The notes beneath the pieces are model-generated. The model saw only the letters and a list, made by a program, of their open reading frames with translations, made no database searches and was not told the origin of the DNA. Below are positions 1-57,294 of a stretch of DNA of 57,294 nt, one piece after another. Both the position numbers and the translations under genes were made by a program. Origin of the DNA: an uncultured Bacteroidales bacterium (lineage in GTDB: Bacteria > Bacteroidota > Bacteroidia > Bacteroidales > Bacteroidaceae); the NCBI GenBank assembly GCA_902766625.1, contig CACXEH010000048.1, positions 1 to 57,294 on the forward strand, written 5' to 3'. Each line of letters starts with the position of its first letter. The first letter of the stretch is position 1.

Positions 1-61
1 CGCCCCGAAAAAGGACGCCAATGACGGTCTCGCTCTTCCTGTACTTCTGTCGTTGTTCCAT
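1..61 (-). CDS. 5' end of an unidentified protein (truncated by the window edge)
   Basis: An ATG on the minus strand at 61-59 opens a frame that runs off the window edge. The visible residues begin MEQRQKYRKSET and stay open for 20 codons. The start is supported by a well-formed Bacteroidales promoter about 55 bp upstream (-7 box at 117-124, -33 TTTG at 146-149) and by a GGAAG stretch about 8 bases before the ATG. Too little is visible to name a family. The gene is probably real, because promoter, spacing and start agree, but its product is unknown. Confidence 0.6.
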   Translation of the reverse strand, partial: MEQRQKYRKSETVIGVLFRG

Positions 62-116
62 GTAAAGCTTCCAAAGATCTCTCTCGACCGCGGGATTTTT
101 TTCCCGAAATCGGATG

Positions 117-149
117 CAAAGGTACTACAACTTCACCATACGGACCAAA
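117..149 (-). promoter_or_regulatory. Promoter of the edge gene (TTTG-N21-TACCTTTG)
   Basis: On the minus strand a TTTG (146-149) is followed after 21 bases by TACCTTTG (117-124). This fits the Bacteroidetes primary sigma factor consensus (TTTG at -33, TAnnTTTG at -7). It points at the ATG at 61. Confidence 0.65.
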
Positions 150-264
150 CTTTTTCGCACTTTTTTTCAAAATATTTTTCCGGGAAAACGCAAACGGCTG
201 ACAGACAGCGCACAACGGACAGGAAAAAAACACGCACCGCGGACGCCGGCGGCTCCCGGGACGC

Positions 265-332
265 GGAACCCAGGTTCCGGGCGGCGGAACATACATCCCA
301 TGGCACAGAACATACATCCCATGCCACGGAAC
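265..332 (-). repeat. 21-bp-period dyad element, copy A
   Basis: GGAAC or AGAAC motifs start at 265, 286, 307 and 328, exactly 21 bp apart. The unit at 265 contains the perfect dyad GGAAC-CCAG-GTTCC. The two middle units carry ATCCC where other copies have ATTCC, so this is the most diverged and GC-rich copy. Read on the minus strand the units take the form GGGATGTATGTTCC plus a 7-base spacer, which best matches unit 53231-53251 of copy E. The element therefore points toward the minus-strand gene at 61, about 115 bp upstream of its -7 box. The rest of 62-498 is a GC-rich stretch (about 225-375) and then AT-rich sequence; I see no gene in it. Confidence 0.6.
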
Positions 333-498
333 CGGCGGCAAGCCGCCGGACACCGAAAGCGGAGACGACCGCAGGCATGACGGAAACGGCGAAACGTACA
401 TTATTATATATACAGGCAACGTTGCCGTTTGAGTTATTATAAAGAATTTGAATCATACACTACTTCCAAGGGGAATATTGGATGTGGTGTCCGTTGTT

Positions 499-1410
499 TT
501 AGAGTTTTATCCGAAAGAGGTAAGGTACTCCAGTCTGTACATATAGTGTGTCCTGGCGGATGGTGCAGTCCTCCATCTCATACGGAATATCTTTCTGCAA
601 GTTTATGATATTGAGCATGCATCTCTTTTTGATATTCCAGATGTAAAGAATGGAAGGCCTTTCCTCTGTCCCGAAACCTGTTACCAGCAACAAGTTGCCT
701 TTGTAGCATGTGGCGCCTTGGAGTACAGGCTGAAATGGTTTTTGATAATAATCTTCCATGAAATAACTTTCCAGCAAATCATCAGGAGTCAAAATGATGA
801 GAGAATCCTGTGGCCCACGATAAGGAGGAAGACGGAATTTTTGAAAAAAATGACGGTTTCCCGTCGGTTCCCGTGAATTACCGAACCCTATAAGCATCTG
901 GTGTTCGTTATCGACAACCCACTGTGTAGTGTGTGGTATTTTATTTTCCGGACCATGATATGCTATAGTCTGTATTAACTGGCATTTTTTCCGTACGGGA
1001 TCTATATGTTCGACATACAGCACTTGCTCCAAACTGTCAGGAGCCTGTGTCTTACAACGTGTAATGTATAGCAATGGCAACGAGTCGCCCGGGTTGAGAA
1101 ACTGCTTACCGAAACATGCCACATTACAATGGTTGTTCTTGCTTTGGGTCGTTAATGGGAAGTGATTTTGGAAGACAGGTTTACCATTTACCAGCTTATA
1201 TGTATTTACCCATCCGGTGTGTTCAAGACTTATCATGCAATTTTTCCAGATATCCATGCCTTGAAGCATCCAACGGTTAGAACGATAGATATCGCTCCTG
1301 TCAACTATAACAGCGCGAGAAGTTTTAAAGTTGAAACGTGAATTTCTTTTAGCATCTCCCCATACACAGACAATACATGCCAAGAGAGAAAGAAGATATA
1401 TTTTTCTCAC
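499..1410 (-). CDS. Secreted propeller-like protein of unknown function (paralogue of 13444-14298)
   Basis: The 303-residue product starts with a signal peptide (MRKIYLLSLLACIVCVWG) and has no membrane segment after it. I do not recognise a named family. It is clearly homologous to the 284-residue product at 13444-14298. Shared landmarks are HCNxAxFG near residue 93, PLLYI-x-x-C about 15 residues later, a W-x-x-DNE motif mid-protein, F-x-x-FR/KLP before a spacer, and a terminal Y-x-x-R-I/F-x-L. The repeated strand-like segments with FG and DNE turns suggest a beta-propeller. It probably acts in the periplasm or at the cell surface. It lies 113 bp downstream of the small acidic protein gene, and I see no clear promoter of its own, so it may be co-transcribed. 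Confidence 0.8.
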   Translation of the reverse strand: MRKIYLLSLLACIVCVWGDAKRNSRFNFKTSRAVIVDRSDIYRSNRWMLQGMDIWKNCMISLEHTGWVNTYKLVNGKPVFQNHFPLTTQSKNNHCNVACFGKQFLNPGDSLPLLYITRCKTQAPDSLEQVLYVEHIDPVRKKCQLIQTIAYHGPENKIPHTTQWVVDNEHQMLIGFGNSREPTGNRHFFQKFRLPPYRGPQDSLIILTPDDLLESYFMEDYYQKPFQPVLQGATCYKGNLLLVTGFGTEERPSILYIWNIKKRCMLNIINLQKDIPYEMEDCTIRQDTLYVQTGVPYLFRIKL

Positions 1411-1523
1411 AAATACATTATAATATTAAGGTCTTAGATGTAAAACTTTTACCTGTCATAGGAAAGTTGCAGCATTAACCTATAGCTTCATGACAGCAAA
1501 GGAAAAGCATTATAAAACTACGT

Positions 1524-1967
1524 TTATTCTTTCAGCAGTTTTTCTATAAAATCATTCAGGTCGGTATCCAACCCTTTCATCAAATCTTCATGGTCTATGA
1601 CGATGGATTCGTCATCGACTTCCAATATTTCGCATATTGTCTCTTTGTCATCATCTACCAGCAACAGTGCAAACGGATGGAGGATAGACAGTTCTTCAAA
1701 TGCGCTTTTTTGGGCTGTAGCGAACTCTCTGAGCGTGTTTATGACAATGCCGGTAAAATTTTCTTGAGTATAATTTATCCAATCTGGAATAACAGTCGTT
1801 GCCAACAATTCATCGTCGTCGTCCAGGACATTCAACTCTCCCGTATCTGATTTCGCCAAAAAACTAATATCGGTCATCACTTTGTTTTCCTCGCTTGACG
1901 GGAATCTTTTAGCCAATTTGGACAACAAATATTCCAATTGCTCTAATGTCTGATTATTTATACTCAT
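1524..1967 (-). CDS. Small acidic protein of unknown function
   Basis: 147 residues, strongly acidic, with several D/E runs (for example DDDDE near residue 50 and VDDDKE near 104). There is no signal peptide, membrane segment or recognised motif, so it is probably a soluble cytoplasmic protein, mostly helical at both ends. It follows the RelA-type gene with an 86-bp gap that contains its own -7 box (TACTTTTG, 1993-2000), giving a predicted leader of about 20 nt. Codon use and composition resemble the neighbouring genes, which supports a real gene. I cannot assign a function; an acidic mimic or adaptor role would be speculation. Confidence 0.75.
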   Translation of the reverse strand: MSINNQTLEQLEYLLSKLAKRFPSSEENKVMTDISFLAKSDTGELNVLDDDDELLATTVIPDWINYTQENFTGIVINTLREFATAQKSAFEELSILHPFALLLVDDDKETICEILEVDDESIVIDHEDLMKGLDTDLNDFIEKLLKE

Positions 1968-1992
1968 TATATTTTGTTATTGGATTTCCTTT

Positions 1993-2000
1993 CAAAAGTA
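1993..2000 (-). promoter_or_regulatory. -7 box for the small acidic protein gene
   Basis: The minus strand reads TACTTTTG, an exact fit to TAnnTTTG, about 26 bp before the ATG at 1967. No clear -33 TTTG is present at the usual distance. Confidence 0.5.
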
Positions 2001-2053
2001 AGAAAAAACTGGGATATAACATGTATCCGGACATTTTTTTTCATTTTATTTGT

Positions 2054-4255
2054 CTAATCTCTTGAGATATTCTTGACGCCTTTAACTGTCTTGAGCTTTT
2101 TTATAAGATTTTCAAGAGATTTAGTGTCACCTATCATTATAGTCAGCATACCGGAGAAGAGTCCGTCGTTAGCACTGATACTGAAGGAGCGTATGTTGAT
2201 TTTCTCCTCTTTGCTCACAATACTGCTAATATTGTTAACTACGCCCAAATCATCATTGCCGACAATACGCAGTGTTATGGGGTAAGTATTATTCTCGCTT
2301 TTGCCTGCCCAGCGTGCCTTGACAACCCGGTAGCCAAAGCGTGCCCGTAAGGCGTAAGCATTGGGGCAGTTGGTACGATGTATCTTCACGCCTTTGTTGA
2401 TGGTAACGAAACCGAAAATACTATCACCATAGATAGGATTACAGCATTTTGCCAATGTATAATCCATTCCTTTGAGGTTACTGCCTATCACCAACTCGTC
2501 TCCCGAGTTAATGTATTTCTGTGTATCGTCTTGCAGGCTAAACTCTTTGGCGCTATGCACAGGGGCACGTTCAAGCTGATTATTATCATGCTTATATAAT
2601 TCCGTATAGGTCTCTATTATGGTATTAAGGTCTACGTCTTCGTTCAAGACGGCTTCATAGAAATAGTATATGTCCTTATAACCCAATTTCCGACCGACTT
2701 GAATCATCAGATTGCCGTCGTAGTCAATTTTCCGGTTTTTGAACTTCCGCTCTATGATTTCCTTTGCCAGTTTTGTATCCTTGACCTCTTGCTCCTTAAT
2801 ATTCTGCTTAATTTTCGACTTTGCTTTACTTGTGGAGACAAAATTTAGCCAATCTCGTTTGGGATACTGATTGGGATGTGTCTGTATTGTCACCTGATCA
2901 CCACTGGACAGGACTTGGCGCATGGAGGCATTCTTCTGATTAATAATGGCACCTGTGCAATGGTCGCCAATATTTGTGTGAATCATATAGGCAAAGTCCA
3001 GGACGGTGGCTCCTTGGGGAAGTTTATAAAGGTCTCCTTGCGGAGTGAACACATACACTTCATCTGTTTTCAACTCACTGCGGAATTGGTCCATGAGTTG
3101 CATATCATCACTTGTCTCCAAAGCGCTGCGGATATTTGCCAACCACTGTTCAATGCCCGCTCCACCCTGCCTGACGCCTTTATAGCGCCAGTGTGCCGCC
3201 AAGCCATGTTCTGCTATCTCATCCATACGTGAAGTACGGATTTGCACTTCGACCCATTTGTTTTCAGGTCCTAACACGGTAATGTGCAAACTTTCATAAC
3301 CATTGCTTTTCGGAATAGAAAGCCAATCGCGCAAGCGTTTGGGGTTGGGACGATATTTGTCGGTAATAAGACTATAAACCTGCCAGCACTGTTGTTTCTC
3401 CTCCTTTAGCGGAGCGTCAAGAATAATTCTGATGGCAAACAGATCATACACGCCCTCAAAGGGACACCCCTGCCGCTGCATCTTTTGCCAGATAGAATGG
3501 ATGCTCTTGGTGCGACCCTTCATATGATATTTCAAATGAGCAGCATCCAACATTTCACGTATAGGCTTCATGAACTGCTCCATATAGGCATCACGGGCAT
3601 TTTTGGTAGCGTTCAGTTTGTCTTTGATATGATAATAAGCATCATGATTCATATACTTCAAAGACAAGTCTTCCAACTCGCTCTTAATTTTGTATAGACC
3701 CAACTTATGAGCGAGAGGCGCATAAAGATATGTAGCTTCTGACGAAATCTTCATTTGTGCCTCAATGTTGGCATTGTCTTTAATTTTCCGCATCAGATTG
3801 GTTCTGTTGGCAATCATAATCAGAATCACCCGCATGTCTTCAGCAAAAGACACTATCAAATTACGGAAATTCTCACTCTGAACACTCGGGTTCTTAGCGT
3901 AGAGGTCACGAATATTTACCAAACCGTGAAGAATGTTCCTGACACCTTTTCCAAATACTTTTCCTAATTTGTCCAGAGACTCTGTTGTGCTGAAGAAAGG
4001 AGCAAGAAGACAGGATTGGACGGCATCCTTGTTTTGTCCTATTTCTTCACATACAAGGATGGCTGTCTGCAACGCATTGACTAAAGGATTGAAGCCGAAA
4101 ATATCACGATGAAGACGTCCGTCGGCAGAAGCCTGCATAATTGCAGACTTCATGCGGAAATATCTTTTGCCTTCAAAAGGTTCTGCATATTCCCTACGAA
4201 GTGTCTTATATAAACTAACGACTTCCTGCTTCTCGTCTTTTAGAAAAACATCCAT
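2054..4255 (-). CDS. relA: RelA/SpoT-family (p)ppGpp synthetase with a degenerate hydrolase domain
   Basis: 733 residues with the long RSH architecture. An HD-type hydrolase region (about 50-200) is followed by the synthetase domain (about 235-365). That domain shows R-T-K-S, YDLFAIRII, an R-L-R-D motif, GYESLH (near 318) and EVQIRT...IAEHGLAAHW. A TGS domain follows (about 390-455), then a Cys-rich region with KCCNPIYGD (near 600), and a C-terminal ACT domain (about 655-733). It makes (p)ppGpp from ATP and GDP or GTP during starvation, sensing the ribosome through the C-terminal half. The hydrolase signature His and His-Asp pairs are missing: the usual LLHDVVEDT box reads CLLAPFFST, and the usual DRLHNMRT reads NRTNLMRK. 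It is thus probably synthesis-only, with a separate hydrolase elsewhere in the genome. It lies 54 bp downstream of secA, across a hairpin. Confidence 0.93.
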   Translation of the reverse strand: MDVFLKDEKQEVVSLYKTLRREYAEPFEGKRYFRMKSAIMQASADGRLHRDIFGFNPLVNALQTAILVCEEIGQNKDAVQSCLLAPFFSTTESLDKLGKVFGKGVRNILHGLVNIRDLYAKNPSVQSENFRNLIVSFAEDMRVILIMIANRTNLMRKIKDNANIEAQMKISSEATYLYAPLAHKLGLYKIKSELEDLSLKYMNHDAYYHIKDKLNATKNARDAYMEQFMKPIREMLDAAHLKYHMKGRTKSIHSIWQKMQRQGCPFEGVYDLFAIRIILDAPLKEEKQQCWQVYSLITDKYRPNPKRLRDWLSIPKSNGYESLHITVLGPENKWVEVQIRTSRMDEIAEHGLAAHWRYKGVRQGGAGIEQWLANIRSALETSDDMQLMDQFRSELKTDEVYVFTPQGDLYKLPQGATVLDFAYMIHTNIGDHCTGAIINQKNASMRQVLSSGDQVTIQTHPNQYPKRDWLNFVSTSKAKSKIKQNIKEQEVKDTKLAKEIIERKFKNRKIDYDGNLMIQVGRKLGYKDIYYFYEAVLNEDVDLNTIIETYTELYKHDNNQLERAPVHSAKEFSLQDDTQKYINSGDELVIGSNLKGMDYTLAKCCNPIYGDSIFGFVTINKGVKIHRTNCPNAYALRARFGYRVVKARWAGKSENNTYPITLRIVGNDDLGVVNNISSIVSKEEKINIRSFSISANDGLFSGMLTIMIGDTKSLENLIKKLKTVKGVKNISRD

Positions 4256-4270
4256 TCAAAATATTTCATA

Positions 4271-4298
4271 TCCGAGATGGATGCTACTCCATCTCGGA
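4271..4298 (-). terminator. Hairpin between secA and relA
   Basis: Perfect 11-bp arms (TCCGAGATGGA at 4271-4281 and its complement at 4288-4298) enclose a 6-base loop. On the minus strand the sequence after it (ATGAAATATTTTG) is only moderately U-rich. It could end secA transcripts or reduce read-through into relA, which starts 15 bp later and has no clear promoter in the 54-bp gap. Confidence 0.6.
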
Positions 4299-4309
4299 CA
4301 AAGACTTAG

Positions 4310-7300
4310 TTAATTAAATAAATTCTTTCCGTGGCAATTTTTGAATTTCTTACCGCTGCCACATGGGCACGGGTCATTTCTGCCAGGAGCCTTCTCTGCG
4401 ACATAAGGTTGCGGGCGTTGCCTCTCCCGAGTATCCTGTTGAGCAGCAGCCTGCTGATTAGGGTCATTCAAATCAACGTGGCTTTCTTTGTATTGAGGCC
4501 TGCGCTGAGGAGCCTCTGTCGGTGCTTCACGAACTTCATCAGGGCTCTGTAAAGGTATCTGACCACGCATCAGAATACTGGTTGTACGATTGTAAATCTT
4601 ATCAATCATGGCATCAAAGAGTGTAACACTCTCTAACTTGAAAATAACCAACGGATCCTTCTGCTCGTAGCTGGCATTCTGTACAGAATGGCGCAAATCG
4701 TCCAAGTCACGGAGATTCTCCTTCCATTCATCATCAATAATAGAAAGCAATATACTCTTCTCAAAACTCTTAACCAAAGATTTACATTCAGTTTCGTAAG
4801 CTTCCTTTAGATTACACGTAATATTATACATACGTTTACCATCCGTAACAGGAACTGCTATGCGCTCATAATAAGCACTTTCTTTCTCATAAACATTCTT
4901 TATAACAGGATATGCCACTTCTGCCATGCGATCCATACGCCGTTTGAAGTTCGCCATAACAGTCTCAAAGGCTTTTTCATAGAGTTCCTCTCGATTATTG
5001 GTACCATCAAACTCCTCTTGGGTAAACGGCACTTCGACTGCCATAATTTTCAAGAATTTCTCTTTGCAATCCTCCCAATTGTTATTTTCAATAGTCTCTA
5101 CACAACGGTCCCAAATCATATTACTGATGTCCATACCGATGCGCTCTCCCATCAGCGCATGACGGCGTTTCTCGTAAATAACCGTACGCTGCTTATTCAT
5201 GACATCATCATATTCAAGCAAATGCTTACGAATACCAAAGTTGTTCTCTTCTACTTTTCGTTGTGCTCGCTCGATACTTTTATTGATAATCGGAGACTCT
5301 ATCACCTCACCTTCCTTCACGCCGAAACGGTCCATAACCTTAGCGATACGCTCGCTGGCGAAAAGACGCATCAGTTTGTCCTCTAATGAAACAAAAAATA
5401 CAGAAGAGCCCGGATCTCCCTGACGGCCGGAACGACCGCGCAACTGACGATCTACGCGGCGGCTTTCATGTCTTTCCGTACCAATAATAGCCAAACCGCC
5501 AGCCGCCCTGACCTCAGGTGATAATTTGATATCAGTACCACGGCCTGCCATGTTTGTGGCGATAGTTACCGCACCCATACGATGTCCGTTGGCATCTGGA
5601 GTGCTTTGACCTGCCAGAGCCACAATGTCTGCTTCCTTCTGGTGAAGTTTAGCATTCAGTACCTGATGCGGAATCTTGTTTATAGTCAGCATACGACTCA
5701 ACAATTCAGATATTTCAACGCTGGTAGTGCCGACCAAAGTCGGGCGCCCCTCATTGCGCATCTTTATGATTTCCGCAATAACGGCGTTATATTTTTCGCG
5801 CTGTGTCTTGTACACACGGTCATTCATGTCTTTTCGTATCACAGGGCGGTTTGTAGGAATCTCCACGACATCGAGTTTGTATATATCCCAAAGTTCCTTG
5901 GCTTCGGTAATGGCTGTACCTGTCATACCTGACAGTTTGTGATACATACGGAAATAGTTTTGCAACGTAATTGTTGCGAAAGTCTGTGTAGCAGCCTCTA
6001 CCTTTACATGTTCTTTTGCTTCAACTGCCTGATGCAAGCCATCACTCCAGCGACGTCCCTCCATAATACGGCCAGTCTGCTCATCAACGATTTTGACTTC
6101 ACCGTTAATTACAACATATTCATCATCCTTATTAAACATGGTGTAAGCCTTCAACAACTGAAGGATGGTATGGACGCGGTCGCTCTTCGCCGCATAATCT
6201 GCCAGAAGTGCGTCTTTCTTATCCAGTCGCTCTTGCTCCGTCAGACTCTCATTCTCCAAGGCTGACAACTGAGCAGCAATATTGGGCAAGACAAAAAGCG
6301 TAGGATTATCTACCTGTTTTGCCAACCACTCATTACCTTTATCGGTTAAATCAACACTGTTCAGTTTTTCATCTACAACAAAATACAACGGGTCAACAGC
6401 TTCAGGCATGCGCTTATTGTTATTCTCCATATAGATTTCCTCAGTGTGAAGCATACCCGTCTTAATTCCCGGTTCTGAGAGGAACTTAATCAAAGCTTTA
6501 TTCTTAGGCAACGCTTTATGACTGCGGAACAATTGCAAGAATCCCTTTTCCTGTGACTCTTTATCAGGGGAATTAATCAGCTGTTTAGCTTCAGAAAGGT
6601 ATTCCGTAGCTAATTTACGCTGTACCTCATATAGTTTCTCTATCAAAGGCTGATACTCCTCGAAACTCTGATCATCACCTTTAGGCACAGGACCGGAAAT
6701 AATCAAAGGTGTACGGGCGTCGTCTATCAAAACGGAATCCACCTCATCCACAATGGCATAATTATGGGAACGTTGCACCAAGTCATCAGGACTTATCGCC
6801 ATATTGTCACGAAGGTAGTCAAATCCGAATTCATTGTTAGTACCGAAAGTAATATCTGCCTGGTATGCTTTACGTCGTGCCGCGCTATTAGGCTGATGCT
6901 TATCTATGCAGTCGACGCTAAGGCCGTGGAACATATAGAGTGGCCCCATCCATTCGGCATCACGCTTTGCCAAATAGTCATTCACGGTTACGACATGCAC
7001 GCCATTGCCAGTTAATGCGTTAAGGAACACAGGTAAGGTAGCCACGAGTGTCTTACCTTCACCCGTCGCCATTTCTGCAATACGGCCTTTATGCAATACA
7101 ACGCCACCAAAGAGTTGTACATCGTAATGTACCATATCCCACACGGTCTCATTACCGCCCGCAACCCAATGATTATGGTATATGGCTTTTTCACCGTCAA
7201 TCTCAACAAAGTCATGTGTAGCGGCCAATTCCCTGTCGAAATCTGTCGCTGTGACTTCCACTGTCTCATTCTCAGAAAAACGCCGGGCTGTGCTCTTCAT

Positions 7301-7639
7301 GATAGCGAAAGCCTCTGGCATCACCTCGTCCAAAGCGACTTCCATGCGTTCCAAGACATCTTTCTCCAGTTTGTCAATATGATTGAATAAGTCCGCACGG
7401 TTTTCGATAGGAGTATCCTCTATTTTGGCTTTAATACCATTTATTTCTTCACGCAAATCATCAGCGCAGTGCTGCACTTTTTCTTGAAGCGTTTTAGTAT
7501 GTTTGCGCAAAGAATCATTATCCAACAAGTCTATTTTTTCATAAACCTTTTTTATTTCTTCTACGTAAGGTTGTATTTCACGCATGTCGTGATCGGATTT
7601 GTTTCCGAAAAGTTTACTGATTAAAGCGTTTATATTCAT
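4310..7639 (-). CDS. secA: Protein translocase ATPase SecA
   Basis: 1,109 residues, the long form usual in Bacteroidetes (E. coli SecA has 901). SecA is the peripheral ATPase that drives preproteins through SecYEG. The N-terminal DEAD motor shows the Walker A box MATGEGKT near residue 190, followed by [13 protein letters not shown], then the Walker B region with VDEVDS. The second motor half has [10 protein letters not shown] and the [10 protein letters not shown] and [16 protein letters not shown] motifs. An insertion of roughly 100 residues lies in the NBD1/preprotein cross-linking region (about 330-450). The C-terminus carries the zinc-binding tail C-P-C-G-S-G followed by C-H in the last 20 residues, which contacts SecB or lipids. 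It sits 35 bp downstream of the alkaline-phosphatase-fold gene and is likely in one operon with it and the Lnb-type gene. Confidence 0.98.
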
Positions 7640-7674
7640 TGCTATATATTTGTCTTCGTTATTGAATTATATTA

Positions 7675-9261
7675 TTAATTACTAAATCCTGCCAAAGCGG
7701 CTGTAGAACATGCATTCGGAGCCCTAATACGTATGATTTGTGACAACGTCGGTGCTATGCAGTCGGTCGTCACCGGAGTGTCTATTGTGGAAGAAGTCAA
7801 ATTATTTCCATAGAAAATCAACGGGAAAGGTATGTAAGATTCCCGTACGAGCCTATTTTCTTTTGTATTCTCGTTATATAATCTCCATCCTGGAGAGACT
7901 TGTATCAGTATATCTCCTGATGCCTTCGGATTATAACTGTTGCGTATTCTGTTAATTCCAGGCGTCCATGCTCCCAACAAGAGTCTTTGGGATGTATACA
8001 CGTCTTTTACGCCTTCACTTTGCAACAACAGTTCCTGACAACGGTCCATAACATCACTCACGCTCAGCTGTTTTGTCTCTAAGAGCTTGTGGTTTAAATA
8101 TATTTCATTACCGAAACAAGCATCGACATACTGTGCATTGCCATATATGGCACCTAAATACATATTCAACAATCCTGCGGTACGTGTTATATGGAATGTG
8201 CCACTTGGGATACGGTATCTTGCCAAATCTGTTGTCTCCTCATCTGAATATCCTGTAGAGGTAACAACTACGAGTATTTTGTTCTTTCCTATTTTATTCT
8301 CTATGCCCTCTATCAGTTTTGCGATAGCCTTGTCCAAGCGCAGATAAGTGTCCTGCATCTCCATAGGAGATTCTGACACTGGTTTATGCTCATAATTGCC
8401 TGCATAAAATGTGACTGCAAGGTAATCCGTGATGTCATCATTTCCTATACCGGATCCCTTGACGCATGCCAATGCAAAGTCTGCTACGAAGTCATTTATC
8501 AGTCCACTGGTCATGAATGCAGAAAAACGATGATCGCCTTTGAAATGGTATTCAAAAGGCTTTTTCATGCCGCCAGACAGAAAATAGCTGAAGTTCCCAC
8601 TTAAGTCTGACACCGGTTTCCACACCTCACCCTTAAGTTTATCATCCAATAGATTACCACGGTCGGCAGCGCTTGCCCATACGGGGAAGGAACCGTAATA
8701 TGATGTTCCGCACCAACGACCTGTCAAACGGTTAATCCAAAATGCGCCATCTGCAGCATGGCCCGCACTTAAGATAGAAGCATCTCTAAACGGCGAAATG
8801 GCATAGACAATAGCCTTACCTTCGGTAGAGACCTTGAGCTCATCGCCTATGGTTGATACGTTTAGGAACTGAGGTGACGACTTTTCACCCGTCAGGACAC
8901 CATCATATTTTTCATCATCAACACAATAAATAGGACGCAGTGTTTTACGGTCAAGCCATTGTTCTCCCACTATGCCGTGATCGTAAGGTATTGTACCTGT
9001 CGCTATCGTGCTAACACACGCAGCCCTGTTGAGATTGCTCTGAGGATATTCTACATGGCTATACACTCTGCCTTCCTTCATCAACATGTTAAACCCTTTG
9101 TCTCCACACATGGGGAGAAAGGCATTCAGATAGTCACTTCGCAATTGGTCTATAGTGATGTTCACAACTACACGCGGCACCTCTTGAGATATCTGTGCCC
9201 CGGCAGTAGTAACGGCTACTACAGTTAAGAAAGGAACTATAATGTTGTTCAGCTTTTTCAT
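7675..9261 (-). CDS. Alkaline-phosphatase-superfamily protein, probably catalytically inactive
   Basis: 528 residues with a signal peptide (MKKLNNIIVPFLTVVAVTTAGA). The fold is recognisable as a PafA-like alkaline phosphatase or phosphodiesterase: ITIDQLRSDYL (metal Asp position, residue 38), IATGTIPYDHGIVGEQWLDR (about 86-105), DTYLRLDKAIAKL, and a C-terminal DCIAPTLSQII. Several catalytic residues seen in the active family appear lost. The box before the ATG turn, normally T/S-x-P-x-H with the nucleophile, reads NRAACV. The usual T-A-D-H-G metal box reads STGYSDE, and the T-D-Y-x-G-H box reads AGNYEH. It is therefore likely an exported pseudoenzyme with a binding or structural role. It lies 9 bp downstream of the Lnb-type gene and 35 bp upstream of secA. 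The motif alignment was done by eye. Confidence 0.8.
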   Translation of the reverse strand: MKKLNNIIVPFLTVVAVTTAGAQISQEVPRVVVNITIDQLRSDYLNAFLPMCGDKGFNMLMKEGRVYSHVEYPQSNLNRAACVSTIATGTIPYDHGIVGEQWLDRKTLRPIYCVDDEKYDGVLTGEKSSPQFLNVSTIGDELKVSTEGKAIVYAISPFRDASILSAGHAADGAFWINRLTGRWCGTSYYGSFPVWASAADRGNLLDDKLKGEVWKPVSDLSGNFSYFLSGGMKKPFEYHFKGDHRFSAFMTSGLINDFVADFALACVKGSGIGNDDITDYLAVTFYAGNYEHKPVSESPMEMQDTYLRLDKAIAKLIEGIENKIGKNKILVVVTSTGYSDEETTDLARYRIPSGTFHITRTAGLLNMYLGAIYGNAQYVDACFGNEIYLNHKLLETKQLSVSDVMDRCQELLLQSEGVKDVYTSQRLLLGAWTPGINRIRNSYNPKASGDILIQVSPGWRLYNENTKENRLVRESYIPFPLIFYGNNLTSSTIDTPVTTDCIAPTLSQIIRIRAPNACSTAALAGFSN

Positions 9262-9270
9262 TCCAGTTGT

Positions 9271-10464
9271 TTACGTTCGAAGTCTATAAGTATAAATTAT
9301 GTGATTCGACATACTTCTTAACAACAAACACAATGCCAAAATATTGACTTCTATACTAATGTATTGTGGAATAAAGTATGTCGAACAAATAAACAAGAAT
9401 AAATAAATGCGCACCACTGCATGATAGATGCTTTTCCGGTTATGTCTCTCTTTTCGTATAACCCAGTAGAGAACAACTAACGGTATCGGGTTGAACAGAA
9501 GTATCAGCCAATTTGTATCCACCGTAGGATGCTTAGAGAAGAAAAACATAAACGTTATCAATAATCCTGCCAATCCTTGCAATAACATAAGAAACAAATC
9601 ATATAGCCAGCAACAAGGCCTTGCTTTGCGGATGTCTATTGCGGATAGGATTATTGTCACAAGCAATAAAATAAGACAACACACCTTGGGCGAAAGTGGG
9701 AAGCCTTTGCTGAATGTCACATCTTTATCCTCTACAAGTGTTTGAGATGAAGTTACTAACGGTCTCACGCGCCCTTCACTATTTTCCACATATGCCGTAC
9801 AGATATCGTGCTGTAAATAAATCGGAGAAAATTCTTGCTGAATGCGCGATGCCATTCTGTCCGCCTGCGCTCCCAGCAGTAAGTCCTGTCCGAAGTATGA
9901 CCACTTGTAAGGCATAGAACTTTCATGCACAATATCACGCAGGGACTGTGACTTGGTGGACGAGGCATAATGTATTTTGCCATTAATGCAGTGTTCTATC
10001 TGATCCCTTACCCTGGTAGCACAGTTGTCATAAAAGAAATCGTATCTGTATGTCGCATTCTCCGGCAAACTGTTTGTCTTGAGTGCATCAAACAAATATG
10101 CCGTCTCTTCTGACGTCAGATTCAAGACATCCTCCCTGACGCCTGTTCCTCTTTGCTCATAATTGCGGAGGAAACTTTCCAAAGTGGTCACGCCACACAG
10201 ATAATCGCATTCACCAAGCAAAAAACGCCACAAAAAGTTAGGTGTATTGAAATCAAATAACCCGTAGTTGAAGACATAATTTTGCCCGTTGTCCAAATCT
10301 TTTATCAATAGAGCCGTGTGGCCATAATATTGGTATATTTCTGTACCCGGGGAGCATGTCAGCAAACTTGCTTCCAGATTATTTGTTGCCATTGAATCGC
10401 TCCTCTGGGCATAGAAGCAGCTAAACGATGACAGAAATAACAGAATACAGAAAATTTTTCTCAT
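9271..10464 (-). CDS. lnb: DUF4105 protein, candidate lipoprotein N-acyltransferase (Lnb type)
   Basis: 397 residues. A signal peptide (cleavage near residue 19) is followed by a DUF4105 domain (about 30-240) and four to five membrane segments in the C-terminal third. The domain shows the expected catalytic pair: His49 in YYGHTALL and Cys148 in YDNCATRVRD. In Bacteroides, DUF4105 proteins have been reported to N-acylate lipoproteins (Lnb), replacing the missing Lnt. By family, this protein would add the third acyl chain to diacylated lipoproteins on the periplasmic face of the inner membrane. It lies between the metallophosphoesterase gene (20 bp upstream) and the alkaline-phosphatase-fold gene (9 bp downstream), in an apparent operon with secA. 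The gene symbol follows from the domain and is less certain than the family. Confidence 0.8.
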   Translation of the reverse strand: MRKIFCILLFLSSFSCFYAQRSDSMATNNLEASLLTCSPGTEIYQYYGHTALLIKDLDNGQNYVFNYGLFDFNTPNFLWRFLLGECDYLCGVTTLESFLRNYEQRGTGVREDVLNLTSEETAYLFDALKTNSLPENATYRYDFFYDNCATRVRDQIEHCINGKIHYASSTKSQSLRDIVHESSMPYKWSYFGQDLLLGAQADRMASRIQQEFSPIYLQHDICTAYVENSEGRVRPLVTSSQTLVEDKDVTFSKGFPLSPKVCCLILLLVTIILSAIDIRKARPCCWLYDLFLMLLQGLAGLLITFMFFFSKHPTVDTNWLILLFNPIPLVVLYWVIRKERHNRKSIYHAVVRIYLFLFICSTYFIPQYISIEVNILALCLLLRSMSNHIIYTYRLRT

Positions 10465-10484
10465 TTAATAATCTGAAGAATATT

Positions 10485-11654
10485 TTATTTGACCCTGAAT
10501 TCTCTTTTGGAGAACACCTTGCCGTTAAGATGTCTTATGACAGCCTCAAAAGAGTCGCCATGTGTGTTTACTTCCACGCTTCCCATGTTGGAATTGACTA
10601 GAACAGGGTATTTGACAACCTCGTTGGGCTCATAATACAAATCACGGTGCACGTGACCACATATCATTAGGTCTATATCCATGTCATTGAGAATCGGTGT
10701 AAACTTATTCAGACAGTCTACCGGACCGTGCCACTCATTTTTGCTTATTGTAGTAGGCATGTGTGCTATCACGATACGGAATTTTGCGGCTTTGAACAAG
10801 GGGTCTTCCTTAACAGTCTTAAGCCATTCTGCCTGTTCGGTGCGATATTGGTCGTAATCTGTTATGCCGGCATACTCAATATCATTGTCGGGCTTGTCTT
10901 CACCTGTATCAAGATTGATAAAGTACACTGGACCTAAATGCATCGTAAAATACAGATGCGGCTGACGCGGGTTAAAGTAGTCTTGGAAATGCGTCGCAAA
11001 CTCTCCTCTTGTCTCATGATTGCCGCGCACATAATAGGGTGATTTGTTCTTGGCAAACAGACTTATGCACTCATCCATGAAACCTGTAAAGAAATCCTCG
11101 CCCCGATTAACTATTGAAACCATGTCACCGTTAAAGAATATCAGGTCACGGTTTTCATAGTCAGCATATTTCATCAGCGGAGTGATGACGTCTTTCCTCG
11201 CGTGGACATCGTTCACAACAACAAAAGATATGTCACTCTTAGTCTCTTCCAATGTCTTAAACGTCAAAGGGCGCTCTCTGTAAACATTAGTTGAAGCAAC
11301 TTTGCCATATTGGACATAAGCGTGATCATGTTTGACCACTTCCTGCGAGAAAACTCTATAGCGGTATGTCACACCTGGTTTTAGTCCCGTGATACGCACC
11401 ACATGAATGGAGTCCGTACGTTTCACCCCTATCTGAGTGTCGAAGTATTTCGGTCTGTCATATGAATAGAAATTAGTACCATCATTCGGAGCCATCTCAA
11501 CCCACCCCACACTCGGTTTATCTGATATCCATACGAATGTTGCTTCTGTCTGATACACATTCTGCAGATAAGGACCATGCAAAATCTTTATGGCAAAAGT
11601 CTTTAAGGCAGAAACAGTCGCCAATAATAAAACTAAAGCTAATATCTTCTTCAT
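10485..11654 (-). CDS. Exported metallophosphoesterase with N-terminal fibronectin-like domain
   Basis: 389 residues with a signal peptide (MKKILALVLLLATVSALKTFA). Residues about 25-125 form a purple-acid-phosphatase-type FnIII domain (GPYLQN, ATFVWISD, GLKPGVTYRYRV). The calcineurin-like phosphoesterase domain follows with the metal-binding series VVNDVHA, FFNGDMV, VRGNHETRG, IVIAHMP and ICGHVHRDL. That makes a binuclear-metal phosphomonoesterase or diesterase acting outside the cytoplasm. The substrate cannot be read from the sequence. It is the first gene of the minus-strand run leading through the Lnb-type gene to secA, and a -7 box (11684-11691) lies 30 bp upstream of the ATG. Confidence 0.88.
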   Translation of the reverse strand: MKKILALVLLLATVSALKTFAIKILHGPYLQNVYQTEATFVWISDKPSVGWVEMAPNDGTNFYSYDRPKYFDTQIGVKRTDSIHVVRITGLKPGVTYRYRVFSQEVVKHDHAYVQYGKVASTNVYRERPLTFKTLEETKSDISFVVVNDVHARKDVITPLMKYADYENRDLIFFNGDMVSIVNRGEDFFTGFMDECISLFAKNKSPYYVRGNHETRGEFATHFQDYFNPRQPHLYFTMHLGPVYFINLDTGEDKPDNDIEYAGITDYDQYRTEQAEWLKTVKEDPLFKAAKFRIVIAHMPTTISKNEWHGPVDCLNKFTPILNDMDIDLMICGHVHRDLYYEPNEVVKYPVLVNSNMGSVEVNTHGDSFEAVIRHLNGKVFSKREFRVK

Positions 11655-11683
11655 TTATCCCATGTTTACAATTCATTAATTTA

Positions 11684-11691
11684 CAAAGATA
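11684..11691 (-). promoter_or_regulatory. -7 box of the metallophosphoesterase-Lnb-SecA operon
   Basis: The minus strand reads TATCTTTG 30 bp before the ATG at 11654, an exact fit to TAnnTTTG. No convincing -33 box is visible. Confidence 0.6.
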
Positions 11692-11978
11692 CGACAATTA
11701 TATCATATAATGTATGCAATAGCACTGATTTAACAACTTTTTCTTACCTTAAGGCAAGCAAGTAAGCATGTACTCCATGTGAAAAACTATACCATATGAG
11801 AAGAAATAATGTATCAAGGATAAATCAATCGTCATATCGGGATAAGTAGTTTAAGATAGCGAGGATAAATATCGCCGTATCGGCTGTAGAATATTACATT
11901 GTGAAGCAAGCGGTTATTTTACATCTTTCAAACTTACCGGTCAGAAATAATATTTGTCCTCCGGTTATATCTCATCAC
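11692..11978. other. AT-rich intergenic stretch without a recognised gene
   Basis: This gap lies between the methyltransferase stop and the metallophosphoesterase promoter. The minus strand has one isolated -7-like match, TAAGTTTG (11929-11936), which would give a leader of about 270 nt to the next gene. There is no open frame of useful length, no strong hairpin, and no 21-bp-period element. Confidence 0.5.
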
Positions 11979-12713
11979 CTACTCCTTCGCCTTGGCTATA
12001 CGCGCCAGATAATCATAATGTTTTCCCTGCAAAATAAGTTCACAGGAATATCCGTGGGCACTGGCAGACTTCCGTAACGTATCAAAGTCAAGGTACAAGC
12101 AATCAAACCGCTCTCCACGGACATTCTTATATACCATTCTGTAATCTACCTCGCCATAATAACTATTGGGATTGTCTATATCATATGTACCGTCACCGTT
12201 ATCATAGAGATAAATCAAATCACTGGAGTCCACCAAAACCTGTCCACCAGGGGCAAGAAGTGCATCGAGCCTCCTGAAGAACAAAGGCATACGTTCCAGT
12301 TTACCGATGATTGAAGTGCCGTTCATAAGCATCAAGACCGTGTCATACCTGCCAATCTCCTCTTCCGCAAAAAAATCCATGCACAACACATGATTTAACC
12401 CACGGGCTTTCATCACATCACAAGAGAGTTGAGACAATTCCAGACACGTCACTTTGTGTGGATAACCCATCCCGCATAACGCCAGCGAATGACAGCCGCT
12501 CGCTGCGCCAACATCAAGAACTTCACCCCGGCATAACCTCAATGCCTGACGCTCTACCAGTGGCATCTCCTGAAACGTCCTGAAAAGATAGGGTACGGGG
12601 ATTTCATCCTCTTCAAAAAGAGAAGACTGCACACGGAGTTTATTGGCCTTCTGGTGATAGTAATAATCCGCTATGGCTGATCCCATAGGATCTTTGCCGG
12701 ATGACAGTTTCAT
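11979..12713 (-). CDS. Class I SAM-dependent methyltransferase
   Basis: 244 residues from the ATG at 12713. Motif I, EVLDVGAASGCHSLAL, lies near residue 73. An acidic post-I position (CLELSQ), a DTVLMLMNGTS segment and PGGQVLVDSSDL complete the Rossmann methyltransferase core. Its acceptor substrate is not apparent. A longer frame starts nine codons upstream at 12740, but a perfect -7 box (TATCTTTG, 12718-12725) lies inside that extension, so the upstream ATG would be at or before the transcription start. With the chosen start the predicted mRNA has almost no leader. The gene is divergent from the small exported protein at 12887 and appears monocistronic. Confidence 0.85.
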   Translation of the reverse strand: MKLSSGKDPMGSAIADYYYHQKANKLRVQSSLFEEDEIPVPYLFRTFQEMPLVERQALRLCRGEVLDVGAASGCHSLALCGMGYPHKVTCLELSQLSCDVMKARGLNHVLCMDFFAEEEIGRYDTVLMLMNGTSIIGKLERMPLFFRRLDALLAPGGQVLVDSSDLIYLYDNGDGTYDIDNPNSYYGEVDYRMVYKNVRGERFDCLYLDFDTLRKSASAHGYSCELILQGKHYDYLARIAKAKE

Positions 12714-12717
12714 AAAG

Positions 12718-12725
12718 CAAAGATA
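12718..12725 (-). promoter_or_regulatory. -7 box abutting the methyltransferase ATG
   Basis: The minus strand reads TATCTTTG, then C-TTT, then ATG. In this promoter class transcription starts about 4-7 bases after the box, so the transcript would begin at or next to the start codon. Confidence 0.6.
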
Positions 12726-12844
12726 CCGAATTTCAGTCATTTCGATAAATATTGAAACACTTTTTTTATTAGCAGAAAAAACGACTCTCTATGTTTTTTT
12801 TATATTTTCCCGACATTTTCATTACACTGAAATAAAAAAAGTTG

Positions 12845-12852
12845 TACTTTTA
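12845..12852 (+). promoter_or_regulatory. -7-like box for the small exported protein
   Basis: TACTTTTA matches TAnnTTTG at seven of eight positions, 34 bp before the ATG at 12887. It is preceded by an A-rich tract and GTTG. Confidence 0.4.
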
Positions 12853-12886
12853 CAAATCAAATTAGAACAGACATAAAACATTAGAT

Positions 12887-13366
12887 ATGAAAAAATTCTT
12901 CGTTATTGCTCTTCTTGCTTGTATCGCAATAGGCATCAAGGCTGAAAAAACAAAAATTCTCGTTGTCTCTCTGAAAACCAATACAACCGTAGAATTCATT
13001 CTAAGCGAAAGTCCTACAGTCAAATTTCTCAAAGACAGCATCAAGATTGCCTCAACCACATTAAGCGGTCAGTATGCTTATGACAACGTGAGGAATCTTC
13101 ATTTTGAAGAAAAGGATTTAACCGGCATTCAGGGCACACAAGTTTCTGAAAACACATTACGTATCATTTACGCAGGAACAAACAAATATGTCATCGCCGG
13201 TCTCAAAACCAATGACAACGTACGGCTCTTCAATCTATCCGGACAAGTCTTAAAGACACCTGAAGCACAAGATGGTGCGGTAACAATATCCCTCCAAGAC
13301 CTTGCAACAGGAGCTTACATTATCAATGTAGCAGGAAAGCACGCTTTCAAAGTAACAAAAAAATAA
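12887..13366 (+). CDS. Small exported protein with a C-terminal type IX secretion-like module
   Basis: 159 residues. A signal peptide (MKKFFVIALLACIAIGIKA) is followed by an N-terminal module (about 22-80) of the form V-x-L-K-T-N-T-x-V-E-F-x-L-S-E-x-P-x-V-x-F. The C-terminal half (about 95-159) contains VRLFNLSGQVLK, a D-L-A-TG-A-Y-I-I-N-V turn and a final F-K-V-T-K-K. That ending matches the short beta-sandwich C-terminal domains which, in this phylum, direct cargo to the type IX secretion system or are vestiges of it. No enzymatic domain is present, so nearly all of the mature protein is sorting module plus a small beta domain. It is flanked by a divergent methyltransferase gene and a strong bidirectional hairpin. 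Its function is unknown. Confidence 0.8.
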   Translation: MKKFFVIALLACIAIGIKAEKTKILVVSLKTNTTVEFILSESPTVKFLKDSIKIASTTLSGQYAYDNVRNLHFEEKDLTGIQGTQVSENTLRIIYAGTNKYVIAGLKTNDNVRLFNLSGQVLKTPEAQDGAVTISLQDLATGAYIINVAGKHAFKVTKK

Positions 13367-13380
13367 GCTGTACAAAACAA

Positions 13381-13423
13381 TCATGAAATAAGCTGGGAGA
13401 ATATCTTCCAGCTTATTTCATGA
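13381..13423. terminator. Strong bidirectional terminator hairpin
   Basis: Perfect 16-bp arms (13381-13396 and 13408-13423) enclose an 11-base loop. It lies between convergent genes, the small exported protein (+) and the propeller-like protein (-), and the A/T-rich arm ends would serve both directions. Confidence 0.8.
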
Positions 13424-13443
13424 TATCTCACATAGCAAGACAC

Positions 13444-14298
13444 TTACAGTCTGAAGCGGACATAGCTTGTACCGCGCGCCGTCCTTGTCTGATGGAAAGA
13501 CACATACAGCCAACGGCCTCTAATATCAAGCCCCTCGGGCTCTTTGGCAAAGGCATTCAGGTCCAGCGTCTTCACAATCTTCTTTTCCTTCAAATCCAGG
13601 ACATGCAGCTTGCGGTCAAACGGCACATAGCCTTCTGGCAGATAGCAATATCCCTTGTGTATGCGACTGCCCTGACTGACATAGAAGTCATTCATGACAA
13701 TCGTTTCCAAAATATCAGACTTCTTGAAATGTACCTCTCCCTTTTCGTCAGAATCCGCCAAGGAAGGCATTTTGAACTTACGCATAATCTTGGGACCGCC
13801 TGTACAGCCGCCAAAAGTATAAATAAAACCATTCTCATTGTCCAGAGTCCAGTCCATATACTCATAGTCCGTTTCTGCGTCATCATCATAAAAGATACGC
13901 TGCACAATCTCGCTCCTACCGTCAAGATGCAAATCTGTAACGTAGCATGATTTCCGGCCTAAACATTCAGATATATATAGCAAAGGCATCTCCGAGTCTT
14001 TGTTGTACTTATGCAATCCAAAATTGGCATTGTTGCAGTGCGATGTATTACCTTTCAACTTAAAAGTGCGCACAACTTTCTTTTTATCCAAATCAATGAT
14101 ATTGCATTGCCCCTTGTTGCGAAACTGAAAACCATACTTACCATAAACTGCAAAACCCTGTGCTGAACCTGATATTTTCATTCCTGGTTCTGCCATTTCA
14201 GAAATATTGCCGACAAACTCCGCCTCAAGTAATGGCAAACGGCGCTTGGCGGAAACACTAAGTGCCAACAAACCAATTAGAATAAACAAATATTTCAT
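13444..14298 (-). CDS. Secreted propeller-like protein of unknown function (paralogue of 499-1410)
   Basis: 284 residues from the ATG at 14298, which begins a signal peptide (MKYLFILIGLLALSVSA). The frame extends 56 codons further upstream, but that part overlaps the GNAT gene and is basic and unlike a signal sequence, so it is rejected. Homology to the product at 499-1410 is seen in HCNNANFG, PLLYISEC, a W-x-LDNE motif and the final Y-V-R-F-R-L. HVLDLKEKKIVKTLDL and EGLDIRGRWLYVSF are typical of beta-propeller blades. It lies 4 bp after the GNAT stop at the end of the efflux operon. A binding or sensing role outside the cytoplasm is possible, but nothing in the sequence shows a ligand. Confidence 0.82.
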   Translation of the reverse strand: MKYLFILIGLLALSVSAKRRLPLLEAEFVGNISEMAEPGMKISGSAQGFAVYGKYGFQFRNKGQCNIIDLDKKKVVRTFKLKGNTSHCNNANFGLHKYNKDSEMPLLYISECLGRKSCYVTDLHLDGRSEIVQRIFYDDDAETDYEYMDWTLDNENGFIYTFGGCTGGPKIMRKFKMPSLADSDEKGEVHFKKSDILETIVMNDFYVSQGSRIHKGYCYLPEGYVPFDRKLHVLDLKEKKIVKTLDLNAFAKEPEGLDIRGRWLYVSFHQTRTARGTSYVRFRL

Positions 14299-14302
14299 AT
14301 AA

Positions 14303-14857
14303 TTACATTTTAATAGACCAACGCCAATAATCCTCTCCAAAAATATGAAGTGTCCCGCCTTCCCTGAACCCGAGAGAGCGATAGAGCCTCTGCGCTTTCT
14401 GATTGTCCGGACTGACCGCCAGCACAATCTCCTTGACTGCCATGTGTCTTGCGTGAGCAATGCCATAACGCAACAGAGCTGTTCCTATCCCCCGACCGCG
14501 CATTGCAGGTATCACCGCCAACGAGTCAATATAATACTCTCCTGCCCGCGTCTCATCATCCATAGCATCAAAAGACGTTCCGATAATATTTCTGATTATA
14601 TCAAATGTCTTCTTGCGCATCTCCCTGTAATGTGTACCTTCATAAGCAATCAACAATCCGACAGGAGAACCGTCACTCAGACAAGCCACGAAAGAATGTG
14701 TCCAACTATACAACACATCATCACATTTTACCAAATCCATGAAGACGGCATGCTGGACCGGGTCAGAAATTTCCATCTCCAATGCGGCCGCCATTCCCCA
14801 CACGATGAAAGAAGCATCGTCAGTCGTGGCCTTCCTGATTACAACATCATTCTTCAT
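14303..14857 (-). CDS. GNAT-family N-acetyltransferase
   Basis: 184 residues with one acetyltransferase domain. The acetyl-CoA loop motif A is IPAMRGRGIGTALL (about 110-125, the R/Q-x-x-G-x-G/A pattern), preceded by YYIDSLAV (beta-4). It is followed by SPDNQKAQRLYRSLGF, the motif B N-x-x-A-x-x-L-Y-x-x-x-G-F typical of RimI-like GNATs. It transfers acetyl from acetyl-CoA to an amine; the substrate is unknown. Its first codons overlap the last 11 bp of the RND pump gene, indicating translational coupling within the efflux operon. A link to modifying a pump substrate is only inferred from position. Confidence 0.88.
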   Translation of the reverse strand: MKNDVVIRKATTDDASFIVWGMAAALEMEISDPVQHAVFMDLVKCDDVLYSWTHSFVACLSDGSPVGLLIAYEGTHYREMRKKTFDIIRNIIGTSFDAMDDETRAGEYYIDSLAVIPAMRGRGIGTALLRYGIAHARHMAVKEIVLAVSPDNQKAQRLYRSLGFREGGTLHIFGEDYWRWSIKM

Positions 14858-17800
14858 ACGTCACTTTGCGCTTGGGCAAGACTTTTTCCTCTATCGTTTG
14901 GAAAATAATGAACAACACCGGCACTATCAGCAGCAATGCGATTGTACCTATCAGCATACCGCCGATTGTTCCGACACCAAGAGAGCAGTTTCCGTTGGCT
15001 CCGACACCCGTTGACAAGGCCATCGGCAGCAATCCGAATATCATTGTCATGCTTGTCATCAAGATTGGGCGCAAACGAACTCTCGCTGCATCCAATGCGG
15101 CTTCACCGATACCCATGCCGGCACGGCGACGCGCTGACGCATACTCTGTCAGTAAGATTGCCGTCTTGGACAACAGGCCAATCAGCATTATCAAACCCGT
15201 CTGCATATAAATGTTATTCTCCAGTCCCCATATCTTTGCAAAAATAAAACTGCCGCACAGACCGAAGGGCACAGCCAGAATGACCGCAAGAGGCACAAAC
15301 AGACTCTCATAAAGTGCACAGAGAATGAGATATATAAAAATAATACATATCACAAAAACAAATGCAGTCATATTGGATGCCGATGCCTCTTCACGTGTCA
15401 TACCGCCGAACTCATAGCCATAGCCGTCAGGCAGGACACCTGCAGCTACCTCACTCACAGCATTAATAGCCTGTCCCGCACTGTAGCCGTCGGCAGGTAC
15501 TCCACCTATCTGTATGGACGGGAAAAGATTGAAACGCGACAGCGTTTCCGAGCCATAGATACGAGTCAGTTTGACATACTGGCCGATAGGTGACATCTCA
15601 CCCTTGGAAGTCCTGACGAAATAATTGTTCAGACTTGCCACATCGGCACGGAACTCCGGTGATGCCTGAACCATGACACGATACAATTTCGTGAAACGAT
15701 TCAAATTGGAGGCATAGGATCCTCCGACATAGATTGACAGTGTCTTGAGCACATCCGACGGCGACACACCATTACGTTTGCAAAGTGCAGCGTCTACCTC
15801 TACACGATACTGCGGATATTTAGTATCAAAATTCGTGTAGGCTCGTGATATCTCCTCGCGTTTATTGAGCGAGTCAATAAATAATTTTGTATATCGCTCT
15901 AAATCGGCTATCGTACCGCCCTGCTTATCTTGCAGGTGTATTTCCAAATTATTGGTACGGCCATATCCGGGAATCATGGCACCTGTATTGACCTGAATCT
16001 TCGCATTGGCGATATCTTCCGTACGACGGTAAATCTCCTCCATTATAGAGTTGACATCCTGTCCCTCACCCTTGCGTTCTGACCAGTTTTTCAGTTTGAT
16101 GGTGAAACTGCCGCTTGAGGATGACTGTTCAAAGTTGGTGCTTGCACCGGCAAGCATGGAGTACAGACGTATCTCGGGAATATCCACAATGCGGCTCTTT
16201 ACTTCCTCTACAATCTTGAATGTCTCTTGCAGACTCGTACCCGGCGCCGCCTGAATATTGATATATATCGTACCCATATCCTCTTGGGGAACAAGTCCCG
16301 TCTTAGTAGATTTCATCAGCAGTGCAAGTCCCGCAATGGCAACTGCCACCATAACGACAGTCAGCGGTTTATGTCCTATAAATCGTTCCACTACACCTTT
16401 GTACTTCTCCGACAGAGCATTAAAGGACGTGTCAAACGCTTTGTGGAAACGTGAAGAAAAACTCAGTTTCTCACCATTCTCCGCATCAGCATGAGGCGTC
16501 ATAATCAGCGCACACAACGCAGGGCTCAGCGTTAATGCGTTAAGACAGGAAATAGCAACCGCAATAGCCATCGTTATGCCAAACTGCATGTAGAAAGTTC
16601 CTGTCACACCACCAATAAAGCAGACCGGAATAAACACAGCCATAAACACCAATGAAGTCGTAAACAGCGCAGACGTTATACCCTTCATAGCATCAATGGT
16701 CGCTTTATACGAAGACTGGTATCCTTCGTCAAATTTAGCCTGCACAGCCTCCACCACGACTATGGCATCATCTACCACCGTACCTATGACCAGCACAAGC
16801 GCAAACAGCGTCAGCATATTCAGACTAAATCCTATGGCATACAAGAAAGCAAAAGTACCCAGCAAAGACACCACAATGGCGACAACCGGGATAAATGTAG
16901 ACCGGAAACTCTGCAAGAAAATATATACGACAAACACAACCAGTAGCAACGCCTCCAGCAATGTCTCCACGACACTGAGGATAGATGCGTCCAGGAAATC
17001 CTTCTTGCTCTCCACGTCAACAAGCTCCATGCCTTTGGGCAGGGATTTGCTGATTTCCTTCATTTCTTTGTCTATCTCCCCAATAATTTCATTGGCGTTG
17101 GAACCGGCAGTCTGAGAAATTCTCATGCTGACACCAGGGCCACCGTTGGTCTCACCGATAAAGTTATAGTCAGCGGCTCCAAGTTCTACCCTTCCTACAT
17201 CTTTGATGCGGAGGATATCACCGTTGGGCAATGACTTGATGACCAAATTCTCATAGTCACTCTCATTCTCATAACGGCCGCGATATTTAAGGACATACTG
17301 AAATGTATTTCGGCTGTCCGCACCGAGAGTTCCTGTGGATGTCTCCACATTCTGCTCGTCGAGCACATTGTTTATCTCTGTAGCACTTACGCCGTACTTC
17401 GCCATTTTGCCTGGATCCAGCCAGATGCGCATGGAGTAATCCGCCCCCATGACACCGACCTCTCCCACACCCATGATACGTGACAGGCGCGGCTCTATAT
17501 TGATTTTGGCATAATTGCTCAAAAAGTTCTTGTCAAAGGTACTGTCGGGACTGTATAACGCTATCTCTTTGATGTTGCTTGTCTGCCGTTTTCTCACAGT
17601 CAGTCCCGCCCTTGTCACTTCTGACGGAAGTCTGCCTTGTACGGTCGCCACACGGTTCTGCACATTGACCATCGCCATATCAGGATCAACACCTTTACGG
17701 AAAAACACACTGACATTGCACGAACCCGTGTTGGATGACCTTGAGGTCATGTACATCATGCCCTCTACACCGTTTATCGCCTCCTCAAGAACCACAGCGA

Positions 17801-17993
17801 CACTCTTTTGTACTGTTTCCGCATTAGCGCCGGTGTAGTTTGCATTTACGCGCACCGTGGGCGGTGCAATCTCAGGAAACTGCTCCAGCGGCAGTTGGGT
17901 CAAACCGATGACGCCCAGCAGGACCAGAAGTACCGAGATTACGGCTGCCAATATAGGACGGTCTATAAAAGTCTTAACCTGCATAACACTCAA
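14847..17993 (-). CDS. RND efflux pump inner-membrane subunit (HAE1/AcrB type)
   Basis: 1,048 residues, the normal size for AcrB/MexB-type pumps. The N-terminal segment FIDRPILAAVISVLLVLLG is membrane segment 1. The proton-relay pair Asp-Asp lies in TM4 (VIGTVVDDAIVVVEA, near 407-408). PVCFIGGVTGTFYMQFG and the C-terminal GLLSKTAILLTEYA and LPMALSTGVGANG motifs are characteristic of the family. Two large periplasmic loops separate TM1-2 and TM7-8. It exports hydrophobic compounds using the proton gradient, as a trimer joined to a fusion protein and an outer-membrane channel. The fusion protein gene lies directly upstream with a 3-bp gap; no TolC-like gene is in the window. The substrate is not predictable. 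Confidence 0.95.
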   Translation of the reverse strand: MSVMQVKTFIDRPILAAVISVLLVLLGVIGLTQLPLEQFPEIAPPTVRVNANYTGANAETVQKSVAVVLEEAINGVEGMMYMTSRSSNTGSCNVSVFFRKGVDPDMAMVNVQNRVATVQGRLPSEVTRAGLTVRKRQTSNIKEIALYSPDSTFDKNFLSNYAKINIEPRLSRIMGVGEVGVMGADYSMRIWLDPGKMAKYGVSATEINNVLDEQNVETSTGTLGADSRNTFQYVLKYRGRYENESDYENLVIKSLPNGDILRIKDVGRVELGAADYNFIGETNGGPGVSMRISQTAGSNANEIIGEIDKEMKEISKSLPKGMELVDVESKKDFLDASILSVVETLLEALLLVVFVVYIFLQSFRSTFIPVVAIVVSLLGTFAFLYAIGFSLNMLTLFALVLVIGTVVDDAIVVVEAVQAKFDEGYQSSYKATIDAMKGITSALFTTSLVFMAVFIPVCFIGGVTGTFYMQFGITMAIAVAISCLNALTLSPALCALIMTPHADAENGEKLSFSSRFHKAFDTSFNALSEKYKGVVERFIGHKPLTVVMVAVAIAGLALLMKSTKTGLVPQEDMGTIYINIQAAPGTSLQETFKIVEEVKSRIVDIPEIRLYSMLAGASTNFEQSSSSGSFTIKLKNWSERKGEGQDVNSIMEEIYRRTEDIANAKIQVNTGAMIPGYGRTNNLEIHLQDKQGGTIADLERYTKLFIDSLNKREEISRAYTNFDTKYPQYRVEVDAALCKRNGVSPSDVLKTLSIYVGGSYASNLNRFTKLYRVMVQASPEFRADVASLNNYFVRTSKGEMSPIGQYVKLTRIYGSETLSRFNLFPSIQIGGVPADGYSAGQAINAVSEVAAGVLPDGYGYEFGGMTREEASASNMTAFVFVICIIFIYLILCALYESLFVPLAVILAVPFGLCGSFIFAKIWGLENNIYMQTGLIMLIGLLSKTAILLTEYASARRRAGMGIGEAALDAARVRLRPILMTSMTMIFGLLPMALSTGVGANGNCSLGVGTIGGMLIGTIALLLIVPVLFIIFQTIEEKVLPKRKVTYEE

Positions 17994-17996
17994 TGC

Positions 17997-19094
17997 TTAT
18001 TTCTTGTTCTTGACTTCAATACCGTCTTTCAGCAGGCCAGCACCCTCGGCAATGATGACATCTCCGGGTTTCAAACCTTGCTGAACCACATACTCTGTCC
18101 CATTGTTCAAGCGGTAAACCTCAACAGGCGTTGATGCGGTGACTCCGTCAACGACTTTATATACAAACACCCTGTCCTGCAACTCGTATGTGGCGGTCTG
18201 AGGGATGACCACACAACTGTCCAGTTTCGTAGGCAGCACCACGGTACCGTTGCCACCATTGCGCAACAGGCGGCCCTCGTTGGGGAAGACAGCGCGCATT
18301 GTGACCGCTCCTGTCTCTTCATCTACAATACCGCTCACCGCATTTATCCGACCCTTATACGAATACATTTTACCGTTATTCAGTTTCAGTTCCACTTCAG
18401 GAGCCTGTGCCATATATTTTTCCATTGTCCCATATTGCTCCAGTATATCCATGGCCTGAGATTCGGTAACGGAGAAATAAGCGTAAATCTCCTTATCATC
18501 TGACACGGTAACAAGCGGCTCCGCAATACTGCTGTTAACCAAAGCACCGACATGATACGGAATCATGCCAGCCGTGCCATCCAGCGGACTCTTCACGACT
18601 GTGTAAGACAGATTGTTCCTTGCGTTCACCAACTGTGCCCTGGCTTGTGCCAGTGCAGCCTCCGCCTCCAGATAATTATTGCGCGACATCTTGACTTGAT
18701 AGTCACCTATAATCTGATTGGACTGCAAGCCCTCGGTGCTCTCAAGACTCAGCTTTGCCGTTGCAAGCTTTGCCTCCGACATCTTCACGTTGGCCTCAGC
18801 CTGCTTCAATGCCGCATCATAGGGCACCTGATCTATAATAAACAAAGGCTGTCCCTTGCGCACCTTGTCACCTTCATTGATACATTTCCGGGTAATTGTG
18901 CCGCTCACCTGCGGACGAACCTCAACAATTTCCTTACCCGTAAACTTTGCCGAGTATTCTGACTTAAGCAATACGCTTCCCGTTGTTATGGTAAGTGTCT
19001 TGTAGGCTTTCTTATCTTCTTTCTTCTTTTGTTTGCTGCATCCGGAGAGAATCACAACGGCAGACATCAGTACAATAATAAATATACCTCTCAT
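17997..19094 (-). CDS. RND efflux periplasmic adaptor (membrane-fusion lipoprotein)
   Basis: 365 residues with a lipoprotein signal ending in a lipobox, ILSGCSK (Cys near 19). The AcrA-like order is present: a beta-barrel/lipoyl start (EVRPQVSGTITRKCINEGDKVRKGQPLF, given here only as the family motif region at about 60-90), a coiled-coil hairpin with alternating Ala and Leu (about 95-160), the second lipoyl half with SPLDGTAG, a barrel domain (SVTESQAMDILE) and a membrane-proximal domain ending in GLKPGDVIIAEG. It bridges the RND pump to an outer-membrane channel. It is first in the operon, with a -7 box at 19134-19141. Confidence 0.94.
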   Translation of the reverse strand: MRGIFIIVLMSAVVILSGCSKQKKKEDKKAYKTLTITTGSVLLKSEYSAKFTGKEIVEVRPQVSGTITRKCINEGDKVRKGQPLFIIDQVPYDAALKQAEANVKMSEAKLATAKLSLESTEGLQSNQIIGDYQVKMSRNNYLEAEAALAQARAQLVNARNNLSYTVVKSPLDGTAGMIPYHVGALVNSSIAEPLVTVSDDKEIYAYFSVTESQAMDILEQYGTMEKYMAQAPEVELKLNNGKMYSYKGRINAVSGIVDEETGAVTMRAVFPNEGRLLRNGGNGTVVLPTKLDSCVVIPQTATYELQDRVFVYKVVDGVTASTPVEVYRLNNGTEYVVQQGLKPGDVIIAEGAGLLKDGIEVKNKK

Positions 19095-19133
19095 ACATTT
19101 GTTTTATTCAATATATTTCATTTCAGTAGGTTA

Positions 19134-19141
19134 CAAAATTA
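19134..19141 (-). promoter_or_regulatory. -7 box of the efflux operon
   Basis: The minus strand reads TAATTTTG, an exact fit to TAnnTTTG, 40 bp before the ATG at 19094. Confidence 0.55.
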
Positions 19142-19237
19142 CTGCTTTTCCGCAAAATATTATCACGCCGCATTAACTTTATAGCTATTTGGCACAATGA
19201 AAATTTTTACCTGCTTATCTGTTTCACTCCTATCCTT

Positions 19238-19330
19238 AGGATGTATATTCCAGCCCATGGAACATACCTTCCATCCTTTAGACCTTATATTCCATCCGAT
19301 GGAACGAAAAACTTATCGCCGATTATAATG
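19238..19330 (+). repeat. 21-bp-period dyad element, copy B
   Basis: Units start at 19238, 19259, 19280 and 19301, exactly 21 bp apart. Each of the first three contains the TTCCA-x-CC motif followed by a 4-7 base spacer and the next GGAAC (AGACC in one unit). The last GGAAC leads into the tail GAAAAACTTATCG-CCG shared with copies C to E. The element lies between the divergent efflux operon and the esterase, about 65 bp upstream of the esterase -7 box, and is oriented toward the esterase. Confidence 0.75.
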
Positions 19331-19393
19331 ATTTTCGTTGTCTATCAGCAGCAAATATTTTTAAATTTAACTCCCGCAACAGGTAAATTGTAT

Positions 19394-19401
19394 TACCTTT
19401 G
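19394..19401 (+). promoter_or_regulatory. -7 box of the esterase operon
   Basis: TACCTTTG, an exact TAnnTTTG match, 31 bp before the ATG at 19433. This places transcription start near 19407 and rules out the upstream in-frame ATG at 19241. Confidence 0.65.
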
Positions 19402-19432
19402 TTGGTTAATAACAAAACATATTCGTAACTAT

Positions 19433-20287
19433 ATGATGAAAAAAGCATTATTCCTTACCACAATCTTCATGTGCTTCTTTATAGTTGCACAAGCGTCAGG
19501 AAAGGTCAAGACTGTCAGCATTAAAAGCGATATTCTCGGCTGTACAAAATACTACAATGTTTATTTTCCTGACGGATATAAGACTTCAGGAAAGCAATAC
19601 CCCGTTTTATACCTGTTGCATGGCCTTAGCGGCACGCACGAGACATGGGCACAGAACTATGATATGGCACGCATCGTAAATGAGACGATAGAATCAGGAA
19701 TGTGTCATCCCATGATTATCATCATGCCCGATGCCAGCGGAGAAAACGCCAGACACTGCGGCCGACATACCGGGTATCAAAATCAGGAAGGATGGGCATA
19801 CGAAGACTATTTCTTCAATGAACTCATTCCACATGTGGAAAAGACCTATCGCATTATCGGTGACAGGGCGCATCGTGCCATCGCCGGACTGTCCATGGGC
19901 GGCCACGGCACTTTCATGTATGCTTCACACCATCCCGAGATGTTCAGTTCAGCCTGCCCCATGAGTGCGCGTCTGACAGGCGTTACCGAAGTGGACGAAG
20001 ACCATGACCAGGCTTATATCGACGACATGAAGAACAACGATTTCGTAAAAAAATTCCCGACATACAGTGCTGAGAAAATCAAGGCGATGAAGACTGTCCG
20101 CTGGCTTTTTGACTGCGGTGACGATGACAAGTTGCTTGATGGAACATTGAAAATGTATATGCTCATGAGAGAGCAAGGGTTTAACGCTGAACTGAGAGTA
20201 CGCAACGGAGGACACGCACAACGATATTGGCGTGATTCACTTCCATTGACACTGACATTTGTCTCAATAGGATTCACAGAACATTAA
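19433..20287 (+). CDS. Exported esterase of the esterase-D/feruloyl-esterase family
   Basis: 284 residues starting MMKKALF, with a signal peptide ending near AQASG. It has an alpha/beta-hydrolase fold. YPVLYLLHGLSGTHETW supplies the oxyanion region (HG), AGLSMGGHGTF holds the nucleophile Ser in G-x-S-x-G, DCGDDD carries the likely Asp, and NGGHAQRYW the catalytic His. The closest match is to S-formylglutathione-hydrolase or Fae-type esterases, often linked to xylan or pectin deacylation in Bacteroidetes. The open frame extends back to 19241, but that extension encodes the 21-bp repeat element and precedes the promoter. It is the first gene of the plus-strand run, 34 bp before the CPBP protease gene. 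Confidence 0.88.
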   Translation: MMKKALFLTTIFMCFFIVAQASGKVKTVSIKSDILGCTKYYNVYFPDGYKTSGKQYPVLYLLHGLSGTHETWAQNYDMARIVNETIESGMCHPMIIIMPDASGENARHCGRHTGYQNQEGWAYEDYFFNELIPHVEKTYRIIGDRAHRAIAGLSMGGHGTFMYASHHPEMFSSACPMSARLTGVTEVDEDHDQAYIDDMKNNDFVKKFPTYSAEKIKAMKTVRWLFDCGDDDKLLDGTLKMYMLMREQGFNAELRVRNGGHAQRYWRDSLPLTLTFVSIGFTEH

Positions 20288-20321
20288 AAACGGTTTTTAA
20301 CTCTAACATAACTTACACAAA

Positions 20322-21212
20322 ATGAAAAATTTCAAAAAACCTATATTAGTCTTCATCCTGTTCATCGTCATTCAAGCCATAGTCTCCGGCTGTGCCGCTA
20401 TAGTGGCATTATTCACTAATACAGCAGAACTCGGCGACTTTATGAAATCTGGCAACAGTGAGCCCTTGGAAAAGATTTTGGCCCAACCCACGTTTCTGGG
20501 ACTTACTCTCATCATATCCTCGCTACTGACAATACTTGCCGTCAGATCATTGAAGATGCTGGACATTAAGACCGCATTCAGTCGGCACGGTATCACAACC
20601 AAGGCTGCGATACTGGCGATTGTCTCCGCCCTGACAGGCATCTTTGCCATGAACATCCTCTCTGAGATTCTTGACTTGCCCAACATTATAGAAACTCAGC
20701 TGACTGGTATGTCAAACAACATATGGGGCATACTCGCCATCGCCGTCATGGGACCGCTGGCAGAGGAGGTCGTGTTCCGCGAGGGCATCCTGGGCTACAC
20801 GTTACGCCATGGTACGAAACCATGGGTAGCCATATGCATATCTTCCTTGCTTTTCGGTCTGGTCCACATGAATCCAGCACAGATACCGTTTGCAACATGC
20901 ATCGGCATAATTCTCGGATACATTTATTATCGTACAGGCAACATCTTCCTCACATCCATTATACACATCATTAATAACAGTGCCTCATGTATGCTTCTCG
21001 CTATCTACGGAGAGAAGGCCAATGACATAAAAATAGCAGACCTGCTCGGAAGCACGACAATAGCTATTGTATGTAGCGTCATCATGGCTGCAATCTGCTG
21101 TCTCTTGCTAAAATTATTCAAGCAAAACACTCAGGACATAGTTTATGCCCAAACAGAGGAAAACGTTGAGGAATTTGTTCCTACGCCAGAAACCGAGACG
21201 AAAGAAGAATAA
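20322..21212 (+). CDS. CPBP-family intramembrane metalloprotease
   Basis: 296 residues with about eight hydrophobic segments. The CPBP (Abi) motifs are intact: Glu148-Glu149-x3-Arg153 (AEEVVFREG), F-x-x-x-H at 178-182 (FGLVH) and a third motif with Asn (HIINNSAS, near 213-220). Members cleave or chaperone membrane proteins; in bacteria some act in bacteriocin immunity or envelope maturation. The C-terminal 30 residues are a charged cytoplasmic or periplasmic tail rich in Glu and Thr. It lies 39 bp upstream of sppA, so two membrane proteases follow one another. The substrate is unknown. Confidence 0.88.
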   Translation: MKNFKKPILVFILFIVIQAIVSGCAAIVALFTNTAELGDFMKSGNSEPLEKILAQPTFLGLTLIISSLLTILAVRSLKMLDIKTAFSRHGITTKAAILAIVSALTGIFAMNILSEILDLPNIIETQLTGMSNNIWGILAIAVMGPLAEEVVFREGILGYTLRHGTKPWVAICISSLLFGLVHMNPAQIPFATCIGIILGYIYYRTGNIFLTSIIHIINNSASCMLLAIYGEKANDIKIADLLGSTTIAIVCSVIMAAICCLLLKLFKQNTQDIVYAQTEENVEEFVPTPETETKEE

Positions 21213-21251
21213 CGCACAACACAACTTCGCAAATATTAAAACCAAAATAAA

Positions 21252-23024
21252 ATGAAAAAATTCTTAGTTACCGTATTTGCATCCATGATGGGATTTTTCT
21301 TGTCACTGGGCATCATTTTCTTTATGTTTTTCATCATGATGGTATCGACCATCGCGTCCTCAAGCAGCAAACCTGACTTGAAAGACAACTCCATCCTGCA
21401 CATATGCCTTAACGGCATTGTTACAGAGCAAGCCCAAGACAATCCGCTGCAAGAGATTTTGGGCGATCAGGTTTCAAACGTTGCCGTAAACAAAACACTG
21501 GAAGCCATCAAGAAAGCAAAAAACATAGACAAGATAAAAGGTATCTTCATTGACGGCGGCACTCTGGCTTCAGATCCAGCCTCTTTGCAAGAAATCCGCA
21601 AAGCACTTGTAGACTTCAAGAAGAGCGGAAAATTTATCTTCTCCTATGCTGACACATACACACAGGGTGCATATTACCTCTGTAGCACAGCCGACAAAAT
21701 AGCGCTCAATCCTGACGGTATACTGGACTGGCATGGCCTGTCAGCAGAACCAATGTTCTACAAAGACCTGCTTGCGAAACTGGGTATCAAGATGCAAGTA
21801 TTTAAAGTAGGCACATTCAAGAGTGCCGTTGAACCATTCACCAATACAGAAATGAGTGATGCCAACCGCGAACAAGTGACATCATACCTCAACTCCATAT
21901 GGAACAACTTTGTAAAAGATGTGTCTGACAGTCGCAAGTTGCCCGTTGACACCCTGCAGGCCCTTGCGGACCGTTTCATGGCAATGCAGGCTCCCGAAGA
22001 TGCCGTCAAATCAGAAATGATAGACACACTTGTGTATATCGATGGTGCTAAAGTTACCCTTAAAGCTTATGCCGGCCTGAAAGAAAAAGAGAAACTTAAT
22101 CTGTTGAGTGTTTCTGACGTATGCCAACTGGATGATCCGAAAGCTAAAGACAGCAAAAACAAAGTGGCAGTTTACTATGCAGCAGGCTCTATCGTTGACG
22201 AAGTGGCTTCCGGCTATAGCACCGAAGCGCAAATAGTCGGCAGCAAAGTTGTTGAAGACCTGCAGGTACTGGAGGATGATGAGAATGTCAAAGCCGTTGT
22301 TCTTCGCATCAATTCAGGCGGTGGCAGCGCATATGCTTCAGAACAAATGTGGCATGCCATCAAGAAACTTGACAAAAAGAAGCCGGTCATCGTATCTATG
22401 GGCGGCATGGCTGCATCAGGAGGTTACTATATGTCCAGTGCAAGCCAATACATCTTTGCTGAGCCAACCACCATCACAGGCAGTATAGGTATTTTCGGTA
22501 TCATTCCTGACGCAAGCGAACTATTGACTCAAAAAATCGGTCTGAAGTTTGACAATGTCAAGACAAACAAGTTGGCCGACTTCGGTTCAACAGGCCGTCC
22601 GTTTAATGCGGAAGAGAGTGCATTACTTCAGAAGAGAATTGAGGCAGGCTACGCCCTGTTCCTTAAGCGCGTATCCATGGGCCGCAACAAGACACCCGAA
22701 CAAGTCAACGAGATTGGCCAAGGACGTGTATGGACTGGTGAACAAGCACTGGAGATTGGTCTTGTCGACAAACTTGGCACATTGGATGAGGCCATTGAAT
22801 ACGCCGCCAAGAAAGCAAAGATAGAAAAAGAGTACAAAGTCACCGAATATCCAGAGGCAGAACCTTGGTACATGACCATACTCAACAAGGAAAAGAGCAG
22901 TTACTATGAGTCTCAACTCCGTGAGACGCTGGGCGAATACTTTGAGCCATTCATGATGCTCAAGAATATCAAAAATAGCAATCCTATCCAGGCACGCATG
23001 CCTTATTACCCCAACATTAAGTAG
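21252..23024 (+). CDS. sppA: Signal peptide peptidase SppA, 67K type
   Basis: 590 residues, the long two-domain form. An N-terminal membrane anchor (about 5-32) is followed by two Clp/crotonase-fold halves. The catalytic dyad is visible: Lys190 in [10 protein letters not shown] (N-terminal half) and Ser389 in [11 protein letters not shown] (C-terminal half), matching Lys209 and Ser409 of the E. coli enzyme. It degrades leftover signal peptides at the inner membrane after cleavage by signal peptidase. The stop is 3 bp before the lpxK start, so the two are probably translated together. Length and motifs are normal. Confidence 0.96.
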
Positions 23025-23027
23025 GAA

Positions 23028-24125
23028 ATGCCAAAACCTTCCAAAAAGAATATCTCGCAATTATTACTGCCCCTTTCATTATTATATGGAATGGTAGTAA
23101 CATGGCGAAATATTCTTTTTGATAAAGGTATTCTAAAGTCAAAATCATTCCAACTGCCTATAATCTGCGTCGGCAATCTCGCTGTAGGCGGTACCGGCAA
23201 GACTCCACATACAGAATATCTGGTCAAACTACTCCAAGAACAGTTTAACGTAGCTGTACTGAGCCGAGGGTACAAACGCAAGAAAAAAGGCTTTCGCATC
23301 GCAGAAACGAACAGTACGGTAGCAGATATCGGAGACGAACCTTACCAAATCAAGCAGAAATTCCCCAATATCACTGTCGCTGTTTGCAAGCAACGCGTCA
23401 AAGGCATAAAACAATTACTAAAAAGCGACATTGCGCCAGATGTAATCTTATTGGACGATGCCTATCAGCACAGATATGTCAAAGCAGGACTGAATATACT
23501 CCTTACCGACCAGCACAGACTGATTTATAAAGATCATCTCCTGCCCTACGGGCATCTGCGCGAAGGGTTTGAAAGTAGAGACAGAGCAGACATTGTGATT
23601 GTCACCAAATGCTCTCCAGACATTACACAAAACGAAATGCGTGAAATCGAGCATGGATTACGCCTGAATCCTCATCAGAAATTATTTTTTAGTACATTCC
23701 GTTACGGGGATTTATTATCTGTATGGGGAGATAACACACGAAAGTTGTCCGCTTTTACAGAAAACACCAAAGTGTTCCTTTTGACAGGCATCGCCAACCC
23801 AAAGCCTATACTAAACCTTTTGCACGGAACTAAAGCGGAGATTACATCCATTTGCTATCCTGACCACCATCATTTCACACCAGGCGACATCAGCCACATC
23901 AACAAGAAATTTAACGCTTTGTCTCAAACTGGCGACGCACTGATTATCACGACTGAAAAAGACGCATCACGCCTGAAATTCGTACAAGGGCTCAGTGAAA
24001 GTGTCTTGAAACACCTTTACTACCTTCCAATTGAAATAGAGATACTTAACAATCTAAAAGCGACATTCAACAACATCATTATTGAATATGTTAGACAAAA
24101 TCAAGGAAACAGCCTTATGGCTTAA
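23028..24125 (+). CDS. lpxK: Tetraacyldisaccharide 4'-kinase
   Basis: 365 residues. LpxK phosphorylates the 4' position of the lipid A disaccharide, the sixth step of the Raetz pathway, at the inner membrane. The Walker A box is GNLAVGGTGKTPHTEYL (about 47-63). Also present are LSRGYKRKKKG, GDEPYQIKQK, LLDDAYQHRYV and the late DHHHFT region (near 285), which are all family signatures. A short N-terminal hydrophobic stretch anchors the enzyme. Its 3' end overlaps the purine nucleoside phosphorylase start by 38 bp. Confidence 0.96.
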   Translation: MPKPSKKNISQLLLPLSLLYGMVVTWRNILFDKGILKSKSFQLPIICVGNLAVGGTGKTPHTEYLVKLLQEQFNVAVLSRGYKRKKKGFRIAETNSTVADIGDEPYQIKQKFPNITVAVCKQRVKGIKQLLKSDIAPDVILLDDAYQHRYVKAGLNILLTDQHRLIYKDHLLPYGHLREGFESRDRADIVIVTKCSPDITQNEMREIEHGLRLNPHQKLFFSTFRYGDLLSVWGDNTRKLSAFTENTKVFLLTGIANPKPILNLLHGTKAEITSICYPDHHHFTPGDISHINKKFNALSQTGDALIITTEKDASRLKFVQGLSESVLKHLYYLPIEIEILNNLKATFNNIIIEYVRQNQGNSLMA

Positions 24126-24900
24126 AACTCAGGCAAAAGGTTTTGAACCCAAAATTGCCATCATCTTAGGCAGCGGCCTCGGAAATCTGGAAAAAGAAAT
24201 CAACGTCAAATTGGAGATTGCATACAAAGACATTCCCAACTTCCCTGTTTCTACAGTAGAAGGTCACGCAGGAAAATTGTTATTTGGAAATTTCGGAGGC
24301 AAAGAGATTGTTGCCATGAGCGGCCGCTTTCATTATTATGAAGGCTACTCCACCAAAGAAACGACATTTCCTATCTATGTCTTCTATCAGTTAGGCGTTA
24401 AAGTCCTTTTGGCCAGCAATGCTGCAGGCGGTCTGAATCCTGGTTTTCGTATAGGCGACCTGATGGTTATCACAGACCATATCAACATGATTCCAGATCA
24501 TCCCTTACGTGGCAAAAACATCCCTCCAGGACCACGTTTCCTGCCTTTGGGCGACGCTTATTCCCCACGCTTGATATCACTGGCGGAACGCATTGCTGTC
24601 AAGCACGATTTTACTTTACGCGACGGTATCTATCTGGCTGATTCCGGACCGACTTACGAGACAATGGCAGAATACCGCATGTATCGTCTGCTCGGTGCTG
24701 ACGCAATAGGCATGAGTACTGTACCCGAAATCATTGTAGCGCGTCACTGCGACATGGAGTGCTTCGGCATCAGTGTCATCACGAACAGCGGATACAAGAG
24801 TGCCCTCGTCACCCACGAGGAAGTCAAAGATACTGCTGACGATGTTGCACCAAGAATGTCACTTCTTTTCAAAGAACTCATCGAAAACATTGAAATATAA
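24088..24900 (+). CDS. punA: Purine nucleoside phosphorylase (trimeric, type II)
   Basis: 270 residues from ATG at 24088; an in-frame TTG two codons earlier is less likely. The signature motifs of trimeric PNPs are present: GSGLGNLEK (phosphate loop, about 27-35), VEGHAGKLLFG (His near 60), GRFHYYEGY, NAAGGLNP (about 112-119), the substrate-binding GPTYET-M-AEYRM (Glu near 195) and the purine-site VITNSGYKS. The enzyme splits inosine and guanosine to base and ribose-1-phosphate in salvage. It overlaps lpxK by 38 bp and is followed after 3 bp by the BASS transporter. Confidence 0.93.
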   Translation: MLDKIKETALWLKTQAKGFEPKIAIILGSGLGNLEKEINVKLEIAYKDIPNFPVSTVEGHAGKLLFGNFGGKEIVAMSGRFHYYEGYSTKETTFPIYVFYQLGVKVLLASNAAGGLNPGFRIGDLMVITDHINMIPDHPLRGKNIPPGPRFLPLGDAYSPRLISLAERIAVKHDFTLRDGIYLADSGPTYETMAEYRMYRLLGADAIGMSTVPEIIVARHCDMECFGISVITNSGYKSALVTHEEVKDTADDVAPRMSLLFKELIENIEI

Positions 24901-24903
24901 GCC

Positions 24904-25884
24904 ATGTTGAAAGCAATACTTGCCCTTAGTCACTGGTTGGCAAATTATACATCTATCTTTATAATCGGCATAGCCATATTTACATTCTTCGTTCCTGACA
25001 CTTTCAAGTGGGTTTCAGGTACTACACAAACAGTCATTTTAGGACTCATCATGCTCACCATGGGGTTAACGCTGTCAACTGAAGACTTCAAGATACTGGC
25101 CAAAAGGCCAATGGATATTTTTATCGGTGCTTGTGCCCAATTTCTCATCATGCCTTGCGTGGCTTATCTTTTGGTGAAGGTGTTTCATCTTGAGCCTGCG
25201 CTCGCCATCGGTATCCTGTTGGTTGGATGCTGTCCCGGAGGTGTATCAAGCAACATCATGTCTTTCCTGTGCCACGGTGATGTAGCCTTTTCAGTCGGGA
25301 TGACCTGCGCCTCTACCCTCCTTGCGCCTGTCATGACTCCATTCCTGATGCAGGTAGTAGCAGGAGAAATTGTGGAAATCAATGCAGTAGGTATGTTTAT
25401 CAATATACTTATCGTCACTGTCATGCCTGTCAGTCTGGGATGCTTCTTAAACTATATCTATAGCAAAAAAAGTTACTTTCCTACCTTACGCTCACTGATG
25501 CCGGGCATCAGCGTAATTTGTCTTGCGTGTATCGTCGGCGGAGTCATCTCTACCGTGCACGATCCGCTCATAGAGCGCGGAATGGTATTGTTCCTATGGA
25601 CATTCGCCATAGTGTTCTGTCATAACACACTGGGCTACCTGCTTGGCTGGGTTGCAGGCAGAATGGCACAATTCAACACGGCAAAGAAACGCACCATCAG
25701 CATTGAGGTTGGCATGCAAAACGCAGGATTGGCAACCAATCTGGCAACGATATTCTTTACCACACAACCTCTCGCCGTACTGCCTTGCGCCATTTCCTGT
25801 GCATGGCATTCTATTTCAGGCACGCTCCTGGCCGGCATTTATCTGCAATATGACAAAATAAAAGGAAACAGGAAACTCGCATAA
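24904..25884 (+). CDS. BASS-family sodium-dependent transporter
   Basis: 326 residues with nine to ten membrane segments and no signal peptide. Family features are LTMGLTLSTEDFK (after TM2), GCCPGGVSSNIMSFLCHGDVA split over the unwound TM4 (the GG-x-x-SN sodium-site motif near residues 109-117), and EVGMQNAGLATNLA in TM9 (the E-x-G-x-QN motif). These are bile acid:sodium symporter homologues. In bacteria substrates include pantoate, keto acids and similar anions, so the name gives no substrate here. It lies 3 bp after the purine nucleoside phosphorylase gene and 20 bp before thiL; a link to vitamin precursor uptake is possible but unproven. Confidence 0.9.
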   Translation: MLKAILALSHWLANYTSIFIIGIAIFTFFVPDTFKWVSGTTQTVILGLIMLTMGLTLSTEDFKILAKRPMDIFIGACAQFLIMPCVAYLLVKVFHLEPALAIGILLVGCCPGGVSSNIMSFLCHGDVAFSVGMTCASTLLAPVMTPFLMQVVAGEIVEINAVGMFINILIVTVMPVSLGCFLNYIYSKKSYFPTLRSLMPGISVICLACIVGGVISTVHDPLIERGMVLFLWTFAIVFCHNTLGYLLGWVAGRMAQFNTAKKRTISIEVGMQNAGLATNLATIFFTTQPLAVLPCAISCAWHSISGTLLAGIYLQYDKIKGNRKLA

Positions 25885-25904
25885 CTGCAACAGAATAAAA
25901 AATA

Positions 25905-26960
25905 ATGAAAACAGACAAGAAAACCGACATATCTTCATTAGGTGAATTTGGATTAATCAAGCACCTGACTGAAAACATCAAACTTGAGAACTCTTCTTCG
26001 GTCAAGGGTGTAGGCGATGACTGCGCCGTACTGGATTACCCTGACAAACATGTTCTTGTAACCAGCGATATTTTGATGGAAGGAATCCATTTTGACCTTA
26101 CCTACTGCCCACTTAAACATTTGGGCTACAAGGCTGCCATGGTTAATTTCTCCGACGTATACGCCATGAACGGCACACCGCGTCAACTTGTCGTGAATAT
26201 CGCCGTTGACCGCCGTTTCAGTGTGGAGGACATTGAGACAATCTATGACGGCATCCGTCTGGCATGCGAACATCACCACGTGGATATTGTAGGCGGAGAC
26301 ACCTCATCATCGCTCACCGGACTCGTTATCAGTCCGACTTGTATCGGCGAAGGCGAACAAGGTAAAATTGTTTATCGCAGCGGTGCCAAGGACACTGATT
26401 TAATTTGTGTATCGGGCAATCTCGGAGCGGCTTACATGGGCCTGCAACTTTTGGAACAGGAAAAAGCTGTGTTCAACCAACAACAGAAGGAAGGAAAGAA
26501 AAACCTCAGTTTCCAACCTGATTTTGCCGGTAAGGAGTATATCCTTGAACGCCAGCTCAAGCCAGAGGCACGGCGTGACATCATTGAAGCGCTGAAGAAA
26601 GCCGACATCCTGCCTACAGCCATGATGGATATCTCTGATGGTCTGTCGTCGGAACTTATGCACATCTGTGACAGCAGCAAGACCGGCTGTCTGGTCTACG
26701 AAGAACGCCTGCCACTGGATTACCAGACCGCAACTATGGCAGAACATTTGAACATGAACGTGTCAACATGTGCGCTCAATGGTGGTGAGGATTACGAACT
26801 GCTCTTCACTGTAGATTTGGCAGACTACGATAAAGTCAAAAATCTGGAAGATGTCCACATTATAGGGCGCATTACCAAGGCTGAACTGGGATGCCAACTT
26901 GAGACACGCGACGGACAGGATTTTGAGTTGAAGGCACAGGGATGGAATCCTTTGAGATAA
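25905..26960 (+). CDS. thiL: Thiamine-monophosphate kinase
   Basis: 351 residues. ThiL phosphorylates thiamine monophosphate to the active diphosphate using ATP. The N-terminal LGEFGLIKHL, the glycine/Asp box GVGDDCAVLD (about 37-46), TSDILMEGIHFDL, GYKAAMVNFSDVYAMNG and VGGDTSSS are the PurM-fold metal and ATP sites; MMDISDGLSSEL and NGGEDYELLF complete the substrate pocket. It is slightly longer than the E. coli enzyme (325) because of an insertion of about 20 residues with a Q/K-rich segment near 190. It lies between the BASS transporter and the sulfatase genes. Confidence 0.95.
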   Translation: MKTDKKTDISSLGEFGLIKHLTENIKLENSSSVKGVGDDCAVLDYPDKHVLVTSDILMEGIHFDLTYCPLKHLGYKAAMVNFSDVYAMNGTPRQLVVNIAVDRRFSVEDIETIYDGIRLACEHHHVDIVGGDTSSSLTGLVISPTCIGEGEQGKIVYRSGAKDTDLICVSGNLGAAYMGLQLLEQEKAVFNQQQKEGKKNLSFQPDFAGKEYILERQLKPEARRDIIEALKKADILPTAMMDISDGLSSELMHICDSSKTGCLVYEERLPLDYQTATMAEHLNMNVSTCALNGGEDYELLFTVDLADYDKVKNLEDVHIIGRITKAELGCQLETRDGQDFELKAQGWNPLR

Positions 26961-27004
26961 CATTCTTTTTCCTATCATCAGAAATTTAATTAAAACAATA
27001 AGAA

Positions 27005-28693
27005 ATGAAGCACAACAAAGCCTTACTCTCATTGGGATTAATCTGCGCTTCCACACCATTATATTCAGCAAAGAAACCCAACATTATTTTCTTTTTGGTT
27101 GATGACTACGGATGGGTTGACAGCGAAGTTGCCTTTGGCGAAGAAGTCTATCCCCATAACCTGCGTTTTAACACTCCTAACATGAAACGCCTGGCAGAGA
27201 AAGGGACCATTCTGACAAACGCATATGCATGTCCTCTCTCCACGCCGACACGTTCCAGTCTGATGACGGGTATGCATGCCGCTCATGAGAAAATCACTAC
27301 ATTTACATCTCAATACATCAATACGCCTACCGACTTCTCCGGTGGCGGAAGTGGCTTGAGCCTGCCCAACGATGAAGATGTCTTCGCACGCGGCGAATGG
27401 AATTATAACGGTCTGTATCCCGTCAATGCAGAGCGATTCCCCCTGGACTCCATGCTCAACAATGCCCTACCCGTTACACCCATGGTACAAATTCTTAAGG
27501 ATAACGGCTACTACACCATCCACGTAGGCAAAGCGCACTGGGGCGTGGAGGGCAACCCTGCCGCCAATCCTTACAACATGGGCTTTGTTGTCAATGTTGC
27601 CGGTGCAAACATCAGCCATCCGCGCTCTTATCTTGGCACAGACAATTACGGCAACACACCTGAATTGTGGAGTCAGCTGGCGGTTCAGAATATGGCGCAA
27701 TATTACGGCACAAACGTCTTCCTGACAGAGGCTCTGACCCGTGAGGCTCTCAAGACGATGGACTACCCTATCCAGCATAATCAGCCATTCTACCTCTATC
27801 TCTCCCATCACGCCGTACATACACCTATCACTGCCGATGAACGCTTTTACGAGAAATATCGTGCCAAAGGCATGGACAAGAAACAGGCAAAATATGCCTC
27901 AATGGTAGAAGGCGTAGATAAGAGTCTGGGGGATGTCATGGATTATATGGAGAAAAAGGGCATTGCAGATAATACCATTATCATATTCTACGGTGACAAC
28001 GGCGGTCATGCCGCCAATACGTCCAAGGGGGGCGTCGCACACACCCAGAACAAGCCTCTGCGCGAAGGCAAGGCCTCTGTCTATGAAGGCGGCATCCGTG
28101 AGCCGATGATGGTTTACTGGCCTGGAAAAACTGTTGCGGGCACACGCGTCAACACCCCTGTCTCCTGCGAAGATTTCTTCCCATCCATCCTGGAAATGGC
28201 AGGCATCAAGTCCTATGAAACCCATCAACAGATTGACGGACAGAGCTGGGCAAGACTCATTTCCAAGGGCTCACTATATGCGGCGAAAGCACAAAAGAGA
28301 GGTTTGATTCAGAATCAGAGAGACGCCTATCATTTCGCCATTCCAGAAAGCATCTCCGGATTAGACCCTGAGAGAGTCATTATCAGTCACATGCCTCACC
28401 AATGGCGCTTCGATGACCAGAAAGACATAGACTTCATGAGTGCTGTCCGTAAGGGTGAGTGGAAACTTGTATACCGTATGCACAACGCCATCACACCGGG
28501 CCATAAGGGCGCTTTTGAACTCTATAACCTCAAAACTGACATTGGCGAACTTAACGATGTAGCCGGTCAACATCCTGAAAAGGTTACCGAACTGGCTAAA
28601 ATCTTAGGTAGCAAACTGCGTGAATGGAACGCCACCATGCCTATCGTTAAGACAACAGGCAAGCCATGTCCGTTGCCGGATGAGATACTTTAA
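27005..28693 (+). CDS. Exported serine-type sulfatase
   Basis: 562 residues with a signal peptide ending near residue 22. The sulfatase active site is Ser79-Thr-Pro-Thr-Arg83, the S-x-P-x-R form that must be oxidised to formylglycine by the radical-SAM maturase anSME, which is not in this window. Metal ligands are DD at 33-34 (FFLVDDYGW) and the later GDNGGHAANTSKGG. HVGKAHWG and HHAVHTPI are family motifs. It removes sulfate from an unknown glycan, perhaps host mucin or glycosaminoglycan. The frame ends 24 bp before a terminator hairpin. The gap to thiL is 44 bp with no clear promoter, so it may be read through from the run beginning at the esterase. Confidence 0.92.
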   Translation: MKHNKALLSLGLICASTPLYSAKKPNIIFFLVDDYGWVDSEVAFGEEVYPHNLRFNTPNMKRLAEKGTILTNAYACPLSTPTRSSLMTGMHAAHEKITTFTSQYINTPTDFSGGGSGLSLPNDEDVFARGEWNYNGLYPVNAERFPLDSMLNNALPVTPMVQILKDNGYYTIHVGKAHWGVEGNPAANPYNMGFVVNVAGANISHPRSYLGTDNYGNTPELWSQLAVQNMAQYYGTNVFLTEALTREALKTMDYPIQHNQPFYLYLSHHAVHTPITADERFYEKYRAKGMDKKQAKYASMVEGVDKSLGDVMDYMEKKGIADNTIIIFYGDNGGHAANTSKGGVAHTQNKPLREGKASVYEGGIREPMMVYWPGKTVAGTRVNTPVSCEDFFPSILEMAGIKSYETHQQIDGQSWARLISKGSLYAAKAQKRGLIQNQRDAYHFAIPESISGLDPERVIISHMPHQWRFDDQKDIDFMSAVRKGEWKLVYRMHNAITPGHKGAFELYNLKTDIGELNDVAGQHPEKVTELAKILGSKLREWNATMPIVKTTGKPCPLPDEIL

Positions 28694-28716
28694 TTACATT
28701 GTAATATCATAAATAA

Positions 28717-28748
28717 CATGGGGCGGCTTATGCATGAGCCGTCCCATG
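28717..28748 (+). terminator. Terminator after the sulfatase
   Basis: Twelve-base arms (28717-28728 and 28737-28748) pair with one G-U and enclose an 8-base loop. It sits 24 bp after the sulfatase stop. Confidence 0.7.
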
Positions 28749-28828
28749 TCATTATTTCACATTCCCTGAACTGTATCCGCAGTACCCGTATCTGAATTTA
28801 CGGAACAGATATGACATCTGTCCCCGTA

Positions 28829-28920
28829 AAGATTTCCGTTCCATGCCATGGAACATACGTTCCAGCCAATGGAATATACATTCCAGCCGATGGAACAGAG
28901 AACTTATCGGCGAAAAAAAT
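28829..28920 (+). repeat. 21-bp-period dyad element, copy C
   Basis: Units start at 28829, 28850, 28871 and 28892, spaced 21 bp. The dyads are GGAAC-ATAC-GTTCC (28850) and GGAAT-ATAC-ATTCC (28871): where the fifth base changes C to T, its partner changes G to A. The tail after the last GGAAC reads AGAGAACTTATCGGCGAAAA. The element is about 75 bp upstream of the mnmA -7 box and oriented toward mnmA. It lies after the sulfatase terminator. Confidence 0.8.
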
Positions 28921-28995
28921 GTCCACACTACGCACAACCCTGGCAACATTCACGCATCGCTCAGCCTGACATAAACATTTTATAAAAAAAGTATG

Positions 28996-29003
28996 TACCT
29001 TTG
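28996..29003 (+). promoter_or_regulatory. -7 box abutting the mnmA ATG
   Basis: TACCTTTG is followed by CAGT and then the ATG at 29008. Transcription would start at or next to the ATG, so the mRNA is probably leaderless. The in-frame ATG at 28993 lies before the box and cannot be the start. Confidence 0.65.
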
Positions 29004-29007
29004 CAGT

Positions 29008-30102
29008 ATGAAACAAGATTTCTATTGCCCCGACGGAAAAACAGCGCTACTCATATCAGGTGGCGTGGATAGCGCTGTAGCAACCCACATAATGGTTGAG
29101 CGTGGCATAAAGCCTCACCTCTTCTACATAAAAATCGGCATGGACGGGGAAGACTCGTCGTGCACCAGTGAAGAAGACATAGAAATCTCCCAAGCCATAG
29201 CACGCCAGTATCACCTTCCCTTAGACGTTATTGACCTCCAGCAGGAATACTGGGACAGGGTTGTAGGCTATGTCATCAACCGTGTCAAGAATGGCCTGAC
29301 ACCCAATTCGGATGTAATGTGCAACAAACTGGTCAAATTTGGCGCTTTCGAGGAAAAGGTCGGAAAGGATTTCGACTACATTGTCACCGGCCACTACGCA
29401 CGCACTTGGAAGGATACAGACGGACAACTCTGGCTACTGTCAGGCATTGACCCTGTGAAAGACCAGACGGACTTTCTTGCCCAGTTAGACTCGCTGCAGA
29501 TATCAAAATGTATTTTCCCCGTCGGTGGACTGCCTAAGTCAGAGGTACGCCGCATCGCAGAGGAACAACACCTGTTGTGCGCTCACCGCAAGGACAGTCA
29601 AGGCATCTGCTTCCTGGGAAAAATCAATTATAACCAATTTATATCCCGTTTTCTCGGCGAGAAGGAAGGTGACATCATTGACATAGACACCAGCAAGGTA
29701 TTGGGCAAGCACAAAGGCTATTGGTTTCATACCATCGGGCAACGCAAGGGGCTGAGACTGGGTGGCGGTCCGTGGTTTGTAGTCAAGAAAGACATCGCCA
29801 ACAACATCCTCTATGTCGCCAACGGCTATGACACCCGTCTGCAATATGGAAACTCTTTCCACCTGGCTGACTTCCATGTTCTTACCGCCAATCCGCTAAG
29901 CACAGAACACAGCAACGATATCCGTTTTAAAATCAGACACACTGAACAACCCATCGCAGGCAAGATGACCTACACCCCGCAGGGCTGGTTCATCGAAAGT
30001 TCTGAGCTTATTCAAGGTATCGCTCCAGGACAATTCGGAGTCATTTACGATGCCGAAGGACAGCGTTGTATCGGCAGTGGCGAGATTGCCCCGAAAGAAT
30101 GA
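29008..30102 (+). CDS. mnmA: tRNA-uridine 2-sulfurtransferase
   Basis: 364 residues. MnmA thiolates C2 of the wobble uridine 34 in tRNAs for Lys, Glu and Gln. The PP-loop is [10 protein letters not shown] (near 16-22). Catalytic cysteines are Cys105 ([10 protein letters not shown]) and Cys201 (SQGICFLG), matching Cys102 and Cys199 of E. coli. [17 protein letters not shown] and HTIGQRKGL are family motifs; the C-terminal beta-barrel ends with GSGEIAP. The start at 29008 rather than 28993 is set by the promoter. It is a single gene between the sulfatase terminator and the convergent CotH gene. Confidence 0.95.
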
Positions 30103-30151
30103 CCCGCCACCCTAATCGGAAAACTTAGGTAAACCCCTGTATCAAACGGTC

Positions 30152-33064
30152 TTACTCTACCCTTACTTTGCGTGATGTAGCTTCTCCGTTTGCATATATC
30201 AGCTTCTGTATAACGATTTCGTGTGAAGGAAGTTGGGTTATGCGTTGTCCCTTCAGATTATAATACTCCACAGCTACTATAGGACTATCATGTACGACAA
30301 CAGGTTTTATACCTGTGTTGATGGTATCGGCACCGATAAGACTCAGCGGAGTATTAACCGTCAGGCTGTTGGTCTGTTCTATCGTTGGACGGTTAAAAAC
30401 CGCCGCATAGTTTCCTCCGTCAGCATAACGCCCGAACGTCTGCCAACGTGACTGGGCTTTATACACCAGACTGTCTGTCCAAGTGCCGTCAGCCGCCTGC
30501 AGGCTGATAAAAGCATCATCAGAATTATCAAGCTTAAACGATGCGTGCAACTGCGTGAGGGGAGTCTTACCGTCACACCATACTATCTTGTAGCCATGGG
30601 CCGGAATAATGGTGCTCACACCTTCCGGTGCTGTTATGCGGTATTTCTGCAGTTTGCTGCGGTTGTCGCTCAGGAACATCCCGGCGACATCAATATCGTC
30701 ATCTGTTGCATTGTACAGTTCCAGCCAGTCGCTCTTTTTGAAATAGTCGTTGATATAAATATCATTCCCGGCACTCACCTCATTGATACGTACCGGTGAG
30801 GCACCAGGCGCATAAGCTGCCCCTTCACCTGTTACAGGTTCATACACAGCCCTCACAGAGTATTGACCTTTAGCCATTGCCGCAGAGATATTAAAGACAG
30901 AGTCGCTGCTTCGCGCCACATTGTCAACCTGCCACTCCTTAAAGGCATAGCCCGCCGGAGCTGACGAAGTCAGGACAATGGGTTGAAACAATTTGCCGTT
31001 AAACTTGCCCGTAGGTATTTCCAATCCGTTCAGCAATAACTTGCCGTCTTTGATGTTGGAGGATATTTCCATGTCCCACGGTTCATCTAAGCCCAAAGTA
31101 GTTTTGAGGTTTTTGATTAGCGTCACATAGCGTTCCTCACGGTCAGAGATGCGCTTTGCCAAAGTGTCCGCCGATGCCATGGGACTCAACTCTTCCAGCG
31201 CCATAGCCGGTTTGGTTAATGCAGTCATCGAATCTATCACCGGCAAGCATCGCTCGGGAGAAAACACACTGCCACCCATAATACAATAAGCATCAATAAA
31301 CTGCTTCTTGAATTTAGGATTTTTCATCATATTGTTGAAAATCTTGACCAGTTTACCCGTACCTTTGGTAATCTGGGCAATCATATCCATATCGCGATAG
31401 GCAGCATCTAAATCATGCAACACCACATGAAACTTCGCATCATCGGTGCGGGCGCGAAACCCTTTAATGTTTTTAAGACCATACCTTAACCAATCCTTAT
31501 TGCCCGTATAGATTTCTGTTGCCATATAATAGCAATACTCGTCAATATCGACCAGATTGGCTATTTTCTGCCAGATTTCATCATTGGTAGGCGATGTTTT
31601 TAGTCTTTGCGTTGCCAGTTCATACCATTCCAGCAACTTCTTATCGTCACCTGCTTTAATATCCCAGTCGTTCTCCCATTGGTCTATCTCATCATCGTCA
31701 ATGCCGTAATTACTATACGCAAAATGCCTGTTGCTCTGCTCACGCAGATTGAGCATGCCGAGATACTTTCCATTCAAGAAAATATGCGCAGGCTGCCATG
31801 CCTGAGCGTCAACATACGCCCCACTGGTACGCACAAGCTCTTGCACAATAGGGTCATATATGCGGCAATATGGATCCTGTCCTCCGTTGCGGACAAGAAA
31901 ACTTTTCAACTTGATATGAGGTTTGGTAGAGAATACAGGATACTGAAAGAAATTGTTGAATTCATAAATTTTATTAGCCTTCAGTTTGAATGATGTGCGA
32001 CATTCAAAATCGTCATTGCCGGCTGAAAAACGTGTCCATCCTCCAAAGACAGAAAAGGTGGCTTCCTGATTCAGCACCTCATTCCACACGCCGTGTTCAG
32101 GTACAAAATATTCCATATTGACAGGGCGCTCCCAATCCATATTCTGATTATGCTTTGTCGACTGGTTATTACCTGAGCGTCCGTTTACTCCCTTGACATA
32201 AATACCTATAGAGTCGTCAAAGAAATTATCCGGATGGGTTGACACGCTCAAAATCGGCAAAGTGAAGTCTTTATCATATTTAATAAAAGAACGTGTCACG
32301 ACAGGACTGTTCAGATAATTCTCACGTACAAGCATAAAACGGAATATCGTAGTTGTATCCGTGACAAAATGCCCGTCAGAGCTTACCTTACTCTTACCTG
32401 GGACTGGTGCGGAGCAGTCTGTAGTATAATACAACGTCGTATTGTCTGGTATGGTCACATTGAGTTCCGCCTTGTCAGAAAACAGTCCACCCTTTCTATC
32501 CACAACAGGAGCAGCCAGACGAATCCGTGCGATAGAGGTACTATTGTTAGATGCCTCCGGAGTAGGCTCAGAAGTAAACTCCCATTTGTCAGCGCTGTCA
32601 ATGATGCGCATATATGAACATCTTGAAATAGCAGAAGGATAATTAACTGCATCAATAATATCTGTCCCATTGGATTTCAATAACTCTATGAAGCCACCGT
32701 CTGCATCCATTTTAAAAGGGATTTGCCCTTTAGCATAGGGCCCATAAAAACCATCTGCGAAATTATGGTCAAACCATATATTTTTAAATCCGCCGGCAGG
32801 AACCTTGCCATTATCAGCTGTTAATATTCGCGTCTTGACAACACCTTCAGCGTCTGTATGGCGAAGGACAATGCCATTAAGACTGGTTGCCGTGTCAGTC
32901 GGATTATAGATTTCTATCCAACCTCCGTAGTTGTAGGACGGGTCTATAAACATATCCACATTGGCTACCTGAATCTCATTGATATACAATCCACGCTCAG
33001 CTCCGTAGCCCGGCAATGATACGAAGAAAAGCAAAAACAGTATTTTTAGTATACGCGACATCAT
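30152..33064 (-). CDS. Secreted CotH-kinase-like protein with two lamin-tail domains
   Basis: 970 residues from the ATG pair at 33064/33061. A signal peptide (MMSRILKILFLLFFVSLPGYGA) is followed by a lamin-tail domain (about 25-140, WIEIYNPTD), then a chitobiase-type segment (LYYTTDCSAPVP). The CotH kinase-like core (about 270-640) shows HIFLNGKYLGMLNLREQSNRHF and VVLHDLDAAYRD. A second lamin-tail domain (about 775-900, WLELYNATDDD) and a C-terminal type IX-like module (YYNLKGQRI and a final R-K-V-R-V-E) follow. CotH proteins are atypical kinases in spore coats; in Bacteroidetes their role is unclear. The frame runs 21 codons further upstream, but that part includes the promoter. Confidence 0.87.
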   Translation of the reverse strand: MMSRILKILFLLFFVSLPGYGAERGLYINEIQVANVDMFIDPSYNYGGWIEIYNPTDTATSLNGIVLRHTDAEGVVKTRILTADNGKVPAGGFKNIWFDHNFADGFYGPYAKGQIPFKMDADGGFIELLKSNGTDIIDAVNYPSAISRCSYMRIIDSADKWEFTSEPTPEASNNSTSIARIRLAAPVVDRKGGLFSDKAELNVTIPDNTTLYYTTDCSAPVPGKSKVSSDGHFVTDTTTIFRFMLVRENYLNSPVVTRSFIKYDKDFTLPILSVSTHPDNFFDDSIGIYVKGVNGRSGNNQSTKHNQNMDWERPVNMEYFVPEHGVWNEVLNQEATFSVFGGWTRFSAGNDDFECRTSFKLKANKIYEFNNFFQYPVFSTKPHIKLKSFLVRNGGQDPYCRIYDPIVQELVRTSGAYVDAQAWQPAHIFLNGKYLGMLNLREQSNRHFAYSNYGIDDDEIDQWENDWDIKAGDDKKLLEWYELATQRLKTSPTNDEIWQKIANLVDIDEYCYYMATEIYTGNKDWLRYGLKNIKGFRARTDDAKFHVVLHDLDAAYRDMDMIAQITKGTGKLVKIFNNMMKNPKFKKQFIDAYCIMGGSVFSPERCLPVIDSMTALTKPAMALEELSPMASADTLAKRISDREERYVTLIKNLKTTLGLDEPWDMEISSNIKDGKLLLNGLEIPTGKFNGKLFQPIVLTSSAPAGYAFKEWQVDNVARSSDSVFNISAAMAKGQYSVRAVYEPVTGEGAAYAPGASPVRINEVSAGNDIYINDYFKKSDWLELYNATDDDIDVAGMFLSDNRSKLQKYRITAPEGVSTIIPAHGYKIVWCDGKTPLTQLHASFKLDNSDDAFISLQAADGTWTDSLVYKAQSRWQTFGRYADGGNYAAVFNRPTIEQTNSLTVNTPLSLIGADTINTGIKPVVVHDSPIVAVEYYNLKGQRITQLPSHEIVIQKLIYANGEATSRKVRVE

Positions 33065-33107
33065 AAAAACGGTAATGTCCGACAAAGCATTAAGCCAAAA
33101 TCGGATA

Positions 33108-33115
33108 CAAATGTA
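33108..33115 (-). promoter_or_regulatory. -7 box of the CotH-like gene
   Basis: The minus strand reads TACATTTG. It lies 43 bp before the ATG at 33064 and inside the longer open frame, which decides the start. Confidence 0.55.
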
Positions 33116-33348
33116 ATAAAAAAACATAAACTTAATATTTTATATAGCTCTCCAAAGATGTATTTTGTCAGCTATTTTTCACCATAATCGCGTTGCTTTT
33201 ATTTTAGAACAACAAAGAAACCTTATTTTGAAAAACCCACTTATCAAATTTTGACGGCAGTTCTTAGTATCACGTTTCATTGTCTTTTTCAAAACTAATT
33301 ATCGGTTGAAAATGGTCATAAACATCATTTCATTGGGAACAAAAATCG
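33116..33348. other. Intergenic region between the divergent CotH-like gene and glgP
   Basis: AT-rich sequence between two divergent promoters. I see no gene, no strong hairpin and no copy of the 21-bp-period element. Confidence 0.5.
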
Positions 33349-33356
33349 TAATTTTG
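33349..33356 (+). promoter_or_regulatory. -7 box of glgP
   Basis: TAATTTTG, an exact TAnnTTTG match, 25 bp before the ATG at 33382. Confidence 0.6.
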
Positions 33357-33381
33357 CATACAGAAACTAAATCATAAGAAC

Positions 33382-35946
33382 ATGAATATAAAAATAAGTC
33401 ACACCAACCAACCACGATGGAACAACATTACAATTAGGTCTCATATGCCTGATTCACTTAAAGAGTTGGATGAAATGGCTCACAACCTATGGTGGACATG
33501 GAATACAGAAGGATACAATCTTTTCCATGACATCGACCCTGTAGAATTTAAAAAAGTTCATAAGAACGTCATTGAAATGCTTGGCAATCTGAGTGCAGAG
33601 ACTTTGGAGAACCTTGCTGAAGACAGCACCTTTATCGCCCGGATGAATACCGTATACAAGCATTTCCGCGAATATATGGATGAGAAGCCTGACAAGACTC
33701 GCCCATCTGTAGCATATTTCTGCATGGAGTATGGTCTATACCACTTTCTCAAGATCTACTCCGGTGGTCTTGGCATTTTGGCTGGAGACTATCTGAAACA
33801 AGCTTCTGACAGTAATGTCGATATGGTAGCCATTGGTATATTGTACCGATATGGCTACTTCACACAAGAGCTTGCCATGGACGGTTCACAGATAGCGAAA
33901 TATGAGGCACAGGATTTCGACCGCTTGCCCATTAACCAAGTAATGGACGAGAATAACAAGCAGATGATTCTTGAAGTGCCATTCCCCGGCTATACGCTTT
34001 ATGCTAAAATTTGGCGTATTGACGTAGGACGCACAAAACTGTATCTCCTGGATACAGATTTTGATATGAACTCGGAATACGATAAAAACATTACACATAC
34101 GCTATATGGAGGCGAATGGGAAAACCGTCTCAAGCAAGAATACCTGTTGGGTATAGGCGGTATGCTTTTGCTCAACAAACTCAACATTAAGCGTGACATA
34201 TATCACTGCAATGAAGGACATGCCGCATTCTGCAATGTGCAACGTCTGGTCGATTATATCCAGACTGGACTGACCTTTAACCAGGCACTTGAGCTTGTTC
34301 GCGCCTCTTCATTATATACCGTCCACACTCCCGTACCCGCAGGACATGACTATTTCGAAGAAGGCCTTCTCAGCAAATACCTTGGTTCATATCCCGAGAA
34401 ACTGGGTCTCAGCTGGGATGATTTCATGGGCTTAGGACGCACCAATCCGGAAGATAAGAATGAGAAATTCTGCATGTCGACATTTTTGTGCAATACTTGT
34501 CAAGAAACCAACGGTGTAAGTTGGCTACACGGACAAGTCAGCAAAAAAATGTTCAATGGCATTTGGAAAGGATATTATCCCGAAGAGAGCCACGTGGGCT
34601 ACGTCACCAATGGCGTACATCTCCCGACATGGGCTGCCCGTGAATGGAAAGCATTTTATGAGAAAACGTTCGGCAAGGATTTCTATAAAGACATGTCAAA
34701 TGAAAAAATATGGGAGAAGATTTACAGAGTGCCCGATCAGGAGATATGGAACATCAGGACGACATTAAAAAACAAACTCGTGACCTACATCCGCGACCGT
34801 TTCCGTGAGAGTTGGCTGAAAAACCAAGGAGACCCGTCGCGTGTCGTATCCCTATTAGACAAAATCAATCCTAACGCTTTGCTCATTGGGTTCGGGCGCC
34901 GTTTTGCGACTTACAAACGTGCTTACTTGCTCTTCAATGATTTGGAGCGACTGAAAAAGATTGTCAATAATCCCGATTATCCCGTACAATTCATTTACGC
35001 CGGCAAGGCTCACCCGGCTGATGGTGCTGGACAAGGATTGATAAAACGTATCTACGAAGTATCTCAAATGCCAGAGTTCTTAGGAAAAATCATCATTCTA
35101 GAAAACTACGACATGGAATTGGCACGCCGTTTAATATCTGGCGTAGATATCTGGATGAACACGCCTACCCGTCCGTTGGAAGCCTCAGGCACGTCAGGAG
35201 AGAAAGCACTGATGAATGGCCTGCTGAATCTTTCCGTATTGGACGGATGGTGGTATGAGGGATATCGTGAAGGCGCAGGATGGGCTTTGACAGAAAAACG
35301 CACTTACACGAACCAAGGATATCAAGACGAACTGGATGCATCCACAATATATAATATTTTGGAACGTGAAATCATTCCACTGTATTATCAGCGTTACACC
35401 AACGGCTATTCTCACGGTTGGATAGAAACCATAAAGAACTCCATTGCCCAAATAGCGCCTCACTACACAATGAAGCGCCAACTGGACGACTACTACGAAA
35501 AATTCTATAATAAAGAGGCAGAACGATTCAAGATGCTCTCTGAGAATGACAACGCTAAAGCTAAAGAATTGGTGGCATGGAAGGAATCCGTGGCAAGCGT
35601 ATGGGATAATATCCGTGTCGTTAGCATACAAAAGGATGATAACAATGTCGTTTCCATGTATAGCGGAAAGAAGTTTAGCATCACGGTCAACATTGACGAG
35701 CAAGGACTCGATAATGCACTTGGTGTAGAGATGGTTATTCTTACAACTAACGAGAAGAACGAAGAGGTGCTTTACAAAACATTACCGTTTGAAGTTGTTA
35801 AACGTGAAGGTAACATCTATACATTCAAATTGACTGAAAGCATTGATGATGCCGGCAGTTTCAGATTGGCTTTCCGTTTTTTCCCGAAGCATCCACTCAT
35901 GGCTCATCGACAGGAATTCTGTTATGTCACATGGTTTAACGAATGA
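33382..35946 (+). CDS. glgP: Alpha-glucan (glycogen/maltodextrin) phosphorylase
   Basis: 854 residues of the DUF3417-containing bacterial type of GT35. The N-terminal domain (about 10-115) has [13 protein letters not shown]. The catalytic part has [27 protein letters not shown] (motif region near 111-140), [36 protein letters not shown]-like [27 protein letters not shown] and the PLP-lysine box [25 protein letters not shown]. It releases glucose-1-phosphate from glycogen or maltodextrin with phosphate, using PLP. It is transcribed alone from its own promoter and ends at a strong hairpin. With glgB at 46682 it supplies both the making and breaking sides of glycogen metabolism in this window. 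Confidence 0.95.
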
Positions 35947-36012
35947 CACTATCAACTAACAAATAATTCCTGACACATAAGAAACACTGAATAAAGTGTG
36001 TCTGCCACAGAT

Positions 36013-36050
36013 ATCATGAGCCCCGGAAGCAAACTTCCGGGGCTCATGAT
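36013..36050. terminator. Strong bidirectional terminator after glgP
   Basis: Perfect 17-bp arms with a GC-rich core (36013-36029 and 36034-36050) and a CAAA loop. It lies between the convergent glgP (+) and sialidase (-) genes. Confidence 0.85.
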
Positions 36051-36099
36051 AGTATTTTCTGACCAATGTCAATGATGCTGTTTCTTCAATAATTCGGCT

Positions 36100-37200
36100 T
36101 CATTTCCGAAGTGCTATACGACAGAAAGCTATCTTCTCGTAACAACTCTTCTTGCCACACTCAAACAGAACACCTACGGTACCTGCATCTATCTGCACCA
36201 AATCGGAATAAGCCGCTTTACCAGGATATATGGTTGTATGAACACGCCACGAAGCACCATTGTCCCTACTTTCTTTCATGACAAGATTCTCACGTCGCAC
36301 CTTAGACGAGGGATTAGTAAAAAGCAACATCTTAGACAATTTGCCGTTACGTTTGCGTACAGATAAAATACTTCCCTGACACACAGGTTCTATCAGTTCT
36401 TCAGAGAATGTCATATCTCCGCTGTAACTCTCTCCTCCATCCTTACTTACCAGATAAGCGCGACAAGGATGCTGCTCACGGTATGTATACATACGCATGT
36501 TTTGGATAATGTGGTGACGGGGTGTCTCTGCAATGGTACTTTCGTCACCGCCTACCTGACTCTGCACTGCTCCTAAACGCCATATCATGCCATGATCATC
36601 AGAATAAATGATATGAGAATGCGTCAGCATATTTTCCGTATGGTTGCACGGGACAACAATTCTTCCCGTCTTTGACATTTGGATAGCGTGGCAAGGCCCT
36701 GTAGCATACCACTGCCATGACGGCTTCTTGGTGTCGGTCGTTATCTCCCGAGGAGTTGACCATGTAGCACAAGTATCCAAGGACTCCATGACAAATACAC
36801 GACGCGTGTCTATACTGGTCTGTTTCCTTATTTCTTCAGAGACATCACGACCATTGTTCCATGTGCACACTAAGATAACCTTCTTAGCCACAGCATCCCA
36901 TACTGGTGCAGGGTTACCGCAGACATTATCCTGATTATCCCATATCACACGTAATGCGCTCCATGTCCGTCCGCCGTCATCAGAACGCTTCATAACCATG
37001 TCTATGTCGCCACTGTCCTTACGGTTCAGTCTGCGTCCTTCACAAAATGCGAGCAAGGGACCATTGGGAACTTTTATTATCGCCGGAATACGGAAAAAAG
37101 CATAACCCTCTTTGCCTGCCTCAAATACATCAACATATTCCGTAGAGAACGAAGCAAGGGATGCACCTACAAACAACAGGAGAAACAAAAAACGTCTCAT
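36100..37200 (-). CDS. Exported sialidase (GH33)
   Basis: 366 residues with a signal peptide ending near residue 18. The sialidase fold is clear. The FRIP motif (Arg37) starts the arginine triad, and four Asp-box repeats (S-x-D-x-G-x-x-W/Y) occur as SDDGGRTWS, SDDHGMIWR, SKDGGESYS and SRDNGASWR. RKDSGDIDMVM supplies the likely acid Asp, GDESTIAE the Glu, and AYSDLVQI the nucleophilic Tyr region. It releases terminal sialic acid from host glycans outside the cytoplasm. It lies 31 bp after the dedA-family gene at the end of a minus-strand run. No carbohydrate-binding domain is present. Confidence 0.88.
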   Translation of the reverse strand: MRRFLFLLLFVGASLASFSTEYVDVFEAGKEGYAFFRIPAIIKVPNGPLLAFCEGRRLNRKDSGDIDMVMKRSDDGGRTWSALRVIWDNQDNVCGNPAPVWDAVAKKVILVCTWNNGRDVSEEIRKQTSIDTRRVFVMESLDTCATWSTPREITTDTKKPSWQWYATGPCHAIQMSKTGRIVVPCNHTENMLTHSHIIYSDDHGMIWRLGAVQSQVGGDESTIAETPRHHIIQNMRMYTYREQHPCRAYLVSKDGGESYSGDMTFSEELIEPVCQGSILSVRKRNGKLSKMLLFTNPSSKVRRENLVMKESRDNGASWRVHTTIYPGKAAYSDLVQIDAGTVGVLFECGKKSCYEKIAFCRIALRK

Positions 37201-37231
37201 ACCATTTTTAGAACTAAGAGATTTATCATCC

Positions 37232-37864
37232 TCATGCCTTCTTGGAACAATACTTTTTCACTATAAAGAATAACGCTACAAGGGCTACAAGAATACATAT
37301 GCCATATTTAATCGGATCTTCATAGACCTTCAGTGCTTCATTGAGTTGCTCAAACGGTACAAGTTTTTGCAGATACCAACCCAGTCCGGCTAAGACAATG
37401 TTCCACGCTCCTGCGCCTATGGCTGTATAGAGTAAAAAATATCCAAAATTCATCTTCGCGAGACCGGCAGGGATGGAAATGAGCTGACGGATACCTGGTA
37501 TCAAGCGGCCTATTAATGTTGCAATGGCACCTTTGCTGTCAAAATATGCCTCTGCCCTCTCCATCTTTTCCTGATTAAGCAAACAGATATGCCCTAACCT
37601 GCTGTTCACAAATTTATACACAATGGGGCGCCCTACATAGTAAGATACAACATAATTTATCGCAGCACCGATGCAAGAGCCCAATGTCGCAAAAACAATG
37701 ACAAGCGGTATACTCATTTCGCCCTTCTCTGCCGCCATATATGCTGCCGGAGGAACCACTATCTCTGAAGGAAATGGTATGGCAGAACTCTCTACGGCCA
37801 TCAGTATAGTCACATTCAAATAGTTGAGTTCATCCAACAAACCTTGAAACAAATCTGTAAGCAT
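37232..37864 (-). CDS. DedA-family membrane protein
   Basis: 210 residues with five to six hydrophobic segments. DedA/SNARE-associated signatures are the Glu in ESSAIPFPSEIVVPPAAY (first re-entrant loop) and GRLIPGIRQLISIPAGLAKM (the conserved Arg, Pro and Gly residues of the second loop). Members are thought to flip undecaprenyl phosphate or phospholipids across the inner membrane, with roles in envelope integrity and proton gradient. Its start is 8 bp after the glnS stop, so the two are probably co-transcribed. Confidence 0.9.
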   Translation of the reverse strand: MLTDLFQGLLDELNYLNVTILMAVESSAIPFPSEIVVPPAAYMAAEKGEMSIPLVIVFATLGSCIGAAINYVVSYYVGRPIVYKFVNSRLGHICLLNQEKMERAEAYFDSKGAIATLIGRLIPGIRQLISIPAGLAKMNFGYFLLYTAIGAGAWNIVLAGLGWYLQKLVPFEQLNEALKVYEDPIKYGICILVALVALFFIVKKYCSKKA

Positions 37865-37872
37865 AGCTATGA

Positions 37873-39609
37873 TTATTTCTGCATTTTAGCCCATGTATCT
37901 TTCAGGCTAACTGTACGGTTAAACACTAAATGTTCTGGTGTGGAATCCTTATCAGTGCAGAAATATCCTATGCGCTGAAACTGGAAATGATCCAAAGGTT
38001 TGGTATTTGCCAAATACGACTCAACATAGCAACAAGGCCTAATCTCCAGAGAGTTCTCGTTAATCATCTTTTTCATTGCCTCTACGGGCGTCATGTTTTC
38101 TTCTTTCTGGAGCCGTGCCAGTTCGTCACGAGGATTTTCTATTTTCCACAGACGGTCATACATGCGCACTTCTGCCTTAATAGCATGTGCCGTGCTTACC
38201 CAATGGATTGTTCCCTTTACCTTACGGTTGGATTCCGCCTCGCCCGTCTTGGTCTGAGGAATATATTCAGCATATACCTCTTCCACATTGCCTTCTGTAT
38301 CCTTTTTGCATCCAGTGCAAGTCACGATGTAAGCATTTTTCAGACGGACTTCATTACCAGGTGTCAAACGGAAATATTTTTTGGGAGCATCCTCCATAAA
38401 GTCCTCACGCTCTATCCATAGCTCACGGCTGAACGTTATCTTATGACTTCCTGCCTCTGGGTCTTCGGGATTATTAACAGCGTCCAACTCTTCCGTTTTT
38501 CCTTCAGGATAATTAGTAATAACCAGTTTCACAGGATTAACCACTGCCGCCACACGTGTCGCTTTCTTATTCAAATCCTCACGCACAGCCGACTCCATCA
38601 GAGCCATATCGTTCAAAGCGTCATACAGGGTGTAACCTATTCTGTCAACAAACATCCTTATCGCCTCTGGCGTATAACCGCGACGGCGGTATCCGCAGAT
38701 TGTCGGCATACGAGGGTCGTCCCATCCTGAAACTAATCCTTCGTTCACAAGTGCCAGCAGATTACGTTTGCTCAACAAAGTATAGTTTAGGTTCAATTTG
38801 TTGAATTCATATTGTCTTGAGCGGTTATCATCCAAGTCCTCTCCTTTTTTCAACCAGTCGATGAAGAGGTCGTACAAAGCACGATGTGACACGAATTCAA
38901 GCGTGCAAAGCGAATGTGTCACACCCTCAAAGAAATCGCTCTGCCCGTGAGCGAAATCGTACAACGGGTAAGCTTTCCATTTGTCTCCCGTACGATGATG
39001 AGGCGTTTTTACGATACGATAAATCAACGGATCACGGAAGTGCATATTTGGACTCGCCATATCTATCTTGGCACGCAACACCATGGAGCCTTCCTCTAAT
39101 TCACCACTGTTCATCTTGTTGAACAGGGCAAGGCTTTCCTCTATCGGTCTGTCGCGATAGGGACTATTGGTACCGGGTGTCGTCGGAGTACCTTTCTGTG
39201 CGGCTATCTCCTCCGGGGTCTGTTCGTCAACATACGCCTTTCCTTCCTTTATCAATTCCACTGCAAAGTCCCACAACTGCTGAAAGTAGTCTGAAGCATA
39301 GTACACATTCTTCCACTGGAATCCAAGCCATTTGATATCCTCCATAATGGCATCGACATACTCCATATTTTCTTTCGTCGGATTGGTGTCATCAAAACGG
39401 AGATTACATACACCACCGTACTTCTCTGCAATTCCGAAATCCAGACATATTGCCTTGGCATGACCGATATGAAGATATCCGTTAGGCTCTGGCGGGAAAC
39501 GTGTCTGCACGCGACCACCGTTCTTACCTTCTGCCAAATCTTTCTCTACAATCTGTTCTATGAAATTAAGGCTCTTCTTAGAAGCCAACTCTTCATTTTC
39601 TGCCTTCAT
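37873..39609 (-). CDS. glnS: Glutaminyl-tRNA synthetase
   Basis: 578 residues, class I synthetase. The HIGH motif is in PPEPNGYLHIGHAKA (about 41-55), the KMSKS-like motif is LLSKRNLL (near 278), and FDDTNPTKE and GWDDPRMPT are GlnRS/GluRS family residues. The C-terminal anticodon-binding beta-barrels are complete (about 345-578), ending FNRTVSLKDTWAKM. It charges tRNA-Gln directly. It lies 20 bp after the DjlA-like gene and 8 bp before the dedA-family gene. Confidence 0.97.
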   Translation of the reverse strand: MKAENEELASKKSLNFIEQIVEKDLAEGKNGGRVQTRFPPEPNGYLHIGHAKAICLDFGIAEKYGGVCNLRFDDTNPTKENMEYVDAIMEDIKWLGFQWKNVYYASDYFQQLWDFAVELIKEGKAYVDEQTPEEIAAQKGTPTTPGTNSPYRDRPIEESLALFNKMNSGELEEGSMVLRAKIDMASPNMHFRDPLIYRIVKTPHHRTGDKWKAYPLYDFAHGQSDFFEGVTHSLCTLEFVSHRALYDLFIDWLKKGEDLDDNRSRQYEFNKLNLNYTLLSKRNLLALVNEGLVSGWDDPRMPTICGYRRRGYTPEAIRMFVDRIGYTLYDALNDMALMESAVREDLNKKATRVAAVVNPVKLVITNYPEGKTEELDAVNNPEDPEAGSHKITFSRELWIEREDFMEDAPKKYFRLTPGNEVRLKNAYIVTCTGCKKDTEGNVEEVYAEYIPQTKTGEAESNRKVKGTIHWVSTAHAIKAEVRMYDRLWKIENPRDELARLQKEENMTPVEAMKKMINENSLEIRPCCYVESYLANTKPLDHFQFQRIGYFCTDKDSTPEHLVFNRTVSLKDTWAKMQK

Positions 39610-39629
39610 AATTATAATTATTTTATCAT

Positions 39630-40397
39630 TTATCTCATGTTACGGGCTCTGTATATACGTTCTTTCGCCTCATTGATTTCTTGTATTTTACGGGTCGCCG
39701 CTTCTTTTACGTCGTCGCCCAGCGTCGCCACCTTATCAGGATGATATTGTATCACCATCTTACGGTAAGCATGGCGCACTTCCTCATCTGTGGCATCCGG
39801 ACTAATGCCAAGCACTTTGTAGTCGTCTTCAAGACTATTGCCACCCATGGCAAACAGCTGATCCACCACGCCTGGATTGAGACCTAAGGCTGACGCTATC
39901 TGGCGCAAAGCGTCCTGTTCAACTTTGGTCATTGTGCCGTCAGCCTTGGCAACCTCTGCCAAAAAGGATATGAGCTGCAGCCGATGTTCACTTGGCATAG
40001 TCTGGGCTATCCTGCCACAAGCCGCATCCAATTGTGTACGCCACACTGCTTCGCCCTTGCTCTTACGCAAGCTGAAACAGTCTTTCAGTATCTTCTCTCC
40101 CTTCGCTACGGTACTCTCTCCGAAATTCTCGCGGATAAAACGACGCATGAACTCCATCTCCGAGTGCATTATCTTGCCGTCAGCCTGAATGATGTGCGCC
40201 GAGAGTATCATCAGCGAATACATGAAACCTTCTCTTGGGCTTCTGGTTTGGTAGCGGTCATACCGGTCATCCATTGACTTCGGCGATGCGAGCAACATGC
40301 TCTCTATAGCCGAACCAATCAGGTAGCCCATCACACCGCCCCAAAAACGGCCATACATAAAGCCGACCAGCGCACAAAACCACTTCACATAGCCCAT
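39630..40397 (-). CDS. djlA: DjlA-like membrane-anchored DnaJ co-chaperone
   Basis: 255 residues in the DjlA order. A glycine-rich N-terminal membrane segment (MGYVKWFCALVGFMYG and GVMGYLIG) is followed by a TerB-like helical domain (about 55-170, with QADGKIMHSEMEFM and KADGTMTKVEQDAL) and a C-terminal J domain (about 190-255, YKVLGISPDATDEEVRHAY and the HPD tripeptide near 224). It recruits DnaK at the inner membrane. It follows the GH78 gene by 12 bp and precedes glnS by 20 bp. Confidence 0.88.
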   Translation of the reverse strand: MGYVKWFCALVGFMYGRFWGGVMGYLIGSAIESMLLASPKSMDDRYDRYQTRSPREGFMYSLMILSAHIIQADGKIMHSEMEFMRRFIRENFGESTVAKGEKILKDCFSLRKSKGEAVWRTQLDAACGRIAQTMPSEHRLQLISFLAEVAKADGTMTKVEQDALRQIASALGLNPGVVDQLFAMGGNSLEDDYKVLGISPDATDEEVRHAYRKMVIQYHPDKVATLGDDVKEAATRKIQEINEAKERIYRARNMR

Positions 40398-40409
40398 TCC
40401 TGTCTTTTT

Positions 40410-42590
40410 TTACATCGTGAACGAATGCTTACCTGCCGTCAGACGTTTCGTTCTGCCTTTCCATTTTACGTCCGCCGTCGTACCTTCTGGTACAGTTACT
40501 TTCAGTTTGAGGCTTCCGGCATTTTCCTTCAATCTTAACTCTATCTTGCCATATTTTGTCACAAGACTTGTGTTAACCCATTTCAAACCGCAAAGGTTGG
40601 GCGCTATGTCAAATGTCTTAAAGCCGGGAGAGGTCGGTTTGATACCACACACATTACGGCCCAGTATGACAGTCATGCTACTTGCCCAAGCGTGATTGGT
40701 TCCGCCGTAGCCTTTATAGTCCCAAAACTCAAAGACAGTCGTCTCATCCTTGAAGGACATCATATTGGAGTATTGTTGTCTGGCACGCTTCAGCGCCTCT
40801 TCGCCTTTGCCCATTTTGAACAACGCTTCTTGTACATACATCTCCAGAAGCGGGCTTGCGTAATGATTGGTCTTAAATATTTCCAAAAGTGCCGGATATT
40901 TATCCGGTTTGGCCAAACCGCTCACCACAGCCAGAGCCTGGGCACGGTCATCGTCTTCACCTTTATAGCCATCAGAGCGGTAACTTGTACCCTTCCAGTA
41001 TTTTTTATCAAAATTCTGCTCCATTCTTTCCAGCATCGCCAGCAAGTCCTTCTCGTCGCCTTCTTTGCCCAATATTTCTGCAAAACGCTGCTCTGCTTTC
41101 AGTGCCATGTAATACCATTCTGCCGTTATCAGACCAAGGTCAATATTTGTACCCCAGTCTGCCCAACTCCAGCCGCCTTTGCGCTCTTTGGCAAATCCGT
41201 CATCGTCGATTTTCCACACTTCATGGAGGTATTTACGTATGCGGGGGTAGAACGGGTCTATAAAGCTCTTATCTCCACTGTAATAATATTGTGAGTAAAA
41301 GCCGTACAATCCGACAGACATCAGCATCTGGCACGGCAACTCCTTCGTCCAGTTACCTGCCGGAATCGGTGAATAAATCACACCGTCGGGTTTTTGCCAG
41401 TTCATCAGTTCGTGCATTCCCTTTTCTATCAATTTCCACGATGACGGCGTCAACACATAAAAATTCTCATGGATATCGTTCACCATGTCGCCCCACCACT
41501 GGGCACGCTCACGGTCCGGACAATCAAAATAAGTGTCACGCATATTCACGTAAAGAGTGCGTGCCGAGCGCTTCCACAGTTCGTTCCAGAAGGGGTCATC
41601 ACACTCAAACGAACCTGCTATCTCCGTGTCGTAACCCGACTCTCTGTACTTCACATCAAGCACCTCCACGCCTTCGGGCACAGTATACTCAACCCAGTTT
41701 CCGTTCATCCAACCAAGACTCTCATATTCCTGCACACCGTCGCGAGTGATGTATTCTCCGCGAACAGACTTCTCGCCCGGCTTGTCAAAGCAGTCCGTGC
41801 GCATGTCTATCACCTTGCCGGCTTTTGCCCTTACCTTAAGATATGGTGTCACCTGGGCATCGTATGGCAGTTTGCACCGCAACGTGCGTTGCTCAGCATT
41901 ATACTCTTTTGAGAGATATTTTGTCAGTTTGCTATATTTGAATAACGGAATCGGTCGCTTCACCAGCTTGCCGTAGATACTGTTTTCTGCCTTGGCATCC
42001 AGTATTTTTGCAGCAGGAAAATGCTTACTGTAGCTTACGGCATACCATTGTCCCATATCTTTACGACCGTCAAAACTGATAGCGCTCTCCGGCAAGCGGT
42101 AGTTCGGCACGTCTTTCTCCGCCGTACCGTACGCATCATATACTGTTGCCTCCCATGTATTGTCAGACAATATATTCACATTGTCGCTTTGGGCATCAAA
42201 CAGCAGCCCGGCATATCCGCTATTTTTATGGCTGAAACCTTCTTTTCCGAAGAAGCAGGTCAAGACGGCTATCGTGTTGTTTCCTGTTTTCAGATATGGC
42301 TTTATGTCCACTTCGTCGTAATAGGTGTCCTCGGGCGATGGTCCGCGTTTCAGACCGCCTTCAAACACAATCATCTCGCCGTTTACCCACAGCCAGTACT
42401 TGGAGTCCACGGCAATACGTGCCGTCATTTGCTGCGGCTTTGCTTTCAGGTTCACTGTCTTGCGGAACACCTGCCATGTGTTTACTTTGTCCGTGCAGTT
42501 CTGCGCCGCTATCCACTGCGCCTTCCATTCTACGGCTTGCGCATGAAGTCCGCATACTGCCATAATTACAACTAATATCAGTCTTCTCAT
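40410..42590 (-). CDS. Exported GH78-type alpha-L-rhamnosidase
   Basis: 726 residues with a signal peptide (MRRLILVVIMAVCGLHAQA). An N-terminal beta-sandwich with WIAAQN, FRKTVNLK and YWLWVNGE precedes an (alpha/alpha)6 barrel. The barrel has DCPDRERAQWWGDMVND (about 360-376, the GH78 acid-base region), WADWGTNIDLG and GGTNHAWASS. A C-terminal beta-sandwich ends the protein. It releases terminal rhamnose from plant polysaccharides or glycosides; some members have other activities. The ATG (42590) overlaps the open frame of the SGNH gene upstream by 230 bp, and a single extra A upstream would turn this into a 4-bp ATGA overlap (see findings). Confidence 0.88.
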   Translation of the reverse strand: MRRLILVVIMAVCGLHAQAVEWKAQWIAAQNCTDKVNTWQVFRKTVNLKAKPQQMTARIAVDSKYWLWVNGEMIVFEGGLKRGPSPEDTYYDEVDIKPYLKTGNNTIAVLTCFFGKEGFSHKNSGYAGLLFDAQSDNVNILSDNTWEATVYDAYGTAEKDVPNYRLPESAISFDGRKDMGQWYAVSYSKHFPAAKILDAKAENSIYGKLVKRPIPLFKYSKLTKYLSKEYNAEQRTLRCKLPYDAQVTPYLKVRAKAGKVIDMRTDCFDKPGEKSVRGEYITRDGVQEYESLGWMNGNWVEYTVPEGVEVLDVKYRESGYDTEIAGSFECDDPFWNELWKRSARTLYVNMRDTYFDCPDRERAQWWGDMVNDIHENFYVLTPSSWKLIEKGMHELMNWQKPDGVIYSPIPAGNWTKELPCQMLMSVGLYGFYSQYYYSGDKSFIDPFYPRIRKYLHEVWKIDDDGFAKERKGGWSWADWGTNIDLGLITAEWYYMALKAEQRFAEILGKEGDEKDLLAMLERMEQNFDKKYWKGTSYRSDGYKGEDDDRAQALAVVSGLAKPDKYPALLEIFKTNHYASPLLEMYVQEALFKMGKGEEALKRARQQYSNMMSFKDETTVFEFWDYKGYGGTNHAWASSMTVILGRNVCGIKPTSPGFKTFDIAPNLCGLKWVNTSLVTKYGKIELRLKENAGSLKLKVTVPEGTTADVKWKGRTKRLTAGKHSFTM

Positions 42591-43494
42591 TGCTTTTGTT
42601 GTTTCTTGGTTTTTTAAGGACTTTATCCACCATTTTCTGTAATCTCCTCATCTCTTGCTTTGAAGCCAGAATTTGAGGGTAATTCGTATCCCCGCACTCC
42701 TTGTAATGCTTCGCTACAAAGAGTTTCGTAGGCATTACCTTTTCCACGAAGTCATACGGCTGCCCCACGGCACTCTCGCCCGTCAAGGCACAATAAGCCA
42801 TCAGTGCGGTCAAATAGCCTGATAACGGGTTGGGATGATGACGGTCGCCATTGTTTTTTATAAATGTCGTAGGCTGGTAATCAAATTTACTTCCTTTCAG
42901 CCTTGCGAGTCCCTCGGTCAAGTCATACGCCACCTCGCCCCAAGGCACCACTGTCACACCCATTCTGTCCAATTCCGGCAAGCGGTTCAGTATGTTACAG
43001 TGTTGGCGATAATATGTGTAGGTATGCACCAAGTAATAAAACTTCGTCTTAGGATTACTGAATTCCCTCATCACGGCTTTAACATCATCCATAAAAAGTT
43101 TGTTGTCCGCCCCCGCCTCAGAGAGAAACACCGCGTCAATGTCATTCAAGGGCACGCTGTCCAGAAGATATGTCCCCAAACCGGGACAATGGTGATGAAC
43201 CTTTTTGTGGAGATTCTGAGACAGACAACCCTTCTTCGTGAAATCCCTGAGGTAATGCCCGCCATAGGTGCAATCGTACACTTCAGTATGCTCACCATGA
43301 GACTTGCATATCTGGTAGAACATCCCTTCGTCCAAGTGTCTCTGATTGCCGTCCTGCACGCAGCCACCATAATAGATAAAGGAGTTGCCGATGAAAACGA
43401 CCTTCTTGCCGTCAAGGCTCAGACGGGATTTCGCACATAGTGACACGCACATAAATGCCATAATCAAAACTGCCGGGAAGAGTTTTTTTCTCAT
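42361..43494 (-). CDS. Exported SGNH-type hydrolase with a likely frameshifted C-terminus
   Basis: 377 residues as read. A signal peptide (cleavage near 21) is followed by an SGNH fold: GNSF with Ser38 (KVVFIGNSFIYY), LSEAGADN in the second block, and the D-x-x-H block DRHHPNPLSGYLTA. Such proteins are often carbohydrate esterases. The last 76 or so residues (from NEKTDIS) are read from within the downstream GH78 gene in another frame and look random. A run of six A's at 42610-42615 (minus strand) precedes this tail. One more A would give the ending KKTKKQQKQ and a TGA overlapping the GH78 start. The natural protein is thus probably about 303 residues. A promoter lies at 43512-43519. Confidence 0.72.
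   Translation of the reverse strand: MRKKLFPAVLIMAFMCVSLCAKSRLSLDGKKVVFIGNSFIYYGGCVQDGNQRHLDEGMFYQICKSHGEHTEVYDCTYGGHYLRDFTKKGCLSQNLHKKVHHHCPGLGTYLLDSVPLNDIDAVFLSEAGADNKLFMDDVKAVMREFSNPKTKFYYLVHTYTYYRQHCNILNRLPELDRMGVTVVPWGEVAYDLTEGLARLKGSKFDYQPTTFIKNNGDRHHPNPLSGYLTALMAYCALTGESAVGQPYDFVEKVMPTKLFVAKHYKECGDTNYPQILASKQEMRRLQKMVDKVLKKPRNNKSNEKTDISCNYGSMRTSCASRRMEGAVDSGAELHGQSKHMAGVPQDSEPESKAAANDGTYCRGLQVLAVGKRRDDCV
42610..42615 (-). other. A6 tract at the probable frameshift between the SGNH and GH78 genes
   Basis: A run of six A's on the minus strand inside CTTAAAAAACC. Adding one base changes the SGNH reading frame so that it ends at TGA 42589-42587, overlapping the GH78 ATG (ATGA). Confidence 0.5.
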
Positions 43495-43511
43495 TATAAA
43501 TTATTTTAACA

Positions 43512-43519
43512 CAAAGATA
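43512..43519 (-). promoter_or_regulatory. -7 box of the SGNH-GH78-djlA-glnS run
   Basis: The minus strand reads TATCTTTG, 17 bp before the SGNH ATG at 43494, an exact TAnnTTTG match. Confidence 0.6.
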
Positions 43520-43752
43520 ACTATAATTTTACAATTACTTCCTCCATATACTCCACGAAATCCACATAAAAAACACAATCTTTACGTTAAAGCCATATAA
43601 TGGTTTAATGCCATATGGCAATTTTTCTCTCAAAGGAGACAGACTACAGCTTCAACGGCGAGAGGGAAATTTTCTCCGGAACAAACATAAGTGTCATTCC
43701 TGACGCACTCTGCGCCAGATTGAGCTGGAACGCAGTGTTGCTCCTGCCTGAT

Positions 43753-43866
43753 ATCTCTTCCGTTCCATCCAATGGAACTTACATTCTAAAGGATGGAACA
43801 TATATTCCACAGGGCAGAACTTACATTCCATCCTATGGAACGAAAAACATACCGACGAAATAACAA
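43753..43866 (+). repeat. 21-bp-period dyad element, copy D
   Basis: Units start at 43753, 43774, 43795, 43816 and 43837, all 21 bp apart, making this the longest copy. Dyads include GGAAC-ATAT-ATTCC (43795) and AGAAC-TTAC-ATTCC (43816). The tail after the last GGAAC reads GAAAAACATACCGACGAAA, close to copies B and C. The element is about 140 bp before the -7 box of the small lipoprotein gene, to which it points. The rest of 43495-44060 is AT-rich; an open frame across the repeat at 43615-43863 has no support as a gene. Confidence 0.75.
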
Positions 43867-44004
43867 CCGTCTCACCACATACAGGCGTTTATTTTCACGC
43901 AACATCTTAAAAAATTTCATCCCCCGACAAGGAAAGATTTACATCCAGAGAAAGAAAAAGCGTTACTTTTTACTGTTTATCAATATGTTATAAAAATATT
44001 TATA

Positions 44005-44012
44005 TATCTTTG
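44005..44012 (+). promoter_or_regulatory. -7 box of the small lipoprotein gene
   Basis: TATCTTTG, exact TAnnTTTG, 48 bp before the ATG at 44061. Confidence 0.6.
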
Positions 44013-44060
44013 TAAACGATACGATTTCTATTTTTTATTAACCCCAAAATTCTTTCATTT

Positions 44061-44438
44061 ATGAAGTATCTATTGAGTATTGTTTGTGCTATGCTTATCA
44101 GCACATGTTTTGTTTCCTGCGGCAACAAAGGAACAACAGAGAATCCGGTAAAAGCCGAAAAGACTACCAACGAGGAAGTTACAGACGAAGGTACGCCTGA
44201 AAGCAAACAAGCCATTGCCGAGGCAGAAGCCTTCCTTGACTGGATTGCAGACCTCGAGAAGAAAGACAAAGAAGGTAAGTTGAGCGACAATGAAAAAATA
44301 GAGGCGCTCACTGAACTTCTGAAAAAGAATGAAGAGTGGGATAAGAAATTCAAGCACCTCAAAGAAAGCGATTTCACTCCTGCACAATGGAAACGCATGC
44401 AGGAAATAAAGGAAAAAATAAAGGTAACGGTGAATTGA
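44061..44438 (+). CDS. Small predicted lipoprotein
   Basis: 125 residues. The signal peptide MKYLLSIVCAMLISTCFVSC ends in a lipobox-like FVSC with Cys20. The mature part begins with a Thr/Glu-rich linker (about 21-48) and then forms a predicted pair of charged helices (about 50-125, many K, E and L). No named domain was recognised. It is transcribed alone from its own promoter and ends at a hairpin. Small helical lipoproteins of this kind are common in the Bacteroidales outer membrane, but a role is not evident. Confidence 0.75.
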   Translation: MKYLLSIVCAMLISTCFVSCGNKGTTENPVKAEKTTNEEVTDEGTPESKQAIAEAEAFLDWIADLEKKDKEGKLSDNEKIEALTELLKKNEEWDKKFKHLKESDFTPAQWKRMQEIKEKIKVTVN

Positions 44439-44467
44439 CCTGCCAAGCTTTTATATCAGATTATCAT

Positions 44468-44520
44468 AAGGAAAGCCAACTTCTGCAACCTATTGGGTAT
44501 GCCTGAAGTTGGCTTTCCTT
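44468..44520. terminator. Bidirectional terminator hairpin
   Basis: Perfect 16-bp arms (44468-44483 and 44505-44520) enclose a 21-base loop that itself contains short complementary segments. It lies between the convergent lipoprotein (+) and Ca2+/Na+ exchanger (-) genes. Confidence 0.8.
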
Positions 44521-44536
44521 ATTCGTTTCTCACAGT

Positions 44537-45481
44537 CTACGCCGTGAAGACAATCCATGCCATATATGCGAAAAAGACAGACATCATTATCCATCCTTCG
44601 CCACGGCTGATGCGGAAACGGCTATAACAGAAGAGCCACATCAGCAGGACACTGCCATTCATCATCACATAATCCAGCTGAGTAATGCCGTTAGTGGCCA
44701 TCGGACAGATTACGCCCGTCAGGCCAAGTATGAACAGGATATTGTAAACGCAACTGCCCACAACATTACCTATGGCCAAGGCAGACTGCCCCTTGCGCGC
44801 AGCCACGACACTGGTCGCCAATTCCGGCAACGACGTGCCCCCGGCCACAATAGTCAAGCCGACAACAACATCGCTGACACCCAGAAAGACAGCTACGGCC
44901 GATGCTCCCCTGACAAACAACGAACTGCATACGACAAGACACAGCAACCCGATGAGGATATACAATATGCTGCGCCCTGTGCCATATACTTTTATTTCTG
45001 TCGCTTCGCCCTCTACCCCATTCGGGGTTTTGTGGCCGAGACGGATCATGTAGATAACAAACACTATCAGGCCTGCCAACATGACGCAACCGTCAAGAAC
45101 GGATATTTTGCCGTCGAGACAGAGCAAAGTGAGCAACAGCGAAGAAAGAAGGACTATAGGCATATCGCGACGTACAGTGCCGGGATTGATACTGACCACA
45201 CATACGGCTGCCGATGCGCCGACAATGAGCAGAATATTAAAGATATTGCTTCCGATAATATTGGCCACAGCCATTGCCGTGCTACCCTGAATGGCAGACA
45301 TGAGACTGACAAACATCTCCGGGGCAGACGTGCCGAATGCCACTATGGTCAGCCCGACAACCATTTGCGATATATTAAACTTGCGCGCCAAACTTGCCGC
45401 GCCGTCAGTAAAACGGTCAGCGCCCCATATAACACCTACCGCTCCTATAAGGATAAAGATTATTGCTTGTAATATCATCAT
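44537..45481 (-). CDS. Ca2+/Na+ antiporter of the CaCA family
   Basis: 314 residues with about ten membrane segments in two inverted halves. The alpha repeats are GLTIVAFGTSAPEMFVS with NIIGSNIFNILLIVG (first half) and GLTIVAGGTSLPELATSVVAARKG with NVVGSCVYNILFILG (second half), the usual YrbG pattern. It exchanges calcium or a similar cation for sodium or protons across the inner membrane. It lies 49 bp after the DUF6057-like gene at the end of the PBP1A run; the -7 box is not clear. Confidence 0.92.
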   Translation of the reverse strand: MMILQAIIFILIGAVGVIWGADRFTDGAASLARKFNISQMVVGLTIVAFGTSAPEMFVSLMSAIQGSTAMAVANIIGSNIFNILLIVGASAAVCVVSINPGTVRRDMPIVLLSSLLLTLLCLDGKISVLDGCVMLAGLIVFVIYMIRLGHKTPNGVEGEATEIKVYGTGRSILYILIGLLCLVVCSSLFVRGASAVAVFLGVSDVVVGLTIVAGGTSLPELATSVVAARKGQSALAIGNVVGSCVYNILFILGLTGVICPMATNGITQLDYVMMNGSVLLMWLFCYSRFRISRGEGWIMMSVFFAYMAWIVFTA

Positions 45482-45530
45482 TTTGCTTGTGATTATTATC
45501 TATGTTCTCAGTTGTTGCACCCAATCCGCT

Positions 45531-46685
45531 CTAATTTCTATAATAATAGTGCCACCAATATGTATTGCCGTAATTACGGCGCAAATAGTTCTTACGGATG
45601 CGTTTGTCGGAATATTGACGTGCCATCTCCTTGAAATCTTTGAAATTGACTTCAGTTTGGTTGCTGTTGAATATGATTTGCGGATCAAGTGATACCGTTT
45701 TATACAACACCAGTGCCTCGCGGTAATAGCGCGGCAGATTGCCTTGCTGCTCAGCCTGCTTGATATCATAAAAACGTGGTAGCCAGTGGGCAAACGCGCC
45801 AAGGTCTTTCTTAATCAGCAATGTACACAGCCAATAATCAGCCAACGGAGTGCGCGTCAATGTGTCGGCCTGTAAAATCTGACGATGCAGTGCTTCAAGG
45901 GTGGATTGTTCTTTCGGCAAATAACCCAGAAAAGCCTTGACGCTGTCAAGAGGATAAATCATCACTTCCTTGTCGGTCTCATGAAGGAATAAATCGGTAT
46001 TTCCAGGCACTAAAGGATATTCAAACAAATGCTCTCCCATTGAATTGTCACGCGCCATAGCATAACAACGGAGCGCTAAAAGCCTCTGGCTTGTATAAGA
46101 CTCCTTGCCGGCAACCTTCAATGCGGATTTAACATTATTCTTATTGAGAAAACGCTGTGTCTTCAACTCATAATGGAACACATCGTCCGTATTGGTCATG
46201 AAAGTCGTAAACAGAAATAATAGCAAAAACACTATAAGATTAGGAATTAGCAGCGTGAGGAAGTCATCGTCCTTTCTTACGCTGTTTTTCAGATGGCTGA
46301 TAAAGGGTATATACAATAGTAATACAAGACCCAAGATTCCTGCTTTAAGGACACTGAACCGCGGCTCACAAATAGTGATAAGTATCATCAACAGGAACAA
46401 CGGAACAAAGGATAAGGCATGATAACGCCCTTTCAAACGGAACAACTTGTTCAGCCCAATCTTTATCAATAACAATATTGCGACAAGAGCAATGACGACC
46501 AGACCCATACAGCCACCAAAGTTAATTCCAAAAATATTTTGTAAGAACAATTGTAGCAAGTCCACCATGATGCCATACAAAAACACAAAAGCATAAATGG
46601 TAAACAATATGTAGTTGAACGCATGGACAGCGTGCACGTCACCTTGGAAATGATTTCTCCAAAAACGCCGGATAGTTTCTTTCAT
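45531..46685 (-). CDS. Membrane protein with helical C-terminal domain (DUF6057-like)
   Basis: 384 residues. The N-terminal half (about 20-165) has five hydrophobic segments, and the C-terminal half is soluble, helical and TPR-like, with many A-L-R-C-Y-A-M-A-type helices. The end is an odd run of aromatic and basic residues (YWWHYYYRN). I believe it belongs to a DUF6057-type Bacteroidales family but this is from memory. The ATG overlaps the glgB stop by 4 bp, so translation is probably coupled. Its function is unknown. Confidence 0.72.
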   Translation of the reverse strand: MKETIRRFWRNHFQGDVHAVHAFNYILFTIYAFVFLYGIMVDLLQLFLQNIFGINFGGCMGLVVIALVAILLLIKIGLNKLFRLKGRYHALSFVPLFLLMILITICEPRFSVLKAGILGLVLLLYIPFISHLKNSVRKDDDFLTLLIPNLIVFLLLFLFTTFMTNTDDVFHYELKTQRFLNKNNVKSALKVAGKESYTSQRLLALRCYAMARDNSMGEHLFEYPLVPGNTDLFLHETDKEVMIYPLDSVKAFLGYLPKEQSTLEALHRQILQADTLTRTPLADYWLCTLLIKKDLGAFAHWLPRFYDIKQAEQQGNLPRYYREALVLYKTVSLDPQIIFNSNQTEVNFKDFKEMARQYSDKRIRKNYLRRNYGNTYWWHYYYRN

Positions 46686-48730
46686 TGGTCTGTTGATATT
46701 TTTAGAACTACGGCTGTCCGTGCCGGGATATATAATTGCAGCCAGCCTTTACCCTGTTTTTTATAAAGCGGATCATAGTTGGTGAAATGCTCCACAGCAT
46801 CATCTGTAAGACCGTTACCACCAAACAAAGGATTATCTGTATTCAAACATACATCGTATTTACCTTCCGGAACAAGAAAGCCGTAACCATCGAAACTCTT
46901 CTGAGTATTGAAGTTGAAGACAAACAGCAAAGGCCCGCGGGAATAAGCCAAGACCTTATCACCATCATCGCACCACACTTCCCTGACAGGCGTGTCCTCC
47001 ACATGCGGCACAGACTTTAGCACTTGCAGCATGGCTTTGTCAAAATCGCCAAGATAATGATAGCACAATTCTTTGTTATCAACAAGATGCCACTGGCGGC
47101 GGGCATATTTATAACTCCAGTTATTGCCCTCACGCGGGAAGTCTATCCACTCTGGATGTCCGAACTCATTACCCATAAAGTTAAGATATGCGCCGTTTAA
47201 GGTAGAACAGGTCAGGAGTCTTATCATCTTGTGGAGAGCAATGCCACGATGTACGATTTCATTCTCATCACCAGCCTTGAAATGCCAATACATATCCGCG
47301 TCAATCAGACGGAATATAATGGTTTTATCTCCTACCAACGCCTGGTCATGGCTTTCACAATAAGAGACCGTCCGTTCATCCTGACGGCGATTAGTCACCT
47401 CCCAGAACATACTGCTGGGGCACCAGTCCTCCTCACGGACTTCCTTTATAATCTTAATCCAGTAGTCTGGAATATTCATCGCCAAGCGATAGTCAAAACC
47501 GTAACCGCCATCCTTTAACGGAGCAGCTATGCCGGGCATACCGGAGACATCTTCTGCAATGGTAATAGCGTGGCGATTGACCTCATGGATAAGTTTGTTG
47601 GCAAGCATAAGGTAACAAATGGCGTTATCGTCTTGATGACCGTTGAAATAGTCATCATAACTCATAAAGTTCTCCCCTATGCCATGACTATAATACAGCA
47701 TTGAAGTTACACCGTCAAAGCGAAAACCGTCAAAATGATATTCCTCCAGCCAATACTTGCAATTAGATAACAGGAAATGGATAACCTCGTTCTTGCCATA
47801 GTCAAAACACAGGCTATCCCACTGACTGTGCTCACGGCGGTTGCCCTGATTAAAGTACTGATATATATCGCCAGCCAAATTGCCCAGACCTTCCGCCTCG
47901 TTCTTGACAGCGTGACTGTGAACCAAATCCATTATTACGGCAATACCCATAGCATGAGCCTCGTCAATCAACGCCTTTAGCTCATCAGGTGTACCGAAAC
48001 GGCTTGAAGGAGCAAAGAAACTGGATACATGATAGCCGAAACTGCCATAGTACGGATGCTCCTGTATCGCCATGACCTGAATACAATTGTATCCATCCTG
48101 AACTACACGCGGCAGTATCTTGGTACGGAATTCCTCATAAGTGCCCACACCTTCTTTGTCCTGCGCCATACCGACATGACATTCATAAATAAACAACGGA
48201 GAACATCTGGGTACAAACTTTGTCTTGAAAACATAGGGACATTCCGGATACCATACCTGTGCACTGAATATTGCCGTTGCGCTGTCTTGGACAACCCTGT
48301 CGGCCCATGCCGGAATACGCTCGGCGGAACCGCCGTTCCAATATACCTTCAATTTATAATACTGCCCGTGACGAATAGCGCTCTCGGGAACTACAAGTTC
48401 CCAGTCACCGTGCTTATTTATGCGCTGAAGCTGAAACTCCGGTAACTCTTGCCATCGCGTGAAATCGCCGATAAGACACATCGACGTGGCATTGGGGGCC
48501 CACTCGCGGAATATCCAATGTGATTTGACTTTGTGCAACCCGTAATACATATAGCCAGTTGCAAAATCACTGAGCGACTTCACGTTCTGTGTCAATTCAG
48601 CATATTTATCCATTGCATGCCGATAGCGTCCCTCTATGGCATGTTCATAAGGTTTAAGATACGGGTCTCTTTGAATTATCGGAAGAGAGACATGGTCTGA
48701 CAGAGCCTGTTTTTTCTGCGCTTCCGGCAT
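46682..48730 (-). CDS. glgB: 1,4-alpha-glucan branching enzyme
   Basis: 682 residues of the GH13 eukaryote-like branching enzyme group. An N-terminal CBM48 domain (about 55-170, WIFREWAPNA) precedes the (beta/alpha)8 barrel with DLVHSHAV, GFRFDGVTSMLYY (nucleophile Asp), TIAEDVSGMPG (acid Glu) and CESHDQALVG (transition-state His-Asp). NFMGNEFGHPEWIDFPREGN is another GlgB segment. A C-terminal beta-sandwich ends at about 682. The enzyme adds alpha-1,6 branches to glycogen. It overlaps the downstream membrane protein start by 4 bp and follows the MORN gene after 7 bp. Confidence 0.96.
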   Translation of the reverse strand: MPEAQKKQALSDHVSLPIIQRDPYLKPYEHAIEGRYRHAMDKYAELTQNVKSLSDFATGYMYYGLHKVKSHWIFREWAPNATSMCLIGDFTRWQELPEFQLQRINKHGDWELVVPESAIRHGQYYKLKVYWNGGSAERIPAWADRVVQDSATAIFSAQVWYPECPYVFKTKFVPRCSPLFIYECHVGMAQDKEGVGTYEEFRTKILPRVVQDGYNCIQVMAIQEHPYYGSFGYHVSSFFAPSSRFGTPDELKALIDEAHAMGIAVIMDLVHSHAVKNEAEGLGNLAGDIYQYFNQGNRREHSQWDSLCFDYGKNEVIHFLLSNCKYWLEEYHFDGFRFDGVTSMLYYSHGIGENFMSYDDYFNGHQDDNAICYLMLANKLIHEVNRHAITIAEDVSGMPGIAAPLKDGGYGFDYRLAMNIPDYWIKIIKEVREEDWCPSSMFWEVTNRRQDERTVSYCESHDQALVGDKTIIFRLIDADMYWHFKAGDENEIVHRGIALHKMIRLLTCSTLNGAYLNFMGNEFGHPEWIDFPREGNNWSYKYARRQWHLVDNKELCYHYLGDFDKAMLQVLKSVPHVEDTPVREVWCDDGDKVLAYSRGPLLFVFNFNTQKSFDGYGFLVPEGKYDVCLNTDNPLFGGNGLTDDAVEHFTNYDPLYKKQGKGWLQLYIPARTAVVLKISTDQ

Positions 48731-48737
48731 AATGATT

Positions 48738-49856
48738 CTACTTTTTTATTGCTTTACCACGCTCATAAGTACCTTTGCTGATGACCGAGCCATTGCGATC
48801 TTTTTCCACGTAATCGCCATGACGGACACCTTCTTTATAAGAGCCTTCGAAACGATTGCCGTCTTTGTCCTCCTCGATACATTTGCCGTCTTTAAGGCCA
48901 TTCTTGAAAGAGCCTTTGAACTTCAAGCCTGATGCCAAGCGCAGGATACCTTCGCCGTTCATCTTGCCCTGCGACCACTGACCGTCGTAGATATCACCGT
49001 TGGACCAAGTGTATATGCCCTTGCCATCGCGCTGGTTGTCTTTCCAGTTGCCGACATATTTGGAACCGTTTTTCCAGATATAAGTCCCTTCTCCGTTCTG
49101 TTCACCGTTGACAAAATTGCCGATATATTTATTACCGTTGCTGAAGGTAAAGATACCTTTGCCCTTCCGCACACCAGCAACATAAGGACCTTCATATACA
49201 TTACCGTTCTTGAAGCGATAAATACCTTTGCCTTGTTGCATGTCATTTACCCAGTCACCTTCATAGACATCGCCTTCGACATAGCTAAACACACCATTGC
49301 CGTTGCGTTGGTTATTCACCCAGTCACCCACATACTTGGAACCGTCAGCCCACACAAAAGTACCTTTGCCTTCTTTCTTGTCGTCTTTCCAGTTGCCAAT
49401 ATAGTAAGCGCCATTGGCATAAGTGTATGTACCTTTACCCATGCGCTTGTCTTGATACCAGCCACCTACATACTTGTCACCATTATAATAATACATCGTG
49501 CCTTGGCCATGCTGGTAATCACGAAACCACAGACCTTCATAGCGGTTATTGTTCATGAAATAATAGGTACCACGGCCGTGTTGCTGGTCCTGAAACCACT
49601 CGCCTTCATATTTCTCTCCGTCGGTAAAAGCATATACACCATGTCCTTGACGCTTGCCCTTGACGTATTCGCCTTCATAGGTGTCGCCTGTTTTGAAAAC
49701 AGTGCGCCCTTTTCCATGGGGCTTTCCACCCGACAGAGTTCCGGTATACACAGAACCATCCTTAAATGTATATGTCCCGATGTTTATCTTCTGCGCGTAC
49801 ATCACGCAAAAGGACATCATGACAGCAAGGTAAATTATAATCAGTTTCTTAGTCAT
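48738..49856 (-). CDS. Exported MORN-repeat protein
   Basis: 372 residues from the ATG at 49856, which has a good ribosome site (TTTGGAGAAG) and starts a signal peptide (MTKKLIIIYLAVMM...CVMYAQ). The upstream in-frame ATG at 49889 would overlap kdsB and gives a worse signal. The rest is about 13-14 MORN units of 23 residues each, of the form G-x-x-Y-x-G-x-W-x-x-G-x-x-x-G-x-G-x-Y/F-x-x. MORN proteins form elongated beta-sheets that bind membranes or act as scaffolds. The protein is probably periplasmic or surface-bound. Its neighbours kdsB (13 bp upstream) and glgB (7 bp downstream) suggest a place in envelope or glycan work, but no partner can be named. Confidence 0.85.
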   Translation of the reverse strand: MTKKLIIIYLAVMMSFCVMYAQKINIGTYTFKDGSVYTGTLSGGKPHGKGRTVFKTGDTYEGEYVKGKRQGHGVYAFTDGEKYEGEWFQDQQHGRGTYYFMNNNRYEGLWFRDYQHGQGTMYYYNGDKYVGGWYQDKRMGKGTYTYANGAYYIGNWKDDKKEGKGTFVWADGSKYVGDWVNNQRNGNGVFSYVEGDVYEGDWVNDMQQGKGIYRFKNGNVYEGPYVAGVRKGKGIFTFSNGNKYIGNFVNGEQNGEGTYIWKNGSKYVGNWKDNQRDGKGIYTWSNGDIYDGQWSQGKMNGEGILRLASGLKFKGSFKNGLKDGKCIEEDKDGNRFEGSYKEGVRHGDYVEKDRNGSVISKGTYERGKAIKK

Positions 49857-49869
49857 CTTCTCCAAACAT

Positions 49870-50643
49870 TTAACAGTGCTCCTCACCATGAGTCTTCAGG
49901 AATATTTCCGCCTTGTGCAAGTCTTCCGGCGTATCTATACCTATCGTCTCTTGTCGTGTCTGCTGAACTTTTATCTTATATCCGTTCTCCAACCAGCGTA
50001 ACTGTTCCAGAGATTCAGCCAGTTCCAATTCAGACTGCGGCAGCTTGGTTATTTCTTTCAGAACATCAACTTTGTACGCATATAAACCGATATGCTTATA
50101 AAACACATGCTGACTACTCCATACCGACTGCTCCCTGCCACGGATGAATGGAATCACCGAACGGCTGAAATACATAGCAAAACCTTTCTTGTCCACAACC
50201 ACTTTGGGCGAATTGGGGTTCTCTATCAAAGCAAAATCTGTATCAGGTGTAAACGGCATCACCAAAGTCGCAATCTGGGTATCCGCATCATCGAAGCACG
50301 TTTTTACAGCTTCCAACTGTGATGCCTGGATGAATGGTTCATCTCCCTGTACATTAACGACGACATCATATCTCGCACCGCATTTCTGATAAGCCTCCCA
50401 ACAGCGGTCTGTGCCGCTTTTATGGTTTGGGCTCGTCATTATGGCCTTACCGCCAAACGATTGGACGAGACGCATTATCTCTTCGTTGTCAGTAGCAACC
50501 ACAGTCTCGTCAAAACAAGGTCTTACCCGCTCATAGACTCGCTGGATTATGGGTTTGCCACACAACAACGCCAAAGGTTTCGCCGGGAAGCGTGTTGAAG
50601 CGTATCGCGCAGGGATAATAGCTATATAACGTTTATTTGACAT
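49870..50643 (-). CDS. kdsB: CMP-KDO synthetase
   Basis: 257 residues. KdsB activates KDO with CTP to make CMP-KDO for lipid A core assembly in the cytoplasm. The N-terminal IIPARYASTRFPAKPLA motif binds CTP, VATDN and TSPNHKSGTDRCWEA follow, and VVNVQGDEPF carries the metal Asp. YKHIGLYAYK and ESLEQLRWLENGYKI complete the family pattern. It lies 12 bp after the PBP1A gene and 13 bp before the MORN gene. Confidence 0.97.
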   Translation of the reverse strand: MSNKRYIAIIPARYASTRFPAKPLALLCGKPIIQRVYERVRPCFDETVVATDNEEIMRLVQSFGGKAIMTSPNHKSGTDRCWEAYQKCGARYDVVVNVQGDEPFIQASQLEAVKTCFDDADTQIATLVMPFTPDTDFALIENPNSPKVVVDKKGFAMYFSRSVIPFIRGREQSVWSSQHVFYKHIGLYAYKVDVLKEITKLPQSELELAESLEQLRWLENGYKIKVQQTRQETIGIDTPEDLHKAEIFLKTHGEEHC

Positions 50644-50655
50644 TGCTTTCTGTTT

Positions 50656-52974
50656 TTATTCAAAGATTTCATCTATTTCATTTACCATCATGGAGTCAGC
50701 GCCAAAGGTATTTTCGCATGAATTAAAATCTGCGGGGATATCAAATGTCTCCGTCTGCGAATAACCCAATGACTGGTCAGCATACACCATTTTCATGTAT
50801 TTGGCCCAGATGGGCAACGCTGCCGAGGCTCCTTGACCGATAGACATCTGGTCAAAGTGTATGTCACGGTCCTCACCGCCGACCCAGCAACCGGAGACAA
50901 GACGCGGAACAAAGCCCATGAACCAAGCATCTGAGTTGTTGTTTGTCGTTCCGGTCTTACCGCCAATCGGGGCTGTCAGATTATATTTATAGCGCAACCT
51001 GCCACCCGTGCCTTGGTCAATGACCGCACGGAGCATCTCCAACATTTTGTAGGAACTCTCTGCGCTGATTACCTCATTCATGCGAGAATGGAAGTCTGTG
51101 ATAAGCTCGCCCTCATTATCCTCTATCCTGGTCACATACATCGGCGCCACGCGTATGCCCTTGTTGACAAACGCGGAATATGCACTGACCATTTCAGAGA
51201 CTGAGATGTCGCACGTGCCAAGACACAGACTCATGGAAGGATACACATCCAGACTGTTGATGCCGAATGTACGAATGAGCTGCACCAGAGCGTTGGGGTC
51301 AAGTTTGTCCATCAAATAAGCCGAAATCCAGTTGTTAGACTGAGACAAACCCCATTTCAGGGTCACCATCTCTCCGATACGGGCTGTGCCACTGTTTCGT
51401 GGCGTCCACGGCTTACCGCCTACCATATAGGTTGTCTGCACATTAGGTGCCTCATCGCATGGCGTAAAACCATTTTCCATAGCAAGGGCATACAAGTATG
51501 GCTTGATGGTAGAACCCACCTGACGACGCCCCATGGTAACCATGTCATACTGGAAATAACTGTAATCCAAGCCTCCGACATACGCTTTGACACTACCCGT
51601 AAGCGGATCCATGGACATAAAGCCTGTGCGCAGGAAGGTTTTATAGTATAGTATTGAATCCTGCGGAGTCATCATGGTCTCCACCTCGCCGTGACTCGTA
51701 TATATCGTCATCGGCACTTTTTCTGTCTTGAAGAAACGCTTCACTTCCTCGTCCGACATACCTGCGGCCCTCATGGCACGATAGCGTTCACTGCGCTCTA
51801 TGGCACGGCGCAGTATTTCCCTTATCTGGTCTTTACTCAATAACTTAGAGAACGGATTCAAATATTTGCCCACGTGTTTCTCCTTCTCAAAGAGCGGTTG
51901 AAGGTAACCTTCTATGTGCTCCCTGACAGCGCGTTCGGCATAACGCTGCATACGCGAGTTGATGGTCGTGTGTATCCTCAACCCGTCAGTATAGATATTG
52001 TAAGGCGAACCATCTTTCTTATAATTCTTGTTGCACCAACCATACAGAGGATCGGTAAGCCACGCTATAGAGTCATCGACAAACTCCTGACGCTGCCACG
52101 ATGCATAATTTTCGCGCACGGGAGCCTTAGCCATCATAATATGGCGCAAGTACTCTCTGAAATATGTCGCCAAACCGTCACGGTGGGAAACACGCTGGAG
52201 ATTTAGTCCCAATGATGCGTTTTTGTATTTCCCGCACTCTGTCTTAGTCAGAAAGCCTTGTTCTTCCATCAACGACAGCACCACATTGCGCCGGTTTATG
52301 ACACGCACGCTGTCGCGGACCGGATTATAATATGACGGATTTTTACACATTCCTATAAGCATTGCCGCTTCGGGTACAGTCAGATCACCCGGCTCCTTGT
52401 TGAAATAAACCCTTGAAGCCGTCTTGATTCCTACGGCATGATGCAGAAAATCAAAATAGTTAAGATATAAGGTCAGTATCTCATCCTTGGAGTAATGACG
52501 CTCCAGTTGTACGGCGATGACCCACTCTATCGCCTTCTGCATGATGCGCTGCGTGGAACTGGAGGCATTGGAAGATGTATACAGCTGTTTCGCCAACTGT
52601 TGCGTAATGGTACTGCCTCCTCCCGCTTCTTTGCGGCCCAGAATACCTCTTTTAACCACTGCACGGATCAATGAATATACATCTATGCCGGAATGCGCAT
52701 AGAACCGCTTGTCCTCCGTAGCCACCAACGCATGAAAGACACACGGGGCAACCTCTTCTTTATGCGCGAATATCCTGTTCTCATTGAGCGACCATGTGCC
52801 CAACAGCACATTGTCTGAAGAAATGACCTGGGAAGCGTATCTGCTGATAGGATTCTCAAGCTCCTCGATAGGAGGCACGTAACCTATCCAGCCCCAATAA
52901 ATTGCGGCAAAGAATAAGGCTATTCCAAGTACAGCCGCAACAAAAAGCCCCCATAGTATATGTATAATTTTCAT
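50656..52974 (-). CDS. mrcA: Class A penicillin-binding protein (PBP1A type)
   Basis: 772 residues, with one N-terminal membrane segment (about 5-28). The glycosyltransferase domain shows ATEDKRFYAHSGID (catalytic Glu87) and GGGSTITQQLAKQLY (about 120-134). The transpeptidase domain has the S-x-x-K box GSTIKPYLYA, S-x-N in SQSNNW, and K-T-G in GGKTGTTNNNSDAWF. It polymerises and cross-links peptidoglycan at the inner membrane. It is the first gene of the run that includes kdsB, the MORN gene and glgB. A -7 box lies at 53005-53012. Confidence 0.96.
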   Translation of the reverse strand: MKIIHILWGLFVAAVLGIALFFAAIYWGWIGYVPPIEELENPISRYASQVISSDNVLLGTWSLNENRIFAHKEEVAPCVFHALVATEDKRFYAHSGIDVYSLIRAVVKRGILGRKEAGGGSTITQQLAKQLYTSSNASSSTQRIMQKAIEWVIAVQLERHYSKDEILTLYLNYFDFLHHAVGIKTASRVYFNKEPGDLTVPEAAMLIGMCKNPSYYNPVRDSVRVINRRNVVLSLMEEQGFLTKTECGKYKNASLGLNLQRVSHRDGLATYFREYLRHIMMAKAPVRENYASWQRQEFVDDSIAWLTDPLYGWCNKNYKKDGSPYNIYTDGLRIHTTINSRMQRYAERAVREHIEGYLQPLFEKEKHVGKYLNPFSKLLSKDQIREILRRAIERSERYRAMRAAGMSDEEVKRFFKTEKVPMTIYTSHGEVETMMTPQDSILYYKTFLRTGFMSMDPLTGSVKAYVGGLDYSYFQYDMVTMGRRQVGSTIKPYLYALAMENGFTPCDEAPNVQTTYMVGGKPWTPRNSGTARIGEMVTLKWGLSQSNNWISAYLMDKLDPNALVQLIRTFGINSLDVYPSMSLCLGTCDISVSEMVSAYSAFVNKGIRVAPMYVTRIEDNEGELITDFHSRMNEVISAESSYKMLEMLRAVIDQGTGGRLRYKYNLTAPIGGKTGTTNNNSDAWFMGFVPRLVSGCWVGGEDRDIHFDQMSIGQGASAALPIWAKYMKMVYADQSLGYSQTETFDIPADFNSCENTFGADSMMVNEIDEIFE

Positions 52975-53004
52975 TGGTTTTTACCGTAGAATGCGTTTAT
53001 TAAG

Positions 53005-53012
53005 CAAAGATA
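53005..53012 (-). promoter_or_regulatory. -7 box of the PBP1A-kdsB run
   Basis: The minus strand reads TATCTTTG, 30 bp before the ATG at 52974, exact TAnnTTTG. Confidence 0.6.
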
Positions 53013-53209
53013 CTATTTTTTTCCCAATTAACGCCTTAACAAAGTCCAAATAAGCAAATATTGCCCTTCGCATCAGAGACATTTAACACCTGTTGACTGA
53101 GAATTACATATATTTAACTTTCCCAACAGGCATAATGACACGGAAACCGAGGTGACACAATGGAATCTCTACATCATTATCGCGCTGCGGTTGTCTTTCT
53201 TCCCGCGAC

Positions 53210-53299
53210 ATATTCTCCATTCCAAAGGATGGAATGTATATTCCATCCCGTGGAACCTATGTTCCAGCCTATGGAACCGAAAAACTGTCGGGGCGGGGC
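53210..53299 (+). repeat. 21-bp-period dyad element, copy E
   Basis: Units start at 53210, 53231, 53252 and 53273, spaced 21 bp. Dyads are GGAAT-GTAT-ATTCC (53231) and GGAAC-CTAT-GTTCC (53252); again the outer base pair changes together (T-A and C-G). The tail is CGAAAAACTGTCGGGGCGG. The element is about 160 bp before the glyA -7 box and points to glyA. The remainder of 52975-53496 holds the PBP1A promoter, AT-rich sequence and the glyA promoter; I see no gene in it. Confidence 0.78.
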
Positions 53300-53456
53300 A
53301 ACTCTTTTATCCTGGAGACAGTAAGTGAAACCCGGGATTCAACACCCGAAAAGCCAAAATGGCTTATCTTGCAAAACGTATTTTACAGAATATGACATTT
53401 TGCTAATTTCTCGCATAATATTCCTTGCAAAAAGCAATACACATGCTTTTTTTTCG

Positions 53457-53464
53457 TAATTTTG
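53457..53464 (+). promoter_or_regulatory. -7 box of glyA
   Basis: TAATTTTG, exact TAnnTTTG, 32 bp before the ATG at 53497. Confidence 0.6.
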
Positions 53465-53496
53465 TACTACATTTACAAACAAATTAAGTTTTTCAG

Positions 53497-54777
53497 ATGG
53501 AGAGAGACAGCGCAATCTTTGATATCATCCAAGCGGAGTATCAGCGTCAACTAAAAGGTATTGAGTTAATTGCTTCAGAGAATTTTGTCAGCGACGAAGT
53601 CATGGAGGCCATGGGCAGTTGCCTGACAAATAAATACGCGGAAGGTTACAGCGGACACCGTTATTACGGTGGCTGTATCAACGTTGACCAAAGTGAGACA
53701 CTTGCCATCAACCGTCTGAAAAAGATATTTGACGCCGAATATGCCAACGTACAGCCCCACTCTGGTGCCCAGGCAAACGCTGCAGTGTTTTTTGCCTGCC
53801 TGAAACCGGGTGACACATTCATGGGACTCAGTCTGGAACACGGAGGCCACATATCACACGGATTGAAAATCAACACCTCAGGCTCATATTACCACGCCAT
53901 AGGTTACACCCTGAACAAAGAAACGGAACTGGTAGACTATGATGAGATGGAAAGGCTGGCCTTGGAAAACAGACCAAAGCTGATTGTGGGTGGAGCCTCG
54001 GCATACAGCCGTGAATGGGACTACGAGAGAATGCGCGCCATCGCCGACAAAGTGGGCGCACTGCTGATGATAGACATGGCGCATCCCGCAGGACTGATAG
54101 CCGCAGGGCTACTGAAAAACCCGCTAAAATATGCTCACATCGTCACGTCAACCACTCACAAGACTATGCGAGGTCCGCGCGGTGGCATCATATTGATGGG
54201 CAAAGACTTTGAGAATCCCTTCGGAAAGAAAAATAAGAAAGGCGAGACCCTGATGATGAGTACCATCTTAGACAGCGCCGTATTTCCCGGCATACAAGGC
54301 GGACCGCTTGAGCACGTCATTGCCGCAAAAGCCGTAGCATTCAACGAGATACTCCAACCATCATTCAAAGACTACGCCACGCAGATACAGAAAAACGCCA
54401 CGACACTTGCAGGAGAGTTGGAGAAGCGAGGATTCAACATCATCAGTGGCGGTACGGACAATCACTGTATGTTGGTGGACCTGCGTTCAAAATATCCTGA
54501 TCTTACAGGCAAAATGGCAGAGACAGCTCTCGTTGCCGCAGACATCACTGTAAATAAAAACATGGTGCCGTTTGACACCCGTTCTGCATACCAGACCTCA
54601 GGTATCCGCCTCGGCACACCGGCCATCACGACACGTGGCGCAAAAGAAGACATGATGGTCATTATTGCCGAACTCATTGAAAAGGTATTGAATACCCCCG
54701 AGGACGAAAATGTCATCGCCTCTGTACGCAGTCAGGTCAACGAGATTATGAAAGACTATCCTCTCTTTGCATGGTAA
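53497..54777 (+). CDS. glyA: Serine hydroxymethyltransferase
   Basis: 426 residues. GlyA interconverts serine and glycine with tetrahydrofolate and supplies one-carbon units. [10 protein letters not shown] (about 22-31), [17 protein letters not shown] and [10 protein letters not shown] are folate- and PLP-site motifs. The PLP lysine is Lys222 in [13 protein letters not shown]. The C-terminal domain has [10 protein letters not shown] and [14 protein letters not shown]. It is monocistronic, with its own promoter and a terminator hairpin 107 bp after the stop. Confidence 0.97.
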
Positions 54778-54884
54778 AAACACATTTGCCGTCAGCACAA
54801 AGAGACTATAACAAATAAATGGCAATGCTTGGCCGGCTATAGCACCTGAGCTGATTTGTCTAATCACACATTCCTTACCGCTAT

Positions 54885-54939
54885 AAAGTTTTATGGCCAC
54901 TTTGATGTAAAACCTACACCTAAGTGGCCATAAAACTTT
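54885..54939. terminator. Bidirectional terminator between glyA and the PAP2 pair
   Basis: Perfect 18-bp arms (54885-54902 and 54922-54939) around a 19-base loop, between convergent genes. Confidence 0.8.
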
Positions 54940-54964
54940 CAGGAAATTCAATCCAAATGGCAGA

Positions 54965-55807
54965 CTATCTCTTTATGGCTTTTTGTCCGTCATGAATATA
55001 GACGTCACCGTGTTGAATATCTGACTCCTCAACTTTCACGCCCTGGAGATTATAAAAATCTGCGTCTGACGGTTTCGGAACATACACCTTGGACGATATA
55101 CCGGTCATCGTGGCATATTCAGCCTTGGCTTTCTCCAATTGTGCCATAAACGCGTCATTGGCATGCAGACGAGCTATCGTGGTCATTCCTACGACACGGC
55201 CACACTCGACATCGCTTTCGTAATCATAGCCTGCAATCACGCGGCTCTCGCCAAACTGATACCCGCGGGAGAGGATAGTATCCTGCCTATCAATATTGAT
55301 TTCAGCCAGTACAAGCGCCACAGCCCATCCTACAGCGGCATATTCAGAGACATACGAACTGGACGTTTTAGCCGCAGCCTCATTCGCAGGAATCAAAGAA
55401 AAGTCCTTAAACTGGTCAAAAGGGCGTTTGCGCTTATATTTGGCCTTAACAGTTGCAGTAGCCTGCACAACGTCTTGGCGAAGCGTATTTATCAATTTGA
55501 AGATTTGCGGAGATTTGACATTAGATAATGTCATGCCAAACGCCGGAGTAAACACCTTACACAGCACCATAGCACCAAGAGAGGCATCTGTAATAGCCTC
55601 ATTGGCACGCAGACCCGTACGGTAGTTTTTGCCCCATTGATACATCACCCAGTCTGATACAAAACGCTGACCTGTGGTGTCAGGGGGTGGCGGAAGGAAC
55701 TTCTCTGCTGCCGGAAAATCAGAAGGCGTTAGATAACCTTCGGCCTTCATCTCTGTGGAAAGAAGAGCCGATAAAACAATTGCCAATAAAATAATGTATC
55801 TTTTCAT
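54965..55807 (-). CDS. PAP2-fold protein, degenerate paralogue of the neighbouring acid phosphatase
   Basis: 280 residues with a signal peptide (MKRYIILLAIVLSALLSTEMKA). It aligns without gaps to the 55822-56604 product over residues 1-205, but key residues of the class A acid phosphatase site are changed. The P-S-G-H block (153-156) reads V-S-E-Y, replacing His156 by Tyr, and G-x-H-x-x-SD (193-199) reads G-Y-D-Y-E-SD, replacing His195 by Asp. Lys121, Arg128-Pro129 and Arg189 remain. The phosphatase chemistry is therefore probably lost while the fold and secretion signal are kept. The C-terminal 35 residues (FYNLQGVKV, DVYIHDGQKAIKR) form a short type IX-like module that the paralogue lacks. 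It follows the paralogue by 14 bp. Confidence 0.82.
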   Translation of the reverse strand: MKRYIILLAIVLSALLSTEMKAEGYLTPSDFPAAEKFLPPPPDTTGQRFVSDWVMYQWGKNYRTGLRANEAITDASLGAMVLCKVFTPAFGMTLSNVKSPQIFKLINTLRQDVVQATATVKAKYKRKRPFDQFKDFSLIPANEAAAKTSSSYVSEYAAVGWAVALVLAEINIDRQDTILSRGYQFGESRVIAGYDYESDVECGRVVGMTTIARLHANDAFMAQLEKAKAEYATMTGISSKVYVPKPSDADFYNLQGVKVEESDIQHGDVYIHDGQKAIKR

Positions 55808-55821
55808 AATTGCAATCCTCC

Positions 55822-56604
55822 TTATTCATTATTTGTTTGTGAGGCATTTGATGACTGTAGTGCCTCATCTTCCTCTCTCAATAATCCTTTTGCAGAAGCG
55901 GATTTGGCCGCAAACTCATCCTTAGCCTTCTTCAGCTGCTTCATAAAATCAGGATCGGCATGAAGACGGGCTACAGCTGCGGATGCAACGCAACGACCTG
56001 CGCAGACATCGCTCAGCCAATGAAATCCGCCGATAGCACGGCTCTGACCATACTGATAGCCCCTTGACAAGATGGTATCCTGACGCGCAGGATTAATTTC
56101 CGCCAATATCAGCGTCAGAGTCCAACTCTGAGCCGTATGACCTGACGGATATGAACCATTTGTGCGCAGACTTTCTTCGGATGAAGGAACAGACGTACTT
56201 TCTTCAAATTTCATAAACGGACGCGTCTTCATATAAAAGTTTTTCACGCTCTTGGCAGCATTATTTCCGTCTACCCTTGCTTTGCTCAACAAAGCATACA
56301 ACTCCGGTGTGTTGGTACTGGAAATGGTCATACCAAAGGCAGGAGAGAAGGTGCTGCAAAAATAATTGATTGACGTACTGGCATCTGAGACAACCTGTTT
56401 GCCACGTGGTGTAGGACGTATACTCTTGCCCCAGTTATATGCCACCCAGTCTCCAAAAAAACGGCCTCCCGTATACTCCGGAGGCGTCGGCAAATACTTT
56501 TCACCTGCTGGCATGTCAGCCACAGTCAGAAAAGAATCTGCCTTGATACAAACGATTGGTAATACAAAGAAAACAAATAATGTAAAAAATTTATTCATAA
56601 GCAT
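55822..56604 (-). CDS. Exported class A acid phosphatase (PAP2 family)
   Basis: 260 residues with a signal peptide ending near residue 22. The three PAP2 motifs are intact: Lys121-x6-Arg128-Pro129, SYPSGHTAQSW with His156, and SRAIGGFHWLSDV with Arg189, His195 and Asp199. It hydrolyses phosphate monoesters outside the cytoplasm, by a phospho-His intermediate at His195. It is the first gene of a two-gene unit with its degenerate paralogue and has its own promoter at 56637-56666. The C-terminal 40 residues are charged and probably disordered. The alternative ATG at codon 3 cannot be excluded. Confidence 0.9.
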   Translation of the reverse strand: MLMNKFFTLFVFFVLPIVCIKADSFLTVADMPAGEKYLPTPPEYTGGRFFGDWVAYNWGKSIRPTPRGKQVVSDASTSINYFCSTFSPAFGMTISSTNTPELYALLSKARVDGNNAAKSVKNFYMKTRPFMKFEESTSVPSSEESLRTNGSYPSGHTAQSWTLTLILAEINPARQDTILSRGYQYGQSRAIGGFHWLSDVCAGRCVASAAVARLHADPDFMKQLKKAKDEFAAKSASAKGLLREEDEALQSSNASQTNNE

Positions 56605-56636
56605 ATATAATTTATTATTTCCGTTGAATAAGAATA

Positions 56637-56666
56637 CAAAACTATATTATGGAACAAAATTACAAA
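56637..56666 (-). promoter_or_regulatory. Promoter of the PAP2 pair (TTTG-N18-TAGTTTTG)
   Basis: On the minus strand TTTG (56663-56666) is followed after 18 bases by TAGTTTTG (56637-56644), 32 bp before the ATG at 56604. Confidence 0.6.
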
Positions 56667-56705
56667 GAATGTCCCATATCACAGTACTACTATATTAAAC
56701 AAATT

Positions 56706-57173
56706 CTATTTTTCTGACGGCGTAAACGATTCGTACGTTCCATCATCATAAAAAATCCTGATTTCCTTTACACATCTTTTAATAATAGTAGGAGAATCAG
56801 CGCGCGGAAGCTCACCCGTACCGCCGTTTTTGGCTCCGTCATTATGAACCTCACGAGAAAAGAGATTTAATGACTGGGAAGGATTTTCTTCGTGTCCAAA
56901 TAAAGAGTTTGACGACTCAGGAACTTCGGTCGTTTCTTGACGTTCATTTTGATGCGCATCGTTATACATTTCACCCTCCCCAAATAAAAGCCAATTAATG
57001 CTGATATTAGGGAAAGCTTTATGAACAGCAAGAGTATGATTATTTGTGGGGCGTGTGCGCTCATTCAAAATACCCGACAAAGAACCAGGTGTAATACCTA
57101 AAACTTTAGCAAACTCTTGCTGTGACATTTTGACCGAATCCATCAACAATTTTATCCTGTCTTTAACATCCAT
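56706..57173 (-). CDS. XRE-family transcription regulator
   Basis: 155 residues. The N-terminal helix-turn-helix (about 5-62) has MSQQEFAKVLGITPGSLSGILNERTRP, where helices 2 and 3 are about 17-25 and 28-37. A middle region of low complexity rich in N, E, S and G is followed by a conserved-looking end, IIKRCVKEIRIFYDDGTYESF. The form is typical of Bacteroidales XRE regulators without a ligand domain. The promoter (57213-57242) overlaps an inverted repeat CAAAG-N6-CTTTG, which could be an autoregulatory site. It is separate from the PAP2 unit, which has its own promoter. Confidence 0.85.
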   Translation of the reverse strand: MDVKDRIKLLMDSVKMSQQEFAKVLGITPGSLSGILNERTRPTNNHTLAVHKAFPNISINWLLFGEGEMYNDAHQNERQETTEVPESSNSLFGHEENPSQSLNLFSREVHNDGAKNGGTGELPRADSPTIIKRCVKEIRIFYDDGTYESFTPSEK

Positions 57174-57212
57174 ATGATTATGATTAAAAAATTACGTCAT
57201 TTTTACGTTTTG

Positions 57213-57242
57213 CAAAGTTAAATCTTTGTTTTGAATTACAAA
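57213..57242 (-). promoter_or_regulatory. Promoter of the XRE gene with overlapping inverted repeats
   Basis: On the minus strand TTTG (57239-57242) is followed after 18 bases by TAACTTTG (57213-57220), 40 bp before the ATG at 57173. The box is part of CAAAG-N6-CTTTG (57213-57228), with a second CAAA-C-TTTG at 57239-57247. These are operator candidates. Confidence 0.55.
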
Positions 57243-57294
57243 CTTTGAATTCTAAAATATTTTCAAATTAAAAGTTTTTGAATTTACATTTCAA

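Follow-up and report, generated by a model that had tools for sequence, protein, structure and literature searches.

A tandem pair of class A acid phosphatase-type proteins

The stretch of DNA analysed here (the window) comprises 57,294 nucleotides of a contig from an uncultured, gut-type Bacteroidales bacterium and carries two neighbouring phosphatase genes on its minus strand. The first, P1 (positions 55822-56604), encodes an exported class A acid phosphatase of 260 residues with canonical motifs KX6RP, PSGH and SRX5HX3D and without a C-terminal secretion tail. The second, P2 (54965-55807), starts 14 bp past the P1 stop on the same strand. It encodes 280 residues with an apparent class A acid phosphatase fold and a degenerate active site. 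Judged by eye, a Sec-type signal peptide covers approximately residues 1-22 of P2 (55742-55807, minus). Directly upstream of P1 lies a gene for a Cro/CI-type (XRE) regulator (56706-57173, minus), whose orthologues occupy the same place in two related genomes, G013 and G014; it may be a candidate controller of the pair. Elsewhere in the window, an exported-looking protein of MORN-like repeats (GxYxGxW..., again recognised by eye) is encoded at 48738-49889 on the minus strand.

The two phosphatases are clearly related to each other. In a BLASTP alignment 102 of 232 positions are identical (44%, E 2e-75), and the only gap, two columns wide, falls into the signal peptide, so that the gapless alignment over about 200 residues described in the first-pass annotation holds outside this region. 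P1 carries the full class A signature KX6RP-X-PSGH-X-SRX5HX3D as printed in PMC12356135. When compared with the PhoC model NF045654 (NCBIfam), P1 scores 208.6 bits (E 1.1e-61) and P2 175 bits (E 1.4e-51), both under the equivalog cut-off of 430; a match of this strength means that the resemblance of P2 to the PhoC family is not due to chance. For PF01569, with a cut-off of 27.2, the scores are 49.4 bits for P1 and 27.8 bits for P2, the latter barely over the threshold.

The closest solved structures to P2 by sequence are PhoC/PhoN-type acid phosphatases, and structure prediction leads to the same family. The AlphaFold2 model of P2, built from nine sequences, has a mean pLDDT of 75.8, with 191 of 280 residues at 70 or above. 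It superimposes on the Escherichia blattae acid phosphatase 1eoi_A with a Z-score of 28.1 and 2.2 Å over 206 aligned residues, while its best Foldseek match is 1iw8 (E 7e-15). The known class A nonspecific acid phosphatases (PhoC, PhoN, E. blattae 1d2t/1eoi, M2-32 9htz) match the fold at Z 26-28, with about 40% identity to 1eoi, and in its model P2 keeps their all-helical architecture. P1 shares the full signature with these enzymes, whereas P2 differs from them in lacking signature residues of PSGH and SRX5HX3D and in carrying a type IX-like tail.

Distribution of the pair

How widespread is this arrangement? P1 and P2 are adjacent and on the same strand in five of the 19 genomes of the genus (this genome, G000, as well as G005, G012, G013 and G014), with intergenic gaps in the other four of 22, 29, 34 and 68 bp if the most likely starts are used. 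A P2 match at E 1e-20 is found in nine of the 19. The own genome contains three other matches to P2, P1 included; in G009 the C-terminal part of a P2, located where a contig ends, adjoins glyA, a gene that also lies near P2 in G000, G012, G013 and G014 and is absent from the G005 stretch. In G010 there is a P1-like gene and no P2 was found, so P1 can do without P2. A different arrangement is seen in G012, where three class A phosphatase genes stand in a row (L095:5049-7565, plus), the third being of the P2 type.

Beyond the genus, a P2 profile was searched against 399 genomes of the family, where it scores 476-527 bits only in the five genomes with the pair and never exceeds 317 in the others. 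At E 1e-60 or better there are matches in at least 84 of the 399 family genomes and in at least 14 of 393 genomes of the order, both counts being lower bounds with at most six candidates scored per genome. Of the listed matches, those examined had long frames or covered the profile almost in full, and a few others were added.

Loss of catalytic residues in P2

In the P1/P2 alignment, residues 153-156 of P2 read VSEY instead of PSGH (55340-55351, minus) and residue 195 is Asp instead of the catalytic His (55223-55225, minus). The substitutions P153V, G155E, H156Y and H195D had been numbered and named correctly beforehand, and K121, R128 and R189 are indeed retained, together with S154 and D199. 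What these changes mean can be gauged from the class A enzyme M2-32, for which replacing the equivalents of H156, R189, H195, D199 or S154 with Ala cost more than 99% of the activity in each case (PMC12356135). The equivalence between P2 and M2-32 is based on the common motifs PSGH and SRX5HX3D. Since two of the five residues essential in M2-32 are gone, P2 is very probably inactive as a phosphatase.

The first-pass annotation proposed to look for the same substitutions in related genomes. While the pair does recur, the substitutions are not constant. This genome has Arg at position 128, VSEY at 153-156 and Asp at 195; G013 and G014 both show Arg, VSEH and Asn, G012 has Pro, ASDY and Ser along with K121Q, and G005 has Pro, ASAH and His. 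H156Y is thus missing from the two closest orthologues (VSEH). The G005 copy has all five mutagenesis-essential residues intact despite R128P, P153A and G155A and, going by its residues, may be partly active. In the G009 fragment R189 is changed to Pro and the nucleophile H195 is retained; D199 is kept in this fragment and in all five full copies. The canonical state itself is very stable: among 83 single-domain rows, some of which are one gene reached via two loci, KRP-Y-PSGH-SR-H-D is the reading in 71; of the rest, six belong to P2, five deviate at a single residue and the last is incomplete.

The retained residues raise the question whether P2 has remained an enzyme, be it through altered chemistry or through weak phosphatase activity. 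Both histidines in G005 and the ubiquitous D199 would agree with this, and Asp or Ser could in principle serve as a nucleophile. However, the five full copies have D, N, N, S or H at position 195, of which Asn is implausible as a nucleophile, H156 is Tyr in two of them, and no alternative catalytic residue common to all P2 was noticed. We therefore regard continued catalysis by P2 as improbable.

Decay or constraint?

A gene that loses its active site could simply be on its way out. P2 would then be a functionless duplicate, whose frame is open only because decay set in recently. Two observations are in line with this: active-site residues vary by species, and P2 evolves faster than P1, with a lower core identity in 10 of 10 species pairs. 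The P2 frames, however, are intact in five species at protein identities of 42-74% and near-saturated synonymous change, and signal, fold and tail have been retained along with the glyA neighbourhood that five genomes have in common. Among the three closest species pN is 0.17-0.21 and pS 0.75-0.78; as synonymous sites are saturated, no dN/dS ratio is given for P2 pairs.

The position of the changes is also informative. We compared sites that are at least 95% conserved in canonical enzymes by a single Fisher test over sites with five related P2 sequences: P2 is changed at 6 of 11 catalytic-motif sites versus 3 of 25 others (p 0.012), where the motif columns are invariant in the canonical rows by construction, because these rows were picked for the full motif, and some rows are one gene via two loci. 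P1 is changed at none of the 11 motif sites and at one of the 25 others. The concentration is seen at a conservation threshold of 99% (p 0.027) and is not significant at 90% (6/11 versus 14/42, p 0.3).

It had been argued beforehand that random variation of the changed residues would mark P2 as decaying. Variation between species is what we find, but intact frames, a pN far below pS and losses at motif sites fit a loss of the catalytic constraint alone, with the rest kept. Catalysis looks like the constraint that was lost, and the remainder of P2 still appears constrained. Decay, disfavoured by the open frames, the low pN relative to pS, the kept neighbourhood and the site-wise losses, is in our view very improbable. 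Judged from sequence, P2 is a pseudoenzyme in the sense of a conserved and selected protein without essential catalytic residues, the G005 copy being the exception.

A putative type IX secretion signal

The C-terminal 45 residues of P2 (236-280; 54968-55102, minus) are likely a short type IX C-terminal signal, with a tail profile match at 54968-55066. They comprise a putative cleavage site at T235/G236-I237, a motif B (Y252NLQG256 plus K258), a motif D-like GDVYI and, as motif E, Lys and a basic end. Short signals of this kind have been described for Prevotella intermedia, where they occur in 48 of 80 predicted type IX cargo proteins and the cleavage site was determined for five of the short ones (PMC11969387). 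There, the preferred site is PT/GI, motif B consists of Tyr, Gly and a basic residue, motif D is GxY followed by Ile, and motif E is basic (PMC11969387).

The P2 tail resembles these signals in its C-terminal position, the Tyr/Gly/basic motif B, the Tyr-Ile of motif D, the basic motif E and the T/GI site; motifs B and E are the clear ones. It departs from them in three respects: motif D in this genome's P2 is GxxY and not GxY, a variant that recurs among the other tails encoded here; about 14 residues (238-251) separate motif B from the cleavage-like site, as compared with 6-11 in P. intermedia (PMC11969387); and the bearer is a putative pseudoenzyme. No match of P2 to the long type A signal models TIGR04183 or PF18962 was found (Pfam, NCBIfam, E ≤1), nor is there a type IX model among the NCBIfam matches (E 0.1) of seven other tail-bearing proteins from this genome.

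The tail is present on all five full P2 copies and the G009 fragment and on none of the five paired P1. Its profile has 24 matches in this genome at E 0.001. Within a sample of 18 of the 31 other tail-profile places, the match ends at most five residues from the stop in 17 stretches, and the remaining one runs off the contig. This genome also encodes the type IX components SprA (2599.3 bits), PorU (1005.6) and PorV (417.6), each over its cut-off. SprA and tail were tallied separately with the same settings in 199 family genomes that are at least 90% complete, taken as the same set: 127 have both, 63 neither, eight SprA only and one the tail only. The tail thus tracks SprA in 190 of 199 genomes with nine discordant, a figure that relatedness inflates. 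A contrast exists even within one genus, g9, where G148 has SprA and the tail, and G026, G053 and G074 have neither. Another genus, g3, includes five genomes (G133, G146, G172, G280 and G319) with SprA and without a short-tail match at E 0.001, which may use only other signal types.

Motif anatomy, C-terminal placement, co-occurrence with SprA and the presence of SprA, PorU and PorV all speak for the type IX-like module that the first-pass annotation recognised on P2. Its assumption that P2 gained the module fares less well: intact single-domain phosphatases in other genera bear similar tails, so the tail of P2 may be ancestral. From these features we consider P2 a candidate type IX cargo that would be targeted to the surface.

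A tail on P2 and none on P1 would also suit the main rival to a joint function, in which P2 acts independently of P1 as a surface binder of phosphate-bearing ligands through K121, R128 and R189. Phosphorylated sugars, nucleotides, and teichoic or lipid phosphates would be candidate ligands. These three residues and S154 are retained in this genome, G013 and G014. The pocket is not constant, however: R128P in G012 and G005, K121Q in G012 and R189P in the G009 fragment speak against a conserved phosphate site, and in four of the five full P2 the change of Gly155 to Glu or Asp places a negatively charged side chain in the phosphate loop. Moreover, P1 and P2 are adjacent in all five genomes with a full P2. 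A lone binder therefore appears doubtful, if still a serious contender.

Fused double-domain relatives

Canonical and degenerate class A domains also meet in a second form. In other Bacteroidales two such domains are found in one chain (L082, L086, L091, L099, L101-L133, L136 and L137), with second halves that are often degenerate (for example, GRP/PSTH/SRND, PSAE/SGHD or LSVT/SRND). The halves were counted as distinct domain sequences, many of them from closely related genomes. All 38 first halves keep the equivalents of S154, H156, R189, H195 and D199, while at least one of these residues is missing from 19 of 39 second halves, of which 15 lack the nucleophile His and four both H156 and R189. 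A further 18 second halves keep the five with the PSGH glycine changed, and two keep PSGH or VSGH. Left out of these counts are G401, with two canonical halves on a separate branch, and G090, whose first half reads QRP/PASQ/SS and whose second has an intact PSGH with GR replacing SR. The G090 protein (L076:734-2233, plus) shows the reversed order, a degenerate first half followed by a near-canonical second one, and ends in a type IX-like tail.

Across 38 proteins, first halves share a mean pairwise identity of 0.64 and second halves one of 0.52; the changes in second halves are not concentrated at motif sites (8/11 versus 14/25, p 0.47, at the 95% threshold). Like P1 and P2, the fused proteins combine a canonical with an often degenerate domain. 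Unlike the pair, they are one polypeptide, mostly without a type IX-like tail, which means that inactivity and tail are not generally linked.

Do both forms go back to the same event? In the tree, first halves (100/100), second halves (100/99) and P2 (99/97) each form a group, and P1 and P2 group together (96/79, not starred; 95 in another tree). This grouping and the changed essential residues support the earlier suggestion of a duplication followed by loss of catalysis. That P2 and the second halves of the fused proteins have a common origin was considered as well and is not favoured by the tree; forcing the two together is not rejected by the AU test (p 0.244; 80 of 164 rows used). The fused double domains are thus probably, not certainly, of separate origin from P1-P2, and the pairing of active and inactive class A domains likely arose at least twice in Bacteroidales.

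How might the pair work?

A very probably dead P2 with a likely surface signal suggests a binding or anchoring partner and not an enzyme. Since both copies are retained side by side, the simplest explanation is that they work together and that P2 targets or anchors. The alternatives raised in the first-pass annotation, a new binding role for P2 or a subunit pair of P1 and P2, are candidate functions inferred from the sequences. We propose that the pair goes back to the duplication of a class A acid phosphatase gene within this Prevotella-like genus. P1 would have remained a working phosphatase, while P2 would have lost its chemistry and kept its fold, its Sec-type signal and, in this genome, K121, R128 and R189 of the phosphate pocket. 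Both proteins would be exported to the periplasm by Sec. Since class A enzymes are homodimers with a shared homodimeric core (PMC12356135), P2 could pair with P1 there; passage through SprA, of the pair or of P2 by itself, would then be directed by the P2 tail, after which PorU would cut off the tail and anchor P2 on the surface. We tentatively favour this role of P2 as a non-catalytic targeting or anchoring subunit of a surface phosphatase partnered with P1, and would put its chances slightly short of even.

The dimeric nature of class A enzymes (PMC12356135) could equally be invoked for a regulatory function, with P2 as an inhibitor or decoy: it would associate with P1 in the periplasm and adjust the activity of P1, and the tail would remove surplus P2. 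The recurrence of a degenerate partner as a fused half would fit such a function. Nothing points to inhibition, though, and a tail would be a strange means to this end, which makes regulation quite improbable.

The targeting role can be taken one step further. P2 could be an export escort that oligomerises with the live P1, which has no tail, and whose own signal takes P1 along through the type IX system. An ancestral surface enzyme would then have been split into a catalytic and a targeting subunit, with the active/inactive pairing arising at least twice in Bacteroidales. This more daring version as a whole seems unlikely to us. It has parallels in folded complexes that move on the signal of one subunit, namely Tat-exported hydrogenase and peroxisomal import (PMC9251779). 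The likeness to such hitchhiker or piggyback transport lies in one subunit bearing the signal of the complex (PMC9251779); the difference is that the P1-P2 case is only proposed, and for the type IX system. Among the matches listed from the open-licence literature (titles and abstract openings), none reports that a tail-less partner is exported together with a type IX cargo. The same literature, covered more broadly by title, yielded nothing on PAP2 pseudophosphatases, on tandem, inactive or duplicated PAP2, or on Prevotella tandem phosphatase pseudoenzymes.

The class A family itself is known; what appears new, as far as sequences can tell, is a conserved pseudophosphatase that likely carries a type IX signal and is paired with an active-type paralogue. 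If the proposal is true, P2 would represent a bacterial pseudoenzyme whose job can be recognised, and the pair would offer a test of whether a signal-less partner can be exported by the type IX system. The fused relatives provide a second, one-chain version for studying why a dead half is kept. Some proteins with class A domains extend further: a D-Ala-D-Ala dipeptidase domain (PF01427, Pfam) lies C-terminal to the class A domain or domains at L101:167-2362 (minus) and L135:1535-2959 (plus), and the C-terminal sequences of L103, L106, L112, L114 and L133 indicate the same domain.
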